A stretch of DNA of 36,379 nt, taken from positions 42,783 through 79,161 of the forward strand of contig NZAC01000020.1 of the NCBI GenBank assembly GCA_002686085.1. Reading direction: 5' to 3'. Source of the DNA: Roseibacillus sp. (lineage in GTDB: Bacteria; Verrucomicrobiota; Verrucomicrobiia; Verrucomicrobiales; Akkermansiaceae). Both the position numbers and the translations under genes were made by a program. Positions 1-36,379 of the stretch are shown one piece after another (position 1 is the stretch's first letter; each line of letters opens with the position of its first letter). The notes below the pieces were generated by a model. The model did no database searches and was not told the origin of the DNA. It saw only the letters and a program-made list of their open reading frames with translations.

Positions 1-209
1 GAAAAGAAGCGGGCCGGGACGACCCGGGTGTCGTTGAAGACGAAGAGATCATTCTCCCGGACGAAGGTCGGAAGGTCGCAAAACCGGTGATGCGTGATAG
101 TGCCCTCTTCCCGGTTGATCACCATCATCCGGGAGGCAGATCTTTCCGCCAGAGGGTGAGAAGCGATAAGGTCCGGGGGGAGATCGTAATCAAAGTCTTC
201 GGTATGCAC
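1..209 (-). CDS. queA: S-adenosylmethionine:tRNA ribosyltransferase-isomerase, N-terminal part (cut by window edge)
   Basis: QueA transfers and isomerises the ribosyl group of S-adenosylmethionine onto 7-aminomethyl-7-deazaguanine in tRNA, giving epoxyqueuosine at the wobble position; it acts in the cytoplasm. The 69 visible residues carry the family's N-terminal signatures: DFDYDLPPDLIASHPL near residues 5-20, a short segment ending in ITHHRFCDLP, and FNDTRVVPARFF at the edge. The start is GTG at 207-209, because an in-frame TAA lies five codons upstream and homologues begin just before this DFDYDLP block. No Shine-Dalgarno sequence is visible. It lies 81 bases downstream of the glycosidase-glycosyltransferase gene on the same strand. 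The rest of the gene lies outside the window. Family recognition is secure; activity is inferred. Confidence 0.93.
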   Translation of the reverse strand, partial: MHTEDFDYDLPPDLIASHPLAERSASRMMVINREEGTITHHRFCDLPTFVRENDLFVFNDTRVVPARFF

Positions 210-290
210 GGGAAGTGGTCTTTAGAAGACTCTTTGCCAGTTCGGCCGCCTGCTACAGTCAAAATCACCCTGGGGGCCCGCAAAGTCCTC

Positions 291-2447
291 TTAGTGCCTC
301 TTCAGGCCGACCTGTAGGGCGGCGTCCTCAAGCAGGGTGATTGCCTTCCTCCGCTGGTCGGGGGGGTGCTGAAGCCTTGCTCTTACGAGGGTGTGCTCTC
401 GGCCGTGCTGCTCATCGGCGGTCAGGAGGAGAAACGGTGAAGCCCTCAGATCCCATGTCTCGGTATCTCCACAGGGAGCCCATCCGTTCAGCCGAAGCGC
501 TTGAAGCAATTGCTGGCGCCCGGTTTCTGAGGACCCGAGGAAAGCAATTTCTGAGGTGCTGGTGGCGTTTCCGCCTTGCAGCGGGTGTGGGGCGGGAGAC
601 CTGTAGAAGCTCGGAGCAGGGCCTCCATGACGCCAACGCGAAAAGGCCCGGACAATTGGTTGGAGCAGATCACAGAGCCTGAGCAGGCCGCGGGAGGTAG
701 GCGAATTAAAACGACGGTGGAGCGGGCGGCGGGGCACTGCGTGATGGGCCAGTCCCTGATAACCCGCCTGCCCCATGGATCCGAAATAAATGACGGAGCG
801 GGTGTCTGCGCTGACGGGGCCGCCGCTGTAGACGCTGCCTTTCCAATGAATGCCCCCGTCACGAAATCTCCCGGGGTGGGCTTCGAAAAGTAAAGCTTCT
901 GCCCGGCCGTATCCCCCTTGTTGTCTAAGGTAGCGAGCAATGGAAGTGCGCCTGCGATGCCAGACGAATGCGGCAGGAGCGAACGCCAACTCCCATCCCT
1001 GATCGAGGAGGCGCCAGCAGAGGTCAACATCGTCTCCGGCTGTGACGAACTGGGGTTGAAACCCTCCAATCGAGTCCAAGGCTTCCCGGCGTACTACGAG
1101 ATTGCAGCCGGGAAGGTGCTCCGCGCAGAGGTCCCCGGAGAGGACGTGCGAAGGGGCTCCGGTAGCAGAGGCCACAATGGCTTCCTGTAAGCCCTCTGGG
1201 GAGGGAGGAAGATTAGGGCCCCCGGCGGCTCCGATGCGAGGGTGGTCAAAGCTCCGGGCGATCCAGAATAGCCAGTCGACGTCAGGCTGGCAGTCATCAT
1301 CCGTGTAGGCGATGAGGTCTCCTGAAGCCTGCGCCGCGCCAAAATTGCGGGCGTTGGAAAGACCTCCGTGTTGCTGTTTGAGGTAGCGTACTTCTGGGAA
1401 ACGGGTGGCAATCTCGGGAGTCTCGTCAGTGGATCCGTCGTCGACGACGAGAACCTCGAAATCTGGATATTCCAGCGAGGAACAGGCGTTGAGGCAGGCC
1501 TCGAGATTGGCTGCACCATTGTGGGTGCAGATCACCACTGATATCCGGGGAACAGTATTGAGAAGAAGGGAAGCGTGAGCGGTAGAGATCGTGGGGAGGC
1601 ATTCGCGAAGCGCTTCTATAACCGGTTTCTCGCTTCGGTCGTATCGGGTCAGGCCAAAGGCCCATTCCGCCATCTGAATTCCGCGGCTCGCCCAGCGGTC
1701 GGACCACGCAAAGAAGGTAGTGCCGGCCAGCCCCGCCGCCAGGCTCTCCTCGAGGTGGCCCTTCAGAAGGGCGGCCTGAGCGTCTTCGTGATTCCTGATG
1801 GTATCGAGCCCGAACTCGGTAATAAGGATTGGACGGTCTCCCGCGATATTCTGGAGGCGGGGGAGGTAGCGCGCTTGGGACTCGCGATCCTCAAGGTAGA
1901 CATTGAATGCGCTGAAGTCCGCATTCCTGGGTTCCAAGTATTCGGTGCTGGGGTAGTTGGCGTAACAGATGGGCAGGTCCGCAGTCTCTTCCCGGCAGAG
2001 TTCAATGATCTCCTCCAAGGCGCTTCTGACCTGTGACGGCCCCATCCAACGGACAAGGCTCGAAGGAATCTCGTTGGCAACAATCAGGGCGCCAAGAGCG
2101 GGATGAAGGCCATGCTCTCTCAAAAAATTAAGCAACCGTAATTCACCTTCGGCCCGGAGCCGGGGCTCGGCTAGAAAGTCCCGGCCCCATTCCCAGGGGA
2201 TTCCCACGAGGACTACGAGCCCATTCTCCTGCGCACAGTCAAGGAGGGCCTGAGTTGCACCCGTATAGACCCGGATTGCATTGAAACCACATGCGGCGAT
2301 CCGGGGGAATTCGATGGCGGGATCGAGTTCTGCATCGGAAGGAAACGGACCGAAGGTAACGCATTTCAGGAACAAGCGTTTGTCCCCGAGGGCTAGGAAC
2401 CTGCCATCGACCCGTAAACGCGCTGGTCCGGAGAAGGACACGCTCAA
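291..2447 (-). CDS. Fusion protein: clan GH-A glycoside hydrolase-like barrel plus family 2 glycosyltransferase
   Basis: Residues 10-290 read as a (beta/alpha)8 barrel like GH2/GH5 enzymes: LIVANEIP holds a candidate acid/base Glu126 after Asn, and ILITEFG holds a candidate nucleophile Glu211. Residues 300-520 are a GT-A, family 2 glycosyltransferase: RISVVICTHNG, VVDDGS (Asp336-337), YTDDD (the DxD-type metal site, 383-385) and GDDVDLCWR near 470. The last 150 residues are not recognised. There is no signal peptide or clear membrane segment, so a cytoplasmic or peripheral membrane site is likely. The start is TTG at 2445-2447, or GTG two codons later; the only in-frame stop upstream is the selD stop codon, 48 bases away, so the two genes share a reading frame and probably a transcript. 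Both active sites look intact. The substrate is unknown. Confidence 0.85.
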   Translation of the reverse strand: MSVSFSGPARLRVDGRFLALGDKRLFLKCVTFGPFPSDAELDPAIEFPRIAACGFNAIRVYTGATQALLDCAQENGLVVLVGIPWEWGRDFLAEPRLRAEGELRLLNFLREHGLHPALGALIVANEIPSSLVRWMGPSQVRSALEEIIELCREETADLPICYANYPSTEYLEPRNADFSAFNVYLEDRESQARYLPRLQNIAGDRPILITEFGLDTIRNHEDAQAALLKGHLEESLAAGLAGTTFFAWSDRWASRGIQMAEWAFGLTRYDRSEKPVIEALRECLPTISTAHASLLLNTVPRISVVICTHNGAANLEACLNACSSLEYPDFEVLVVDDGSTDETPEIATRFPEVRYLKQQHGGLSNARNFGAAQASGDLIAYTDDDCQPDVDWLFWIARSFDHPRIGAAGGPNLPPSPEGLQEAIVASATGAPSHVLSGDLCAEHLPGCNLVVRREALDSIGGFQPQFVTAGDDVDLCWRLLDQGWELAFAPAAFVWHRRRTSIARYLRQQGGYGRAEALLFEAHPGRFRDGGIHWKGSVYSGGPVSADTRSVIYFGSMGQAGYQGLAHHAVPRRPLHRRFNSPTSRGLLRLCDLLQPIVRAFSRWRHGGPAPSFYRSPAPHPLQGGNATSTSEIAFLGSSETGRQQLLQALRLNGWAPCGDTETWDLRASPFLLLTADEQHGREHTLVRARLQHPPDQRRKAITLLEDAALQVGLKRH

Positions 2448-2495
2448 GCCTGACCGTTGATCCTGCGTTTGGCAAGAAGGGGGGTGACTCTCCTC

Positions 2496-3545
2496 CTAGA
2501 GAACCTCGATGTCGTGGTCATTACGGGGTTTCATTTCTCCAATTACTTCTGCGCATGGTGCTCCTTTTTCCTTAAGGAGGGAGAGGGCTTGGTCCAAGCT
2601 TTCCGGAGGCACGGAAAGGAGAAGCCCTCCACTGGTCTGGGCGTCAGCGAGAAGCAACTTCAGGGAATCTGGGATGCCAGCTGCGAACGAGGTGTTGGAT
2701 GCGGCTTCGAGATTAGATTTGGTTCCGCCCGGCACGCAACCTTCATCGATCAGGGAAAGAACCTTGTCGTCGATTGAGGGGACCTGCTTGCTACGAACTA
2801 CAGCAGTCAATCCACTTTCTCGCGCCACCGCTCCAAGGTGCCCAAGGAGGCCAAACCCGGTGACATCGGTTCCGCCCCGGACCAGTCCGGCCTTTGCGAG
2901 ATCCGCGCCCGGGGCATTGAGTGTGGTCATCAGGGCAATGGACCGGTCGGAAAGGGACCCGATATCCATGCCTCTTTTCGTCGCGGTGGAAAGAATTCCC
3001 GTTCCCAGAGGCTTGGTAAGAATAAGCAGGTCTCCTGCAGCCGCGCCCGCATTGGTAATCAGCTGGTCCGGGTGAACGAGGCCAGTGACAGAGAGACCGT
3101 AGAGCGGCTCGGGGTTCTGAACGGTATGTCCGCCTGCCAGGACGCATCCAGCTTCGGCCACCTTATCCGCGCCACCCTTGAGGATCTGGTTGACGTCCTC
3201 GAGAGAAAGATGCTCCAAGGGAACGCCAACCACGTTCATCGCGGTGACTGGAAGTCCCCCCATTGCGTAGACATCCGAGAGCGAGTTTGCGGCTGCGATT
3301 TGCCCGTAGGTATAGGGGTCGTCAACAATAGGGGTGAAGAAATCCAAGGTCTGCACCATGGCGAGCTCTTCGCTAAGCCGGTAGACAGCGGCATCGTCAG
3401 AGGACGCAGCTCCTACCAGGAGATCCTCATTCTCGATCTGGGTCAGCCCGCGCAGAACCTGCGCAAGGTCGGCTTGGCCGAGCTTGGAGGCTCAGCCCGC
3501 ACAGGACGACAGTTCTGTCAGGCGCTTGATGTCTTCGCGGGACAT
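2496..3545 (-). CDS. selD: Selenide, water dikinase (selenophosphate synthetase), itself a selenocysteine protein
   Basis: SelD makes selenophosphate from selenide and ATP; this is the selenium donor for selenocysteine and for 2-selenouridine in tRNA. Conventional reading starts at 3359 and lacks the active-site arm. Reading from ATG 3543-3545 gives 349 residues, the normal length, if the in-frame UGA at 3492-3494 is decoded as selenocysteine: SSCAG-U-ASKLGQ. U18 aligns with catalytic Cys17 and Lys21 with Lys20 of the E. coli enzyme. SSDDAAVYRL (Asp50-51) and DFFTPIVDDPYTYG are the ATP/Mg sites, and the later glycine-rich segments are intact. AGGA seven bases before the ATG is a rare good Shine-Dalgarno for this window. 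A hairpin after the UGA fits a bacterial SECIS. The gene probably heads an operon with the fusion gene. The start and the UGA reading are supported by homology on both sides of the stop. Confidence 0.94.
3450..3464 (-). promoter_or_regulatory. Candidate bacterial SECIS hairpin in selD
   Basis: In the selD message, 27 bases after the UGA, GCGCAG pairs perfectly with CTGCGC across a three-base GTT loop. Bacterial SECIS elements are small hairpins inside the coding region, shortly downstream of the UGA, with a G and U in or near the apical loop that SelB recognises. Stem, loop content and distance fit that pattern. A second possible stem, TCGGC/GCCGA around CAA, lies closer to the UGA and would be the rival structure. 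Not tested by folding. Confidence 0.6.
3492..3494 (-). other. In-frame UGA, probable selenocysteine codon of selD
   Basis: The codon read on the minus strand is TGA at position 18 of selD. Coding potential and family homology continue unbroken on both sides, and the residue it replaces is the catalytic Cys/Sec of SelD proteins. Selenocysteine at this site is known in other bacteria, for example Haemophilus influenzae SelD. A plain nonsense mutation is the alternative. Confidence 0.9.
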
Positions 3546-3683
3546 GGGTCGATCCTAGGGAAGAATCCGTCCGGGGCAAACATGACTGGTGGAATTCCGG
3601 ATCATTTTTGAATTGGTGGTGCTAGACCATTGCCAACAGGGCTTGGCGAGCCGACAGTCCGAGAACCTAAATTACCAGATCCC

Positions 3684-5411
3684 GTGATTCGTATCTTGCT
3701 CCTCCCTCTTCTTCCGTTGGGCATCAGCGCGCTCCATGCTCGTGAATATGGCCCTATCTGTGAATGGCATGAGGACCCTACTACAACGATGTCGATTCAC
3801 TGGGTGGCGGCCTCGAACGATGAGCGTCCGGGAGGAGAGTGGAAGCTCGGAGCTGCAGGATTTGGTTATGGTGATGATGATGATCAGACTGTGCTCAAGG
3901 CGATGCGGGGGAAATACCGTTCGGTATATATCCGCCGGGCCTATGAAGTTCCGGCCAAAGCGCCACGAGGGGCGGAGTTGACGGTAGGAATTCGATATGA
4001 CGACGCATTTATTCTCTACCGTGACGGCAAGGAGGTCCTTCGAAAAGGGGTTGAGGGGGCAGGCGCCAGTATTAGCAAAGTTAAGAAGCACGAGGCTGAG
4101 GTGTGGGAATACTTTAAAATCGGTCCTGCCGACCCGGGCCAGAAGGGAGTAATCGCGATTGAGGGCCATAACGAAAATATCGATAGTTCGGACTTTACCC
4201 TGCGCCCCCGGATCGATTACCGGGCCAACGGAAAGCTGTATCCGGTGATACGGGAAGGAGCGAGCTGGGCCTATCTTGCGGGGGGAGCTCCCGGGGCGGG
4301 ATGGACCAGAATTGGAGGCATCGGGGGCGATGAGGCAGCTGCCACGCGCTATAAGTTTTCTTACCGGAAGAAGGGCGAGAGGGAATGGTTGTCTGCCCCC
4401 ATTCGAGAGAGGAAGTTTGGAAAGACGGAGGACCTTGCCTTTAGCGCCGACCTTGGGGATCTCAAGCCCGCTAGCCGCTATGAGTTTCGGATTGTTCGGT
4501 GGGGGCGTCCGGTGGGCCCGTGGGAATTCGAAACTGCCCCGGCCCGCTTTCAGGATGGAATGAGTTTTGTGACAGGGGGAGACATGTATGGTACGCGGGC
4601 ATGGCTTGACGCAATGAACTTGCGAGCTGGAAAGGAAGATCCTCTTTTTGCTCTGCTCGGAGGTGACCTTGCCTACGCGAATGGGACTAATGGCGGACGG
4701 TGGCGGGATTGGCTGGATTCGTGGAACAAATGTGCGGTCGCTCCCGATGGCCGGCTTATTCCAATGGTCGTGGCAATCGGGAACCATGAGGTGAAGGGAT
4801 ATCAATATCGCCCCAAGAACGCGCCAGGGAGAGAGGATGCCCCATTTTTCTATAGTCTCTTTTCCGGAAAGTCCGAGGGAGCGAATTTTACTGTCGATTT
4901 TGGAGATTACCTGAGCCTTGTTGGCGTTGACTCGGGGCACACCGCCAATATCGCCGCGCAGACTCAGTGGCTGGGAAGGGTCCTCGGAAACCGGTTAGGT
5001 ATTCCTCGGCAGTTTGTCTGCTATCACCGCCCAGCCTGGGGGACCGGGGTAAAGGCTGATGCCACCGATATCCGGAGGGAATGGTCTCCGTTGTTCGAGC
5101 AGTTCAAGGTGGATTGTGTTTTTGAGAATGATCACCATACCTACAAGCGGACTCATCCTATTGTCGGGGGTGAGCGTAGCGACAAAGACGGAATTCTTTA
5201 CATGGGCGATGGATCGTGGGGCGTGAAGACGCGAAACATTCCCAAGGACTGGAAAAAGCGAACCTATCTTGCGGAAGCGCAAGCCTTGAGGCATCTCATC
5301 AAGGTGACTCTGAAAAGAGATGAATTCCTCTACGAGGGAATGACAGAGGATGGAAAAATTTTCGATAAGACGACGAGGCCCTTGCGTAGAGGCGAGGCAG
5401 ATACCCGATAA
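3684..5411 (+). CDS. Secreted purple-acid-phosphatase-like metallophosphoesterase
   Basis: A 575-residue exported protein. GTG at 3684 is preferred over an upstream TTG at 3630 because it starts directly at a signal peptide (VIRILLLPLLPLGISALHA, probably cleaved after ALHA). An N-terminal beta-rich region is followed by a fibronectin-like domain near residues 190-285, as in purple acid phosphatases, and then the catalytic domain. Metal-site motifs, numbered from this GTG, are GGDMYG (Asp300), GGDLAY (Asp328, Tyr331), GNHE (Asn367, His368) and CYHRP (His448). The last motif is NDHHTYKR (482-489), where the family usually has GHxHxYxR, so one metal-ligand His is Asp here. The likely role is phosphate release from organic phosphoesters in the periplasm or outside. 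It is divergent from selD across 138 bases and co-directional with the helicase gene. Confidence 0.85.
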   Translation: MIRILLLPLLPLGISALHAREYGPICEWHEDPTTTMSIHWVAASNDERPGGEWKLGAAGFGYGDDDDQTVLKAMRGKYRSVYIRRAYEVPAKAPRGAELTVGIRYDDAFILYRDGKEVLRKGVEGAGASISKVKKHEAEVWEYFKIGPADPGQKGVIAIEGHNENIDSSDFTLRPRIDYRANGKLYPVIREGASWAYLAGGAPGAGWTRIGGIGGDEAAATRYKFSYRKKGEREWLSAPIRERKFGKTEDLAFSADLGDLKPASRYEFRIVRWGRPVGPWEFETAPARFQDGMSFVTGGDMYGTRAWLDAMNLRAGKEDPLFALLGGDLAYANGTNGGRWRDWLDSWNKCAVAPDGRLIPMVVAIGNHEVKGYQYRPKNAPGREDAPFFYSLFSGKSEGANFTVDFGDYLSLVGVDSGHTANIAAQTQWLGRVLGNRLGIPRQFVCYHRPAWGTGVKADATDIRREWSPLFEQFKVDCVFENDHHTYKRTHPIVGGERSDKDGILYMGDGSWGVKTRNIPKDWKKRTYLAEAQALRHLIKVTLKRDEFLYEGMTEDGKIFDKTTRPLRRGEADTR

Positions 5412-5456
5412 GGACATCACTGGGGCACTTCCTGAACTTGATGAGACCACCTGCCG

Positions 5457-5482
5457 CGGGCATACTCGAAGTATGAGGCCCG
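5457..5482 (+). other. Hairpin in the gap upstream of the helicase gene
   Basis: CATAC and GTATG (5461-5465 and 5471-5475) form a perfect stem around a TCGAA loop. CGGG at 5457-5460 can pair with CCCG at 5479-5482 across a three-base bulge. It sits 26 bases before the helicase ATG and 45 bases after the phosphatase stop. No T-run follows, so a simple terminator is unlikely. It may be an mRNA leader structure or one copy of a dispersed palindromic element; no second copy is visible in this window. Confidence 0.45.
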
Positions 5483-5507
5483 GGGATTTCGAGGCCCGCT
5501 CCGCTCC

Positions 5508-8225
5508 ATGGCCGTGAACTTATCCCTCCGCGAGTTTCTCGTTAGTGGCGCGTGGAAGGAGCGATTTGACGGATTCGTACTAGAGGACGGGAGCAAGCTG
5601 GCCCGGAAACGCCGGGTCTCGGAAATGTCGTGGGAATCCCTTGAGGACGGCGGCGGAGTGCTTGCCGCACGAGTGCAGGATTTGGAGGGCGAGTATTACG
5701 AGGTAGAGATTTCCATCTGGGAGGAGGGTGAGGGCCTCTGGGAAATAGATACCTCCTGCAGTTGTCCCTATGCTTACTACTGCCAACATGCGGCGGCCGC
5801 TCTCTTGGGAGCGGGCAAAAAAACCATGGTGGATCGCCTTTTGGAGGGAGGCAGTGCGTATGTTCGGGTCCCCGTTGCGGGATCGGTGAAGGAGAGGCCT
5901 CCTCGCGAGACGATGCCCCGGCAGACTCTGGATGTTTCTCCAACGTTCCGCATGGAAGTATTGGTGGAGCCCGCCCATAGCCGCTCCGTTCAGATGCTGT
6001 TGCAATCTTTGAGAGCGGCGAACCGGGATGAATGGTTAGTGGCCAGGCCGACGGCGAGCTATGAGGGGCACGACCTTCCGCTTCATACGGGTGGCGATAG
6101 CGCCGTCCTGATTGAAACAGGAGATGGCATGCTCGAAATTGTGCGGGACTTGAAGGCGGAGGGGGCTGCCGTACGAGACCTGGCTCAGCTTGGCCTGACT
6201 CACTTGGGAGCCCAGCCGAGTTATCGATTCCTGCTAGGATTGGAGCGAGAGAGAGACGCGGAGCCCCCCGCCGAGTCTGCATGGTTTCCCGAGCCCAGCT
6301 TGAATACACCGGATCTCTTCTGGCCTTGGTTTCGGGCTGAAGCTATTCCCAAGCTTGAGAGCCGCGGCTGGGAAGTCTTGGTGGATAAGGAGGTTGGCTT
6401 TCCTGTCTACGTCACAGAGCCGGGCGACTGGGAAGGGGCCCTTTCTGAGCAGACAGGCGGATGGTTCTCCTTGTCGGTAGGGTTCGATCTGGATGGAGAG
6501 CGGTTGGACCTTCTCCCGATCCTCGCAAAGCTGTTGGAAGACGGGACGCTCGATATGCTGGATGAACTCTCGGACCGGTCCCATCACCTGGTCTACTTAC
6601 CCGAGGGCGGAGCGCTCAAGATCCCGGTAGAGCGGCTCAAGCGGATCCTGCGGCAGCTTGCCTCTCTGGTGGACCCCAATCGACCCTTTCTCCACCCGGT
6701 GGACGCGGCCCATCTGGCTTCAAGCTCTGAGCTCTCCCTCGACCCTGGCAAGGGGTTGGACCAGCTGGTAAAGCAGATTGAGAAGCTCAGACAACCTGCC
6801 ACAAAAGACCCCCCTGAGGGGGTCCAGGCGACGCTTCGAGGCTACCAGCTCGAAGGCTTCCAGTGGATGCAGGGCCTTGCCAAGTGTCAGTTGAATGGAA
6901 TCCTTGCGGATGACATGGGACTCGGTAAGACCTTGCAGACTCTTACGCATATCCTTGCCGAAAGAGTCTCGGGTAGAAGTGAAGGCCGGCCAACCTTGGT
7001 GGTAGCTCCGACCTCGGTAGTGCCAAACTGGAGGAAGGAGGCAGCTAAGTTTGTCCCCTCCTTGAGCGTTTTGGTTCTGCAGGGTCCGGGGAGAAAGAAA
7101 GACTTCAGGAACGTGCCTCATGCGGATGTGGTGCTCACTTCCTACGCGTTGCTCCAGCGCGATGTGGAAACGCTGGGAAGCATGGATTTTCATCTGGTCG
7201 TTCTGGACGAGGCTCAGAATATTAAGAATCCGGCGGCAAAAGTGAGCAAGGCCGCCTGCAAGTTGCAAGCGGCCCAGCGGCTCTGTCTATCGGGCACACC
7301 CATTGAGAATAATCTGGGCGAGCTCTGGTCGTTGATGCACTTCCTCCTGCCCGGCTTTCTCGGAAGCGAGGAGGTATTCAGGACCCGCTACCAAAATCCG
7401 ATTGAGAAAGAAGGCAACGAGGACCGGAAGGAAGATCTCAGGACGCGGATTGTGCCCCTCATCCTCCGCCGGACGAAAGATGAGGTGGCATCGGAACTTC
7501 CTCCGAAGACCACTCTGATCCACCCAATTGAATTGAACACCGGGCAAAAGGATCTCTACGAGACGGTACGTGCGACGATGGATCGGAGGGTTCGACAGGC
7601 AATTGCCGCGCAGGGCATCGAGCAGAGCCGCATTGTCTTTCTGGATGCTCTGCTGAAGTTGCGTCAAATCTGCTGCGATCCCCGGTTATTAGGCATGAGA
7701 GAGGCCAATGAACTGGCCTCCGCTAAACTAGATTATCTCATCGAACTCTTGGATATGCTTGTCAAAGAGGGCCGTCGGATTTTGCTTTTCTCGCAGTTCA
7801 CCACGATGCTGGGCCTCATTCGGGAGAGGCTGCAGGCACAGGGAATTTCCTATCTTGAGCTCACGGGCTCATCGCGCAATCGAGGTGAGCTTGTGGAGCA
7901 ATTCCAAGCGGGGGAGATGCCCCTTTTCCTGATTTCTCTGAAAGCCGGCGGCACAGGACTTAATCTGACCGCAGCGGATACTGTAGTTCATTACGATCCG
8001 TGGTGGAATCCAGCTGCAGAAGCTCAGGCGACAGATCGCGCCTACCGGATTGGCCAGACCAGGCCTGTTTTTGTTCACCGGCTGATCTGCACGGGAACAG
8101 TAGAGGAGCGGATTCAGAAGCTACAGGTTGATAAGGCCAAGCTGGCGGATGACCTTCTGGCAGGCGCAAACAAAGTTATTGCCCCTGATGAGGACACCTT
8201 GAAGCAGCTTCTAGCGCCCTTATAG
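5508..8225 (+). CDS. SWI2/SNF2-family ATPase with N-terminal SWIM zinc finger
   Basis: This is a 905-residue DNA-dependent ATPase of the bacterial SNF2 (HepA/RapA-like) group. A SWIM zinc finger, CxCx5CxH, is at Cys84, Cys86, Cys92 and His94 (CSCPYAYYCQH). A long middle region resembles the bacterial SNF2-associated domain. The helicase core begins near residue 440: ADDMGLGKT (motif I, about 466-474), LDEAQ (motif II, about 566-570), LSGTPIENN (motif III), LLFSQFTTM (motif IV), LKAGGTGLNL (motif V) and DRAYRIGQ (motif VI, about 842-849). All ATPase motifs are intact. It probably remodels protein-DNA or RNA polymerase-DNA complexes; the exact task cannot be told from sequence. Start ATG 5508 gives MAVNLSLREF; no Shine-Dalgarno is visible. 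It ends 17 bases from the convergent AlgJ-like gene. Confidence 0.93.
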   Translation: MAVNLSLREFLVSGAWKERFDGFVLEDGSKLARKRRVSEMSWESLEDGGGVLAARVQDLEGEYYEVEISIWEEGEGLWEIDTSCSCPYAYYCQHAAAALLGAGKKTMVDRLLEGGSAYVRVPVAGSVKERPPRETMPRQTLDVSPTFRMEVLVEPAHSRSVQMLLQSLRAANRDEWLVARPTASYEGHDLPLHTGGDSAVLIETGDGMLEIVRDLKAEGAAVRDLAQLGLTHLGAQPSYRFLLGLERERDAEPPAESAWFPEPSLNTPDLFWPWFRAEAIPKLESRGWEVLVDKEVGFPVYVTEPGDWEGALSEQTGGWFSLSVGFDLDGERLDLLPILAKLLEDGTLDMLDELSDRSHHLVYLPEGGALKIPVERLKRILRQLASLVDPNRPFLHPVDAAHLASSSELSLDPGKGLDQLVKQIEKLRQPATKDPPEGVQATLRGYQLEGFQWMQGLAKCQLNGILADDMGLGKTLQTLTHILAERVSGRSEGRPTLVVAPTSVVPNWRKEAAKFVPSLSVLVLQGPGRKKDFRNVPHADVVLTSYALLQRDVETLGSMDFHLVVLDEAQNIKNPAAKVSKAACKLQAAQRLCLSGTPIENNLGELWSLMHFLLPGFLGSEEVFRTRYQNPIEKEGNEDRKEDLRTRIVPLILRRTKDEVASELPPKTTLIHPIELNTGQKDLYETVRATMDRRVRQAIAAQGIEQSRIVFLDALLKLRQICCDPRLLGMREANELASAKLDYLIELLDMLVKEGRRILLFSQFTTMLGLIRERLQAQGISYLELTGSSRNRGELVEQFQAGEMPLFLISLKAGGTGLNLTAADTVVHYDPWWNPAAEAQATDRAYRIGQTRPVFVHRLICTGTVEERIQKLQVDKAKLADDLLAGANKVIAPDEDTLKQLLAPL

Positions 8226-8242
8226 GGCTTGGTCGCGTAGTG

Positions 8243-9613
8243 TTATTTGATCCAGAAGCGGGGGAGCTTCTGGTCGGAGAGAGGAAGGCTGAACCGTTGC
8301 AGGCGGTCTTGGGCAGACTCGACAGAGGACCATGGAACCACCTCTATGGCGACTTGGTCGCCGTTCTCCCACTGCGCCATTCCGGTAGGAAGATGGTCCC
8401 GTACGGCAAGACCCATGAGGATGACTGGCCCCATTACCAAGCCGGAACCACTCCGAATATCCGTGATGATGACTTCTCGGACCGCCTCCCGGTATGGGGT
8501 GCGAGTTAAAGCAGGCATAGGGGCGGTTTTCAGCACTGTGCCCTGCAAAGGCTGTGGAGAGGCTGAGCCCTCGGGAGGGAGCTGTCCCTTGACCTGGGGA
8601 ATTTCAATTAGCCTCCAATCGCCAAAAGAAAGCTCTCGCATGGCGAACTGCCAAACAACCACCGACTTGTTGGCAAGCCTTTCCGGATGTTTCATTAAGG
8701 CCTCTCTGGTCTTAAACGCTCCATCGTGAGCTGTGCTAAGGCGGTCTATCGGGGCGCCCATCTCGAGGCTCAGGGTCTCCGCGAATCCGGCTCCTTTACC
8801 CCACCCGTTGTCGGGCTTCGAGTAAATCTCGGTAAAGCTGTCCCCCAAGAGGAGATAAGGGGAATAGGGGCGAGGTTTCCAGAGCTGCCCATTGGACTCG
8901 AGGACCATTCTTGTTGTGATAGTCTCCTCATATTCAGGGCCACGAAACCGGGCAAGATCTCCAGTGAGCGCCAGCTTTCGGTCGACGGTCTCGTAAGAAG
9001 TGGTAGGAAGCTGCACCGAAGTCCGTTCTGCTACGAGATGAGCAATTCTCGCCATCCCTTCCGGGGACCAGTGGCTATCTCCCCGGAGAAATGGAGAGTC
9101 TCCATCAGCAGACATTTTTACCAAAAGCGGGGCAACATCTAGAACGTCGATCTGATGCTCCGATTCCAGAAGGTGAAGAAATTCATCGTAGCCCTCGTTG
9201 ACGACCGGCTCTCCAGCGTGATTCGGAACAGTTGCTTTCGAGGGCAGCGGCAGGAGGACCAGCCGGATCCCCATGCCTTGCAGCTGGCGGTGAAAGTCGA
9301 CGATAGCGGGGAGAGGATCCCAGTTGCGGCCGGCCGCCGCTGCACCTCGGGGGCTCTTCAGAAAACTCCGAAGTTCCACGTGCTGGACATCCTGCCGGAG
9401 ATAAAGTTGGCCATCCCGGGTTACGACTCCTCCGAAGTTGAGGCCCAATGACGCTGACAACTTATGAGCTAGTCTCCCGAAGGGTCCTCGCTCAGCATCA
9501 AGTCGATTTCCTGGGTCGTCTGAGGAAGAGCTGAGGTAAGCAATAGCACTCAGTCCGAGCAAGAGCAGGAGCAGACTCGCGAGGACCAGCCGGCGACATC
9601 TCCCCCGAGCCAT
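8243..9613 (-). CDS. AlgJ/AlgX-like SGNH hydrolase (polysaccharide O-acetylation or deacetylation family)
   Basis: 456 residues. An N-terminal hydrophobic anchor (LVLASLLLLLLGLSAIA, about residues 9-25) places the rest in the periplasm. The SGNH catalytic residues are visible in the circularly permuted order of AlgX/AlgJ: RGDSHWSPEGM gives Asp179 and His181, and LLLGDSF gives the nucleophile Ser259; VVWQFAMREL is also typical. Family members transfer or remove acetyl groups on exported polysaccharides such as alginate, usually beside an MBOAT acyltransferase (AlgI). No MBOAT gene is in the window. Here the gene ends an operon-like run of sulfatases, which suggests action on the same glycan. 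ATG 9613 is preferred to GTG 9637 because it directly precedes the anchor. Confidence 0.82.
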   Translation of the reverse strand: MARGRCRRLVLASLLLLLLGLSAIAYLSSSSDDPGNRLDAERGPFGRLAHKLSASLGLNFGGVVTRDGQLYLRQDVQHVELRSFLKSPRGAAAAGRNWDPLPAIVDFHRQLQGMGIRLVLLPLPSKATVPNHAGEPVVNEGYDEFLHLLESEHQIDVLDVAPLLVKMSADGDSPFLRGDSHWSPEGMARIAHLVAERTSVQLPTTSYETVDRKLALTGDLARFRGPEYEETITTRMVLESNGQLWKPRPYSPYLLLGDSFTEIYSKPDNGWGKGAGFAETLSLEMGAPIDRLSTAHDGAFKTREALMKHPERLANKSVVVWQFAMRELSFGDWRLIEIPQVKGQLPPEGSASPQPLQGTVLKTAPMPALTRTPYREAVREVIITDIRSGSGLVMGPVILMGLAVRDHLPTGMAQWENGDQVAIEVVPWSSVESAQDRLQRFSLPLSDQKLPRFWIK

Positions 9614-9750
9614 TGTCTTTTGTTCTTGGGGTGCCACGGCGTCTATAGAATGGAATAGTGGAAAAAGAGTGTCTCGCGTGATGCCATTGTAACCATGGAG
9701 GGAAAGAGGAAGGCGGCAAGCAGGGCAGTCCTCCTCCGGGGCGACAGCAA

Positions 9751-11235
9751 TTATTTTCTATTCTGGTTCGCTCGATGGTGCGGGGAGTCCTTGGGGAGAA
9801 CCGCCAGAGGCGCCGGGTTTGCTGGAATGCCCTGAGCCAGCCGCGTTTTGACGGAAGCGAGATTCGGATTATCGATGAGGTTCTCATACTCATGGGGATC
9901 ATTTTTCAGATCGTAGAGTTCCTCGAAGCCGTTGCCATAGCGGATGAGGCGGTAGCGCTCATCGGCAACTCCGTGTGAGGGAGAATTCTCATTCCAGAAC
10001 TGGAAGGAGCAAAGTGCGAGCCGGTCCCGCTTTGTTCCTGGCTTCTTTAGCTGGGGAACCAGGGAGAGCCCGTCGCACTGTTCGGGGACAGGTATGCCTG
10101 CCAGCTCACAGAGAGTAGGGTAAACATCAGTGAGAGTAGCTGGCTGTCTGGTTGTCTCGCCGTCCCTGCTCACCCCCGGAGCGTGGATGAAGAGAGGGAC
10201 CCTCGAGGTCTGGTCCCAGAGGGCGAATTTCTCCCAGTTTCCTTTTTCGCCGATATGGAAGCCGTGATCACTCCAGAGAACGATAATAGTATTGTCCTTC
10301 ATGGCGGGGGTTGCATCGAGGGCGTCGAGGAGGCGGCCGAGCTGGTGGTCCACGTAGGAGATGCTGGCAAGGTAGCCCTGCATGAGCCTCTCCCATTGCT
10401 TGTTCTCTACTACCCACTTATGCCAGTGGGTGCGCCCGTGGTTATGGGCGTCGGTCAGGTCGTCTTCGCGGTGGGGAGGTAGTTTGACTTCATCAAGCGG
10501 ATACATGTCGAACCACTCGCGGGGAACCTCCCAGGGGATGTGAGGGCGGAAAAGGCCCACTGCGAGGAAAAGAGGTTTGTCTCGCCCCTGCTTCATTTGC
10601 TCGATGGCCCAGTCCACAACCATGTGATCTCCCGTCTTTTCATCCGCCAATTCGAGGGGTGCGGCCCCGAAGAGTTGTGAGCCACCACCCAACGGGCGCC
10701 CTTTTGTGAGGCCCGCCTTCTCGTCGGGAATCAGCTTTGGCCTCGGCCAGTCCGGCGCGATGGGGTTGTTAGGGTCGCCCCGGTATTGGTCCCACGCCGA
10801 GGGATCATTCTGGGAATCGTGTGGAGTCCACTGGAGGGTATGAAAAATTTTTCCCCCACCAGCTGCGTGATAGCCGTGATCCCGGAAGTGCTGGGAGAGG
10901 ACCACGGCTTTTTCGAGGGTCTTGGATTCATGTCGCCATCGGGGTCCCCGTGCGCCGAACATATTGCGATAAATGCCAGACCGGACCGGGTGGACACCCG
11001 TCATGATCGCGACTCTCGACGCATGGCAAACAGGAGCGGCGCAGTGGGCGTTAGTGAAATTTACCGAGCGCCGGGCAAGGCGCTCAAAATGTGGAGTCTG
11101 GATGCCAGGGTGATTATCGAGTGGCGAGATATAATCGTTCAGGTCGTCAATTGCGATAAAGAGGACGTTGGGTTTGCCCTCAACCGGGAACCCTCCTAGC
11201 GAGAGACCGATGATGAGTGTCAGAAGATAACGCAT
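9751..11235 (-). CDS. Sulfatase, iduronate-2-sulfatase-like
   Basis: A 494-residue exported sulfatase of the alkaline phosphatase fold. The start at ATG 11235 begins a signal peptide (MRYLLTLIIGLSLGG, cleaved near residue 20) and is preferred to longer in-frame starts. Asp30-Asp31 in FIAIDDLNDY bind the metal. The formylglycine site is CHASR (Cys70), of the C-x-A-x-R type. WSDHGFHIGEKGNWEK (Asp323, His324) is characteristic of the iduronate-2-sulfatase-like family, as is the ELYDLKNDPHEYENL block near the end. It would hydrolyse sulfate esters of a polysaccharide or oligosaccharide. It lies 35 bases after the preceding sulfatase and 137 bases before the AlgJ-like gene, in one orientation. Family assignment is good; substrate unknown. 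Confidence 0.93.
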   Translation of the reverse strand: MRYLLTLIIGLSLGGFPVEGKPNVLFIAIDDLNDYISPLDNHPGIQTPHFERLARRSVNFTNAHCAAPVCHASRVAIMTGVHPVRSGIYRNMFGARGPRWRHESKTLEKAVVLSQHFRDHGYHAAGGGKIFHTLQWTPHDSQNDPSAWDQYRGDPNNPIAPDWPRPKLIPDEKAGLTKGRPLGGGSQLFGAAPLELADEKTGDHMVVDWAIEQMKQGRDKPLFLAVGLFRPHIPWEVPREWFDMYPLDEVKLPPHREDDLTDAHNHGRTHWHKWVVENKQWERLMQGYLASISYVDHQLGRLLDALDATPAMKDNTIIVLWSDHGFHIGEKGNWEKFALWDQTSRVPLFIHAPGVSRDGETTRQPATLTDVYPTLCELAGIPVPEQCDGLSLVPQLKKPGTKRDRLALCSFQFWNENSPSHGVADERYRLIRYGNGFEELYDLKNDPHEYENLIDNPNLASVKTRLAQGIPANPAPLAVLPKDSPHHRANQNRK

Positions 11236-11270
11236 TGCTTCACTGGAGAGGAAGGTAAGGGGGAGGTCGC

Positions 11271-12974
11271 TTATTTCGACTTTGCTGGGTCGTATCTTGG
11301 AATGGGCCACGGCTGCACCCCGACTCGGTCCGCCCAGGATTGCCAAGCCTCTACCATTGATTTGAGCTTTTCGGGCATTTTAGCGGCAAGATCATTGAGC
11401 TCGGTCCGGTCCGCTTCCATATCGTAAAGCTCCCACTTGCGAGCTTGGTTGCCCCGATACATCGAAACGATTTTCCATTTACCGTCTCGGAGGCCGAGGT
11501 TGCCATGGTGCTCAAAGCCCAGGGGGGCCTTGCGCTTGAGAGCGCCTCCGGTAAAAGTCGGAATAAGGCTGATTCCCTCCATGGGGTGGATGTCGTTGCC
11601 CTCATATTTCTTCGGGTAGGTTGCTCCTGCCGCCTCTACGAAGGTAGGCATCAGGTCAATGAGATGGGAGACATCATGCACGACCTTGCCGTTACTCTTT
11701 GAGGGGATTCCCTGAGGCCAGCTGACGATGAATGGAGTTCCGATTCCTCCCTCGTAGGGGTCGTGCTTGTAGCCTCTGAAGGGAGTATTTGACGCATTGG
11801 CCCATCCTGGCCCGTAGGCCACAAAGGTGTCTTCTCCGCCGGGCATGGTTTCAGGCCCAGTGCGAACAAACCTTCCGTCACGCGTTTGCATCGGGGGCCA
11901 GATCTTGGTCTGCAGCCCGTCTTTTCCAAGGGGCTTGAATTTGAAGCGGTCCTTCTGGTGCGAATTATTCGCCCGGCCGTATCCCTCCGCACAGCCGCCA
12001 TTGTCCTGCAGATAAATTACCAGAGTGTTCTCAAAGAGCTTTTGCTTCTTCAACTCGTTGACAATCCTGCCGATGCCACGATCCATGATTTCTGTCATGG
12101 CGGCATAGGTCTCCATGCAGCGGATATCCCAAGCTTTATGCTTGAACCCCTCCCAATCGAGACCCTTGGACATGGGCCACTTCCTGTCGACGACGCCCAT
12201 TTCAATCGCCTTCTTGTAGCGAGCTTCGCGGATTGCGGGGTAGCCCTTGTCGTAGACGCCTTTGTATTTTGTGATATCGGCCTCCGGCGCGTGCATGGGC
12301 CAGTGAGCGCTGGTGTGGGAGACGTAGAGAAAGAATGGCTTATCCGCTACCTTGCTGTTCCCACAGTGATCGGAGATGAAGGTGATCGCATTGTCGTTGA
12401 TGGCGTCGGTGTAGTAGAAGGATTCCGGTTGATAATCCGGGTCATTCTCGGGAGTGATGTAGGTGTTACCGCGGCAGAGAGTGGCGGGGTCGTAGAAGCT
12501 GCCCGCTCCTGTGATGGTCCCGTAAAAGCGGTCGAAGCCGCGTTGCATGGGCCAGGCTGATATATCTCCATTGGGGCTTTTATGCCGGGTCAGGTGCCAC
12601 TTTCCGGACATGTAATTCTGGTAACCAGCGCCCTTGAGGGCTTCCGCCAGGGTGACACAGCTCTTGTTGATGGACCCGCGGTAGCCGGGCCAGCCCCGGT
12701 CTCCTTCCATCAGGCCCATGCCCGTCTGGTGAGAGTAAAGCCCGCTGATGAGAGCTGCCCTGGTCGGGCAGCAGCGGGAGGTGTTGTAGAACTGGGTGTA
12801 ACGCAAACCGTTACGGGCAAGTTGATCGAGGACGGGAGTATGAATCTCGCTGCCATAGCATCCGATGTCCGAGTAGCCCATGTCGTCGGCCATGATGAGG
12901 ACGATGTTGGGGCGTTGCGCAGCGATGCTGAGAGCCCACAACCCGGAAGCGAGAAGGAGTAGAAGTGATTTCAT
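11271..12974 (-). CDS. Arylsulfatase, N-terminal CCPTR type
   Basis: A 567-residue exported sulfatase starting at ATG 12974 with a signal peptide (MKSLLLLLASGLWALSIA). Asp30-Asp31 in IMADDMGYSD are metal ligands; RCCPTRAALISGLY holds the formylglycine Cys68 (C-x-P-x-R); SGKWHL supplies Lys128 and His130. LQDNGGCAEGYGR near the middle and WELYDMEADRTELNDL near the end are typical of the arylsulfatase group whose active site reads CCPTRAALL(S/T)GLY. The protein is intact. It sits between the lactonase (65 bases upstream) and the iduronate-type sulfatase (35 bases downstream), so the three genes probably share a transcript. Natural substrate unknown; an aryl or sugar sulfate is expected. Confidence 0.94.
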   Translation of the reverse strand: MKSLLLLLASGLWALSIAAQRPNIVLIMADDMGYSDIGCYGSEIHTPVLDQLARNGLRYTQFYNTSRCCPTRAALISGLYSHQTGMGLMEGDRGWPGYRGSINKSCVTLAEALKGAGYQNYMSGKWHLTRHKSPNGDISAWPMQRGFDRFYGTITGAGSFYDPATLCRGNTYITPENDPDYQPESFYYTDAINDNAITFISDHCGNSKVADKPFFLYVSHTSAHWPMHAPEADITKYKGVYDKGYPAIREARYKKAIEMGVVDRKWPMSKGLDWEGFKHKAWDIRCMETYAAMTEIMDRGIGRIVNELKKQKLFENTLVIYLQDNGGCAEGYGRANNSHQKDRFKFKPLGKDGLQTKIWPPMQTRDGRFVRTGPETMPGGEDTFVAYGPGWANASNTPFRGYKHDPYEGGIGTPFIVSWPQGIPSKSNGKVVHDVSHLIDLMPTFVEAAGATYPKKYEGNDIHPMEGISLIPTFTGGALKRKAPLGFEHHGNLGLRDGKWKIVSMYRGNQARKWELYDMEADRTELNDLAAKMPEKLKSMVEAWQSWADRVGVQPWPIPRYDPAKSK

Positions 12975-13039
12975 GATTTGGATGAGGAGAGTGGCGAGCA
13001 GAAAGGCTCGGGGTAGAGTATAATTCTGGAGCGAGATGG

Positions 13040-14101
13040 CTAGAGGAAGACCACGCAGACGGGATTGGGTATTTCGAGGCGGCCTCCGGCGGGGTCGAGA
13101 GCCCCGGTTTCCTGGTTGATGGAAAAGACATGAAGATCACTACTGAACTGGTTTGCCGCAATGATCCACTTGCCCGAAGGGTCCAAGTTGAAGTTACGCG
13201 GGGTCCGCCCCCCGGTCTTCTCTATGTCGATCAGGCTCAGTTTTCCGCAGCCCTGATGGATGTGAAAACAGGCGATGCTGTCATGGCCTCGATTAGAGGC
13301 GTAGAGAAATTGGCCACTGGGATGCACGAAGATTTCCGCGGTGGATCCTCGTGACCATCCATCAGGGACGGTCGAGATGGTCTGGAATTCCGTGAGCTCT
13401 CCGCTGGACTGATTGTAGTGGAAGGCCGTGATCGTGCGGGTGATTTCGTTGAGAACGTAGCCAAACGCAGCCCCCGGATGAAAAGCGAAGTGCCGTGGTC
13501 CCGCTCCCGGGCTAACCATGGTTGACCCGCGGCGTTCGCTGAGACGGCCCCCTTTTTCAAGTTCGTAGCGGACGATCTGGTCCATTCCAAGGTCCGAGAT
13601 GAAGACAAACCGGTTGGCGGGATCAAGGTTGACGGCGTGTGGATGTGGTTCCGCCTGCCTCGGCTTGAGGACACTAGAGCCTTTATGGAGGATTCGATTG
13701 AGCGTTTGGCCGAGGGACCCATCCTCTCGGATCTCAATCGTAGTAACGGTAGATCCCGTATAATTTGCAATAATGACGGCATCGCTCTCTGGAGTAAGAA
13801 CGAGGTGGCAGGGGTGTGCTCCATGGGAGCTGACGGTGTTGAGTTTTTCCAACGCCCCGGTGCTCGGGTCGGTAATGCGGTAGGCGGTCACCGAGCCAGA
13901 GGCCTCCCCACTAAAATCGTTGGTCTCATTGACCGCATAGAGGAATTTGCCGTTTGGGTGCAGGGCAAGGAAGGAAGGGCTTGGTGTTTCAGCGGCCAGC
14001 CGGAAACCGGAGAGCATGCCGGTTGCATCGTCAAAGCGGCAGGAATAGATCCCCTTGCTCTCACCGTTTGTGTAGGTGCCAAGAAAGACTGTGCGTTTCA
14101 T
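13040..14101 (-). CDS. Lactonase of the 6-phosphogluconolactonase-type seven-bladed beta-propeller family
   Basis: 353 residues, the usual length of the YkgB/Pgl lactonase family. It starts MKRTVFLGTYTNGESKGIYS, the characteristic first blade, and repeats the PSPSFLALHPNGKFLYAVNE, PRHFAFHPGAAFGYVLNE and FVHPSGQFLYASNRG blade pattern to the end. Members hydrolyse sugar lactones such as 6-phosphogluconolactone. There is no signal peptide, so it should be cytoplasmic, unlike the sulfatases on both sides (77 and 65 bases away, same strand). The context suggests work on a sugar lactone formed from the degraded glycan, for instance after a sugar dehydrogenase, but no such dehydrogenase is in the window. 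Role inferred. Confidence 0.88.
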   Translation of the reverse strand: MKRTVFLGTYTNGESKGIYSCRFDDATGMLSGFRLAAETPSPSFLALHPNGKFLYAVNETNDFSGEASGSVTAYRITDPSTGALEKLNTVSSHGAHPCHLVLTPESDAVIIANYTGSTVTTIEIREDGSLGQTLNRILHKGSSVLKPRQAEPHPHAVNLDPANRFVFISDLGMDQIVRYELEKGGRLSERRGSTMVSPGAGPRHFAFHPGAAFGYVLNEITRTITAFHYNQSSGELTEFQTISTVPDGWSRGSTAEIFVHPSGQFLYASNRGHDSIACFHIHQGCGKLSLIDIEKTGGRTPRNFNLDPSGKWIIAANQFSSDLHVFSINQETGALDPAGGRLEIPNPVCVVFL

Positions 14102-14168
14102 TGTTTCAGCAAAGGAAAGGAGTCTCGATTCTGCAAGCGGGAAGCGATGGGAGTGTTGAGCAGGATGG

Positions 14169-14188
14169 GAGGCCTGCTTTAAGGCCTC
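14169..14188 (-). other. Hairpin spanning a sulfatase stop codon
   Basis: On the minus strand GAGGCCT and AGGCCTC form a perfect seven-base stem around a six-base loop, and the TAA stop of the upstream sulfatase gene lies in the loop. No T-run follows. It may slow termination, protect the 3' end of the message or separate expression of the sulfatase from the lactonase downstream. Confidence 0.45.
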
Positions 14189-15768
14189 GTTGAGCCGTTA
14201 TCTCCCCGCGCCTTGGTCGCTTCTTTCAGGAGGAAGTCGAGAGCGGGTTTGGCCGCGGGGTCGTCCAGCAGGTTCTTCTGTTCGAACTGGTCTGTTTCGA
14301 GGTTGTATAGCTCGGTAGGGTGAAGTTCTCCTTCGAGGGCGAAACGATGATCTAGGAAAAGTTTCCACTGGCCCCCGATGGGGGAGGCATTGGAGCGAAC
14401 TGCGACTACCGCCCGCTGCTCTGAGTTCTTTCTGGACGCCTCACTGTGGTCATTCGGGAATATCGGAGGTCTCGGAGGGCAGGCTTCCCCGCGCAGAGCT
14501 GCCAGTTGCGATGTGCTGTCTTCCGCGCCAATCTCTCCTTTGGAAAGGTCTGGAAGGGGCTTGCCAAGGATTTGCGCAAACGTGGCAAAAAGGTCGTTGA
14601 GAGCAAGCAGTCTGGTAGAGGTTTTTCCTGAGGTTTTGGGCCGCCCGTCCCCCAGCTTCCCGGCTGGCCAGGAGGCAAAGAAGGGAATGCGGTGGCCGCC
14701 TTCATAGGTGGATCCCTTGTTGCTACGGAGGGGGCCGGTAGCGGTCTTGGACCTGTTTTCCGCGCCATTGTCACTCGCGAAGATGAAGAGAGTGTTGTCG
14801 AGAAGCTTGTGGCCGGGGCGGCGGGGGTCAGGGGCTCTTTGGAGATAGTCGAGAAGAAGCCCGACCTGAACGTCGTTCTCGTGAATAAAGTCCAGACGTG
14901 TACTGCCAGTTGGCCTGCCGTCCACATGACGGCTGGCCCCTACAACCTTTCGGCCAGCCAAGGACTTGCAGGGAGTGTGAGGGGTGTGATTTGCGGGGCT
15001 GGCAAAGTAGAGGAAAAACGGTTTTTTTGATGTGGTTGCACTCCGGAGGAAATCGAAGGCCTTTGCATGAAGGGTGGGCCCAATCCTTTCCAGGACATAG
15101 GATCCATCGAGCTGTTTCCCATTCCCTGTTGCACCCACGATCCGGCGGTTGTGAATCCATCCTGGTCCCCGCTGCTGGTCTGGCCCATTGGGCTGCTTGC
15201 CGCTGGGCCCAGAGGTGGGATGACTTCGGGAAATCCCGTAAAAGAAGTCAAAGCCATGGTCGGTTGGCCCATCTGCGAGGGGCTTGGTGAGATCGGCATC
15301 CGCCCAGCCCTTGGAGGGGGAGCCGTCCTCGCGGCGGTATCCGATCCCGAGGTGCCATTTTCCCACCATCCCGGTTCGATATCCATTACGACGGAGAAAG
15401 GAGGCAATCGTCGGGCGAGGTTTTTCGATCAAGGGGTCACACTGGACTCCAAAGAGAACCCAGTATTTAAGCGAGCTACGCCAGCAATAGCGCCCTGTGA
15501 GTAGCGCGTAGCGGGAGGTGCTGCAGCGGCTGTGCGGTGAGTGAGCGTCCATGAACCTTACGCCCATGTTGGCAATACGCTCCATGTTGGGGGTATGGAG
15601 CTGCCGGTCATCTTTATTGCCGGTCCAGTCCTGATAGACGGAGGTGTCCCCCATTCCCATGTCGTCTGCCAGAAAAACAATGATATTGGGGTCGGTGGCA
15701 CGTCCTGTTCCGCTGGAGAAAAAGAGCAAGAGGCCTGTAGCAAGTGCGGGGAACAGGAATAGTGGCAT
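14179..15768 (-). CDS. Sulfatase with unusual CSTSR active-site motif
   Basis: A 529-residue exported protein; signal peptide MPLFLFPALATGLLLFF from ATG 15768. The sulfatase fold is clear: FLADDMGMGDTS (Asp35-36), GMVGKWHLG (Lys137, His139), FIFASDNGAE and STYEGGHRIP. The active-site segment reads SRCSTSRYALLTGRY, so Cys82 is in C-x-T-x-R, not the usual C-x-P-x-R or C-x-A-x-R. Arg86 and the downstream TGRY are conserved. Similar YALLTGRYCWRS segments occur in arylsulfatase A-like enzymes of PVC bacteria (recalled, not checked). It is first gene of the minus-strand run ending at 8243, and divergent from the small phosphatase across 74 bases. Whether the Cys is converted to formylglycine is uncertain. 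Confidence 0.92.
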   Translation of the reverse strand: MPLFLFPALATGLLLFFSSGTGRATDPNIIVFLADDMGMGDTSVYQDWTGNKDDRQLHTPNMERIANMGVRFMDAHSPHSRCSTSRYALLTGRYCWRSSLKYWVLFGVQCDPLIEKPRPTIASFLRRNGYRTGMVGKWHLGIGYRREDGSPSKGWADADLTKPLADGPTDHGFDFFYGISRSHPTSGPSGKQPNGPDQQRGPGWIHNRRIVGATGNGKQLDGSYVLERIGPTLHAKAFDFLRSATTSKKPFFLYFASPANHTPHTPCKSLAGRKVVGASRHVDGRPTGSTRLDFIHENDVQVGLLLDYLQRAPDPRRPGHKLLDNTLFIFASDNGAENRSKTATGPLRSNKGSTYEGGHRIPFFASWPAGKLGDGRPKTSGKTSTRLLALNDLFATFAQILGKPLPDLSKGEIGAEDSTSQLAALRGEACPPRPPIFPNDHSEASRKNSEQRAVVAVRSNASPIGGQWKLFLDHRFALEGELHPTELYNLETDQFEQKNLLDDPAAKPALDFLLKEATKARGDNGSTRP

Positions 15769-15794
15769 GAGCGGAAAAGGTTGGATGGAGGGAA

Positions 15795-15835
15795 TGGAAC
15801 TTGCAAGTCGGGAGGTAAGCGCTCGTATGGTTCCA
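15795..15835. promoter_or_regulatory. Inverted repeats in a divergent promoter region
   Basis: Within the 74 bases between two divergent genes lies a perfect ten-base palindrome, ACTTGCAAGT (15799-15808). TGGAAC at 15795-15800 is repeated inverted as GTTCCA at 15830-15835. Such symmetry is expected for a regulator binding site, but no regulator gene is nearby and chance is not excluded. Confidence 0.3.
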
Positions 15836-15842
15836 GCACGGC

Positions 15843-16520
15843 ATGCGCACTATTGCAATTGGGGACATACATGGATGCAGCTCATCCCTTTGTGGGCTGA
15901 TCGACTACGCTGGGATTAACGAAGAAGATACGGTTGTCACCCTGGGGGACTATGTTGACCGAGGTCCAGATACCAAGGGGGTCATCGATACGATTCTGGA
16001 CCTCCGTGAGCGAACCCGGGTCGTAAGCCTGATGGGCAATCATGAGATTATGATGCTTGAGGCAAGGGACTCAGCCCCTGCTCTGGCCCGCTGGATGGGA
16101 GAAGGAGTCGGGGGGAATTCCACCATTGCATCCTACGAGGGCGAGAGTCTTCAGTCGATTCCCGCCCAGCATTGGGAATTTATTGAGGGGGGCCTTCCGT
16201 TCCATGAATCGGAGTCGCACTTTTTCGTTCATGCCAATGCGGCTTCCCACCTTGCGCTGAAGGACCAGGATCCCTTCATGCTTTTCTGGGAGAAGTTCAG
16301 AAAAGTGCCCGCCCACCGCAGCGGAAAGATCATGGTGTGTGGTCACACGGCCCAAAAGAGTGGGGTTCCTGCCAACCTGGGCCACGCAATATGCATCGAT
16401 ACCTGGGCTTACGGCGGACAGTGGCTTACCGCTCTTGATGTTGAGAGCGGTATTTATTGGCAGTGCAATGAGGAGGGAGAGCGAAGAAGTAATAATATCT
16501 CTCTTCATCTCGACGTATGA
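15843..16520 (+). CDS. PP1-like serine/threonine protein phosphatase (calcineurin-like fold)
   Basis: 225 residues with the full bacterial PPP-family signature: IAIGDIHGC (Asp8, His10), LGDYVDRGPDT (Asp36, Asp39), LMGNHE (Asn66, His67), FFVHAN and VCGHTA for the later metal histidines. The family dephosphorylates serine, threonine or other phosphoryl groups using two metal ions, in the cytoplasm. There is no signal peptide. It starts with ATG 15843 and is divergent from a sulfatase gene; it ends nine bases from the convergent pRiA4b-like gene, so it is a single-gene transcript. The cellular target is unknown; a diadenosine-tetraphosphate hydrolase-like activity is the alternative. Confidence 0.88.
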   Translation: MRTIAIGDIHGCSSSLCGLIDYAGINEEDTVVTLGDYVDRGPDTKGVIDTILDLRERTRVVSLMGNHEIMMLEARDSAPALARWMGEGVGGNSTIASYEGESLQSIPAQHWEFIEGGLPFHESESHFFVHANAASHLALKDQDPFMLFWEKFRKVPAHRSGKIMVCGHTAQKSGVPANLGHAICIDTWAYGGQWLTALDVESGIYWQCNEEGERRSNNISLHLDV

Positions 16521-16529
16521 GCGAGATGG

Positions 16530-17063
16530 TTACTTGCCCTTGCGACGTTTCACGAATTGTACCGCTTTTGGGTCGAAGGCTTCAGGGTCGTAATCATCGT
16601 CCAGCCACATAAGGTCGCCATTAAGGGCGGCCATGTAGCCGAAGGCGCCTCCGGAATCCTCGGGGGGGCAAGCCCGTGCGCCTTCGATGAGAATGGGAAG
16701 GTCCCCTTCTCCTTCTTCCGTTTTCCCCTCGATGCAGATTTCGTGAACCCACTCTTCATTGAAGTCGTAGCGATAGAGCAGGCGGATGGGAAAATGCCGC
16801 CGGCCGATGAATTGCCTGATCGAAATCGAACCCTCTTCCTGAAAGTTCTCCCCTTTTTCAACCTCCTCGTGATCTGGACCAATAACATCCAGAAGGCGCT
16901 TTCCCTTACCGTGACGAAATTCATGCCACTGCTTGTCCTCCCAACCCATGGCCTGCTGGATCGCATCATGAAGCTGGCGGAAAGTCGCGTCAGAGGGAAT
17001 GGAAAAGCGGCGCCAGATTTCTGGCTCAATCTGGTAAAGAAAGACTTTTACGAGGTAGCGCAT
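16530..17063 (-). CDS. Plasmid pRiA4b ORF-3-like protein
   Basis: 177 residues from ATG 17063; an upstream ATG 36 bases earlier is possible but homologues start at this YLVKVFLYQIEPEIWRRF. The family hallmarks are that opening, then FRQLHDAIQQAMGWEDKQWHEF, an acidic middle and CPPEDSGGAFGYM near residue 133. This domain is widespread, small and cytoplasmic; its biochemical function is not established. It is convergent with the phosphatase gene and follows a sulfatase gene on the same strand after 80 bases that hold a double hairpin. Confidence 0.85.
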   Translation of the reverse strand: MRYLVKVFLYQIEPEIWRRFSIPSDATFRQLHDAIQQAMGWEDKQWHEFRHGKGKRLLDVIGPDHEEVEKGENFQEEGSISIRQFIGRRHFPIRLLYRYDFNEEWVHEICIEGKTEEGEGDLPILIEGARACPPEDSGGAFGYMAALNGDLMWLDDDYDPEAFDPKAVQFVKRRKGK

Positions 17064-17082
17064 GAATATGCTCGAGAAATGA

Positions 17083-17122
17083 GCCTGCGCCCTTAGCAAG
17101 GGCAGGCCTACTCTGCAAGTAG
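17083..17122 (-). terminator. Double hairpin after a sulfatase gene, possible terminator or leader
   Basis: GCCTG/CAGGC and CCCTT/AAGGG (17083-17107) form a ten-pair stem with a two-base bulge and an AGC loop. Next to it CTACT/AGTAG (17108-17122) forms a five-pair stem. Both are in the gap after the sulfatase stop at 17144 and before the pRiA4b-like start at 17063. On the minus strand only a weak T-rich stretch follows, so an intrinsic terminator is possible but not typical. Confidence 0.4.
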
Positions 17123-17143
17123 AGCTATGGACTTTTCGCCTTA

Positions 17144-18757
17144 CTACCTGCGAGTCTGACCAGGACGGGTTTTTTTATTATAGGGAGGCTGGTCGAAGGT
17201 ATCTCCATTCAGGCGGGGGTCCTTGTTGCGACGAAGCTCGTCCATGAGAAGAGCCTGCAAGCCCTTGCGAACGGCGTCATAGGCCTTGTTGTCGGCAAGG
17301 TTATTGATCTGGTGGGGATCGCTGGTGAGGTCGTAAAACTCTTCAGGGGGCCGGGGTCCGAATCCCAGTGCCCAGTGTCGTGCATATTTTGGATTATTTC
17401 GGTTCGTTATCATCCATGCCTTGGTCGGGCCGGCATCAATGTCGCCAAAAGCGAGTCTAGTGCTGTTCTCCAGCTGCTGGTATGACGGAGGGTTGGGATC
17501 ATTCAGTTTGAGCGGGTCGCCCATTGGAGTTCGATCCGGGGTAAAGTTCATGATCAGAAGGTAGTCTTCGGTGCGAAGAGCCCGGGTCGGGTAAGGCAGG
17601 CCGCCCCGTGCGGTATTGACATGGGTCTCTCTGCCAATGAGGGCCCAGCCCCGGAGCCCACGGTGATCCCCCTTGGCAAGAGCTGGCAGAAGATCCTGTC
17701 CATTCATCCCCGTTTCCGGCTTCAGACCAGCTGCGGCAAGAAAGGTAGGAGCGAGGTCAATCAGGGAGATGGGCTTACTTATGACCTGCCCCGGCTTAAT
17801 GCGGCCTGGCCAGCGTGCGGCAAAGAGGACTCGGGCTCCAAAGTCATAGCAATTGGTCTTGCCGCGTGGAAACCCGGGAGCTCCATGGTCCCCGGAAATC
17901 ACCAACAGAGTATTATCCAGTTCGCCAAGGCTCTCCAGCTCGCTGATAATTTCCTGGCAGCTCCGGTCGAAGGCCATGCCTTCCCCGAGATAATCCGCAA
18001 GGTCTTCCCTGACCTCGGGGACGTTGGGCAGGAAGGGCGGCATGAGTTTGGCGAGCGCATCAGGATTCAAGCCCCAGAGCCTTTTCCCTGAGCCCTTGGT
18101 CCATTTCCGGTGCGGGTTGGTTGGGTGGAAGGAATAGTAAAAAGGCTGCCCGGGCTTTCGCTTCGATAGAAAGGACCGGAAATTTTTGCGGCATTCGTCG
18201 TAAAGTTGCTGCTTTGCTTTTTTGATAGAGGCCTTGTCGCCGTCCTCGCCGATGACCCTGCTGACGTTCTGAGAAAACTGATTCACCTTGCCGCCGGCAG
18301 ATCGGAAGTTGTTCGCTTTCCCACCCATGCGGTCTTCCGCGATATGCATTTTATGAGACCACCCGATATGATATCCGGCCTCCTGCAAAAGGAGCCCGAA
18401 GCCTTTCACCTCATTCCAGGGGTCCTCTGCACGATTTCCGTGCCATGGGGAATGGAGCTGAGAATGTGAACCATTACGGAAAAAGTGTCGGCCCGAGATC
18501 AGGGCTGCTCTTGAGGGAGAGCAGGAAGGGGCGGAGACGAAAACGTTCCACCCAAGGACGCCTTCTTTGGCGATCCGGTCAAATACGGGAGTAGAGACGA
18601 TATCATTTGCTGAGGGTCGCTGCGGATCGCCATATGCGGAGGCATAGCGCCCCAGATCATCAGCAAACAGGAGAACGATATTGGGCTTGTTGTCTGGCGC
18701 CGCATGGGAAGCAAGAGGCGTCACAATCAGGGCGAGGAGAAGAAGGATGCGATTCAT
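17144..18757 (-). CDS. Sulfatase, N-sulfoglucosamine sulfohydrolase-like
   Basis: A 537-residue exported sulfatase; ATG 18757 begins a signal peptide (MNRILLLLALIVTPLASHA). Asp33-Asp34 in FADDLGRYAS are metal ligands and SCSPSRAALISGRH holds formylglycine Cys79 in the classic C-x-P-x-R form. The usual GKWH is replaced by SHKMHI, and the GDHGAPGFPRGKTNCYDFGA segment is typical of heparan N-sulfatase-like enzymes. EEFYDLTSDPHQINNL closes the domain. Members remove N- or O-sulfate from amino sugars or other sugars; the actual substrate cannot be told. It is divergent from the next sulfatase across 132 bases, so the two genes may share control. Confidence 0.93.
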   Translation of the reverse strand: MNRILLLLALIVTPLASHAAPDNKPNIVLLFADDLGRYASAYGDPQRPSANDIVSTPVFDRIAKEGVLGWNVFVSAPSCSPSRAALISGRHFFRNGSHSQLHSPWHGNRAEDPWNEVKGFGLLLQEAGYHIGWSHKMHIAEDRMGGKANNFRSAGGKVNQFSQNVSRVIGEDGDKASIKKAKQQLYDECRKNFRSFLSKRKPGQPFYYSFHPTNPHRKWTKGSGKRLWGLNPDALAKLMPPFLPNVPEVREDLADYLGEGMAFDRSCQEIISELESLGELDNTLLVISGDHGAPGFPRGKTNCYDFGARVLFAARWPGRIKPGQVISKPISLIDLAPTFLAAAGLKPETGMNGQDLLPALAKGDHRGLRGWALIGRETHVNTARGGLPYPTRALRTEDYLLIMNFTPDRTPMGDPLKLNDPNPPSYQQLENSTRLAFGDIDAGPTKAWMITNRNNPKYARHWALGFGPRPPEEFYDLTSDPHQINNLADNKAYDAVRKGLQALLMDELRRNKDPRLNGDTFDQPPYNKKTRPGQTRR

Positions 18758-18889
18758 CTGCGCAGATAGGCTAGCGGGACTCAGCCTCGCACAAAGGAAA
18801 AGTTCTCGATTTGGTGCATTGCGGGTTATTGGGAGTGTTCATGTCGCGGTGGTGTTGCCATGGGCGCTCCGTACAGCTAAGGCTTGCCC

Positions 18890-20743
18890 ATGTTCCGCCT
18901 CCTCCCTCTTGCCCTTCTGCTCCTGTGGAGTTCGTCTCTTTCCCAGGGAGCGGACCGGCCTAACATCCTCTGGATCACAAGTGAGGACAACAGCCCTTAT
19001 CTCGGGTGCTACGGTGACGTGCAGGCCCAGACGCCCCATCTTGATCGATTTTCGAAGCAGGGGGTGAGATATCTCAACGCCTTTTCCTCGGCACCGGTTT
19101 GCTCAGCAGCGCGCTCAACGCTCATCACGGGAATGAATGCCTCTACGCTTGGCATCCATAATCACCGTAGCAGTGTGTCCGTGCCCGACGGGGTAGTTTA
19201 CTACCCGCAGGTCTTCCGGGAGGCCGGCTACTATTGCACCAACAACTCCAAGACCGATTACAATATGTCGATCAAAGGGAAGCGTGCGAGTTGGAAGGAC
19301 GTTGGTTGGCACGAGAGCAGCGGCAGAGCGCACTACAGGAACCGAAGGAAAGACCAGCCCTTCTTTGCCGTTTTTAACACCACCCTTTCCCACGAGGGCC
19401 AGACTACGGACAAGGCCTACCGCGGGCGTATGAAGGAAAACCCGCCTCGGCGGGTCGTGCCGCCCGGTGAGGTAATCCTTCCGCCCTACCATCCAGATAC
19501 CCCGGTCATACGGGAAAACTGGTCGCGCTACTTCGACAATCTTTTCCTGATGGATAAGTGGGTGGGCGACAAATTGCGCGAGCTGAAAGAGTTGGGCGAG
19601 GCGGACAATACCATTGTGTTCTACTACGCGGATCACGGCGGAGCCCTGCCGCGAGGGAAGCGCAACATCCACGATTCTGGATCACGGGTTCCGCTCATCA
19701 TTCGCTTCCCGGAAAAATGGAAGCATCTTGCCCCCGGCAAACCCGGGGGGACGTCCGATCACCTGGTGGCTTTTGTGGACTTTCCGGCCACCGCGGTGAA
19801 TCTTTGTGGTCTTGAGATTCCCGAGATATGGGAAGGCCGACCCTTCCTTGGTCCTGGATCTAAGGAGCGTGAATTTGTCTATCTATTCCGTGGCCGGATG
19901 GACGAGCGCTACGACACCGTACGCGCGGTCCGCACCAAGGAGCATCTTTACGTGCATAATTTCTCCCCCCACCGCCCTCTGGGTCAGGCCTACACCTATC
20001 CCTTTCGCGTTCTTGCCAGCATGGGCTCCTGGTATGAGGCCTTCAGGGCCGGGAAATGCAACGACGTGCAGGCGCGCTTCTGGAAACGGAAGCATGCTGA
20101 AGAGTTGTATATAATTAAGGACGACCCCTTCCAGATTCGCAACCTGGCCGCCGACAAGGAGCACCGGGACGTGTTTAATGGTCTGCGAACGAAGTTGTGG
20201 AACGAGGTGTTGAGAACGCGGGACACGGGGCTGATCCCGGAGGGGATGTATGCCCGACTGTCTGAATCTGGAACTATTTACGAATTTACCCAGAGTGAGG
20301 ATTATCCAGCCGATGAGGTCCTTACCGCTGCCAGCAAGGCCGTCCGCGGTGATTTGGGTCCAGGGTTTTCCTTTGTCACGAAATGTGCGCAGCATGAATC
20401 GCCTCTGATACGCTATTGGGGAGCAACGGGAGCACTGATGCTTGGCAAGGAAGCGGCTCCACTGATGGACGACTTGGTGAAGTTGCTCGATGACCCGGTG
20501 TTTGATGTGCGGGTAGTGGCCGCGGAAGCACTGGGCCATATCGGAGAGAGCGCGAAGATTCTTCCGGTCCTCGTCAAGGTTGTCAATGAGGGGAACGTCT
20601 ATGAGTCGCTTGCGGCTGCTAACGCCCTGGAGGCGCTTGGACGAGACGGAGCGGTTCCCATGGCCACGATTAAGGCCGTGATGCCGAAAAAGGTGCGCGC
20701 TGAGGGGGCCCGGGTGGTGGAGGCGATTGAGAAGATCAGGTGA
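18890..20743 (+). CDS. Sulfatase fused to C-terminal HEAT repeats
   Basis: 617 residues. ATG 18890 starts the signal peptide (MFRLLPLALLLLWSSSLSQG); a TTG two codons earlier is less likely. The sulfatase domain, residues 20-470, has WITSEDNSPYLGCYGD (Glu32, Asp33), CSAAR (formylglycine Cys71, C-x-A-x-R) and ADHGGALPRGKRNIHDSGSR, as in N-sulfoglucosamine sulfohydrolase-like enzymes. Residues about 480-617 are HEAT-like helical pairs, with SPLIRYWGATGALMLG, DVRVVAAEALGHIGES and YESLAAANALEALG each marking one repeat. Such repeats normally bind proteins or other partners. It is the only plus-strand sulfatase here, divergent from the preceding one and convergent with the next. Confidence 0.93.
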   Translation: MFRLLPLALLLLWSSSLSQGADRPNILWITSEDNSPYLGCYGDVQAQTPHLDRFSKQGVRYLNAFSSAPVCSAARSTLITGMNASTLGIHNHRSSVSVPDGVVYYPQVFREAGYYCTNNSKTDYNMSIKGKRASWKDVGWHESSGRAHYRNRRKDQPFFAVFNTTLSHEGQTTDKAYRGRMKENPPRRVVPPGEVILPPYHPDTPVIRENWSRYFDNLFLMDKWVGDKLRELKELGEADNTIVFYYADHGGALPRGKRNIHDSGSRVPLIIRFPEKWKHLAPGKPGGTSDHLVAFVDFPATAVNLCGLEIPEIWEGRPFLGPGSKEREFVYLFRGRMDERYDTVRAVRTKEHLYVHNFSPHRPLGQAYTYPFRVLASMGSWYEAFRAGKCNDVQARFWKRKHAEELYIIKDDPFQIRNLAADKEHRDVFNGLRTKLWNEVLRTRDTGLIPEGMYARLSESGTIYEFTQSEDYPADEVLTAASKAVRGDLGPGFSFVTKCAQHESPLIRYWGATGALMLGKEAAPLMDDLVKLLDDPVFDVRVVAAEALGHIGESAKILPVLVKVVNEGNVYESLAAANALEALGRDGAVPMATIKAVMPKKVRAEGARVVEAIEKIR

Positions 20744-20776
20744 TGGCCCTCGAGTCTCAGCATGAGGCGGACCCTG

Positions 20777-22204
20777 CTACTTCTTCCTCCTGCTCAAGTC
20801 CTGCAGGCGCAGTCCATTGGCAGCTACCAGTTCGTCGCAGCGCTGGCGTAATCTGGTCAGGGCCAGGGTATGAGCTTCGGTTTGCAATCGAGTAGGCAGG
20901 GCCGCCACATTGACCAGTTGCTGGGGGTCCTCTCTCAGGTTGTGGACAAATTCGAAGGGGGGCTTGTCCGGGCCGTCAACGAGGTAGCGGGCGTAGAGCC
21001 AGTTCTTGTCGCGTACTCCCTCCCAGTGCGGGATGGTCCGAGGAACTGCAATAAATTCACAGAGAAAGTCCTGCCGCCAGTCCTTCGGGGTGACGCCCTG
21101 GAGGATGGGGAGAAGGCTTCGACCGGTATGGCTTGCGGGCGCAGGAAGGCCAGCCAACTCAAGTATGGTGGAACCTAGGTCACTGTTAAGGGCCATTTCC
21201 TTCTGAACGACTCCGCGGCGGCCCTTTGGAGCGCGAGGGTCGAATACAATGAGCGGGACCCGCAGAGACTCATCATAGTGGGTCCACTTACCCGCAAATC
21301 CGCGATCACCAAGGTAAAAGCCATTATCTGCCGAGTAGATAATGACGGTGTTTTCAGCAAGGCCCTGGGCCTTGAGTTGGGCGACGAGGCGCCCCATGAC
21401 GTGATCAATCCCGCTAAGCATCCGAAAGTAAGCACGCATATTGATCTGGTATTTCTCGGCAGTATCCCAGCGCCAGAAGAAGCGCTCCCGGTTGAGGGAG
21501 TTCTTGAGAAAGGCGGGTTGCGAATCATAGATGTCAGTACGGTTGAGGGCGGGCAGAGGCATCTCCTGGTCATCGTAGAGCCCATCCATTACTCTTGGCC
21601 AAGGGAAGTGCCCAGCCCCTGGCCGCTTATCACGATCCTCGGCGTGCGTTGCATTAAATGAGATCTGAAGGCAAAAGGGTTGGTCGTTGCTCTGCTCCTT
21701 GAGGAAGTCGACACCCCAGTCGCCGAGGATCTGAGTGGTATGGCGCAGACTCCCGTCTGCCTGCTTCTTGAAGTAGGGATTGCGGCCCAGCTTGCGGCGG
21801 ATATCCCACATGGCGACGGCGCTCTCCTTGCCGATGGCAACGTGCTCTTTTCCAAGATGGGCAGTGCGGTAGCCGGAGGCCTTGAGAAGAGCAAAGTAAC
21901 TTGTCACGCAGAGATCGGGATTGAGGGGCCCGGGTGAGGATCGGTAGAGGTGGCGGCGTTCGTAGCAACCAGTGAAGAGGCAGGCTCGGCTTGCCCAGCA
22001 GGTGGAGGTTGTAACGAACGCATTTTCAAAGCGTACGCCCTGCGCAGCGAGGCGATCAAGGTGAGGAGTCTTGACCACGGGGTGACCAGCGCAGCCAAGG
22101 GTATGATTGCGCTGGTCGTCAGCGAACAGGAAAAGAATGTTGGGCTGACCCAGGCAGGAAGCTGGAAGGACGAGGCAAAGGAGAAGAGCGCGGAAAGGAG
22201 ACAT
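20777..22204 (-). CDS. Sulfatase, CWASR type
   Basis: 475 residues from ATG 22204, where the signal peptide (MSPFRALLLCLVLPASC) begins; a longer reading frame upstream lacks a signal sequence and is not used. FADDQRNHTLGCAG (Asp29-30) and TCWASRACLFTGCYERRH (formylglycine Cys69, C-x-A-x-R) mark the active site. IYSADNGFYLGDRGFAGKWT and ESLRVPLIVFDPR match a group of bacterial sulfatases close to the choline- and N-acetylglucosamine-6-sulfatase-like families. The end is rich in basic residues. It is the last gene of a three-sulfatase run (23828 to 25156 first) and is convergent with the HEAT-repeat sulfatase 33 bases away. Substrate unknown. Confidence 0.92.
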   Translation of the reverse strand: MSPFRALLLCLVLPASCLGQPNILFLFADDQRNHTLGCAGHPVVKTPHLDRLAAQGVRFENAFVTTSTCWASRACLFTGCYERRHLYRSSPGPLNPDLCVTSYFALLKASGYRTAHLGKEHVAIGKESAVAMWDIRRKLGRNPYFKKQADGSLRHTTQILGDWGVDFLKEQSNDQPFCLQISFNATHAEDRDKRPGAGHFPWPRVMDGLYDDQEMPLPALNRTDIYDSQPAFLKNSLNRERFFWRWDTAEKYQINMRAYFRMLSGIDHVMGRLVAQLKAQGLAENTVIIYSADNGFYLGDRGFAGKWTHYDESLRVPLIVFDPRAPKGRRGVVQKEMALNSDLGSTILELAGLPAPASHTGRSLLPILQGVTPKDWRQDFLCEFIAVPRTIPHWEGVRDKNWLYARYLVDGPDKPPFEFVHNLREDPQQLVNVAALPTRLQTEAHTLALTRLRQRCDELVAANGLRLQDLSRRKK

Positions 22205-22234
22205 GGAGTCTGAGCGTGGTTGAAGATTGTCATT

Positions 22235-22249
22235 GGAGCGGGTCGCTCC
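22235..22249 (-). other. Hairpin between two sulfatase genes
   Basis: GGAGCG and CGCTCC form a perfect six-pair stem with a three-base loop, in the 71-base gap between two co-directional sulfatase genes. No T-run follows on either strand. It may stabilise or separate the messages of the two genes. Confidence 0.4.
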
Positions 22250-22275
22250 GGAATTAAGGAAATCTCTTGGTCGAT

Positions 22276-23700
22276 TTACTGTGTGGCTTTCTTCTTGGGG
22301 GTTTTTTGTTTTCGTGGCGCGCCACTCCTTGCTGGATCGGCATTTACTTGTGGAAGCCATCTGGCGAGCTCCTCCTTCACGGGCGCCAGTTCCTTGTTCG
22401 CAGCGAGGTTAGTCCATTCATTGGGATCTTTCCGTAGATCGTAAAGCTCCTCAGACCCTTCATAATATCGAATGTAGCGATAATGATCAGTTCGGACGGC
22501 ATGATTGTTTTTGCCATGGGTCGTAAGAGCGGGCCTTTGCCACTCAGCGTTAGGATTCATGAGAAGAGGGACAAGGCTTACCCCCTCGAGGCCTTCTCGT
22601 TTAGGCAAGCCGCAAAGATCGATAAGGGTGGGGTAGATGCTGAGTAGCTCTGCAGGGCGGGTACAACGCGTTCCCTTGTTCATCGCAGGTGCGGAGATGA
22701 TGAAGGGCACTCTGGTCGCGCGTTCCCAGAGCGATTGCTTGGCCCAACGCTCTTTTTCTCCAAGGAAGAACCCATGGTCTGAGTAAAGGACAATTACCGT
22801 ATTTCCTGCGTAGGGGCTTTCTTCGAGAGCATCCAGCAGGCGGCCGACTTGTTCGTCGGTCGAGCGCACGCAGGCCAGATAGGACCGTATCGCGTTCTTC
22901 CAGTGACCCCCTTTTACAAACCAATCATGCGTTGGCGCGGCAGGGGCAATAGTCAGCTCATTGACAATCTCAGGCAGATCATCTCGGTCGCCAGCCTTTA
23001 TGGGAGGAAGGTTGACTTCAGCTTTCGGAATCTCTCGGAAGACTCGGGCTGGAGAATAGAAAGGAACGTGGGGCCGGTAGAAGCCGACTGCGAGGAAGAA
23101 GGGCTTATTATGACTAGCGGTAATTTGCTCGATGGCCCAGCTCGCGTCGGCGCGGTCTTGAAAGAAGTCTTCTTTGTAAGTCTGGGGCCCGAAGTCCCAG
23201 AGCCCCTTCAGGTCCTTGATGAGCCGGACGTCCCGCTCGAGGCGTTGCCCTGGGCGGGGACCTACGATGTCGAAGTCTCCCGGAGGAAGGCCAGAGCCAT
23301 GGTAGATCTTGCCTGTTGTGAGGGTGAGGTATCCATTGGCGGCAAAATGGCGCGCCATCGTCACGTGATTTTTCAGAGCTGGAACAGTCCAAGGCCGGGG
23401 AGCGTTCATGTAGACCCCTGAAGTCGAGGGCCGCAATCCATACATGATACTGGTCCGGGAGGGATTGCAGATGGGGGCCTGACAGTGGGCGTTAGTGAAA
23501 AGTACTCCGTTCCGGGCGAGGCGATCAATGTGGGGCGTTCGAGTGTCTGGATGTCCCCCCAGACAGCCAACCCAGTCATTGAGGTCGTCTATGGCGATCA
23601 GAAGGACATTGGGTTTTCCTTCTGGGCTGGCTCCCTCGCACGGTTGCGCGAAAGGAAACGATAGCAAGGCGCACACGGAGGCGGTAAGGAGTCTATTCAT
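22276..23700 (-). CDS. Sulfatase, iduronate-2-sulfatase-like (CNPSR)
   Basis: 474 residues from ATG 23700 with signal peptide MNRLLTASVCALLSFPFA. Asp38-Asp39 in LIAIDDLNDWVGCLGGHP, the formylglycine Cys78 in ICNPSRTSIM, TGKIYHGS, and SDHGFFLGEKERWAKQ identify the iduronate-2-sulfatase-like family. YDLRKDPNEWTNLAA follows. The last 20 residues are a lysine-rich tail (KQKTPKKKATQ at the end) that may interact with an acidic glycan or the envelope. It closely resembles the sulfatase at 29325-30836 in motif order and wording, so the two look like paralogues placed on either side of the kinase operon. Substrate unknown. Confidence 0.94.
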   Translation of the reverse strand: MNRLLTASVCALLSFPFAQPCEGASPEGKPNVLLIAIDDLNDWVGCLGGHPDTRTPHIDRLARNGVLFTNAHCQAPICNPSRTSIMYGLRPSTSGVYMNAPRPWTVPALKNHVTMARHFAANGYLTLTTGKIYHGSGLPPGDFDIVGPRPGQRLERDVRLIKDLKGLWDFGPQTYKEDFFQDRADASWAIEQITASHNKPFFLAVGFYRPHVPFYSPARVFREIPKAEVNLPPIKAGDRDDLPEIVNELTIAPAAPTHDWFVKGGHWKNAIRSYLACVRSTDEQVGRLLDALEESPYAGNTVIVLYSDHGFFLGEKERWAKQSLWERATRVPFIISAPAMNKGTRCTRPAELLSIYPTLIDLCGLPKREGLEGVSLVPLLMNPNAEWQRPALTTHGKNNHAVRTDHYRYIRYYEGSEELYDLRKDPNEWTNLAANKELAPVKEELARWLPQVNADPARSGAPRKQKTPKKKATQ

Positions 23701-23796
23701 TTGAGTTCAGATGTTTTCGGCCAGAAGTAATTCGAGCGTATCAAGAACCACGGATCATGCGGTTTCCTGTGATAGCCGCTACCCAAATACATTCAA

Positions 23797-23818
23797 CCTG
23801 TCTTGCCGCTCTGACAGG
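23797..23818 (-). other. Hairpin just after a sulfatase stop codon
   Basis: CCTGTC and GACAGG form a perfect six-pair stem with a ten-base loop, starting nine bases after the sulfatase stop at 23828. On the minus strand it is followed by TTGAATGTATTTGGG, a weak T-rich stretch. An inefficient terminator or a 3'-end stabiliser is possible. The rest of the 127-base gap shows nothing clear. Confidence 0.4.
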
Positions 23819-23827
23819 GAGCAGGAG

Positions 23828-25156
23828 TCAGGGAGCCACCTTCGGCCCCGGCCACCAGGCGGCGAGCCGCGCACTGAGTTCCTTGACTTTATCCGTGTGC
23901 TTGGCGGCGAGGTCGGTTTCTTCGGCAGGATCTTTGCTCAGGTTATAGAGCTCAGCCGCCTTGCCGGGGACCGGTCCGCTGTGGTGCAGAAGCAATTTCC
24001 AATCCCCTGCCACGACATAGCGGGTCTGCACACTGAGGGTAGGCCGGGCGACATCGAAGATGTCATGAGCATAGGCGGCTCCGAAGATGGCGTTGCGCTT
24101 GATGAGGGCCTCGCGGTCCCGCAGGTCGACCCCCTTCATCGAGGGGGGCACCGGCAGGCCGCAGGCCTTCAGGATGGTAGGGGCCAGATCGATTGAGCTC
24201 ACGAGGGTCTCTTCATCGAATTTCTGGGCGATCTGGCCTGGCCAGCGGACCATCACGGGGGTTCGGATTCCTCCCTCATTGGGAGAGCGCTTGGATCGCG
24301 GAGCGTAGCGGCCGCTGTTGGCACTTTGGATCCAGCCGTTGTCGGTAACGTAGAGGACGATCGTGTTTTCCCGCAGCCCCTCGTCGTCAAGGTGAGCGAG
24401 TAATTCACCGCAGGTCTCATCGAACCACTCGCACATCGCCCAGTAGCGGGCAATGAAGCGGGAAGTCGACTTTGCGCGGTATTTCTCAAAGAGGCGTGCC
24501 GGAGGGTTGTGAGGGGTATGCGGAAGGAATGGGGCATGCCAGATGAAGAAGGGCTTCTTCTTTTTACCCGCTTCGTCAATAAAGTCCGTGATTGGCTTGA
24601 TGCCCTGCCGGCTGATCTTGAGTCCGGCATCACCATGACGCCCTCCACGTTTGGGATCTCCGTGGGTCATCGCATGAGTAAAGCCACCCCTCTTCTTTGG
24701 GTCTCCCTCCCACCATTTTCCTGTCTGCAGGCTGAGGTAGCCTGCTCTGCCCAGAAGATGAGCGAGGCCAGGCTCATCGTCGATCCGATCCATGATGGCG
24801 TCGTAGAGTGGGGCGAGCTCGGGGTTGGTCCGTCCTGCTCTTTTTCCCGACTGGATCCGGGGATCATTCCCAGTGATGCCGTGTTCGTGCGGGTGTCTGC
24901 CGCTGAAGATGGAAGCGAGGGAGGGGCGGCAGAGCGGAGCCGCCACATAACCTCTGGTGTAGGTCAATGATTCTCCGGCTAATTTGTCGAGGTGAGGGGT
25001 TTTTATGTGTGGGTGTCCGAGAAACGAGTAGTCCCCCCACGATTGGTCGTCAGAGATAATGAGCAGAACATTAGGTTGAGTTGAATTCTCTGCCCTGCCG
25101 GCGAGGGTAATTACAGATGCTGCACAGAGGAGAAGAATAGTGAGGCTGAAACGCAT
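23828..25156 (-). CDS. Sulfatase-family protein with CRPSL in place of the active-site CxPxR
   Basis: 442 residues from ATG 25156, which starts the signal peptide MRFSLTILLLCAASVITLAG. The fold is clearly sulfatase: LLIISDDQSWGDYSF (Asp36-37), LQTGKWWEGDP, YVTDNGWIQS and PNEGGIRTPVMVRWPG. The active-site segment is APLCRPSLASIFSGRHPHEHG, so the motif is Cys76-Arg-Pro-Ser-Leu80: the Arg that normally ends C-x-P-x-R is Leu. That Arg both forms part of the recognition motif for formylglycine-generating enzyme and contacts the catalytic residue. Related CRPSL-type sequences recur among planctomycete and verrucomicrobial sulfatases (recalled, not checked), which argues against a random mutation. 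It is divergent from the nucleotidyltransferase-kinase operon. Confidence 0.92.
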   Translation of the reverse strand: MRFSLTILLLCAASVITLAGRAENSTQPNVLLIISDDQSWGDYSFLGHPHIKTPHLDKLAGESLTYTRGYVAAPLCRPSLASIFSGRHPHEHGITGNDPRIQSGKRAGRTNPELAPLYDAIMDRIDDEPGLAHLLGRAGYLSLQTGKWWEGDPKKRGGFTHAMTHGDPKRGGRHGDAGLKISRQGIKPITDFIDEAGKKKKPFFIWHAPFLPHTPHNPPARLFEKYRAKSTSRFIARYWAMCEWFDETCGELLAHLDDEGLRENTIVLYVTDNGWIQSANSGRYAPRSKRSPNEGGIRTPVMVRWPGQIAQKFDEETLVSSIDLAPTILKACGLPVPPSMKGVDLRDREALIKRNAIFGAAYAHDIFDVARPTLSVQTRYVVAGDWKLLLHHSGPVPGKAAELYNLSKDPAEETDLAAKHTDKVKELSARLAAWWPGPKVAP

Positions 25157-25200
25157 AACTCGGCTCGGACGGTGAGCGAATTGCCCCGAGTTGGCAACTC
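25157..25200. promoter_or_regulatory. Palindromes in the divergent region of a sulfatase and the kinase operon
   Basis: GAGTTGGCAACTC at 25188-25200 is a perfect palindrome of six bases each side of one central base. AACTCGG at 25157-25163 is repeated inverted as CCGAGTT at 25186-25192. The half-site AACTC thus occurs three times in 44 bases, immediately upstream of the sulfatase ATG and 60 bases from the start of the nucleotidyltransferase gene. It looks like an operator for a dimeric repressor or activator controlling both directions. No regulator gene is in the window. Confidence 0.4.
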
Positions 25201-25260
25201 TGAGAGACTTCCCGATGAACATTTCCTTTATTCCCGCCGCGTGCGTCCTACGCTTCGAAC

Positions 25261-26121
25261 GTGATCCCGAGAAAAGCTGTTGTTACTGCGGCCAGTCCCA
25301 CGGAATACCATTTGCCCCTCCAGACGCTGGTGGATTCCGAGGGAGTAGCCAAGACCGCTTTGGCAATCATCCTTGATGATCTTTTCGCCTCCGGAATCGA
25401 TTCCGCGGCAGTGGTGATATATCCGGGAACTCGTGACATCTTCCTGCGTGCTGCAGGAGAGCATGCGGATCGGCTTACTCTGATAGAGCAGGAGGCTCCT
25501 CGGGGATACGGCCACGCGGTATGGAGTGCGCATGAATTCACGGGAGATGATCCCTTTGTCCTGCTGGTAGGGGATCACCTCTACCTCAGTAATGATGGGC
25601 CATCCTGCGTAAGCCAGATGCTGAAAGTGGCGTCAGATCATGAAGGCTGTATTTCGGCAGTCAACCCGACTCACGAGAGTCAACTGCGCTATTATGGAGC
25701 TGTGGCGGCTAGCCGGGTGCCGGTATCGCCATCCCTGTTTGAGGTTCACGATGTGATCGAGAAGCCGACTCCGACGCTCGCTGAGCAGGAATTGATCGTG
25801 CCCGGATTAAGGGCCGGGAATTATCTGTGCTTCTTCGGGATGCATCTTCTCACCTCCAGGGTCATGGAGCATCTCGGCCGGGAAGTAACCCGGATTGAAG
25901 AGGGACAAAAGCTCGGGCTCTCTTCTACCCTGGCGGTTATCGCTGCGGAGAAAAAATACCTCGCTGTAGAGCTCGCGGGCCAGCGCTTCAATATCGGGGA
26001 GCGCTATGGGCTCCTAAGGGCTCAGCTTTCTCTCGCGCTGGCGGGCCCTCACCGTGATGAAGTGCTCACCGATATAATTGAGATTACGGCTCACTCTCGC
26101 CCCGCATGTCCAAGCTCCTGA
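25261..26121 (+). CDS. GalU-like nucleotidyltransferase with an altered nucleotide-binding loop
   Basis: 286 residues, the size of GalU/RfbA-type enzymes, which make NDP-sugars from a sugar-1-phosphate and NTP. EQEAPRGYGHAVWSA (76-90), LLVGDHLYL (101-109, Asp105 for metal) and VIEKPTP match GalU, and GNYLCFFGMHLL resembles the sugar-binding strand. However, the opening KAVVTAASPTEYHLP lacks the GxGTRxxP loop that binds the nucleotide in GalU, so the protein may be inactive, regulatory or specific for another substrate. Start GTG 25261; no ATG is available in frame. It overlaps the next gene by 16 bases, which indicates tight co-expression and a related job. Confidence 0.8.
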   Translation: MIPRKAVVTAASPTEYHLPLQTLVDSEGVAKTALAIILDDLFASGIDSAAVVIYPGTRDIFLRAAGEHADRLTLIEQEAPRGYGHAVWSAHEFTGDDPFVLLVGDHLYLSNDGPSCVSQMLKVASDHEGCISAVNPTHESQLRYYGAVAASRVPVSPSLFEVHDVIEKPTPTLAEQELIVPGLRAGNYLCFFGMHLLTSRVMEHLGREVTRIEEGQKLGLSSTLAVIAAEKKYLAVELAGQRFNIGERYGLLRAQLSLALAGPHRDEVLTDIIEITAHSRPACPSS

Positions 26122-29100
26122 CAATTATTTCAAGCGAGGAGCCCGAGGTTCGCAATACAGCACTGGCAGAGGTTTGCGTGAAGCTCACCGTGTCAGAGCT
26201 CATGGACGAGTGTGTCGCCCTCGACCGGTTCCGCAGAGAAAGTGAAAACCTTTACGAAAGAGTAAGGGCTCTCTGTTTTCTCTCTGCGATTCATCGCCAC
26301 CACCTTCCTCCGCTATTGCCGGCTGCAAAAACAGGCCGTATCCCGGCAGCGGGGACCGATCTTCTTCTGCAGCGGCGATTTGCCGAAGCCATCGATGTAT
26401 TTCACTTGGCGGTTGCGGAGCAAGGAGCCTGTGGGGCGCTGTCATCTGCCCTTGCCCACGGGTATCATGAACTGGCTTTTCATGCTCTGGGCGCTCAGGT
26501 GCGCAAGGCGGTCCAGGAAATCAAAGGCAACCAATGGATGTTTCGAATGGGTCATCCCGCGGATCATCCTCTGATCGTTTCGGAGGAGCTTTTGGAGAGA
26601 AAACCTGATGGCTCCCGGAAAATACTCTGCGAGCGAACTCCCGTCCGGATGGACCTGTCCCACTCGGGGTGGTCGGATATCTTTTTTCTGGGGATGGATT
26701 ATCCAGAGGGCGCACAGGTTCTCAATATCTCCGTAGACCTTGGGGTCCACGGCAGGGAGGATCAGCCGGCTCCACCGATCGAGGTGCAGGTGCGAGTCAT
26801 CGATGAGCCAGTGATCACTCTGAGGTCCATAGATCTTAGGGCGTCGGCCCGGGTCGAAAGTCTGGGGGAGGTTTTTGATTTCGCTAAAGACGAACTGGGC
26901 CTGCTCAAAGCGGCGGTTATTGCCTCCGGAGTTGTGCCGCCGGGAATCGAGGGTTCTGGACAAAGTTTGGAATCTCTCCTGGAGCGAATGGTCGGTCCCG
27001 GGCGGGGCATTGAGTTGGTTTCCAGCGTTCGCGGAATCTCGAAGGGGTCGAGGTTGGCGGTTTCCACCAACCTTCTGGCGGCCCTCATTGCCGTTCTGAT
27101 GAGGTCAACCGGCCAAACCAGATCCCTCAGCGGGACTCTCAGTGAAAGCGAGAAACGCCTTGTATTGGCGAGGGCGGTTCTGGGGGAGTGGCTTGGTGGA
27201 TCGGGCGGCGGTTGGCAGGACTGCGGAGGAGTCTGGCCTGGAATCAAATTGATCTCGGGAGTCCCCGCGAGCGCGATGGACCCGGAGTTTCATGTTTCGC
27301 GTGGACGCCTGTTGCCTACTCACCATGTCTTTGATGAGGACGAGATCCCAAGGTCCGCTAGGAAAGCGCTGCGGGATTCGATTGTCCTTGTTCATGGTGG
27401 AATGACTCAGAATGTGGGCCCCATGCTCGAAATGGTGACTGAGAGGTATCTACTCCGCTCGGGGAAGGAATGGGCAGCACGCCTTGAGGCCTTGAGACTC
27501 CTTGATGAGGTGGTCTCCTGCCTGAAGAGGGGAGACATGAGGGGCCTTGGCCGGGCCACCACGAGAAATTTCCGAGGACCGCTTCAGACCATTCTCCCCT
27601 GGGCTACGAATCTTTACACGGAAACCCTGATCGAGCGTGTTGAGGAAAAGTTCGGGGATGATTTCTGGGGGTTCTGTATGTTCGGGGGAATGTCGGGAGG
27701 CGGAATGGGCTTTATCTTTGACCCAGCTCGGAAATCCGAGGCGCAGGACGCGATGGGGTGGATCATGAAGGAGGCCAAGGACCATCTTCAGACGGCTCTG
27801 CCCTTTGCGATGGACCCGGTGGTGTATGATTTCCAGATTAATGATACAGGGACAAGTGCGAAGCTTCTTGAAAGCGATAGGTCGCTTTCCGGGGAGGAGG
27901 AGCGTGCTCCTGACCCTGCTGGCAAGGGCGCCGGTCAGGCGGTCAATCAGGGACAGGCAACCGACACCCTGAGGACGCTTCTGGAGGAGAACGGCTTTGA
28001 TCGGGCAGCCCATGGCAGGCTGCGAGAAGATGTCATTTCCGGACGCGTCAGCCTGCAAAGCAACAGGCTGCCATCTACGGCTCGAATCGATGACGTCATT
28101 TCCGGGGATGTCGTGGACTGCACGGCAGGGAGCGAAAACTTGTCGAGGGAGAGCTCCGAGGTTGGAGAGGCTGCCATTGCTGGAGGAGAGATTGCAGTAG
28201 TCACTCTCGCTGCGGGTGCAGCCTCGAGGTGGACCGGTGGCGCGGGAACCTGCAAGGCTCTTAATCCTTTTGCTTCGCTGGGTGGAAGGCACCGGACCTT
28301 CCTCGAGGTTCATCTTGCCAAGTCCCGAAAGACGGGATCGAACCTTGGGGTGGAAATCCCGCACGTATTTACTACCTCCTATCTCACCCATGGGCCCACC
28401 CGAAGATTTCTGGATGAGGTCTCCCGTTATAATTACGAAGGGCCCCTTTTCCTGTCTCCTGGCCGAACAGTAGGGCTGAGAATGATTCCCACGGTGCGGG
28501 ACTTGAAGTTCGCTTGGGAAGAGCTTCCCGAACAGCAGCTCGACCCTCAGCAGCAGAAGTTACGGGATTCCGTGCGCTCTGGCATGATTGATTGGGCGCG
28601 GGCGACGGGCGAGGCTCAGGATTATACGGACAACTTACCTGCCCAGTGCCTCCATCCCATGGGCCATTTCTATGAGGTTCCTAATCTTCTTCTTAATGGG
28701 ACCTTGCGGGCGCTTCTGCAGGAACGCCCACAGTTGAAGACCTTGCTTGTCCACAACGTGGATACTTTGGGAGCTTTTGTGGACCCTGCGATATTGGGCA
28801 CTCATCTCAAGAGCGGGCGGGGAATTACCCTTGAGGTCATAAGCCGGCAACTGGCTGACCGGGGTGGAGGGTTGGCCCGGGTGGATGGGAAGCTCCGGCT
28901 TGTAGAGGGTCTGGCAATGCCACAATCCTACTCTGAGTATGGGCTGTCCTATTTCAACTCCATGACGAGCTGGGTGGATCTTGATCAGTATTTGTCTCTC
29001 CTTGGACTCGATCGCGAGTCCGTTCTTGTCAACGACCGGGATCAGATGGGAGAAGCCATTCGGGCTCTTGTGGAGCGTATGCCGACCTATCTCACCCTCA

Positions 29101-29318
29101 AGGAGGTCAAGAGAGGATCGGGCAGTGGCCAACCGGGGGTGTTCCCTGTTGCCCAAGTGGAACATTTATGGGGTGACCTGACGACCTTGCCCGAGTCTAA
29201 CTGCGGGTATCTTCTGGTCGACAGGCAGCGTGGTCGACAACTCAAGAGCCCCGCTGAGTTGGATGAATGGGTTTCTCAGTCCGCAGCGCACCTTGAGGGT
29301 CTGTGCGCATGGAGTTGA
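26106..29318 (+). CDS. Bifunctional protein: fucokinase-type GHMP sugar kinase fused to UDPGP-type nucleotidyltransferase
   Basis: 1070 residues. Residues 1-140 are helical and unrecognised. Residues 175-580 match the fucokinase branch of GHMP kinases: RTPVRMDLSHSGWSDI (178-192), KGSRLAVSTN as the ATP loop (313-322), GGGWQDCGGVWPGIK (367-381) and MFGGMSGGGMGFIF (525-538). A linker of about 100 residues follows. Residues 695-1050 resemble the UDP-glucose/UDP-sugar pyrophosphorylase family (UDPGP): VVTLAAGAASRWTGGAGTCK (698-717) as the nucleotide loop and LLVHNVDTLGA (880-890) as the metal/nucleotide Asp site. The pairing predicts sugar to sugar-1-phosphate to NDP-sugar in one polypeptide, in the cytoplasm. 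Bacteroides-type Fkp has the reverse order. The sugar and nucleotide are not determined by sequence. ATG 26106 overlaps the upstream gene. Confidence 0.82.
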   Translation: MSKLLTIISSEEPEVRNTALAEVCVKLTVSELMDECVALDRFRRESENLYERVRALCFLSAIHRHHLPPLLPAAKTGRIPAAGTDLLLQRRFAEAIDVFHLAVAEQGACGALSSALAHGYHELAFHALGAQVRKAVQEIKGNQWMFRMGHPADHPLIVSEELLERKPDGSRKILCERTPVRMDLSHSGWSDIFFLGMDYPEGAQVLNISVDLGVHGREDQPAPPIEVQVRVIDEPVITLRSIDLRASARVESLGEVFDFAKDELGLLKAAVIASGVVPPGIEGSGQSLESLLERMVGPGRGIELVSSVRGISKGSRLAVSTNLLAALIAVLMRSTGQTRSLSGTLSESEKRLVLARAVLGEWLGGSGGGWQDCGGVWPGIKLISGVPASAMDPEFHVSRGRLLPTHHVFDEDEIPRSARKALRDSIVLVHGGMTQNVGPMLEMVTERYLLRSGKEWAARLEALRLLDEVVSCLKRGDMRGLGRATTRNFRGPLQTILPWATNLYTETLIERVEEKFGDDFWGFCMFGGMSGGGMGFIFDPARKSEAQDAMGWIMKEAKDHLQTALPFAMDPVVYDFQINDTGTSAKLLESDRSLSGEEERAPDPAGKGAGQAVNQGQATDTLRTLLEENGFDRAAHGRLREDVISGRVSLQSNRLPSTARIDDVISGDVVDCTAGSENLSRESSEVGEAAIAGGEIAVVTLAAGAASRWTGGAGTCKALNPFASLGGRHRTFLEVHLAKSRKTGSNLGVEIPHVFTTSYLTHGPTRRFLDEVSRYNYEGPLFLSPGRTVGLRMIPTVRDLKFAWEELPEQQLDPQQQKLRDSVRSGMIDWARATGEAQDYTDNLPAQCLHPMGHFYEVPNLLLNGTLRALLQERPQLKTLLVHNVDTLGAFVDPAILGTHLKSGRGITLEVISRQLADRGGGLARVDGKLRLVEGLAMPQSYSEYGLSYFNSMTSWVDLDQYLSLLGLDRESVLVNDRDQMGEAIRALVERMPTYLTLKEVKRGSGSGQPGVFPVAQVEHLWGDLTTLPESNCGYLLVDRQRGRQLKSPAELDEWVSQSAAHLEGLCAWS

Positions 29319-29324
29319 GGGGCC

Positions 29325-30836
29325 TTACCGCAATTCTGGGATCGGATCCGTGGGCTGAATAGGCTTCCCTTCCCACGTAGTTGCTCCCGTAGACTTTTCG
29401 TAAGTCAGAACTCGGTGGGCAGAACCGGCTGCCGGCCTGCGATTCACAGAGGGAATCCACTGTGCCATTTGGTCTGCCCGTCTACGCGCCGCGGTGTTCT
29501 TCCCCTTATCGCCCGGAGAAAGAAGGTTGCTCCACTCGTTGGGGTCCTTGGCCATGTCGTAAAGCTCCTCGGATCCATCCGCATAGCGGATATATCGCCA
29601 GTTCTCGGTCCGGATAGCGTGGTTGTCATGGTTGTGGGTTGTGATGGCGGGCCACTTACGAGGCGCCTCAGCATTTTTGAGCTGTGGAACGAGAGAGTGT
29701 CCTTCAAGGGTGTCGTTGGAGGGAAAGTCCAGCAGGTCGACAAGGGTGGGGTAGATGTCGAGGAGCTCAGCAGGCTTCTTGCAAACCTGCCCACTTTTGA
29801 TTCCAGGTCCTGCGAAGATCAGCGGAACTCTGGTCCCGTCGTCCCACAGGGTATTCTTGCCTGTAATTTCTTTTTCTCCGATATGATACCCATGGTCAGA
29901 CCAGAGGACGACGATAGTGTTTTTTTCCAGGCCGCTTGTCCTGAGTGTTTCAAGAAGTCTCTCCACTTGAGCGTCTATAAAGGTGGTGCACGCCAAGTAG
30001 GAACGAGTGAGATTATGCCATTGATTAGTATCCTCAAGAAATTGAAGTCGTGGCTCTGGTAGTCGCCAATGGAGGTTCCAGGAGAATCGGGGCGTATCTG
30101 CGCGGTCACTGGGCTGGATCGCGGGAAGTTGCAACTGATCGAGAGGATGAAGATTCATCCACTTTTCCGTGGCATAGCAGGGAACATGGGGAAGGAAGAA
30201 CCCAGTGGCGAGAAAAAGAGGGGTTTCCTGATTCGATTCCGCATATCTTTTAATTCGCTCGACGGCCCAGCTCGCGACCTGGTAGTCGCCCTTGTCCTCA
30301 TCCTTGTGGGGAAAGAGCCCCCAGTCCATCAGGCGGTGTGGCTGCGGGGTCTTAACAAGTTTCTCCGAGGGGAAGGGCTTGCCCGATGCTCCGGGGCCAA
30401 CTTCATTCCACTCTGCGTGAGGTTTTTCGATCGAGCGCCCAGAGCGGCCATGATAAATCTTTCCTGTCATGGCGGTGTGGTAATTCCCATGACGATTAAA
30501 ATACTGGGGAAGGGTTTCCGTCTTCGCGAATTCAGGAAGTTTACGAAACCATGGAGCGAGGCCATAAACTCCGGTCGTACTTGGGCGCAGCCCGGTCATT
30601 ACACTGGTCCTCGATGGATTACATAGAGGCGACTGGCAGTGCGCGTTGGCAAACACAGTTCCCCGTTTTGCCAGAGCATCGATATTTGGTGTCAAGGCCT
30701 GAGGATGTCCGCCCAAGCACCCAATCCAGTCGTTCTGATCGTCAATGGCGATCATGAGGATGTTTGGTTGATCGGCGGCGCCCAGAGAGCGAACGATGGA
30801 ATACAGAAGGAAGAGAGTAAGAGGAATGAACTTCAT
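29325..30836 (-). CDS. Sulfatase, iduronate-2-sulfatase-like (CNPSR), paralogue of 22276-23700
   Basis: 503 residues from ATG 30836; signal peptide MKFIPLTLFLLYSIVRSLGA. MIAIDDQNDWIGCLGGHP (Asp32-33), LCNPSRTSVMTGLRP (formylglycine Cys72), TGKIYHGR and SDHGYHIGEKEITGK place it in the iduronate-2-sulfatase-like family. The RYIRYADGSEELYDMAKDPN block matches its paralogue at 22276-23700. An extra C-terminal tail of about 40 residues follows. It is 12 bases downstream of another sulfatase, and its end is six bases from the convergent kinase fusion gene. It would act outside the cytoplasm on a sulfated sugar. Confidence 0.94.
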   Translation of the reverse strand: MKFIPLTLFLLYSIVRSLGAADQPNILMIAIDDQNDWIGCLGGHPQALTPNIDALAKRGTVFANAHCQSPLCNPSRTSVMTGLRPSTTGVYGLAPWFRKLPEFAKTETLPQYFNRHGNYHTAMTGKIYHGRSGRSIEKPHAEWNEVGPGASGKPFPSEKLVKTPQPHRLMDWGLFPHKDEDKGDYQVASWAVERIKRYAESNQETPLFLATGFFLPHVPCYATEKWMNLHPLDQLQLPAIQPSDRADTPRFSWNLHWRLPEPRLQFLEDTNQWHNLTRSYLACTTFIDAQVERLLETLRTSGLEKNTIVVLWSDHGYHIGEKEITGKNTLWDDGTRVPLIFAGPGIKSGQVCKKPAELLDIYPTLVDLLDFPSNDTLEGHSLVPQLKNAEAPRKWPAITTHNHDNHAIRTENWRYIRYADGSEELYDMAKDPNEWSNLLSPGDKGKNTAARRRADQMAQWIPSVNRRPAAGSAHRVLTYEKSTGATTWEGKPIQPTDPIPELR

Positions 30837-30848
30837 TGTCCTTGGTGT

Positions 30849-32324
30849 TCAGTTAAGTTTGGAGTCGAGCTTTTCTCCGAGTTCCCGAACTCGGTCTGGC
30901 AAGGCCTCGGCGATGTTTTTTGTCTCCCCGGGATCGACCTCATGGTCATAAAGCTCGATATGGGAGACCTTGCCATTGCGGGAATGGCGAATCAGGCGAA
31001 AGCGGTGGGTGCGGATCGTCTCGGCCCCACCCCTATAGGAAATGGCCATTCGTGCTGGCGCGGCGGGATCATCCAGATAGGGCCGCAGAGATGCGCCTGC
31101 CAGCCCTTTGGGCGGTTGTAAGCCTGCGAGGTCGCAGAGCGTTGGAAAGATGTCCACGGTTTCCACGATGGCTGGAGAGGTCTTGCCGCGGCCAGTTTTC
31201 ATCCGAGGGTCTACGACGATGAGGGGAGAGCGAAGAGATTCTTCAAAGAGGGAGTGCTTGCCCCAGATAGCGTGTTCTCCAAGGTGCCAGCCATGGTCAC
31301 CCCAGAGCAGAATAATGGTCTGATCGGCCTTTCCGTGCTTCTCAAGACCCGCGATCAGGCGCCCCACAAGAGCATCCGCATAAGAGACACATCCAGCATA
31401 ATGTTTGCGGACCGTATCCGCAAAATCGTGGTCATTCCGAGGATCGCGGTTCCACCGGTTGTACTTCATGAACTCCCCACTTCCATGCCAGGTTGTCTTT
31501 CCCGACGGTTTGGCCGCGTGCGGGATCGCAGGCAGGGAAACATCGTCGTAAAGTTTCACGTAACGAGCCGGAGCTCCAAATGGAAGATGCGGGCGAAGGA
31601 ACCCAACTGCCAGGAAGAAGGGGTTCTTTTCACCGGATAGTTTCTCTAATTGGGTAAGCGCTTCTTCAATAGTAGGCCCATCCGGATAGGTGCTGTCGTC
31701 ACCGTCGAAGGCCTGTACCACGTCCATTTCTTTCGCATTGCCTCGAATCTCTCCATTTGCCTGCCCGTGCATCAGCCCACGAGGGTGTTGCCATGGTCCG
31801 CTCGGGCAGAGGTGTCTGGTCCACGCTCCCGGCATTTCTGGTTTGCTATCATCGTTCCAATCTTTACCCCCCCGGCCCCCGGGATGGTGAGAGACCTTTC
31901 CCACCGAAACCGTGGTGTAGCCGTTGCGGCGGAACCAGGCGGGCATGTTGCTGGTGCGAATCATTTTGTTGTTACCCTGGCGGAACAGTGCGCCATTATC
32001 TCGTGGTCCGTATCTACCAGTGAGCAGGGTGTAGCGGGAGGCTCCGCAGGTGGGGGCTTGAACGTAGTGCCGGGTGAAGGCACGGCCCTCCCGGGCGAGG
32101 GCATCGATATTGGGGGAGTGGATATACCCGGCGCCGAAGCATTTGAGCTCAGGGCGGAGGTCATCGATACAGATGAGAAGGACGTTGGGCCGCTCGGAGG
32201 CCGCAATCAGGGGCACTGTGAAAAGAAGAGCGAGCAGGCCCTGGCAGCTGAAGAGCGAAAGAGGCCGCCTTTTCAAGTGAGAGTTAAAGTTGGGAGCGTC
32301 CATCGAACTGAGGCATGATTTCAT
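30849..32324 (-). CDS. Sulfatase, CGASR type, translationally coupled
   Basis: 491 residues from ATG 32324, whose ATGA overlaps the stop of the serine hydrolase gene; this overlap favours this start over ATG 32303. A signal peptide with a long basic lead (h-region about 27-41, ending IAASERP) follows. [17 protein letters not shown] (Asp54-55), [16 protein letters not shown] (formylglycine Cys93, C-x-A-x-R) and [18 protein letters not shown] mark the active site; the pattern is of the iduronate-2-sulfatase/choline-sulfatase-like branch. [16 protein letters not shown] closes the domain. It is in the middle of the five-gene run from 36379 to 29325. Confidence 0.93.
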
Positions 32325-33526
32325 TTCATAAACAGGGGCACAAGGTGTTCCAGTATCGCTTGCAGTGGTAGGCCGATCTTCCCCTTGTTATGGGCGGTAG
32401 CTACGGCTACGACATTTAATGCGGGGAAGGCTGCCATATACTGTCCTCCAGCGCCTATTCCACTTATCATATGGACACGTCGCCCAGCCGCTTTCTTTTG
32501 CCGGTTGTGGAAGTGGTAAAAATATCCTTCTCCCTGTTGGCTGCTCATGACGAGCTTCAGGTAATCAGCGGAGAGGAGCTGTTCGTTGCCATACCTGCCT
32601 CCTTGAATAAGCATGATGCCAAATTTCAATAAAGAGCGCGCAGTGAAGCTGCTGCCTGCTCCGCATTTGGGCAGACCGCAGGGCTGGTTATCCCAGTGGT
32701 AGACCGCCCCAACCTTCCCCGCTACTTCCCGGGCGATAAAATCCCGAGCCGTCCCGGGAGCAAGAATATCTACGATCATCATGATCAAGGACGGGTCTGT
32801 GCCGGTGTATCTGTACTGCTTTTTCCCTGGAGTGACAGGTTCGGTATTCTCAAATAGAGCCTGGAAGAATTTCTGGCGCTGGTATTTTCCACCAAGCGCT
32901 CTGGCGAAGTTCTTATCGGGGAAGCGCAAGCCCGATTTCATGGAGAGGGCGTCGCGCAGGGTAATAGTTTCGACTCCGGGTCTGATCTTCGAACGGTCTA
33001 TTTGTGGCATAAAACTGATGACCGGCTTGTCGAGATCATTGATGCGGAGGAGACCCAGCTGGATTGCACGGGCGAGGGTAATGGAGGTGAGGGTTTTGGT
33101 GATCGACATGGTGTAGTGAGGACCATCCACGCGTCCCCGGCGGTTATACATCTCGAAGATCAATCTGCCGTCCTTCCAGAGAAGGACGCTGTCGAGATTG
33201 GAGTATTTCCCCGCCTTATCGTCGTTGAGCAGGGCCTTGATGGCTTGCTCCGTGCCCGGACCGGTTAAAGCCCCTACCGGCAATCCGTCTCCAAGATCTT
33301 CGGGGGCATTGCTAACGTAAGGCTCATCAAGATAAGGAAGTTTTTGCTGCTCCGCATAGGTCTGAGCCCTCGGGTCTAAGCCACTGGGAAGCCGGGGAAG
33401 TTCGCTGGCGCGGAGGAGCGCTAGTGGGGCGACAATAGCAAGGAGAACCAATGGGAGAGACCTCGTAATCCGTGTAGATGCAATCTGAATTCCAGGAGCC
33501 TTTGCGATTATTCGAGGAGAGCTCAT
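32321..33526 (-). CDS. Serine hydrolase of the class C beta-lactamase / penicillin-binding fold
   Basis: 401 residues with an N-terminal hydrophobic segment ([17 protein letters not shown], about 24-40), so exported or anchored. The nucleophile motif SxxK is MSITKT (Ser141, Lys144); RYTGTD supplies the second-motif Tyr240; [12 protein letters not shown] is the third motif region. Proteins of this fold include esterases, peptidases and beta-lactamases; in this setting an esterase removing acyl groups from a glycan is the attractive guess, not proven. The gene overlaps both neighbours by four bases (ATGA), an arrangement that couples its translation to the sulfatases on both sides. Confidence 0.9.
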
Positions 33527-34911
33527 TGTTTCAGCAGTCGCGGAGAGGCTTGTTCCACCCAGCCGGCCTTACGCTGGCCCTTCCCGGGCCGATCTACATC
33601 GCCAAGGTCCTCACGGGCGGCTTCCGCATGAGCAAGGAGCTGTTGGACGATATCCGGGTTTTCGGCAGCCACATTGTTGTCCTCATGGATATCCTTGGCC
33701 AAGTTATAGAGTGCGAGCGCTTTTTTTCCCTCGGGCTTTCCCCAGTTGCGCTTCTTGGAGTCCATTGCCACGAAAAGCTTCCAATCGCCTGAGCGTACGG
33801 CCTGTAACTGATCCATTTGGTAATAGAAGAACGCTTCGCGAGGGTGGTCCTGTGATTTGCCGCTGAGGATCGGCCAGATGTTTTTTCCATCAATGAGAGG
33901 GATCTTGGAGACCTCGCTACCGGAGATTGCGGCCGCTGTGGGTAGCAGGTCCATGGTGCAGGTGAGGGCTCCACTGGAGCTTCCAGCTGGAATTTTTCCA
34001 GGCCAGCGGACAAGGCAGGGAACTCGCATGCCGCCCTCATCGGTGCGTCCCTTCCGACCTCGCAGGGGCAGGTTGCTACCCTGTTTTTCTCTCGCGGAGC
34101 CGTTATCCGAGGTAAAGAGAACCAGAGTGTGTTTATCAATGCCTTCAGACTTGATGGTTTCGAACAGCTTTCCCATTGACCAGTCAATCTCCTGAACCCA
34201 ATCCCCGTAGGCTCCGCCCTTGCTGCTACCCTTGAATTTCTCCCCGGGCACGAGGGGGAGGTGTACCGCAGTATGAGGGAGGTAGAGGAAAAATGGGTTG
34301 CTGCTGTTAGACTTAATAAATTTTACGGCTTCTGCGGTATACTGTGCGGTAATCGTAGTTTCTTTTTGCACGCGGTCCCTGATCACGGTGAGATCTCGTA
34401 CGAGGGGCAAGGGGACTTCCTTGCGGTTCATGTCATTACTGTAGGGAATGCCGAAGTAATGGTCGAAGCCATGGTTGGTAGGCATGAAGTCCGGGTGATC
34501 TCCAAGATGCCATTTCCCGATACACATGGTGGAGTAATTCTGTTTCTTCAGGACTTCGGCAATGGTGACTTCTGCTGGATTTAGACCCTTACGCGCCGCA
34601 GGAAAGAGCACACAAAGATTTTGTTCGTCGACATGCATGTTGACCCGGCGCGGATAACAGCCGGTCATGAGGCTGGAGCGCGACGGGGTGCAGACGGGGC
34701 AGGTAGAATAAAAGTCAGTGAGCCGCATGCCTTCCCGGGCCATCTGGTCAAGGACGGGCGTAGCGTGCTTCTTGGCTCCGAAGGGCCCGATGTCGGCATA
34801 GCCAAGGTCATCGCAGAAGACGATAATGATATTAGGTTTCCGTTCGGCGGCCTGAACGAGAGGGGTAAAAACGAAAAGGGAAAAGAGAGAGAAAAAATAG
34901 ACGACTTTCAT
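33523..34911 (-). CDS. Sulfatase, arylsulfatase A / N-acetylgalactosamine-6-sulfatase-like
   Basis: 462 residues from ATG 34911, where a signal peptide begins (KVVYFFSLFSLFVFTPLVQA); an ATG ten codons upstream is possible. VFCDDLGYADIGPFG (Asp34-35), PVCTPSRSSLMTGCYPRR (formylglycine Cys74, C-x-P-x-R), CIGKWHLGD and TSDNGSAREKQG all fit arylsulfatase A-like enzymes, with RKGRTDEGGMRVP after the usual loop. All catalytic motifs are intact. It overlaps the serine hydrolase gene by four bases and lies 75 bases after the truncated sulfatase. It should act on sulfated sugars outside the cytoplasm. Confidence 0.94.
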   Translation of the reverse strand: MKVVYFFSLFSLFVFTPLVQAAERKPNIIIVFCDDLGYADIGPFGAKKHATPVLDQMAREGMRLTDFYSTCPVCTPSRSSLMTGCYPRRVNMHVDEQNLCVLFPAARKGLNPAEVTIAEVLKKQNYSTMCIGKWHLGDHPDFMPTNHGFDHYFGIPYSNDMNRKEVPLPLVRDLTVIRDRVQKETTITAQYTAEAVKFIKSNSSNPFFLYLPHTAVHLPLVPGEKFKGSSKGGAYGDWVQEIDWSMGKLFETIKSEGIDKHTLVLFTSDNGSAREKQGSNLPLRGRKGRTDEGGMRVPCLVRWPGKIPAGSSSGALTCTMDLLPTAAAISGSEVSKIPLIDGKNIWPILSGKSQDHPREAFFYYQMDQLQAVRSGDWKLFVAMDSKKRNWGKPEGKKALALYNLAKDIHEDNNVAAENPDIVQQLLAHAEAAREDLGDVDRPGKGQRKAGWVEQASPRLLKQ

Positions 34912-34986
34912 AAACGGGGGGAGGGCAGAAAAGTTTCTCATGAGGGCTGTAGAAGGCAGGAGGTAAACCGCAGGGGGAAGAGTGAG

Positions 34987-36379
34987 TTACTCGTAGCGCC
35001 ACTTCATAATCCATGGGTCTTCCGTGCGCTTCTGCATGGTTTTGAGTTTGGATTGATAATGAGTGAGAACAGTGGCGAACGCAGGGTCCTCTGCGAGATT
35101 ACGGGCCTCGGAAGGATCGGATGAGATGTCGTAGAGCTCAAACTGCGGGCGGTTGATATAGGAGTCGACGGTGCGCTTTCCGTAGGGAGCCTCGGCGCCT
35201 CTGGCAAACTGGGCTTGCCAAGTGGAAGCACGCCAGAGATCTGAGGCGAATGGGTAAGGCTGCCGCCAGGCGATATTCCAGATGAGCTTGTATTTGCGAT
35301 CCCTTACGACCCGCATGGGATAATACATCTGTATTTCATGAAAGGTGTGAGAGGCTCCAATCTCGTTCCAGCCCTTGGGGCTGGCTTCTTCCAGAATGGG
35401 AACCCAGGAGCGCCCGTGATAGGCCTTTGCCGGTTTGCCCCCGTTTTCACCTGAAGGAACCTTGGCTACACCGATTAGCTTGAGAGGAGCCCGCTTCTCG
35501 GGATCGTAGGCTTTGGCAAGATCGAGGATGGACGGTGTGATATCCACATGGCTGATCATCGCATTATTCACGACCCCTCTTTTTTTTGCCTCGGGATGAC
35601 GAACAATGAAGGGCACGCGTAAGCCCGCCTCGTAGACGGTGGTCTTGCCCCCCGGAAAAGCCATTCCGTGATCCGCAGTGTAGATGAGAACTGTGTTGTC
35701 CCATTGTCCGGTTTCCTTGAGCAGGCTGACGAGGTGCCCCAGTCCCTGATCGATGCGGGAGCAGCTTTGATGGTATTGTGCGATTTCGGCGCGGCACTCG
35801 GGGGTGTCCGGAAGGAAGTCGGGAACCTTGACCTTGGAGGGATCGTAAAAGACCTCCTCGATTCCCTGATGGGCTTTACGCTCCGGTTTGTTGCCAAAGA
35901 GGTCCGGTTTGAGCTCAAGGGGAGAAGTTTTGTCTACGCCTCCGCCGCGGTGGGGGTCAGAAGTACAGAAGTAGAGAAAGAAGGGCTGATCGGAGTTCTC
36001 TTGGAAGAGATCGCGGCAGCTTTCGGCCATTGACCGTGCATTGCGAGCATTGCCAGCGAGTCTCTTTTCGAACTCGAAAACCGAGACAGGAGCGACATGA
36101 TATTTTCCGATCTGGGGGGTGCGGTAGCCGGCCTGTTTCATCTGGAGTGGCAGGCTGACAGCAGCCACGGCAGGGAAAGAAGCAAACTTGTGAAAGGCGT
36201 GCGTGTGCCCATATTGGCCATTCCGATGATTGTGGAGGCCGGAAAGAATCACCGAGCGACTGGCTGAGCAGGAGGCTGTAGTTGCGAATGCATGGGTGAA
36301 CCGTGTTCCCTCTGCGGCCAGGCTGTCGAGGTGTGGCGTTTTGATATCGGTGTGTCCGTAGCACCCTGCGATGGGGCTT
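34987..36379 (-). CDS. Sulfatase, N-sulfoglucosamine sulfohydrolase-like (N-terminus cut by window edge)
   Basis: 464 residues are visible; the signal peptide and first metal-binding Asp pair lie beyond the right edge. The open frame reads through GCYGHTDIKTPHLDSLAAEG and then ASCSASRSVILSGLHN, giving formylglycine Cys in C-x-A-x-R at 36256-36270. IGKYHV, IYTADHGMAFPGGKTTVYEA and HVDITPSILDLA are typical of heparan N-sulfatase-like enzymes, and FELYDISSDPSEARNLAED marks the end. The apparent later start at 36252 is an artefact, since homology runs well upstream. It is the most upstream visible gene of the five-gene minus-strand unit. Confidence 0.92.
   Translation of the reverse strand, partial: SPIAGCYGHTDIKTPHLDSLAAEGTRFTHAFATTASCSASRSVILSGLHNHRNGQYGHTHAFHKFASFPAVAAVSLPLQMKQAGYRTPQIGKYHVAPVSVFEFEKRLAGNARNARSMAESCRDLFQENSDQPFFLYFCTSDPHRGGGVDKTSPLELKPDLFGNKPERKAHQGIEEVFYDPSKVKVPDFLPDTPECRAEIAQYHQSCSRIDQGLGHLVSLLKETGQWDNTVLIYTADHGMAFPGGKTTVYEAGLRVPFIVRHPEAKKRGVVNNAMISHVDITPSILDLAKAYDPEKRAPLKLIGVAKVPSGENGGKPAKAYHGRSWVPILEEASPKGWNEIGASHTFHEIQMYYPMRVVRDRKYKLIWNIAWRQPYPFASDLWRASTWQAQFARGAEAPYGKRTVDSYINRPQFELYDISSDPSEARNLAEDPAFATVLTHYQSKLKTMQKRTEDPWIMKWRYE

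What the first reader, a model, noticed from the sequence alone, without database searches (positions are those of the whole stretch)
2496..3545. selD is itself a selenocysteine gene
Ordinary gene calling would start at 3359 and miss 62 residues. The frame upstream is full SelD homology broken only by UGA at the catalytic Cys/Sec position, followed by a hairpin with a GU-containing loop. This implies that the organism has SelA, SelB and a selenocysteine tRNA, and probably other selenoproteins.
Basis: partly seen in the sequence, partly recalled or inferred. Interest (0 to 1): 0.7.

Follow-up and report, generated by a model that had tools for sequence, protein, structure and literature searches.

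The report
Selenocysteine-containing SelD of a marine verrucomicrobium
The gene for the enzyme that activates selenium in this marine Verrucomicrobiota bacterium (Roseibacillus group) contains an in-frame UGA read as selenocysteine, so the enzyme needs its own product to be made; the reading is right, but this is a long-known kind of selenoprotein.

Summary
Confirmed. On the minus strand, 3545-2496 is a 349-residue SelD (NCBIfam selD, 375 bits) with one in-frame UGA at codon 18 (3494-3492), the position of the catalytic Cys17 of E. coli SelD. Ordinary ORF calling starts at 3359 and loses 62 residues. The genome carries selA, selB (with SECIS-binding winged-helix domains), selC (anticodon UCA) and selU. 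All 60 near-full-length SelDs of the clade within the family carry one TGA; one divergent family member has no stop. The bacterial SECIS is the hairpin GCGCAG-GUU-CUGCGC, its loop 33 nt after the UGA, supported by compensatory changes (0/500 shuffles) and by wobble sites: of 229 four-fold codon columns in the gene, only two are invariant, both in this stem. The most stable single-sequence fold is a different, non-conserved structure. No Sec formate dehydrogenase was found. Sec-SelD is a standard selenoprotein, and the pattern FdhA-less, Sec-SelD, selU was described in 2006. Only the lineage, the rare CxxU motif and the near-universal fixation add anything. New member of a known kind; interest about 0.25.

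The parts
2496..3545 (-). selD, selenide water dikinase, 349 residues with Sec at residue 18
3360..3545 (-). N-terminal 62 codons lost by ordinary gene calling; conserved as protein in orthologs
3492..3494 (-). in-frame UGA (Sec codon 18), in a C-x-x-U motif (Cys15-Ala-Gly-Sec18)
3450..3464 (-). bacterial SECIS apical hairpin GCGCAG-GUU-CUGCGC; loop 3458-3456, 33 nt after the UGA
3553..3556 (-). AGGA, possible ribosome-binding site 7 nt before the ATG (weak: not kept in all relatives)
291..2447 (-). neighbouring 718-aa ORF, glycosyltransferase-like by eye; next to selD in close Roseibacillus; no sign of a role in selenium use
3630..5411 (+). divergent phosphoesterase-like ORF (by eye); neighbour conserved in Roseibacillus; no sign of a role in selenium use

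Best explanation
The gene encodes selenophosphate synthetase (SelD) whose catalytic residue is selenocysteine. Ribosomes reach the UGA at codon 18; SelB-GTP with Sec-tRNA-Sec, bound to the in-frame SECIS hairpin 33 nt downstream, inserts Sec instead of letting the ribosome terminate. The finished SelD makes selenophosphate from selenide and ATP. SelA uses it to make Sec-tRNA-Sec, which SelD itself, a peroxiredoxin and probably a thioredoxin-like protein need; SelU uses it for 2-selenouridine in tRNA. Shown here by sequence: the protein family, the UGA at the catalytic position and its conservation, the hairpin under selection, and the full set of machinery genes. Inferred from the known families: Sec insertion itself, the catalytic role and the self-dependent loop.
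For: SelD family match 375 bits and alignment of codon 18 to E. coli Cys17. selA, selB, selC, selU present. 60 SelD genes in 59 family genomes each carry exactly one TGA; the codon was read directly at position 18 in the loci. Most distant relatives have TGC or TGT there. tRNA-Sec was found in 44 of 145 family genomes, about 40 of which also have SelD. Hairpin: 99.3% of cells paired, 21 double changes, 0/500 shuffles as high, slid versions far lower; a wider set adds changes at a third pair. Only two of 229 four-fold wobble columns in the gene are invariant, both in the stem. It meets the published bSECIS limits: loop 3-9 nt, upper stem 4-16 bp, G in the first two loop positions, 16-37 nt from the UGA (PMC13188914). 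A second selenoprotein (Prx) is TGA in this genus and TGC in the more distant orthologs read, and the Cys versions lack the hairpin.
Against: No direct protein evidence. The most stable single-sequence fold of the 40 nt from the UGA on (z -3.8) is a different structure that relatives do not keep. No Rfam family matches the hairpin. Eight SelD-bearing congeners show no tRNA-Sec hit at the threshold used, most likely because MAGs are incomplete and selC sits near contig ends.
Confidence: 0.96

Rival explanations
1. The UGA is a true stop or an assembly error, and the gene is a pseudogene or starts at 3359 as a 287-residue SelD without the catalytic loop.
For: Ordinary ORF calling gives 2496-3359.
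Against: All 60 near-full-length clade orthologs carry one TGA, read directly at codon 18 wherever loci were fetched; the residues on both sides are conserved with synonymous changes, and wobble sites downstream are constrained. The lost part holds the catalytic residues.
Confidence: 0.01
2. The organism reads UGA generally as an amino acid (changed code), or this UGA is read through with Cys or Trp rather than Sec.
For: None found.
Against: 8 of 23 plausible genes in the window end in TGA; selA, selB and a UCA tRNA-Sec are present; a SECIS hairpin is under selection.
Confidence: 0.02
3. Sec is inserted, but the signal is the more stable alternative fold (GAGCCU...AGGUUC around UCGGC-CAA-GCCGA) rather than the GUU hairpin.
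For: Lowest free energy of the 40-nt segment, z -3.8.
Against: Its pairs are broken in several relatives without compensation, while the GUU hairpin shows compensatory changes.
Confidence: 0.03

Closest known systems
Sec-containing SelD (prokaryotic selenophosphate synthetase, SPS)
   Same: UGA always at the same N-terminal position; 19% of the SelD genes detected in a 223-genome reference set have Sec (PMC4561486); bSECIS inside the coding region.
   Different: Lineage (Roseibacillus/Akkermansiaceae) not mentioned in the papers read; the CxxU motif is the minority form, about 5.6% of single-domain Sec-SelDs in ocean metagenomes (PMC2398784).
Sec trait without Sec-FdhA but with Sec-SelD and selenouridine synthase (PMC1794560)
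   Same: No in-frame stop in any of the three molybdopterin oxidoreductases; SelU present; SelD is Sec.
   Different: Here SelD is not the only selenoprotein: a Sec-peroxiredoxin and a probable Sec thioredoxin-like protein are also present.
Sec-peroxiredoxin (TxxU) and Trx-like UxxC selenoproteins
   Same: Motifs TGGU and UPPC fit the published classes (PMC13188914).
   Different: The Trx-like protein has an extra N-terminal region of about 120 residues with no Pfam match.

Membership tests
Selenide, water dikinase (SelD) | Match to the curated selD equivalog over its cut-off | tested here: met
   TIGR00476 375 bits against cut-off 125; AIRS and AIRS_C domains
Selenide, water dikinase (SelD) | Catalytic Cys or Sec followed by the essential Lys | tested here: met
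   U18 and K21 align to E. coli Cys17 and Lys20; that these are essential in E. coli is from own knowledge
Selenide, water dikinase (SelD) | ATP- and selenide-dependent selenophosphate synthesis | not testable with these tools
   needs an enzyme assay
Bacterial selenoprotein gene | In-frame UGA aligned with Cys of homologs | tested here: met
   TGC or TGT in most distant SelDs
[quoted passage not shown]
   6-bp stem, GUU loop, 33 nt; compensatory changes; limits from PMC13188914
Bacterial selenoprotein gene | Genome has selA, selB and selC | tested here: met
Bacterial selenoprotein gene | Selenocysteine present in the protein | not testable with these tools
   needs mass spectrometry or 75Se labelling

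The most novel reading that the evidence does not exclude
In this family the Sec in SelD is kept as a working switch rather than only a catalytic gain: because SelD needs its own product, low selenium would lower SelD read-through and shut down the whole selenium economy at once. This would explain why no Cys reversion was seen among 60 clade genes although Cys forms occur in related families of the class. The conserved Cys three residues before Sec (CxxU) could then act as a redox partner. Nothing here tests this.
Probability: 0.08. Interest if true: 0.55.

Novelty: new member of a known kind. Interest (0 to 1): 0.25.

Why it matters
It shows that a marine Verrucomicrobiota lineage uses selenocysteine, and that its SelD, peroxiredoxin and a thioredoxin-like gene are likely to be truncated or split by ordinary annotation. 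The family, with Sec-using and apparently selenium-free genera side by side and a peroxiredoxin that is Sec in some and Cys in others, would be a good natural set for studying gain and loss of the trait. It does not open a new kind of system.

Tried and rejected
Rfam searches of the region found no SECIS family. The single-sequence minimum-energy fold was considered as the SECIS and rejected, since relatives do not keep its pairs. The idea that SelD might be the only selenoprotein, which would have made the loop purely self-serving, was rejected after finding the Sec-peroxiredoxin. Sec-FdhA was sought and not found (by eye L134 is nitrate-reductase-like, L135 FdhF/YdeP-like and L136 NuoG-like). 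SelW-like proteins were sought and not found. A Cys-to-Sec gain in SelD was considered: on the tree Sec is the commonest state of the Verrucomicrobiae clade with two Cys lines inside it, in keeping with Sec-to-Cys loss, but it was a quick tree without a root.

Full report
What is there. The minus-strand frame 3545-2496 encodes a 349-residue protein broken by one TGA at codon 18 (3494-3492). It is SelD: TIGR00476 at 375 bits, cut-off 125, with AIRS and AIRS_C domains. The alignment to E. coli SelD puts codon 18 on Cys17 and K21 on Lys20. Only one selD is present in the genome.

Organism. The closest records are Roseibacillus sp. and Akkermansiaceae MAGs (Verrucomicrobiota), up to 96% protein identity. 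The genome is 3.95 Mb in 73 contigs, 96.5% complete.

Machinery. selC: 67.3 bits, over the Rfam cut-off, ARAGORN anticodon TCA. selA: 503 bits. selB: 281 bits, a 662-residue ORF with GTPase, SelB beta-barrel and SelB-wing_2 and wing_3 domains. selU (tRNA 2-selenouridine synthase): 333 bits.

Is the UGA real? In 145 family genomes, 60 near-full-length SelD genes in 59 genomes, 51-100% identical, each contain exactly one TGA (counted by hand from the table). One divergent SelD (G101, 47% identity) has none, and several genera, among them g3, g11 and g14, showed no SelD in the genomes sampled. I read the codon directly in the Roseibacillus, Akkermansiaceae and other family loci fetched: always TGA at codon 18. 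Most distant SelDs have TGC or TGT. tRNA-Sec was found in 44 of the 145 genomes, about 40 of which also have SelD. TGA is an ordinary stop in this genome: 8 of 23 plausible genes of the window end with it.

The SECIS. Counting the T of TGA as 1, the hairpin is 31-36/40-45, GCGCAG-GUU-CUGCGC, loop at 37-39, 33 nt after the UGA (window 3464-3450). In 25 distinct family sequences 99.3% of cells pair, with 21 double changes; 0 of 500 shuffles reach the observed score, and sliding the partner by 1-3 columns destroys it. A wider set of 14, including another genus of the family (L170), another family of the class (L173), a Bacillota and a Chloroflexota SelD, keeps the register and adds double changes at a third pair. 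The shuffles ignore relatedness, so the numbers are not probabilities. An independent check is codon usage: among 229 columns with four-fold codons in selD, only codons 28 and 31 have an invariant third base, and both lie in this stem; the wobble base of codon 30, in the loop, varies freely. The hairpin meets the published bSECIS limits on stem, loop, G position and spacing (PMC13188914). By contrast the most stable fold of the first 40 nt, z -3.8, uses other pairs that relatives break.

Other selenoproteins. A peroxiredoxin on contig 64 reads YPKALTGGUTKQVCSLRD, Sec at the peroxidatic Cys. All 14 same-genus loci read, this genome included, have TGA; the 11 more distant loci read have TGC. In the wider list SelD-free genera show Cys forms and SelD-bearing genera often TGA forms. 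Its hairpin GUUURCG-GGA-CGYAAAC is intact in all eight distinct sequences, with one compensated pair, and is absent from the Cys forms by eye; with so few sequences the covariation alone is not decisive (40 of 500 shuffles reach it). A thioredoxin-like protein on contig 20 (outside the window) reads YFSASWUPPCRTSAPQL, Sec at the first Cys of CxxC; its hairpin is unconvincing and relatives were not checked, so I call it probable only. None of three molybdopterin oxidoreductases has a stop, and no SelW-like protein was found.

Mechanism. Sec-tRNA-Sec is made by SelA from selenophosphate, which SelD makes; SelB delivers it to the UGA when bound to the hairpin. SelD therefore depends on its own product. 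The genes and the RNA signal are shown; Sec insertion and catalysis follow from the known families and were not measured.

What is known. SelD with Sec at this position is a standard selenoprotein (PMC1794560, PMC4561486) and among the most widespread in ocean data (PMC2398784). Zhang et al. noted that Sec users without FdhA have Sec-SelD and mostly the selenouridine trait (PMC1794560); this genome fits. The CxxU motif (Cys15-x-x-Sec18) is a known minority form, about 5.6% of single-domain Sec-SelDs in that ocean set (PMC2398784). I found no paper in the held library that describes selenoproteins of Roseibacillus; the surveys' supplementary tables could not be read, and their genome sets may include it.

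Evolution. On a quick, unrooted 75-row tree the Verrucomicrobiae SelDs form one supported group in which Sec is the commonest state and two Cys lines sit beside a Sec sister. That suits Sec-to-Cys loss, the known trend, but direction is not proven.

Verdict. The finding is correct in observation and interpretation, and ordinary in kind.

Noticed in passing
L144 (G000:C64:28000-33000), UGA at C64:30372 minus: A second selenoprotein gene: peroxiredoxin with Sec at the peroxidatic Cys (TGGU) and its own conserved hairpin; Cys orthologs elsewhere in the family lack the hairpin.
   Followed up: yes
L143 (G000:C20:3000-6500), UGA at C20:4738 minus: Probable selenoprotein: thioredoxin-like protein with UPPC active site and an N-terminal region of about 120 residues without Pfam match; the hairpin after the UGA is weak.
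   Followed up: partly
L131:19543-19634 (G000:C29), and family hits: selC lies within a few hundred bases of a contig end in several assemblies (G000; by coordinates also G062, G007, G137), which may explain missing tRNA-Sec hits and might point to a repeated or inserted element next to selC.
   Followed up: no
G101:C66:5837-6835: A divergent SelD without in-frame stop in genus g7, whose other sampled members lack SelD; it may be a horizontal acquisition.
   Followed up: no
L088 (Chloroflexota MAG), about 6049-6093: This SelD, only 46% identical, shares the SCAGU motif and nearly the same apical hairpin, GCGCAGGUCCUGCGC.
   Followed up: partly
window 9751-36252: About twelve sulfatase-like genes by eye, as is usual for marine Verrucomicrobiota that degrade sulfated polysaccharides; not tested with family models.
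   Followed up: no

Follow-up and report, generated by a model that had tools for sequence, protein, structure and literature searches.

In a 36,379-nucleotide stretch of a Roseibacillus sp. contig (the window), we confirm that a kinase-nucleotidyltransferase fusion, whose existence had been predicted from the sequence, is real, and we find that it belongs to a general unit made up only of a GalU-like gene and the fusion itself. The reading which we favour, and consider rather likely, is that the fusion is a bifunctional sugar-1-kinase/NDP-sugar pyrophosphorylase for a fucose-like sugar, probably regulated by a pseudo-nucleotidyltransferase partner. In such a sugar-activation module, the kinase half, with its FKP-type linker and GHMP fold, would phosphorylate, at the anomeric hydroxyl, a free sugar resembling L-fucose or D-arabinose at C3-C4, the UDPGP half would convert sugar-1-phosphate and NTP to NDP-sugar, and the GalU-like companion would be a partner subunit of the fusion. 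In the window's branch, where the companion lacks the loop lysine, it would most likely be a pseudoenzyme: able to bind a nucleotide sugar or a sugar phosphate, it would serve the fusion as regulator or scaffold, much as GMPPA, itself non-catalytic, serves GMPPB. The computations show the architecture, the domain families, the conserved residues, the pairing of the genes and the linkage of two types described below; we infer both reactions and the sugar class, and the probable regulatory role of the companion by analogy.

The fusion frame runs without interruption and open frames that hold both halves together occur in five phyla, therefore the fusion is not a chance product. Its domains follow in the order of an FKP-like helical linker, a fucokinase-like GHMP-fold domain and a UDPGP-fold nucleotidyltransferase (Table 1). 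The original prediction of an order reversed relative to FKP, the known fucokinase/GDP-fucose pyrophosphorylase, is thus borne out, and so is that of a different pyrophosphorylase family: Pfam UDPGP (PF01704) scores 47 bits, over its cut-off of 22, and the Pfam search of the fusion found no Fucose_pyrophosphorylase (PF07959), while two true FKPs (L097, L098) match both PF07959 and the FKP model NF009948. The best PDB sequence match for residues 170-489 is FKP, and those for about 843-988 are eukaryotic UDP-glucose pyrophosphorylases. In the structure model (mean pLDDT 74, with a low-confidence segment at aa 132-154), residues 3-588 superpose on FKP 9iit_A (490-949) with Z 29.5 and rmsd 3.5 over 447 aligned residues. 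Failure of either domain to match its family, or loss of both active sites in homologues, had been named beforehand as grounds for abandoning the prediction; neither applies, for each domain finds its family by profile or fold, and invariance extends to most of the catalytic residues.

Table 1. Features of the gene pair (positions in the window)
Feature	Position	Strand	Basis or remark
GalU-like companion, 286 aa, GTG start	25261..26121	+	GalU fold, shortened catalytic loop; probably pseudo-nucleotidyltransferase
Companion segment at the position of the GalU catalytic loop (KAVVTAASPTEYHLPLQTLVD)	25273..25335	+	8 residues shorter than Q-type, without loop lysine
Overlap of companion and fusion frames, 16 nt	26106..26121	+	ORF coordinates
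Fusion protein, 1070 aa, ATG start	26106..29318	+	ORF, Pfam, NCBIfam, PDB sequence matches, structure model
N-terminal helical region, aa 1-171	26106..26618	+	aligned, together with the kinase, on FKP 490-949 (linker and kinase)
Fucokinase-like GHMP-fold domain, aa 172-588	26619..27869	+	FKP profile and fold matches
Non-canonical phosphate loop KGSRLAVSTN, aa 313-322	27042..27071	+	alignment of relatives
Kinase E361, Q371, D372 (FKP E751, Q761, D762)	27186..27221	+	93/93 each
UDPGP-fold nucleotidyltransferase domain, aa 613-1069	27942..29312	+	Pfam, profile, fold
UDPGP nucleotide-binding signature with R708, K717, aa 701-717	28206..28256	+	alignments
SPGRTVGLRMIP, aa 784-795; L791 at the uracil-binding Gln place of UGP/UAP/USP	28455..28490	+	alignments
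K1047, at the place of the C-terminal lysine of UGP (PVK)	29244..29246	+	alignments

Genomes with matches were found in 33 of 387 Verrucomicrobiota, 19 of 392 Planctomycetota, 8 of 395 Bacteroidota, 5 of 396 Acidobacteriota and 31 of 68 Hydrogenedentota, the last number including two genomes with the kinase half only in the rows listed (G1198, G1206) and some others with the halves on separate contigs. One apparent natural split (L153 of genome G600), with the halves in two frames, was rejected for a run of N in one of these frames. Residue counts leave out four fragments that cover no more than 850 query residues (L020, L022, L024, L025), a locus broken across several frames (L023) and identical copies. 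The predicted association with a GalU-like gene is confirmed: the companion stands directly upstream of the fusion in 21/21 loci with upstream sequence, and in 31/31 and 29/29 loci of two further sets. Pairwise distances of kinase, UDPGP domain and companion correlate at 0.82-0.84 (48 rows). Only among Planctomycetota did the companion go undetected, in 6 of the 14 genomes that bear the fusion, so that the fusion can probably exist without it, though incomplete assemblies or divergence past the threshold could also explain these cases.

As to the kinase half, the predicted fucokinase type is upheld by fold and by the FKP model, though not by the Pfam GHMP models. The NCBIfam FKP model NF009948 matches in its kinase part only (residues 171-556 against model 607-950, E 3e-24), scoring 84.7 bits where the equivalog cut-off is 721, and the fold matches include the FKP kinase (Z 33.1, rmsd 2.8 over 355 residues), WcbL (Z 31.9) and galactokinase (Z 27.0). 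GHMP_kinases_N is undetected in the window's fusion, and GHMP_kinases_C stays under its cut-off (18.1 vs 21). The residues R181, W189, D191, E361, Q371 and D372, each kept in 93/93 rows, are the equivalents of FKP R592, W599, D601, E751, Q761 and D762, for which catalytic and sugar-contacting roles are described (PMC11982464).

The UDPGP half finds its fold matches among UAP/UGP structures (roughly residues 613-1069, Z about 25-29), and its profile matches ten UGP/UAP/USP-type proteins with a probability of 99.6%. Among the equivalents of AtUGP binding residues, G704, K717, P851, G853 and H854, at uridine- or phosphate-binding positions, are kept in 93/93, E934 in 91/93 (2 gaps), N951 in 87/93 (3 gaps, 3 Ser) and K1047 in 89/93 (4 gaps); R708, aligned with an arginine given as essential for UAP in excerpts of PMC3888555, is also kept in 93/93. 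Two positions are changed, AtUGP K256 (beta-phosphate) being G920 and N220 (sugar) being T887, and the alignment has a 6-residue insertion ahead of the position of the uracil-binding Gln. This Gln, four residues before a Pro, is invariant in the ten UGP/UAP/USP-type proteins, while at position 791 of the fusion 66 of 93 rows, those of the window's L type, carry L, V or I, another 26 carry Q and one carries H. The replacement had not been foreseen by the original prediction. R708, K717 and H854 are invariant in the L type and the Q type alike. Because the K256 and N220 equivalents are changed and the L type has lost the Gln, we infer nucleotidyl transfer by this domain without taking it as certain; nor is UDP-sugar formation to be assumed for the window's branch, in view of the replaced Gln and the unforeseen loop changes.

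These residues bear on an alternative which we consider unlikely, that the fusion is functionally an FKP, turning L-fucose into GDP-L-fucose with a UDPGP domain that has switched to GTP and replaces the fucose pyrophosphorylase. The kinase residues with which FKP holds fucose are indeed invariant, and the lost Gln of the L type would suit a change of nucleotide, but Q-type members retain the Gln, and FKP T602, a contact of the C3-OH, is I192 in the fusion. Moreover, one genome (G313) has the fusion plus a full canonical FKP (NF009948, 1029 bits), and another (G088) the fusion plus an FKP-type kinase, as read from its sequence; the fusion is therefore no simple substitute for FKP there.

The companion matches the GalU model TIGR01099 with E 2e-21 and 76.8 bits (74.8 bits in a second search), far from the equivalog cut-off of 326.8, and a separate GalU in the same genome reaches 345 bits, over that cut-off. 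GalU-type enzymes have a catalytic loop of the form G-x-G-T-R ... K, the lysine of which helps bind and activate the NTP. The window's companion departs from this form, and the loop is short in 55/56 companion rows (window and 54 further). The shortened loop in the window's branch was a further feature not anticipated. Equivalents of GalU Q103, G108, D131, K193 and R254 are kept in 56/56 companions. The place of the loop arginine is still Arg in 32/56, and in 28/60 L-type companions of a larger set; since Arg is often retained, it is chiefly the missing lysine and the shorter loop that speak for lost catalysis and make the companion of the window's branch probably a pseudo-nucleotidyltransferase.

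The states of fusion and companion are linked. In the L type, L/V/I791 goes with a companion lacking the loop lysine (60/60), whose loop falls 8 residues short of the Q-type length; in the Q type, which comprises Hydrogenedentota and some others, Q or, once, H at 791 goes with a lysine-bearing loop in 24/24 readable rows, the arginine being kept in 21 of the 24. One row of this set, L202, is scored 'short' by script, but its N-terminus falls past the end of the contig, and we do not count it as an exception. This linkage suggests coupling. However, one split on the FastTree tree (8 near-copies left out) makes up the whole pattern, which is hence no independent evidence of coupling, and since very long branches lead to the canonical FKP outgroups, we claim no direction of change. 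The Q-type form probably uses UTP, as its sequences retain both the companion's loop lysine and the uracil Gln. More speculatively, and with odds that we put well below even, the pair may be a new two-protein nucleotide-sugar factory in which, at one split, the UDPGP domain dropped canonical uracil recognition and the partner dropped catalysis, becoming an allosteric or base-discriminating subunit. The window's branch would then produce a nucleotide sugar unlike those of known kinase/pyrophosphorylase fusions, by means of a kinase whose phosphate loop bears an arginine and which may depart from the standard use of ATP. The opposite division of labour, a working companion beside a UDPGP domain degenerated into a regulatory part, seems improbable: it would fit the loop residues of Q-type companions and the UDPGP domain's missing K256 and N220 equivalents and, in the L type, Gln, but it is at odds with the lysine absent from every L-type companion, with the six Planctomycetota genomes without detected companion and with R708, K717 and H854 invariant in both types.

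The window holds 12 Pfam-confirmed sulfatases, 11 of them on the minus strand, and the two adjoining the gene pair lie on the strand opposite to it, so that companion and fusion share no operon with their immediate sulfatase neighbours. Among the 58 loci compared, a sulfatase cluster is present in 11/11 of the Roseibacillus lineage and in 3/47 others (L026, L065, L073); in 4 of 29 further loci, genes that look like sulfatases from their sequence are found 5-7 kb away from the pair. Such a sulfatase neighbourhood is largely peculiar to the Roseibacillus lineage. The predicted link to sulfated-glycan breakdown, with the fusion re-activating a sugar freed by sulfatases, is weakly supported, and as an explanation of the fusion we find it improbable, the more so as many genomes with the pair have unrelated neighbours. 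Immediate downstream genes are mixed: GalE in one locus only (L091, 4-nt overlap, TIGR01179 432.6 bits), a sugar phosphotransferase in L155, PMT_2 transferases in three (L012, L199, L202), and in L074 and L076 genes which we take to be RlmH-like. No conserved neighbour naming a pathway was found among the loci compared, and a pathway assignment from downstream genes was dropped, none of them being general. The lone GalE case leans towards UDP-sugars.

A glycine-rich G-L-x-S-S phosphate loop marks the GHMP kinase superfamily. The fusion deviates from it, with KGSRLAVST where FKP has GSGLGTSS, whereas two canonical FKPs from the window's own phylum have KGSGLGTSS. All ten residues KGSRLAVSTN are identical in 79/93 rows, and a smaller set has the non-canonical loop in 53/53; R316 and A318, where FKP has Gly, and S320 are each found in 93/93. 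This loop, too, lay outside the original prediction. Because it is non-canonical in 93/93, use of ATP by the kinase is not assured; yet that the GHMP domain has become a sensor of sugar or sugar phosphate, or a kinase with another phosphoryl donor, has a slim chance in our view, for although the loop and the failure of GHMP_kinases_N to match any of 17 members speak for it, the invariance of R181, W189, D191, S320, E361, Q371 and D372 is unlike a decaying active site.

The fusion is widespread in bacteria but apparently unstudied. We found no biochemistry of any member of its family and, among the literature matches listed, no description of its architecture; in the main text of a UniRef50-wide FKP phylogeny (PMC12732313), Verrucomicrob, Planctomycet, UTP and uridylyltransferase do not occur. 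Through their linked states, the fusion and its companion offer a natural experiment on a nucleotidyltransferase becoming a pseudoenzyme. FKP is already used for making nucleotide sugars, and the fusion could serve as a new tool of this sort.

Beside the known sugar-1-kinase/pyrophosphorylase fusions, FKP and the fish glucuronokinase, the window's fusion is a further build. With FKP (Bacteroides fragilis FKP, Arabidopsis FKGP) it has in common the linker-plus-kinase module, all six catalytic and sugar-contacting residues and, presumably, a single chain that carries out both reactions in succession; FKP, however, places its PF07959 pyrophosphorylase first and its kinase last, and the fusion differs from it in the phosphate loop and comes with a separate GalU-like partner. 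The UDPGP family (UGP2, UAP1, USP) shares fold, profile, Arg/Lys nucleotide-binding signature, P-x-G-H motif and C-terminal Lys, to which the fusion adds a kinase, the 6-residue insertion, the changes at K256 and N220 and, in the window's branch, Leu, Val or Ile for Gln. The companion shares its fold and several conserved residues with bacterial UDP-glucose pyrophosphorylase (GalU, YngB), but its model score is far lower and its L-type loop is short and lacks the lysine. Zebrafish DrGKUP, a glucuronokinase/putative pyrophosphorylase whose GalU-like part has almost no measurable activity according to excerpts of PMC3938481, likewise pairs a GalU-like nucleotidyltransferase with a GHMP kinase; as described there, it is set apart by its single chain, N-terminal GalU-like part and glucuronic acid substrate, and a UDPGP domain is absent from that description. 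A parallel for the proposed regulation is GMPPA-GMPPB, where, as the available portions of PMC9168903 and PMC11228364 report, a GDP-mannose pyrophosphorylase is controlled by a non-catalytic paralogue, that is, a catalytically dead partner of nucleotidyltransferase fold controls an active one; there, the two partners are paralogues, whereas the window's companion and active domain come from different families.

The profile and structural alignments bear out the original prediction that the fusion, the kinase-UDPGP protein, has a domain order opposite to that of FKP, the bifunctional L-fucokinase/GDP-L-fucose pyrophosphorylase, with a pyrophosphorylase of a different family. In profile searches the C-terminal half is a UDPGP domain (Pfam PF01704, 47 bits against a cut-off of 22), and the N-terminal half matches the FKP model NF009948 solely in its kinase portion (residues 171-556 to 607-950, 84.7 bits against a cut-off of 721). 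Sequence searches of the PDB likewise match FKP to the first half and UDP-glucose pyrophosphorylases to the second. The structure comparison suggested with the prediction, using a model built from an 18-row alignment (mean pLDDT 74), matches the kinase half to FKP (9iip: Z 33.1, rmsd 2.8, 355 aligned, model range 145..588) and residues 613-1069 to UAP and UGP enzymes of the UDPGP family (Z about 25-29). When the N-terminal helices are included, residues 3-588 align to FKP 490-949 (9iit: Z 29.5, rmsd 3.5, 447 aligned). Therefore the first 590 residues correspond to the FKP linker plus kinase, and the pyrophosphorylase comes from another family and lies at the opposite end. Since confidence in the model is low around parts of the active sites (190-197, 705-715, 789-799 and 998-1019), residue equivalences were taken from sequence alignment.

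The predicted overlap with a GalU-like gene, here called the companion, is also confirmed, and the pair lies amid the sulfatase genes. The companion model (pLDDT 91) matches GalU-type enzymes. The window's own genome holds a separate GalU above cut-off and, besides the fusion, no PF01704 match. Elsewhere in the window, the frame of a SelD-like gene continues upstream through an in-frame TGA, reading LSSCAGUASKLG with TGA as U; it is thus probably a selenoprotein SelD, whose predicted ORF start was placed too late.

Features of the window discussed in the text
Feature	Position	Strand	Remark
SelD-like gene (AIRS domains), predicted ORF	2496-3545	-	
Sulfatase genes (PF00884)	9751-36379	11 minus, 1 plus	12 genes in about 27 kb
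GalU-like companion gene	25261-26121	+	286 aa
Fusion gene	26106-29318	+	1070 aa

In the kinase half, R181, W189, D191, E361, Q371 and D372 are the equivalents of FKP R592, W599, D601, E751, Q761 and D762, which are sugar-binding or catalytic according to PMC11982464; in TxFKP, R597 was confirmed critical and D767 less so (PMC12732313). All six are identical in the 53 distinct fusion sequences and in all 93 of a wider set. The phosphate loop KGSRLAVSTN is found in 53 of 53 distinct sequences and exactly in 79 of the 93, the others being one residue off, with R316 and A318 in every one; in two canonical FKPs from the window's phylum the loop is KGSGLGTSS, and none of 17 fusion members gave a match to GHMP_kinases_N. 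At the sequence level, this conservation together with the departure from the canonical loop indicates that the phosphate loop of the fusion is constrained yet atypical.

For the UDPGP half, residue roles follow AtUGP, to which equivalences were set by profile alignment. According to PMC5832301, the uridine is contacted by Gln162, Gly191 and Gly87, the beta-phosphate by His192 and Lys256, the alpha-phosphate by Lys99, and the glucose by Asn220, Gly258, Glu271, Asn293 and Leu85; PMC5609113 gives Gly87, Met134, Gln162, Pro189 and Gly191 equivalents across UGP, USP and UAP. G704, K717, P851, G853 and H854 are present in all 93 fusion sequences, E934 in 91 and K1047 in 89 (the rest being gaps), and N951 in 87 (gaps except for three Ser). 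T887 replaces Asn220, and G920 replaces Lys256. Position 791 is the Gln162 site, four residues before an invariant Pro, and ten proteins of the UGP, UAP and USP types encoded in these genomes, with types assigned by motif reading, show the same Gln-to-Pro spacing.

Residue 791 divides the 93 fusions into an L type, that of the window's branch (Leu 60, Val 4, Ile 2), and a Q type (Gln 26, His 1). The companions divide in the same way at the GalU/RmlA loop, whose Arg and Lys are catalytic. The lysine is missing in 60 of 60 companions paired with L-type fusions and present in all 24 readable Q-type ones, mostly in a loop like AAGRGxRLYPxADTVQKAMLP (one more, in L202, runs off its contig at the loop); the arginine is kept in 21/24 Q-type vs 28/60 L-type companions. 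Equivalents of GalU D131, K193, Q103, G108 and R254 are kept in 56 of 56. In FKP's own pyrophosphorylase, a role of R80 is supported (PMC11982464, PMC12732313) and K89 forms a salt bridge to GTP (PMC11982464). In the branch to which the window belongs, the companion has probably lost its enzymatic activity. A single branch of the tree separates the two types (FastTree support 100), although both occur within Planctomycetota, Bacteroidota and Acidobacteriota. The pattern amounts to one historical change, and is therefore compatible with functional coupling of fusion and companion rather than a proof of it.

Scanning of genome contigs gave 25 fusion loci. Among the organisms with the pair is Verrucomicrobia bacterium IMCC26134 (L021), whose genome is complete. 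At a threshold of 1e-20, 35 of 387 Verrucomicrobiota genomes matched, of which 33 carry the fusion, G227 and G379 being discounted as holding only other FKP-type kinases. L099 6898-8661, in G379, is a distant kinase-half relative, about 32% identical, with the loop VPVGSGTGTSS. At 1e-50 the fusion was found in 19/392 Planctomycetota, 8/395 Bacteroidota and 5/396 Acidobacteriota genomes and matched in 31/68 of Hydrogenedentota, two of the last with only the kinase half among the matches listed. Within the window's genus, 12 of 15 genomes match, its own counted. A separate putative fusion, with a cytidylyltransferase-like N-terminus and a fucokinase-like stretch (FRLDLAGGW), was seen in one Prolixibacteraceae genome (G402, L130 36-1175).

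The companion lies directly upstream of the fusion in all 21 scan loci with upstream sequence; four others start at a contig end. The same holds for all 31 loci of the wider Verrucomicrobiota set and for all 29 examined in Hydrogenedentota, Bacteroidota and Acidobacteriota. Planctomycetota are mixed: among 12 loci it is upstream in six and absent in five, and one starts at a contig end; a protein search (E 1e-10) did not detect it in 6 of 14 fusion-bearing genomes. Apart from the companion, no general neighbour emerged across the loci surveyed. The proposed sulfatase setting holds for the Roseibacillus lineage, with a sulfatase cluster around the pair in 11/11 loci, and is uncommon elsewhere (3/47 other loci; a sulfatase-like family 5-7 kb away in 4/29 further ones). 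Among individual neighbours, GalE in L091 (7464-8462; TIGR01179, 432.6 bits) overlaps the fusion gene end by 4 nt, which points to a UDP-hexose, and a gene with a CTP_transf_like domain lies just downstream in L093 (11323-12405). Upstream of the pair on the same strand are apparent sucrose-phosphate synthase and sucrose phosphatase genes (L077, L086, L088) and a fructokinase-like gene (L019, L086, L088).

That the fusion is simply the GDP-fucose enzyme of its hosts is unlikely in G313, because a full FKP (1029 bits) coexists there, and in G088, which carries an apparent FKP-type kinase beside it, part of the locus being masked. Most likely, the kinase half would phosphorylate a fucose-like free sugar at its anomeric position and the UDPGP half of the same chain would then transfer a nucleotidyl group to the sugar phosphate, the companion being a subunit with a regulatory or scaffolding role.

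The kinase-UDPGP arrangement was not described in the titles and abstract beginnings of the literature searched, nor mentioned in the sections and terms checked of a 2025 FKP phylogeny (PMC12732313). The FKP order of pyrophosphorylase, linker and kinase is mirrored by the gene order of GalU-like gene, then linker-kinase. Similarly, DrGKUP, the zebrafish glucuronokinase/putative pyrophosphorylase, has a GalU-like domain followed by a kinase, as the companion gene is followed by the linker-kinase, and its GalU-like domain showed almost no activity (PMC3938481). Bifunctional sugar-1-kinase/pyrophosphorylases are a known kind of enzyme, and what appears new in the fusion is its architecture, its atypical kinase loop and its probable pseudoenzyme partner.
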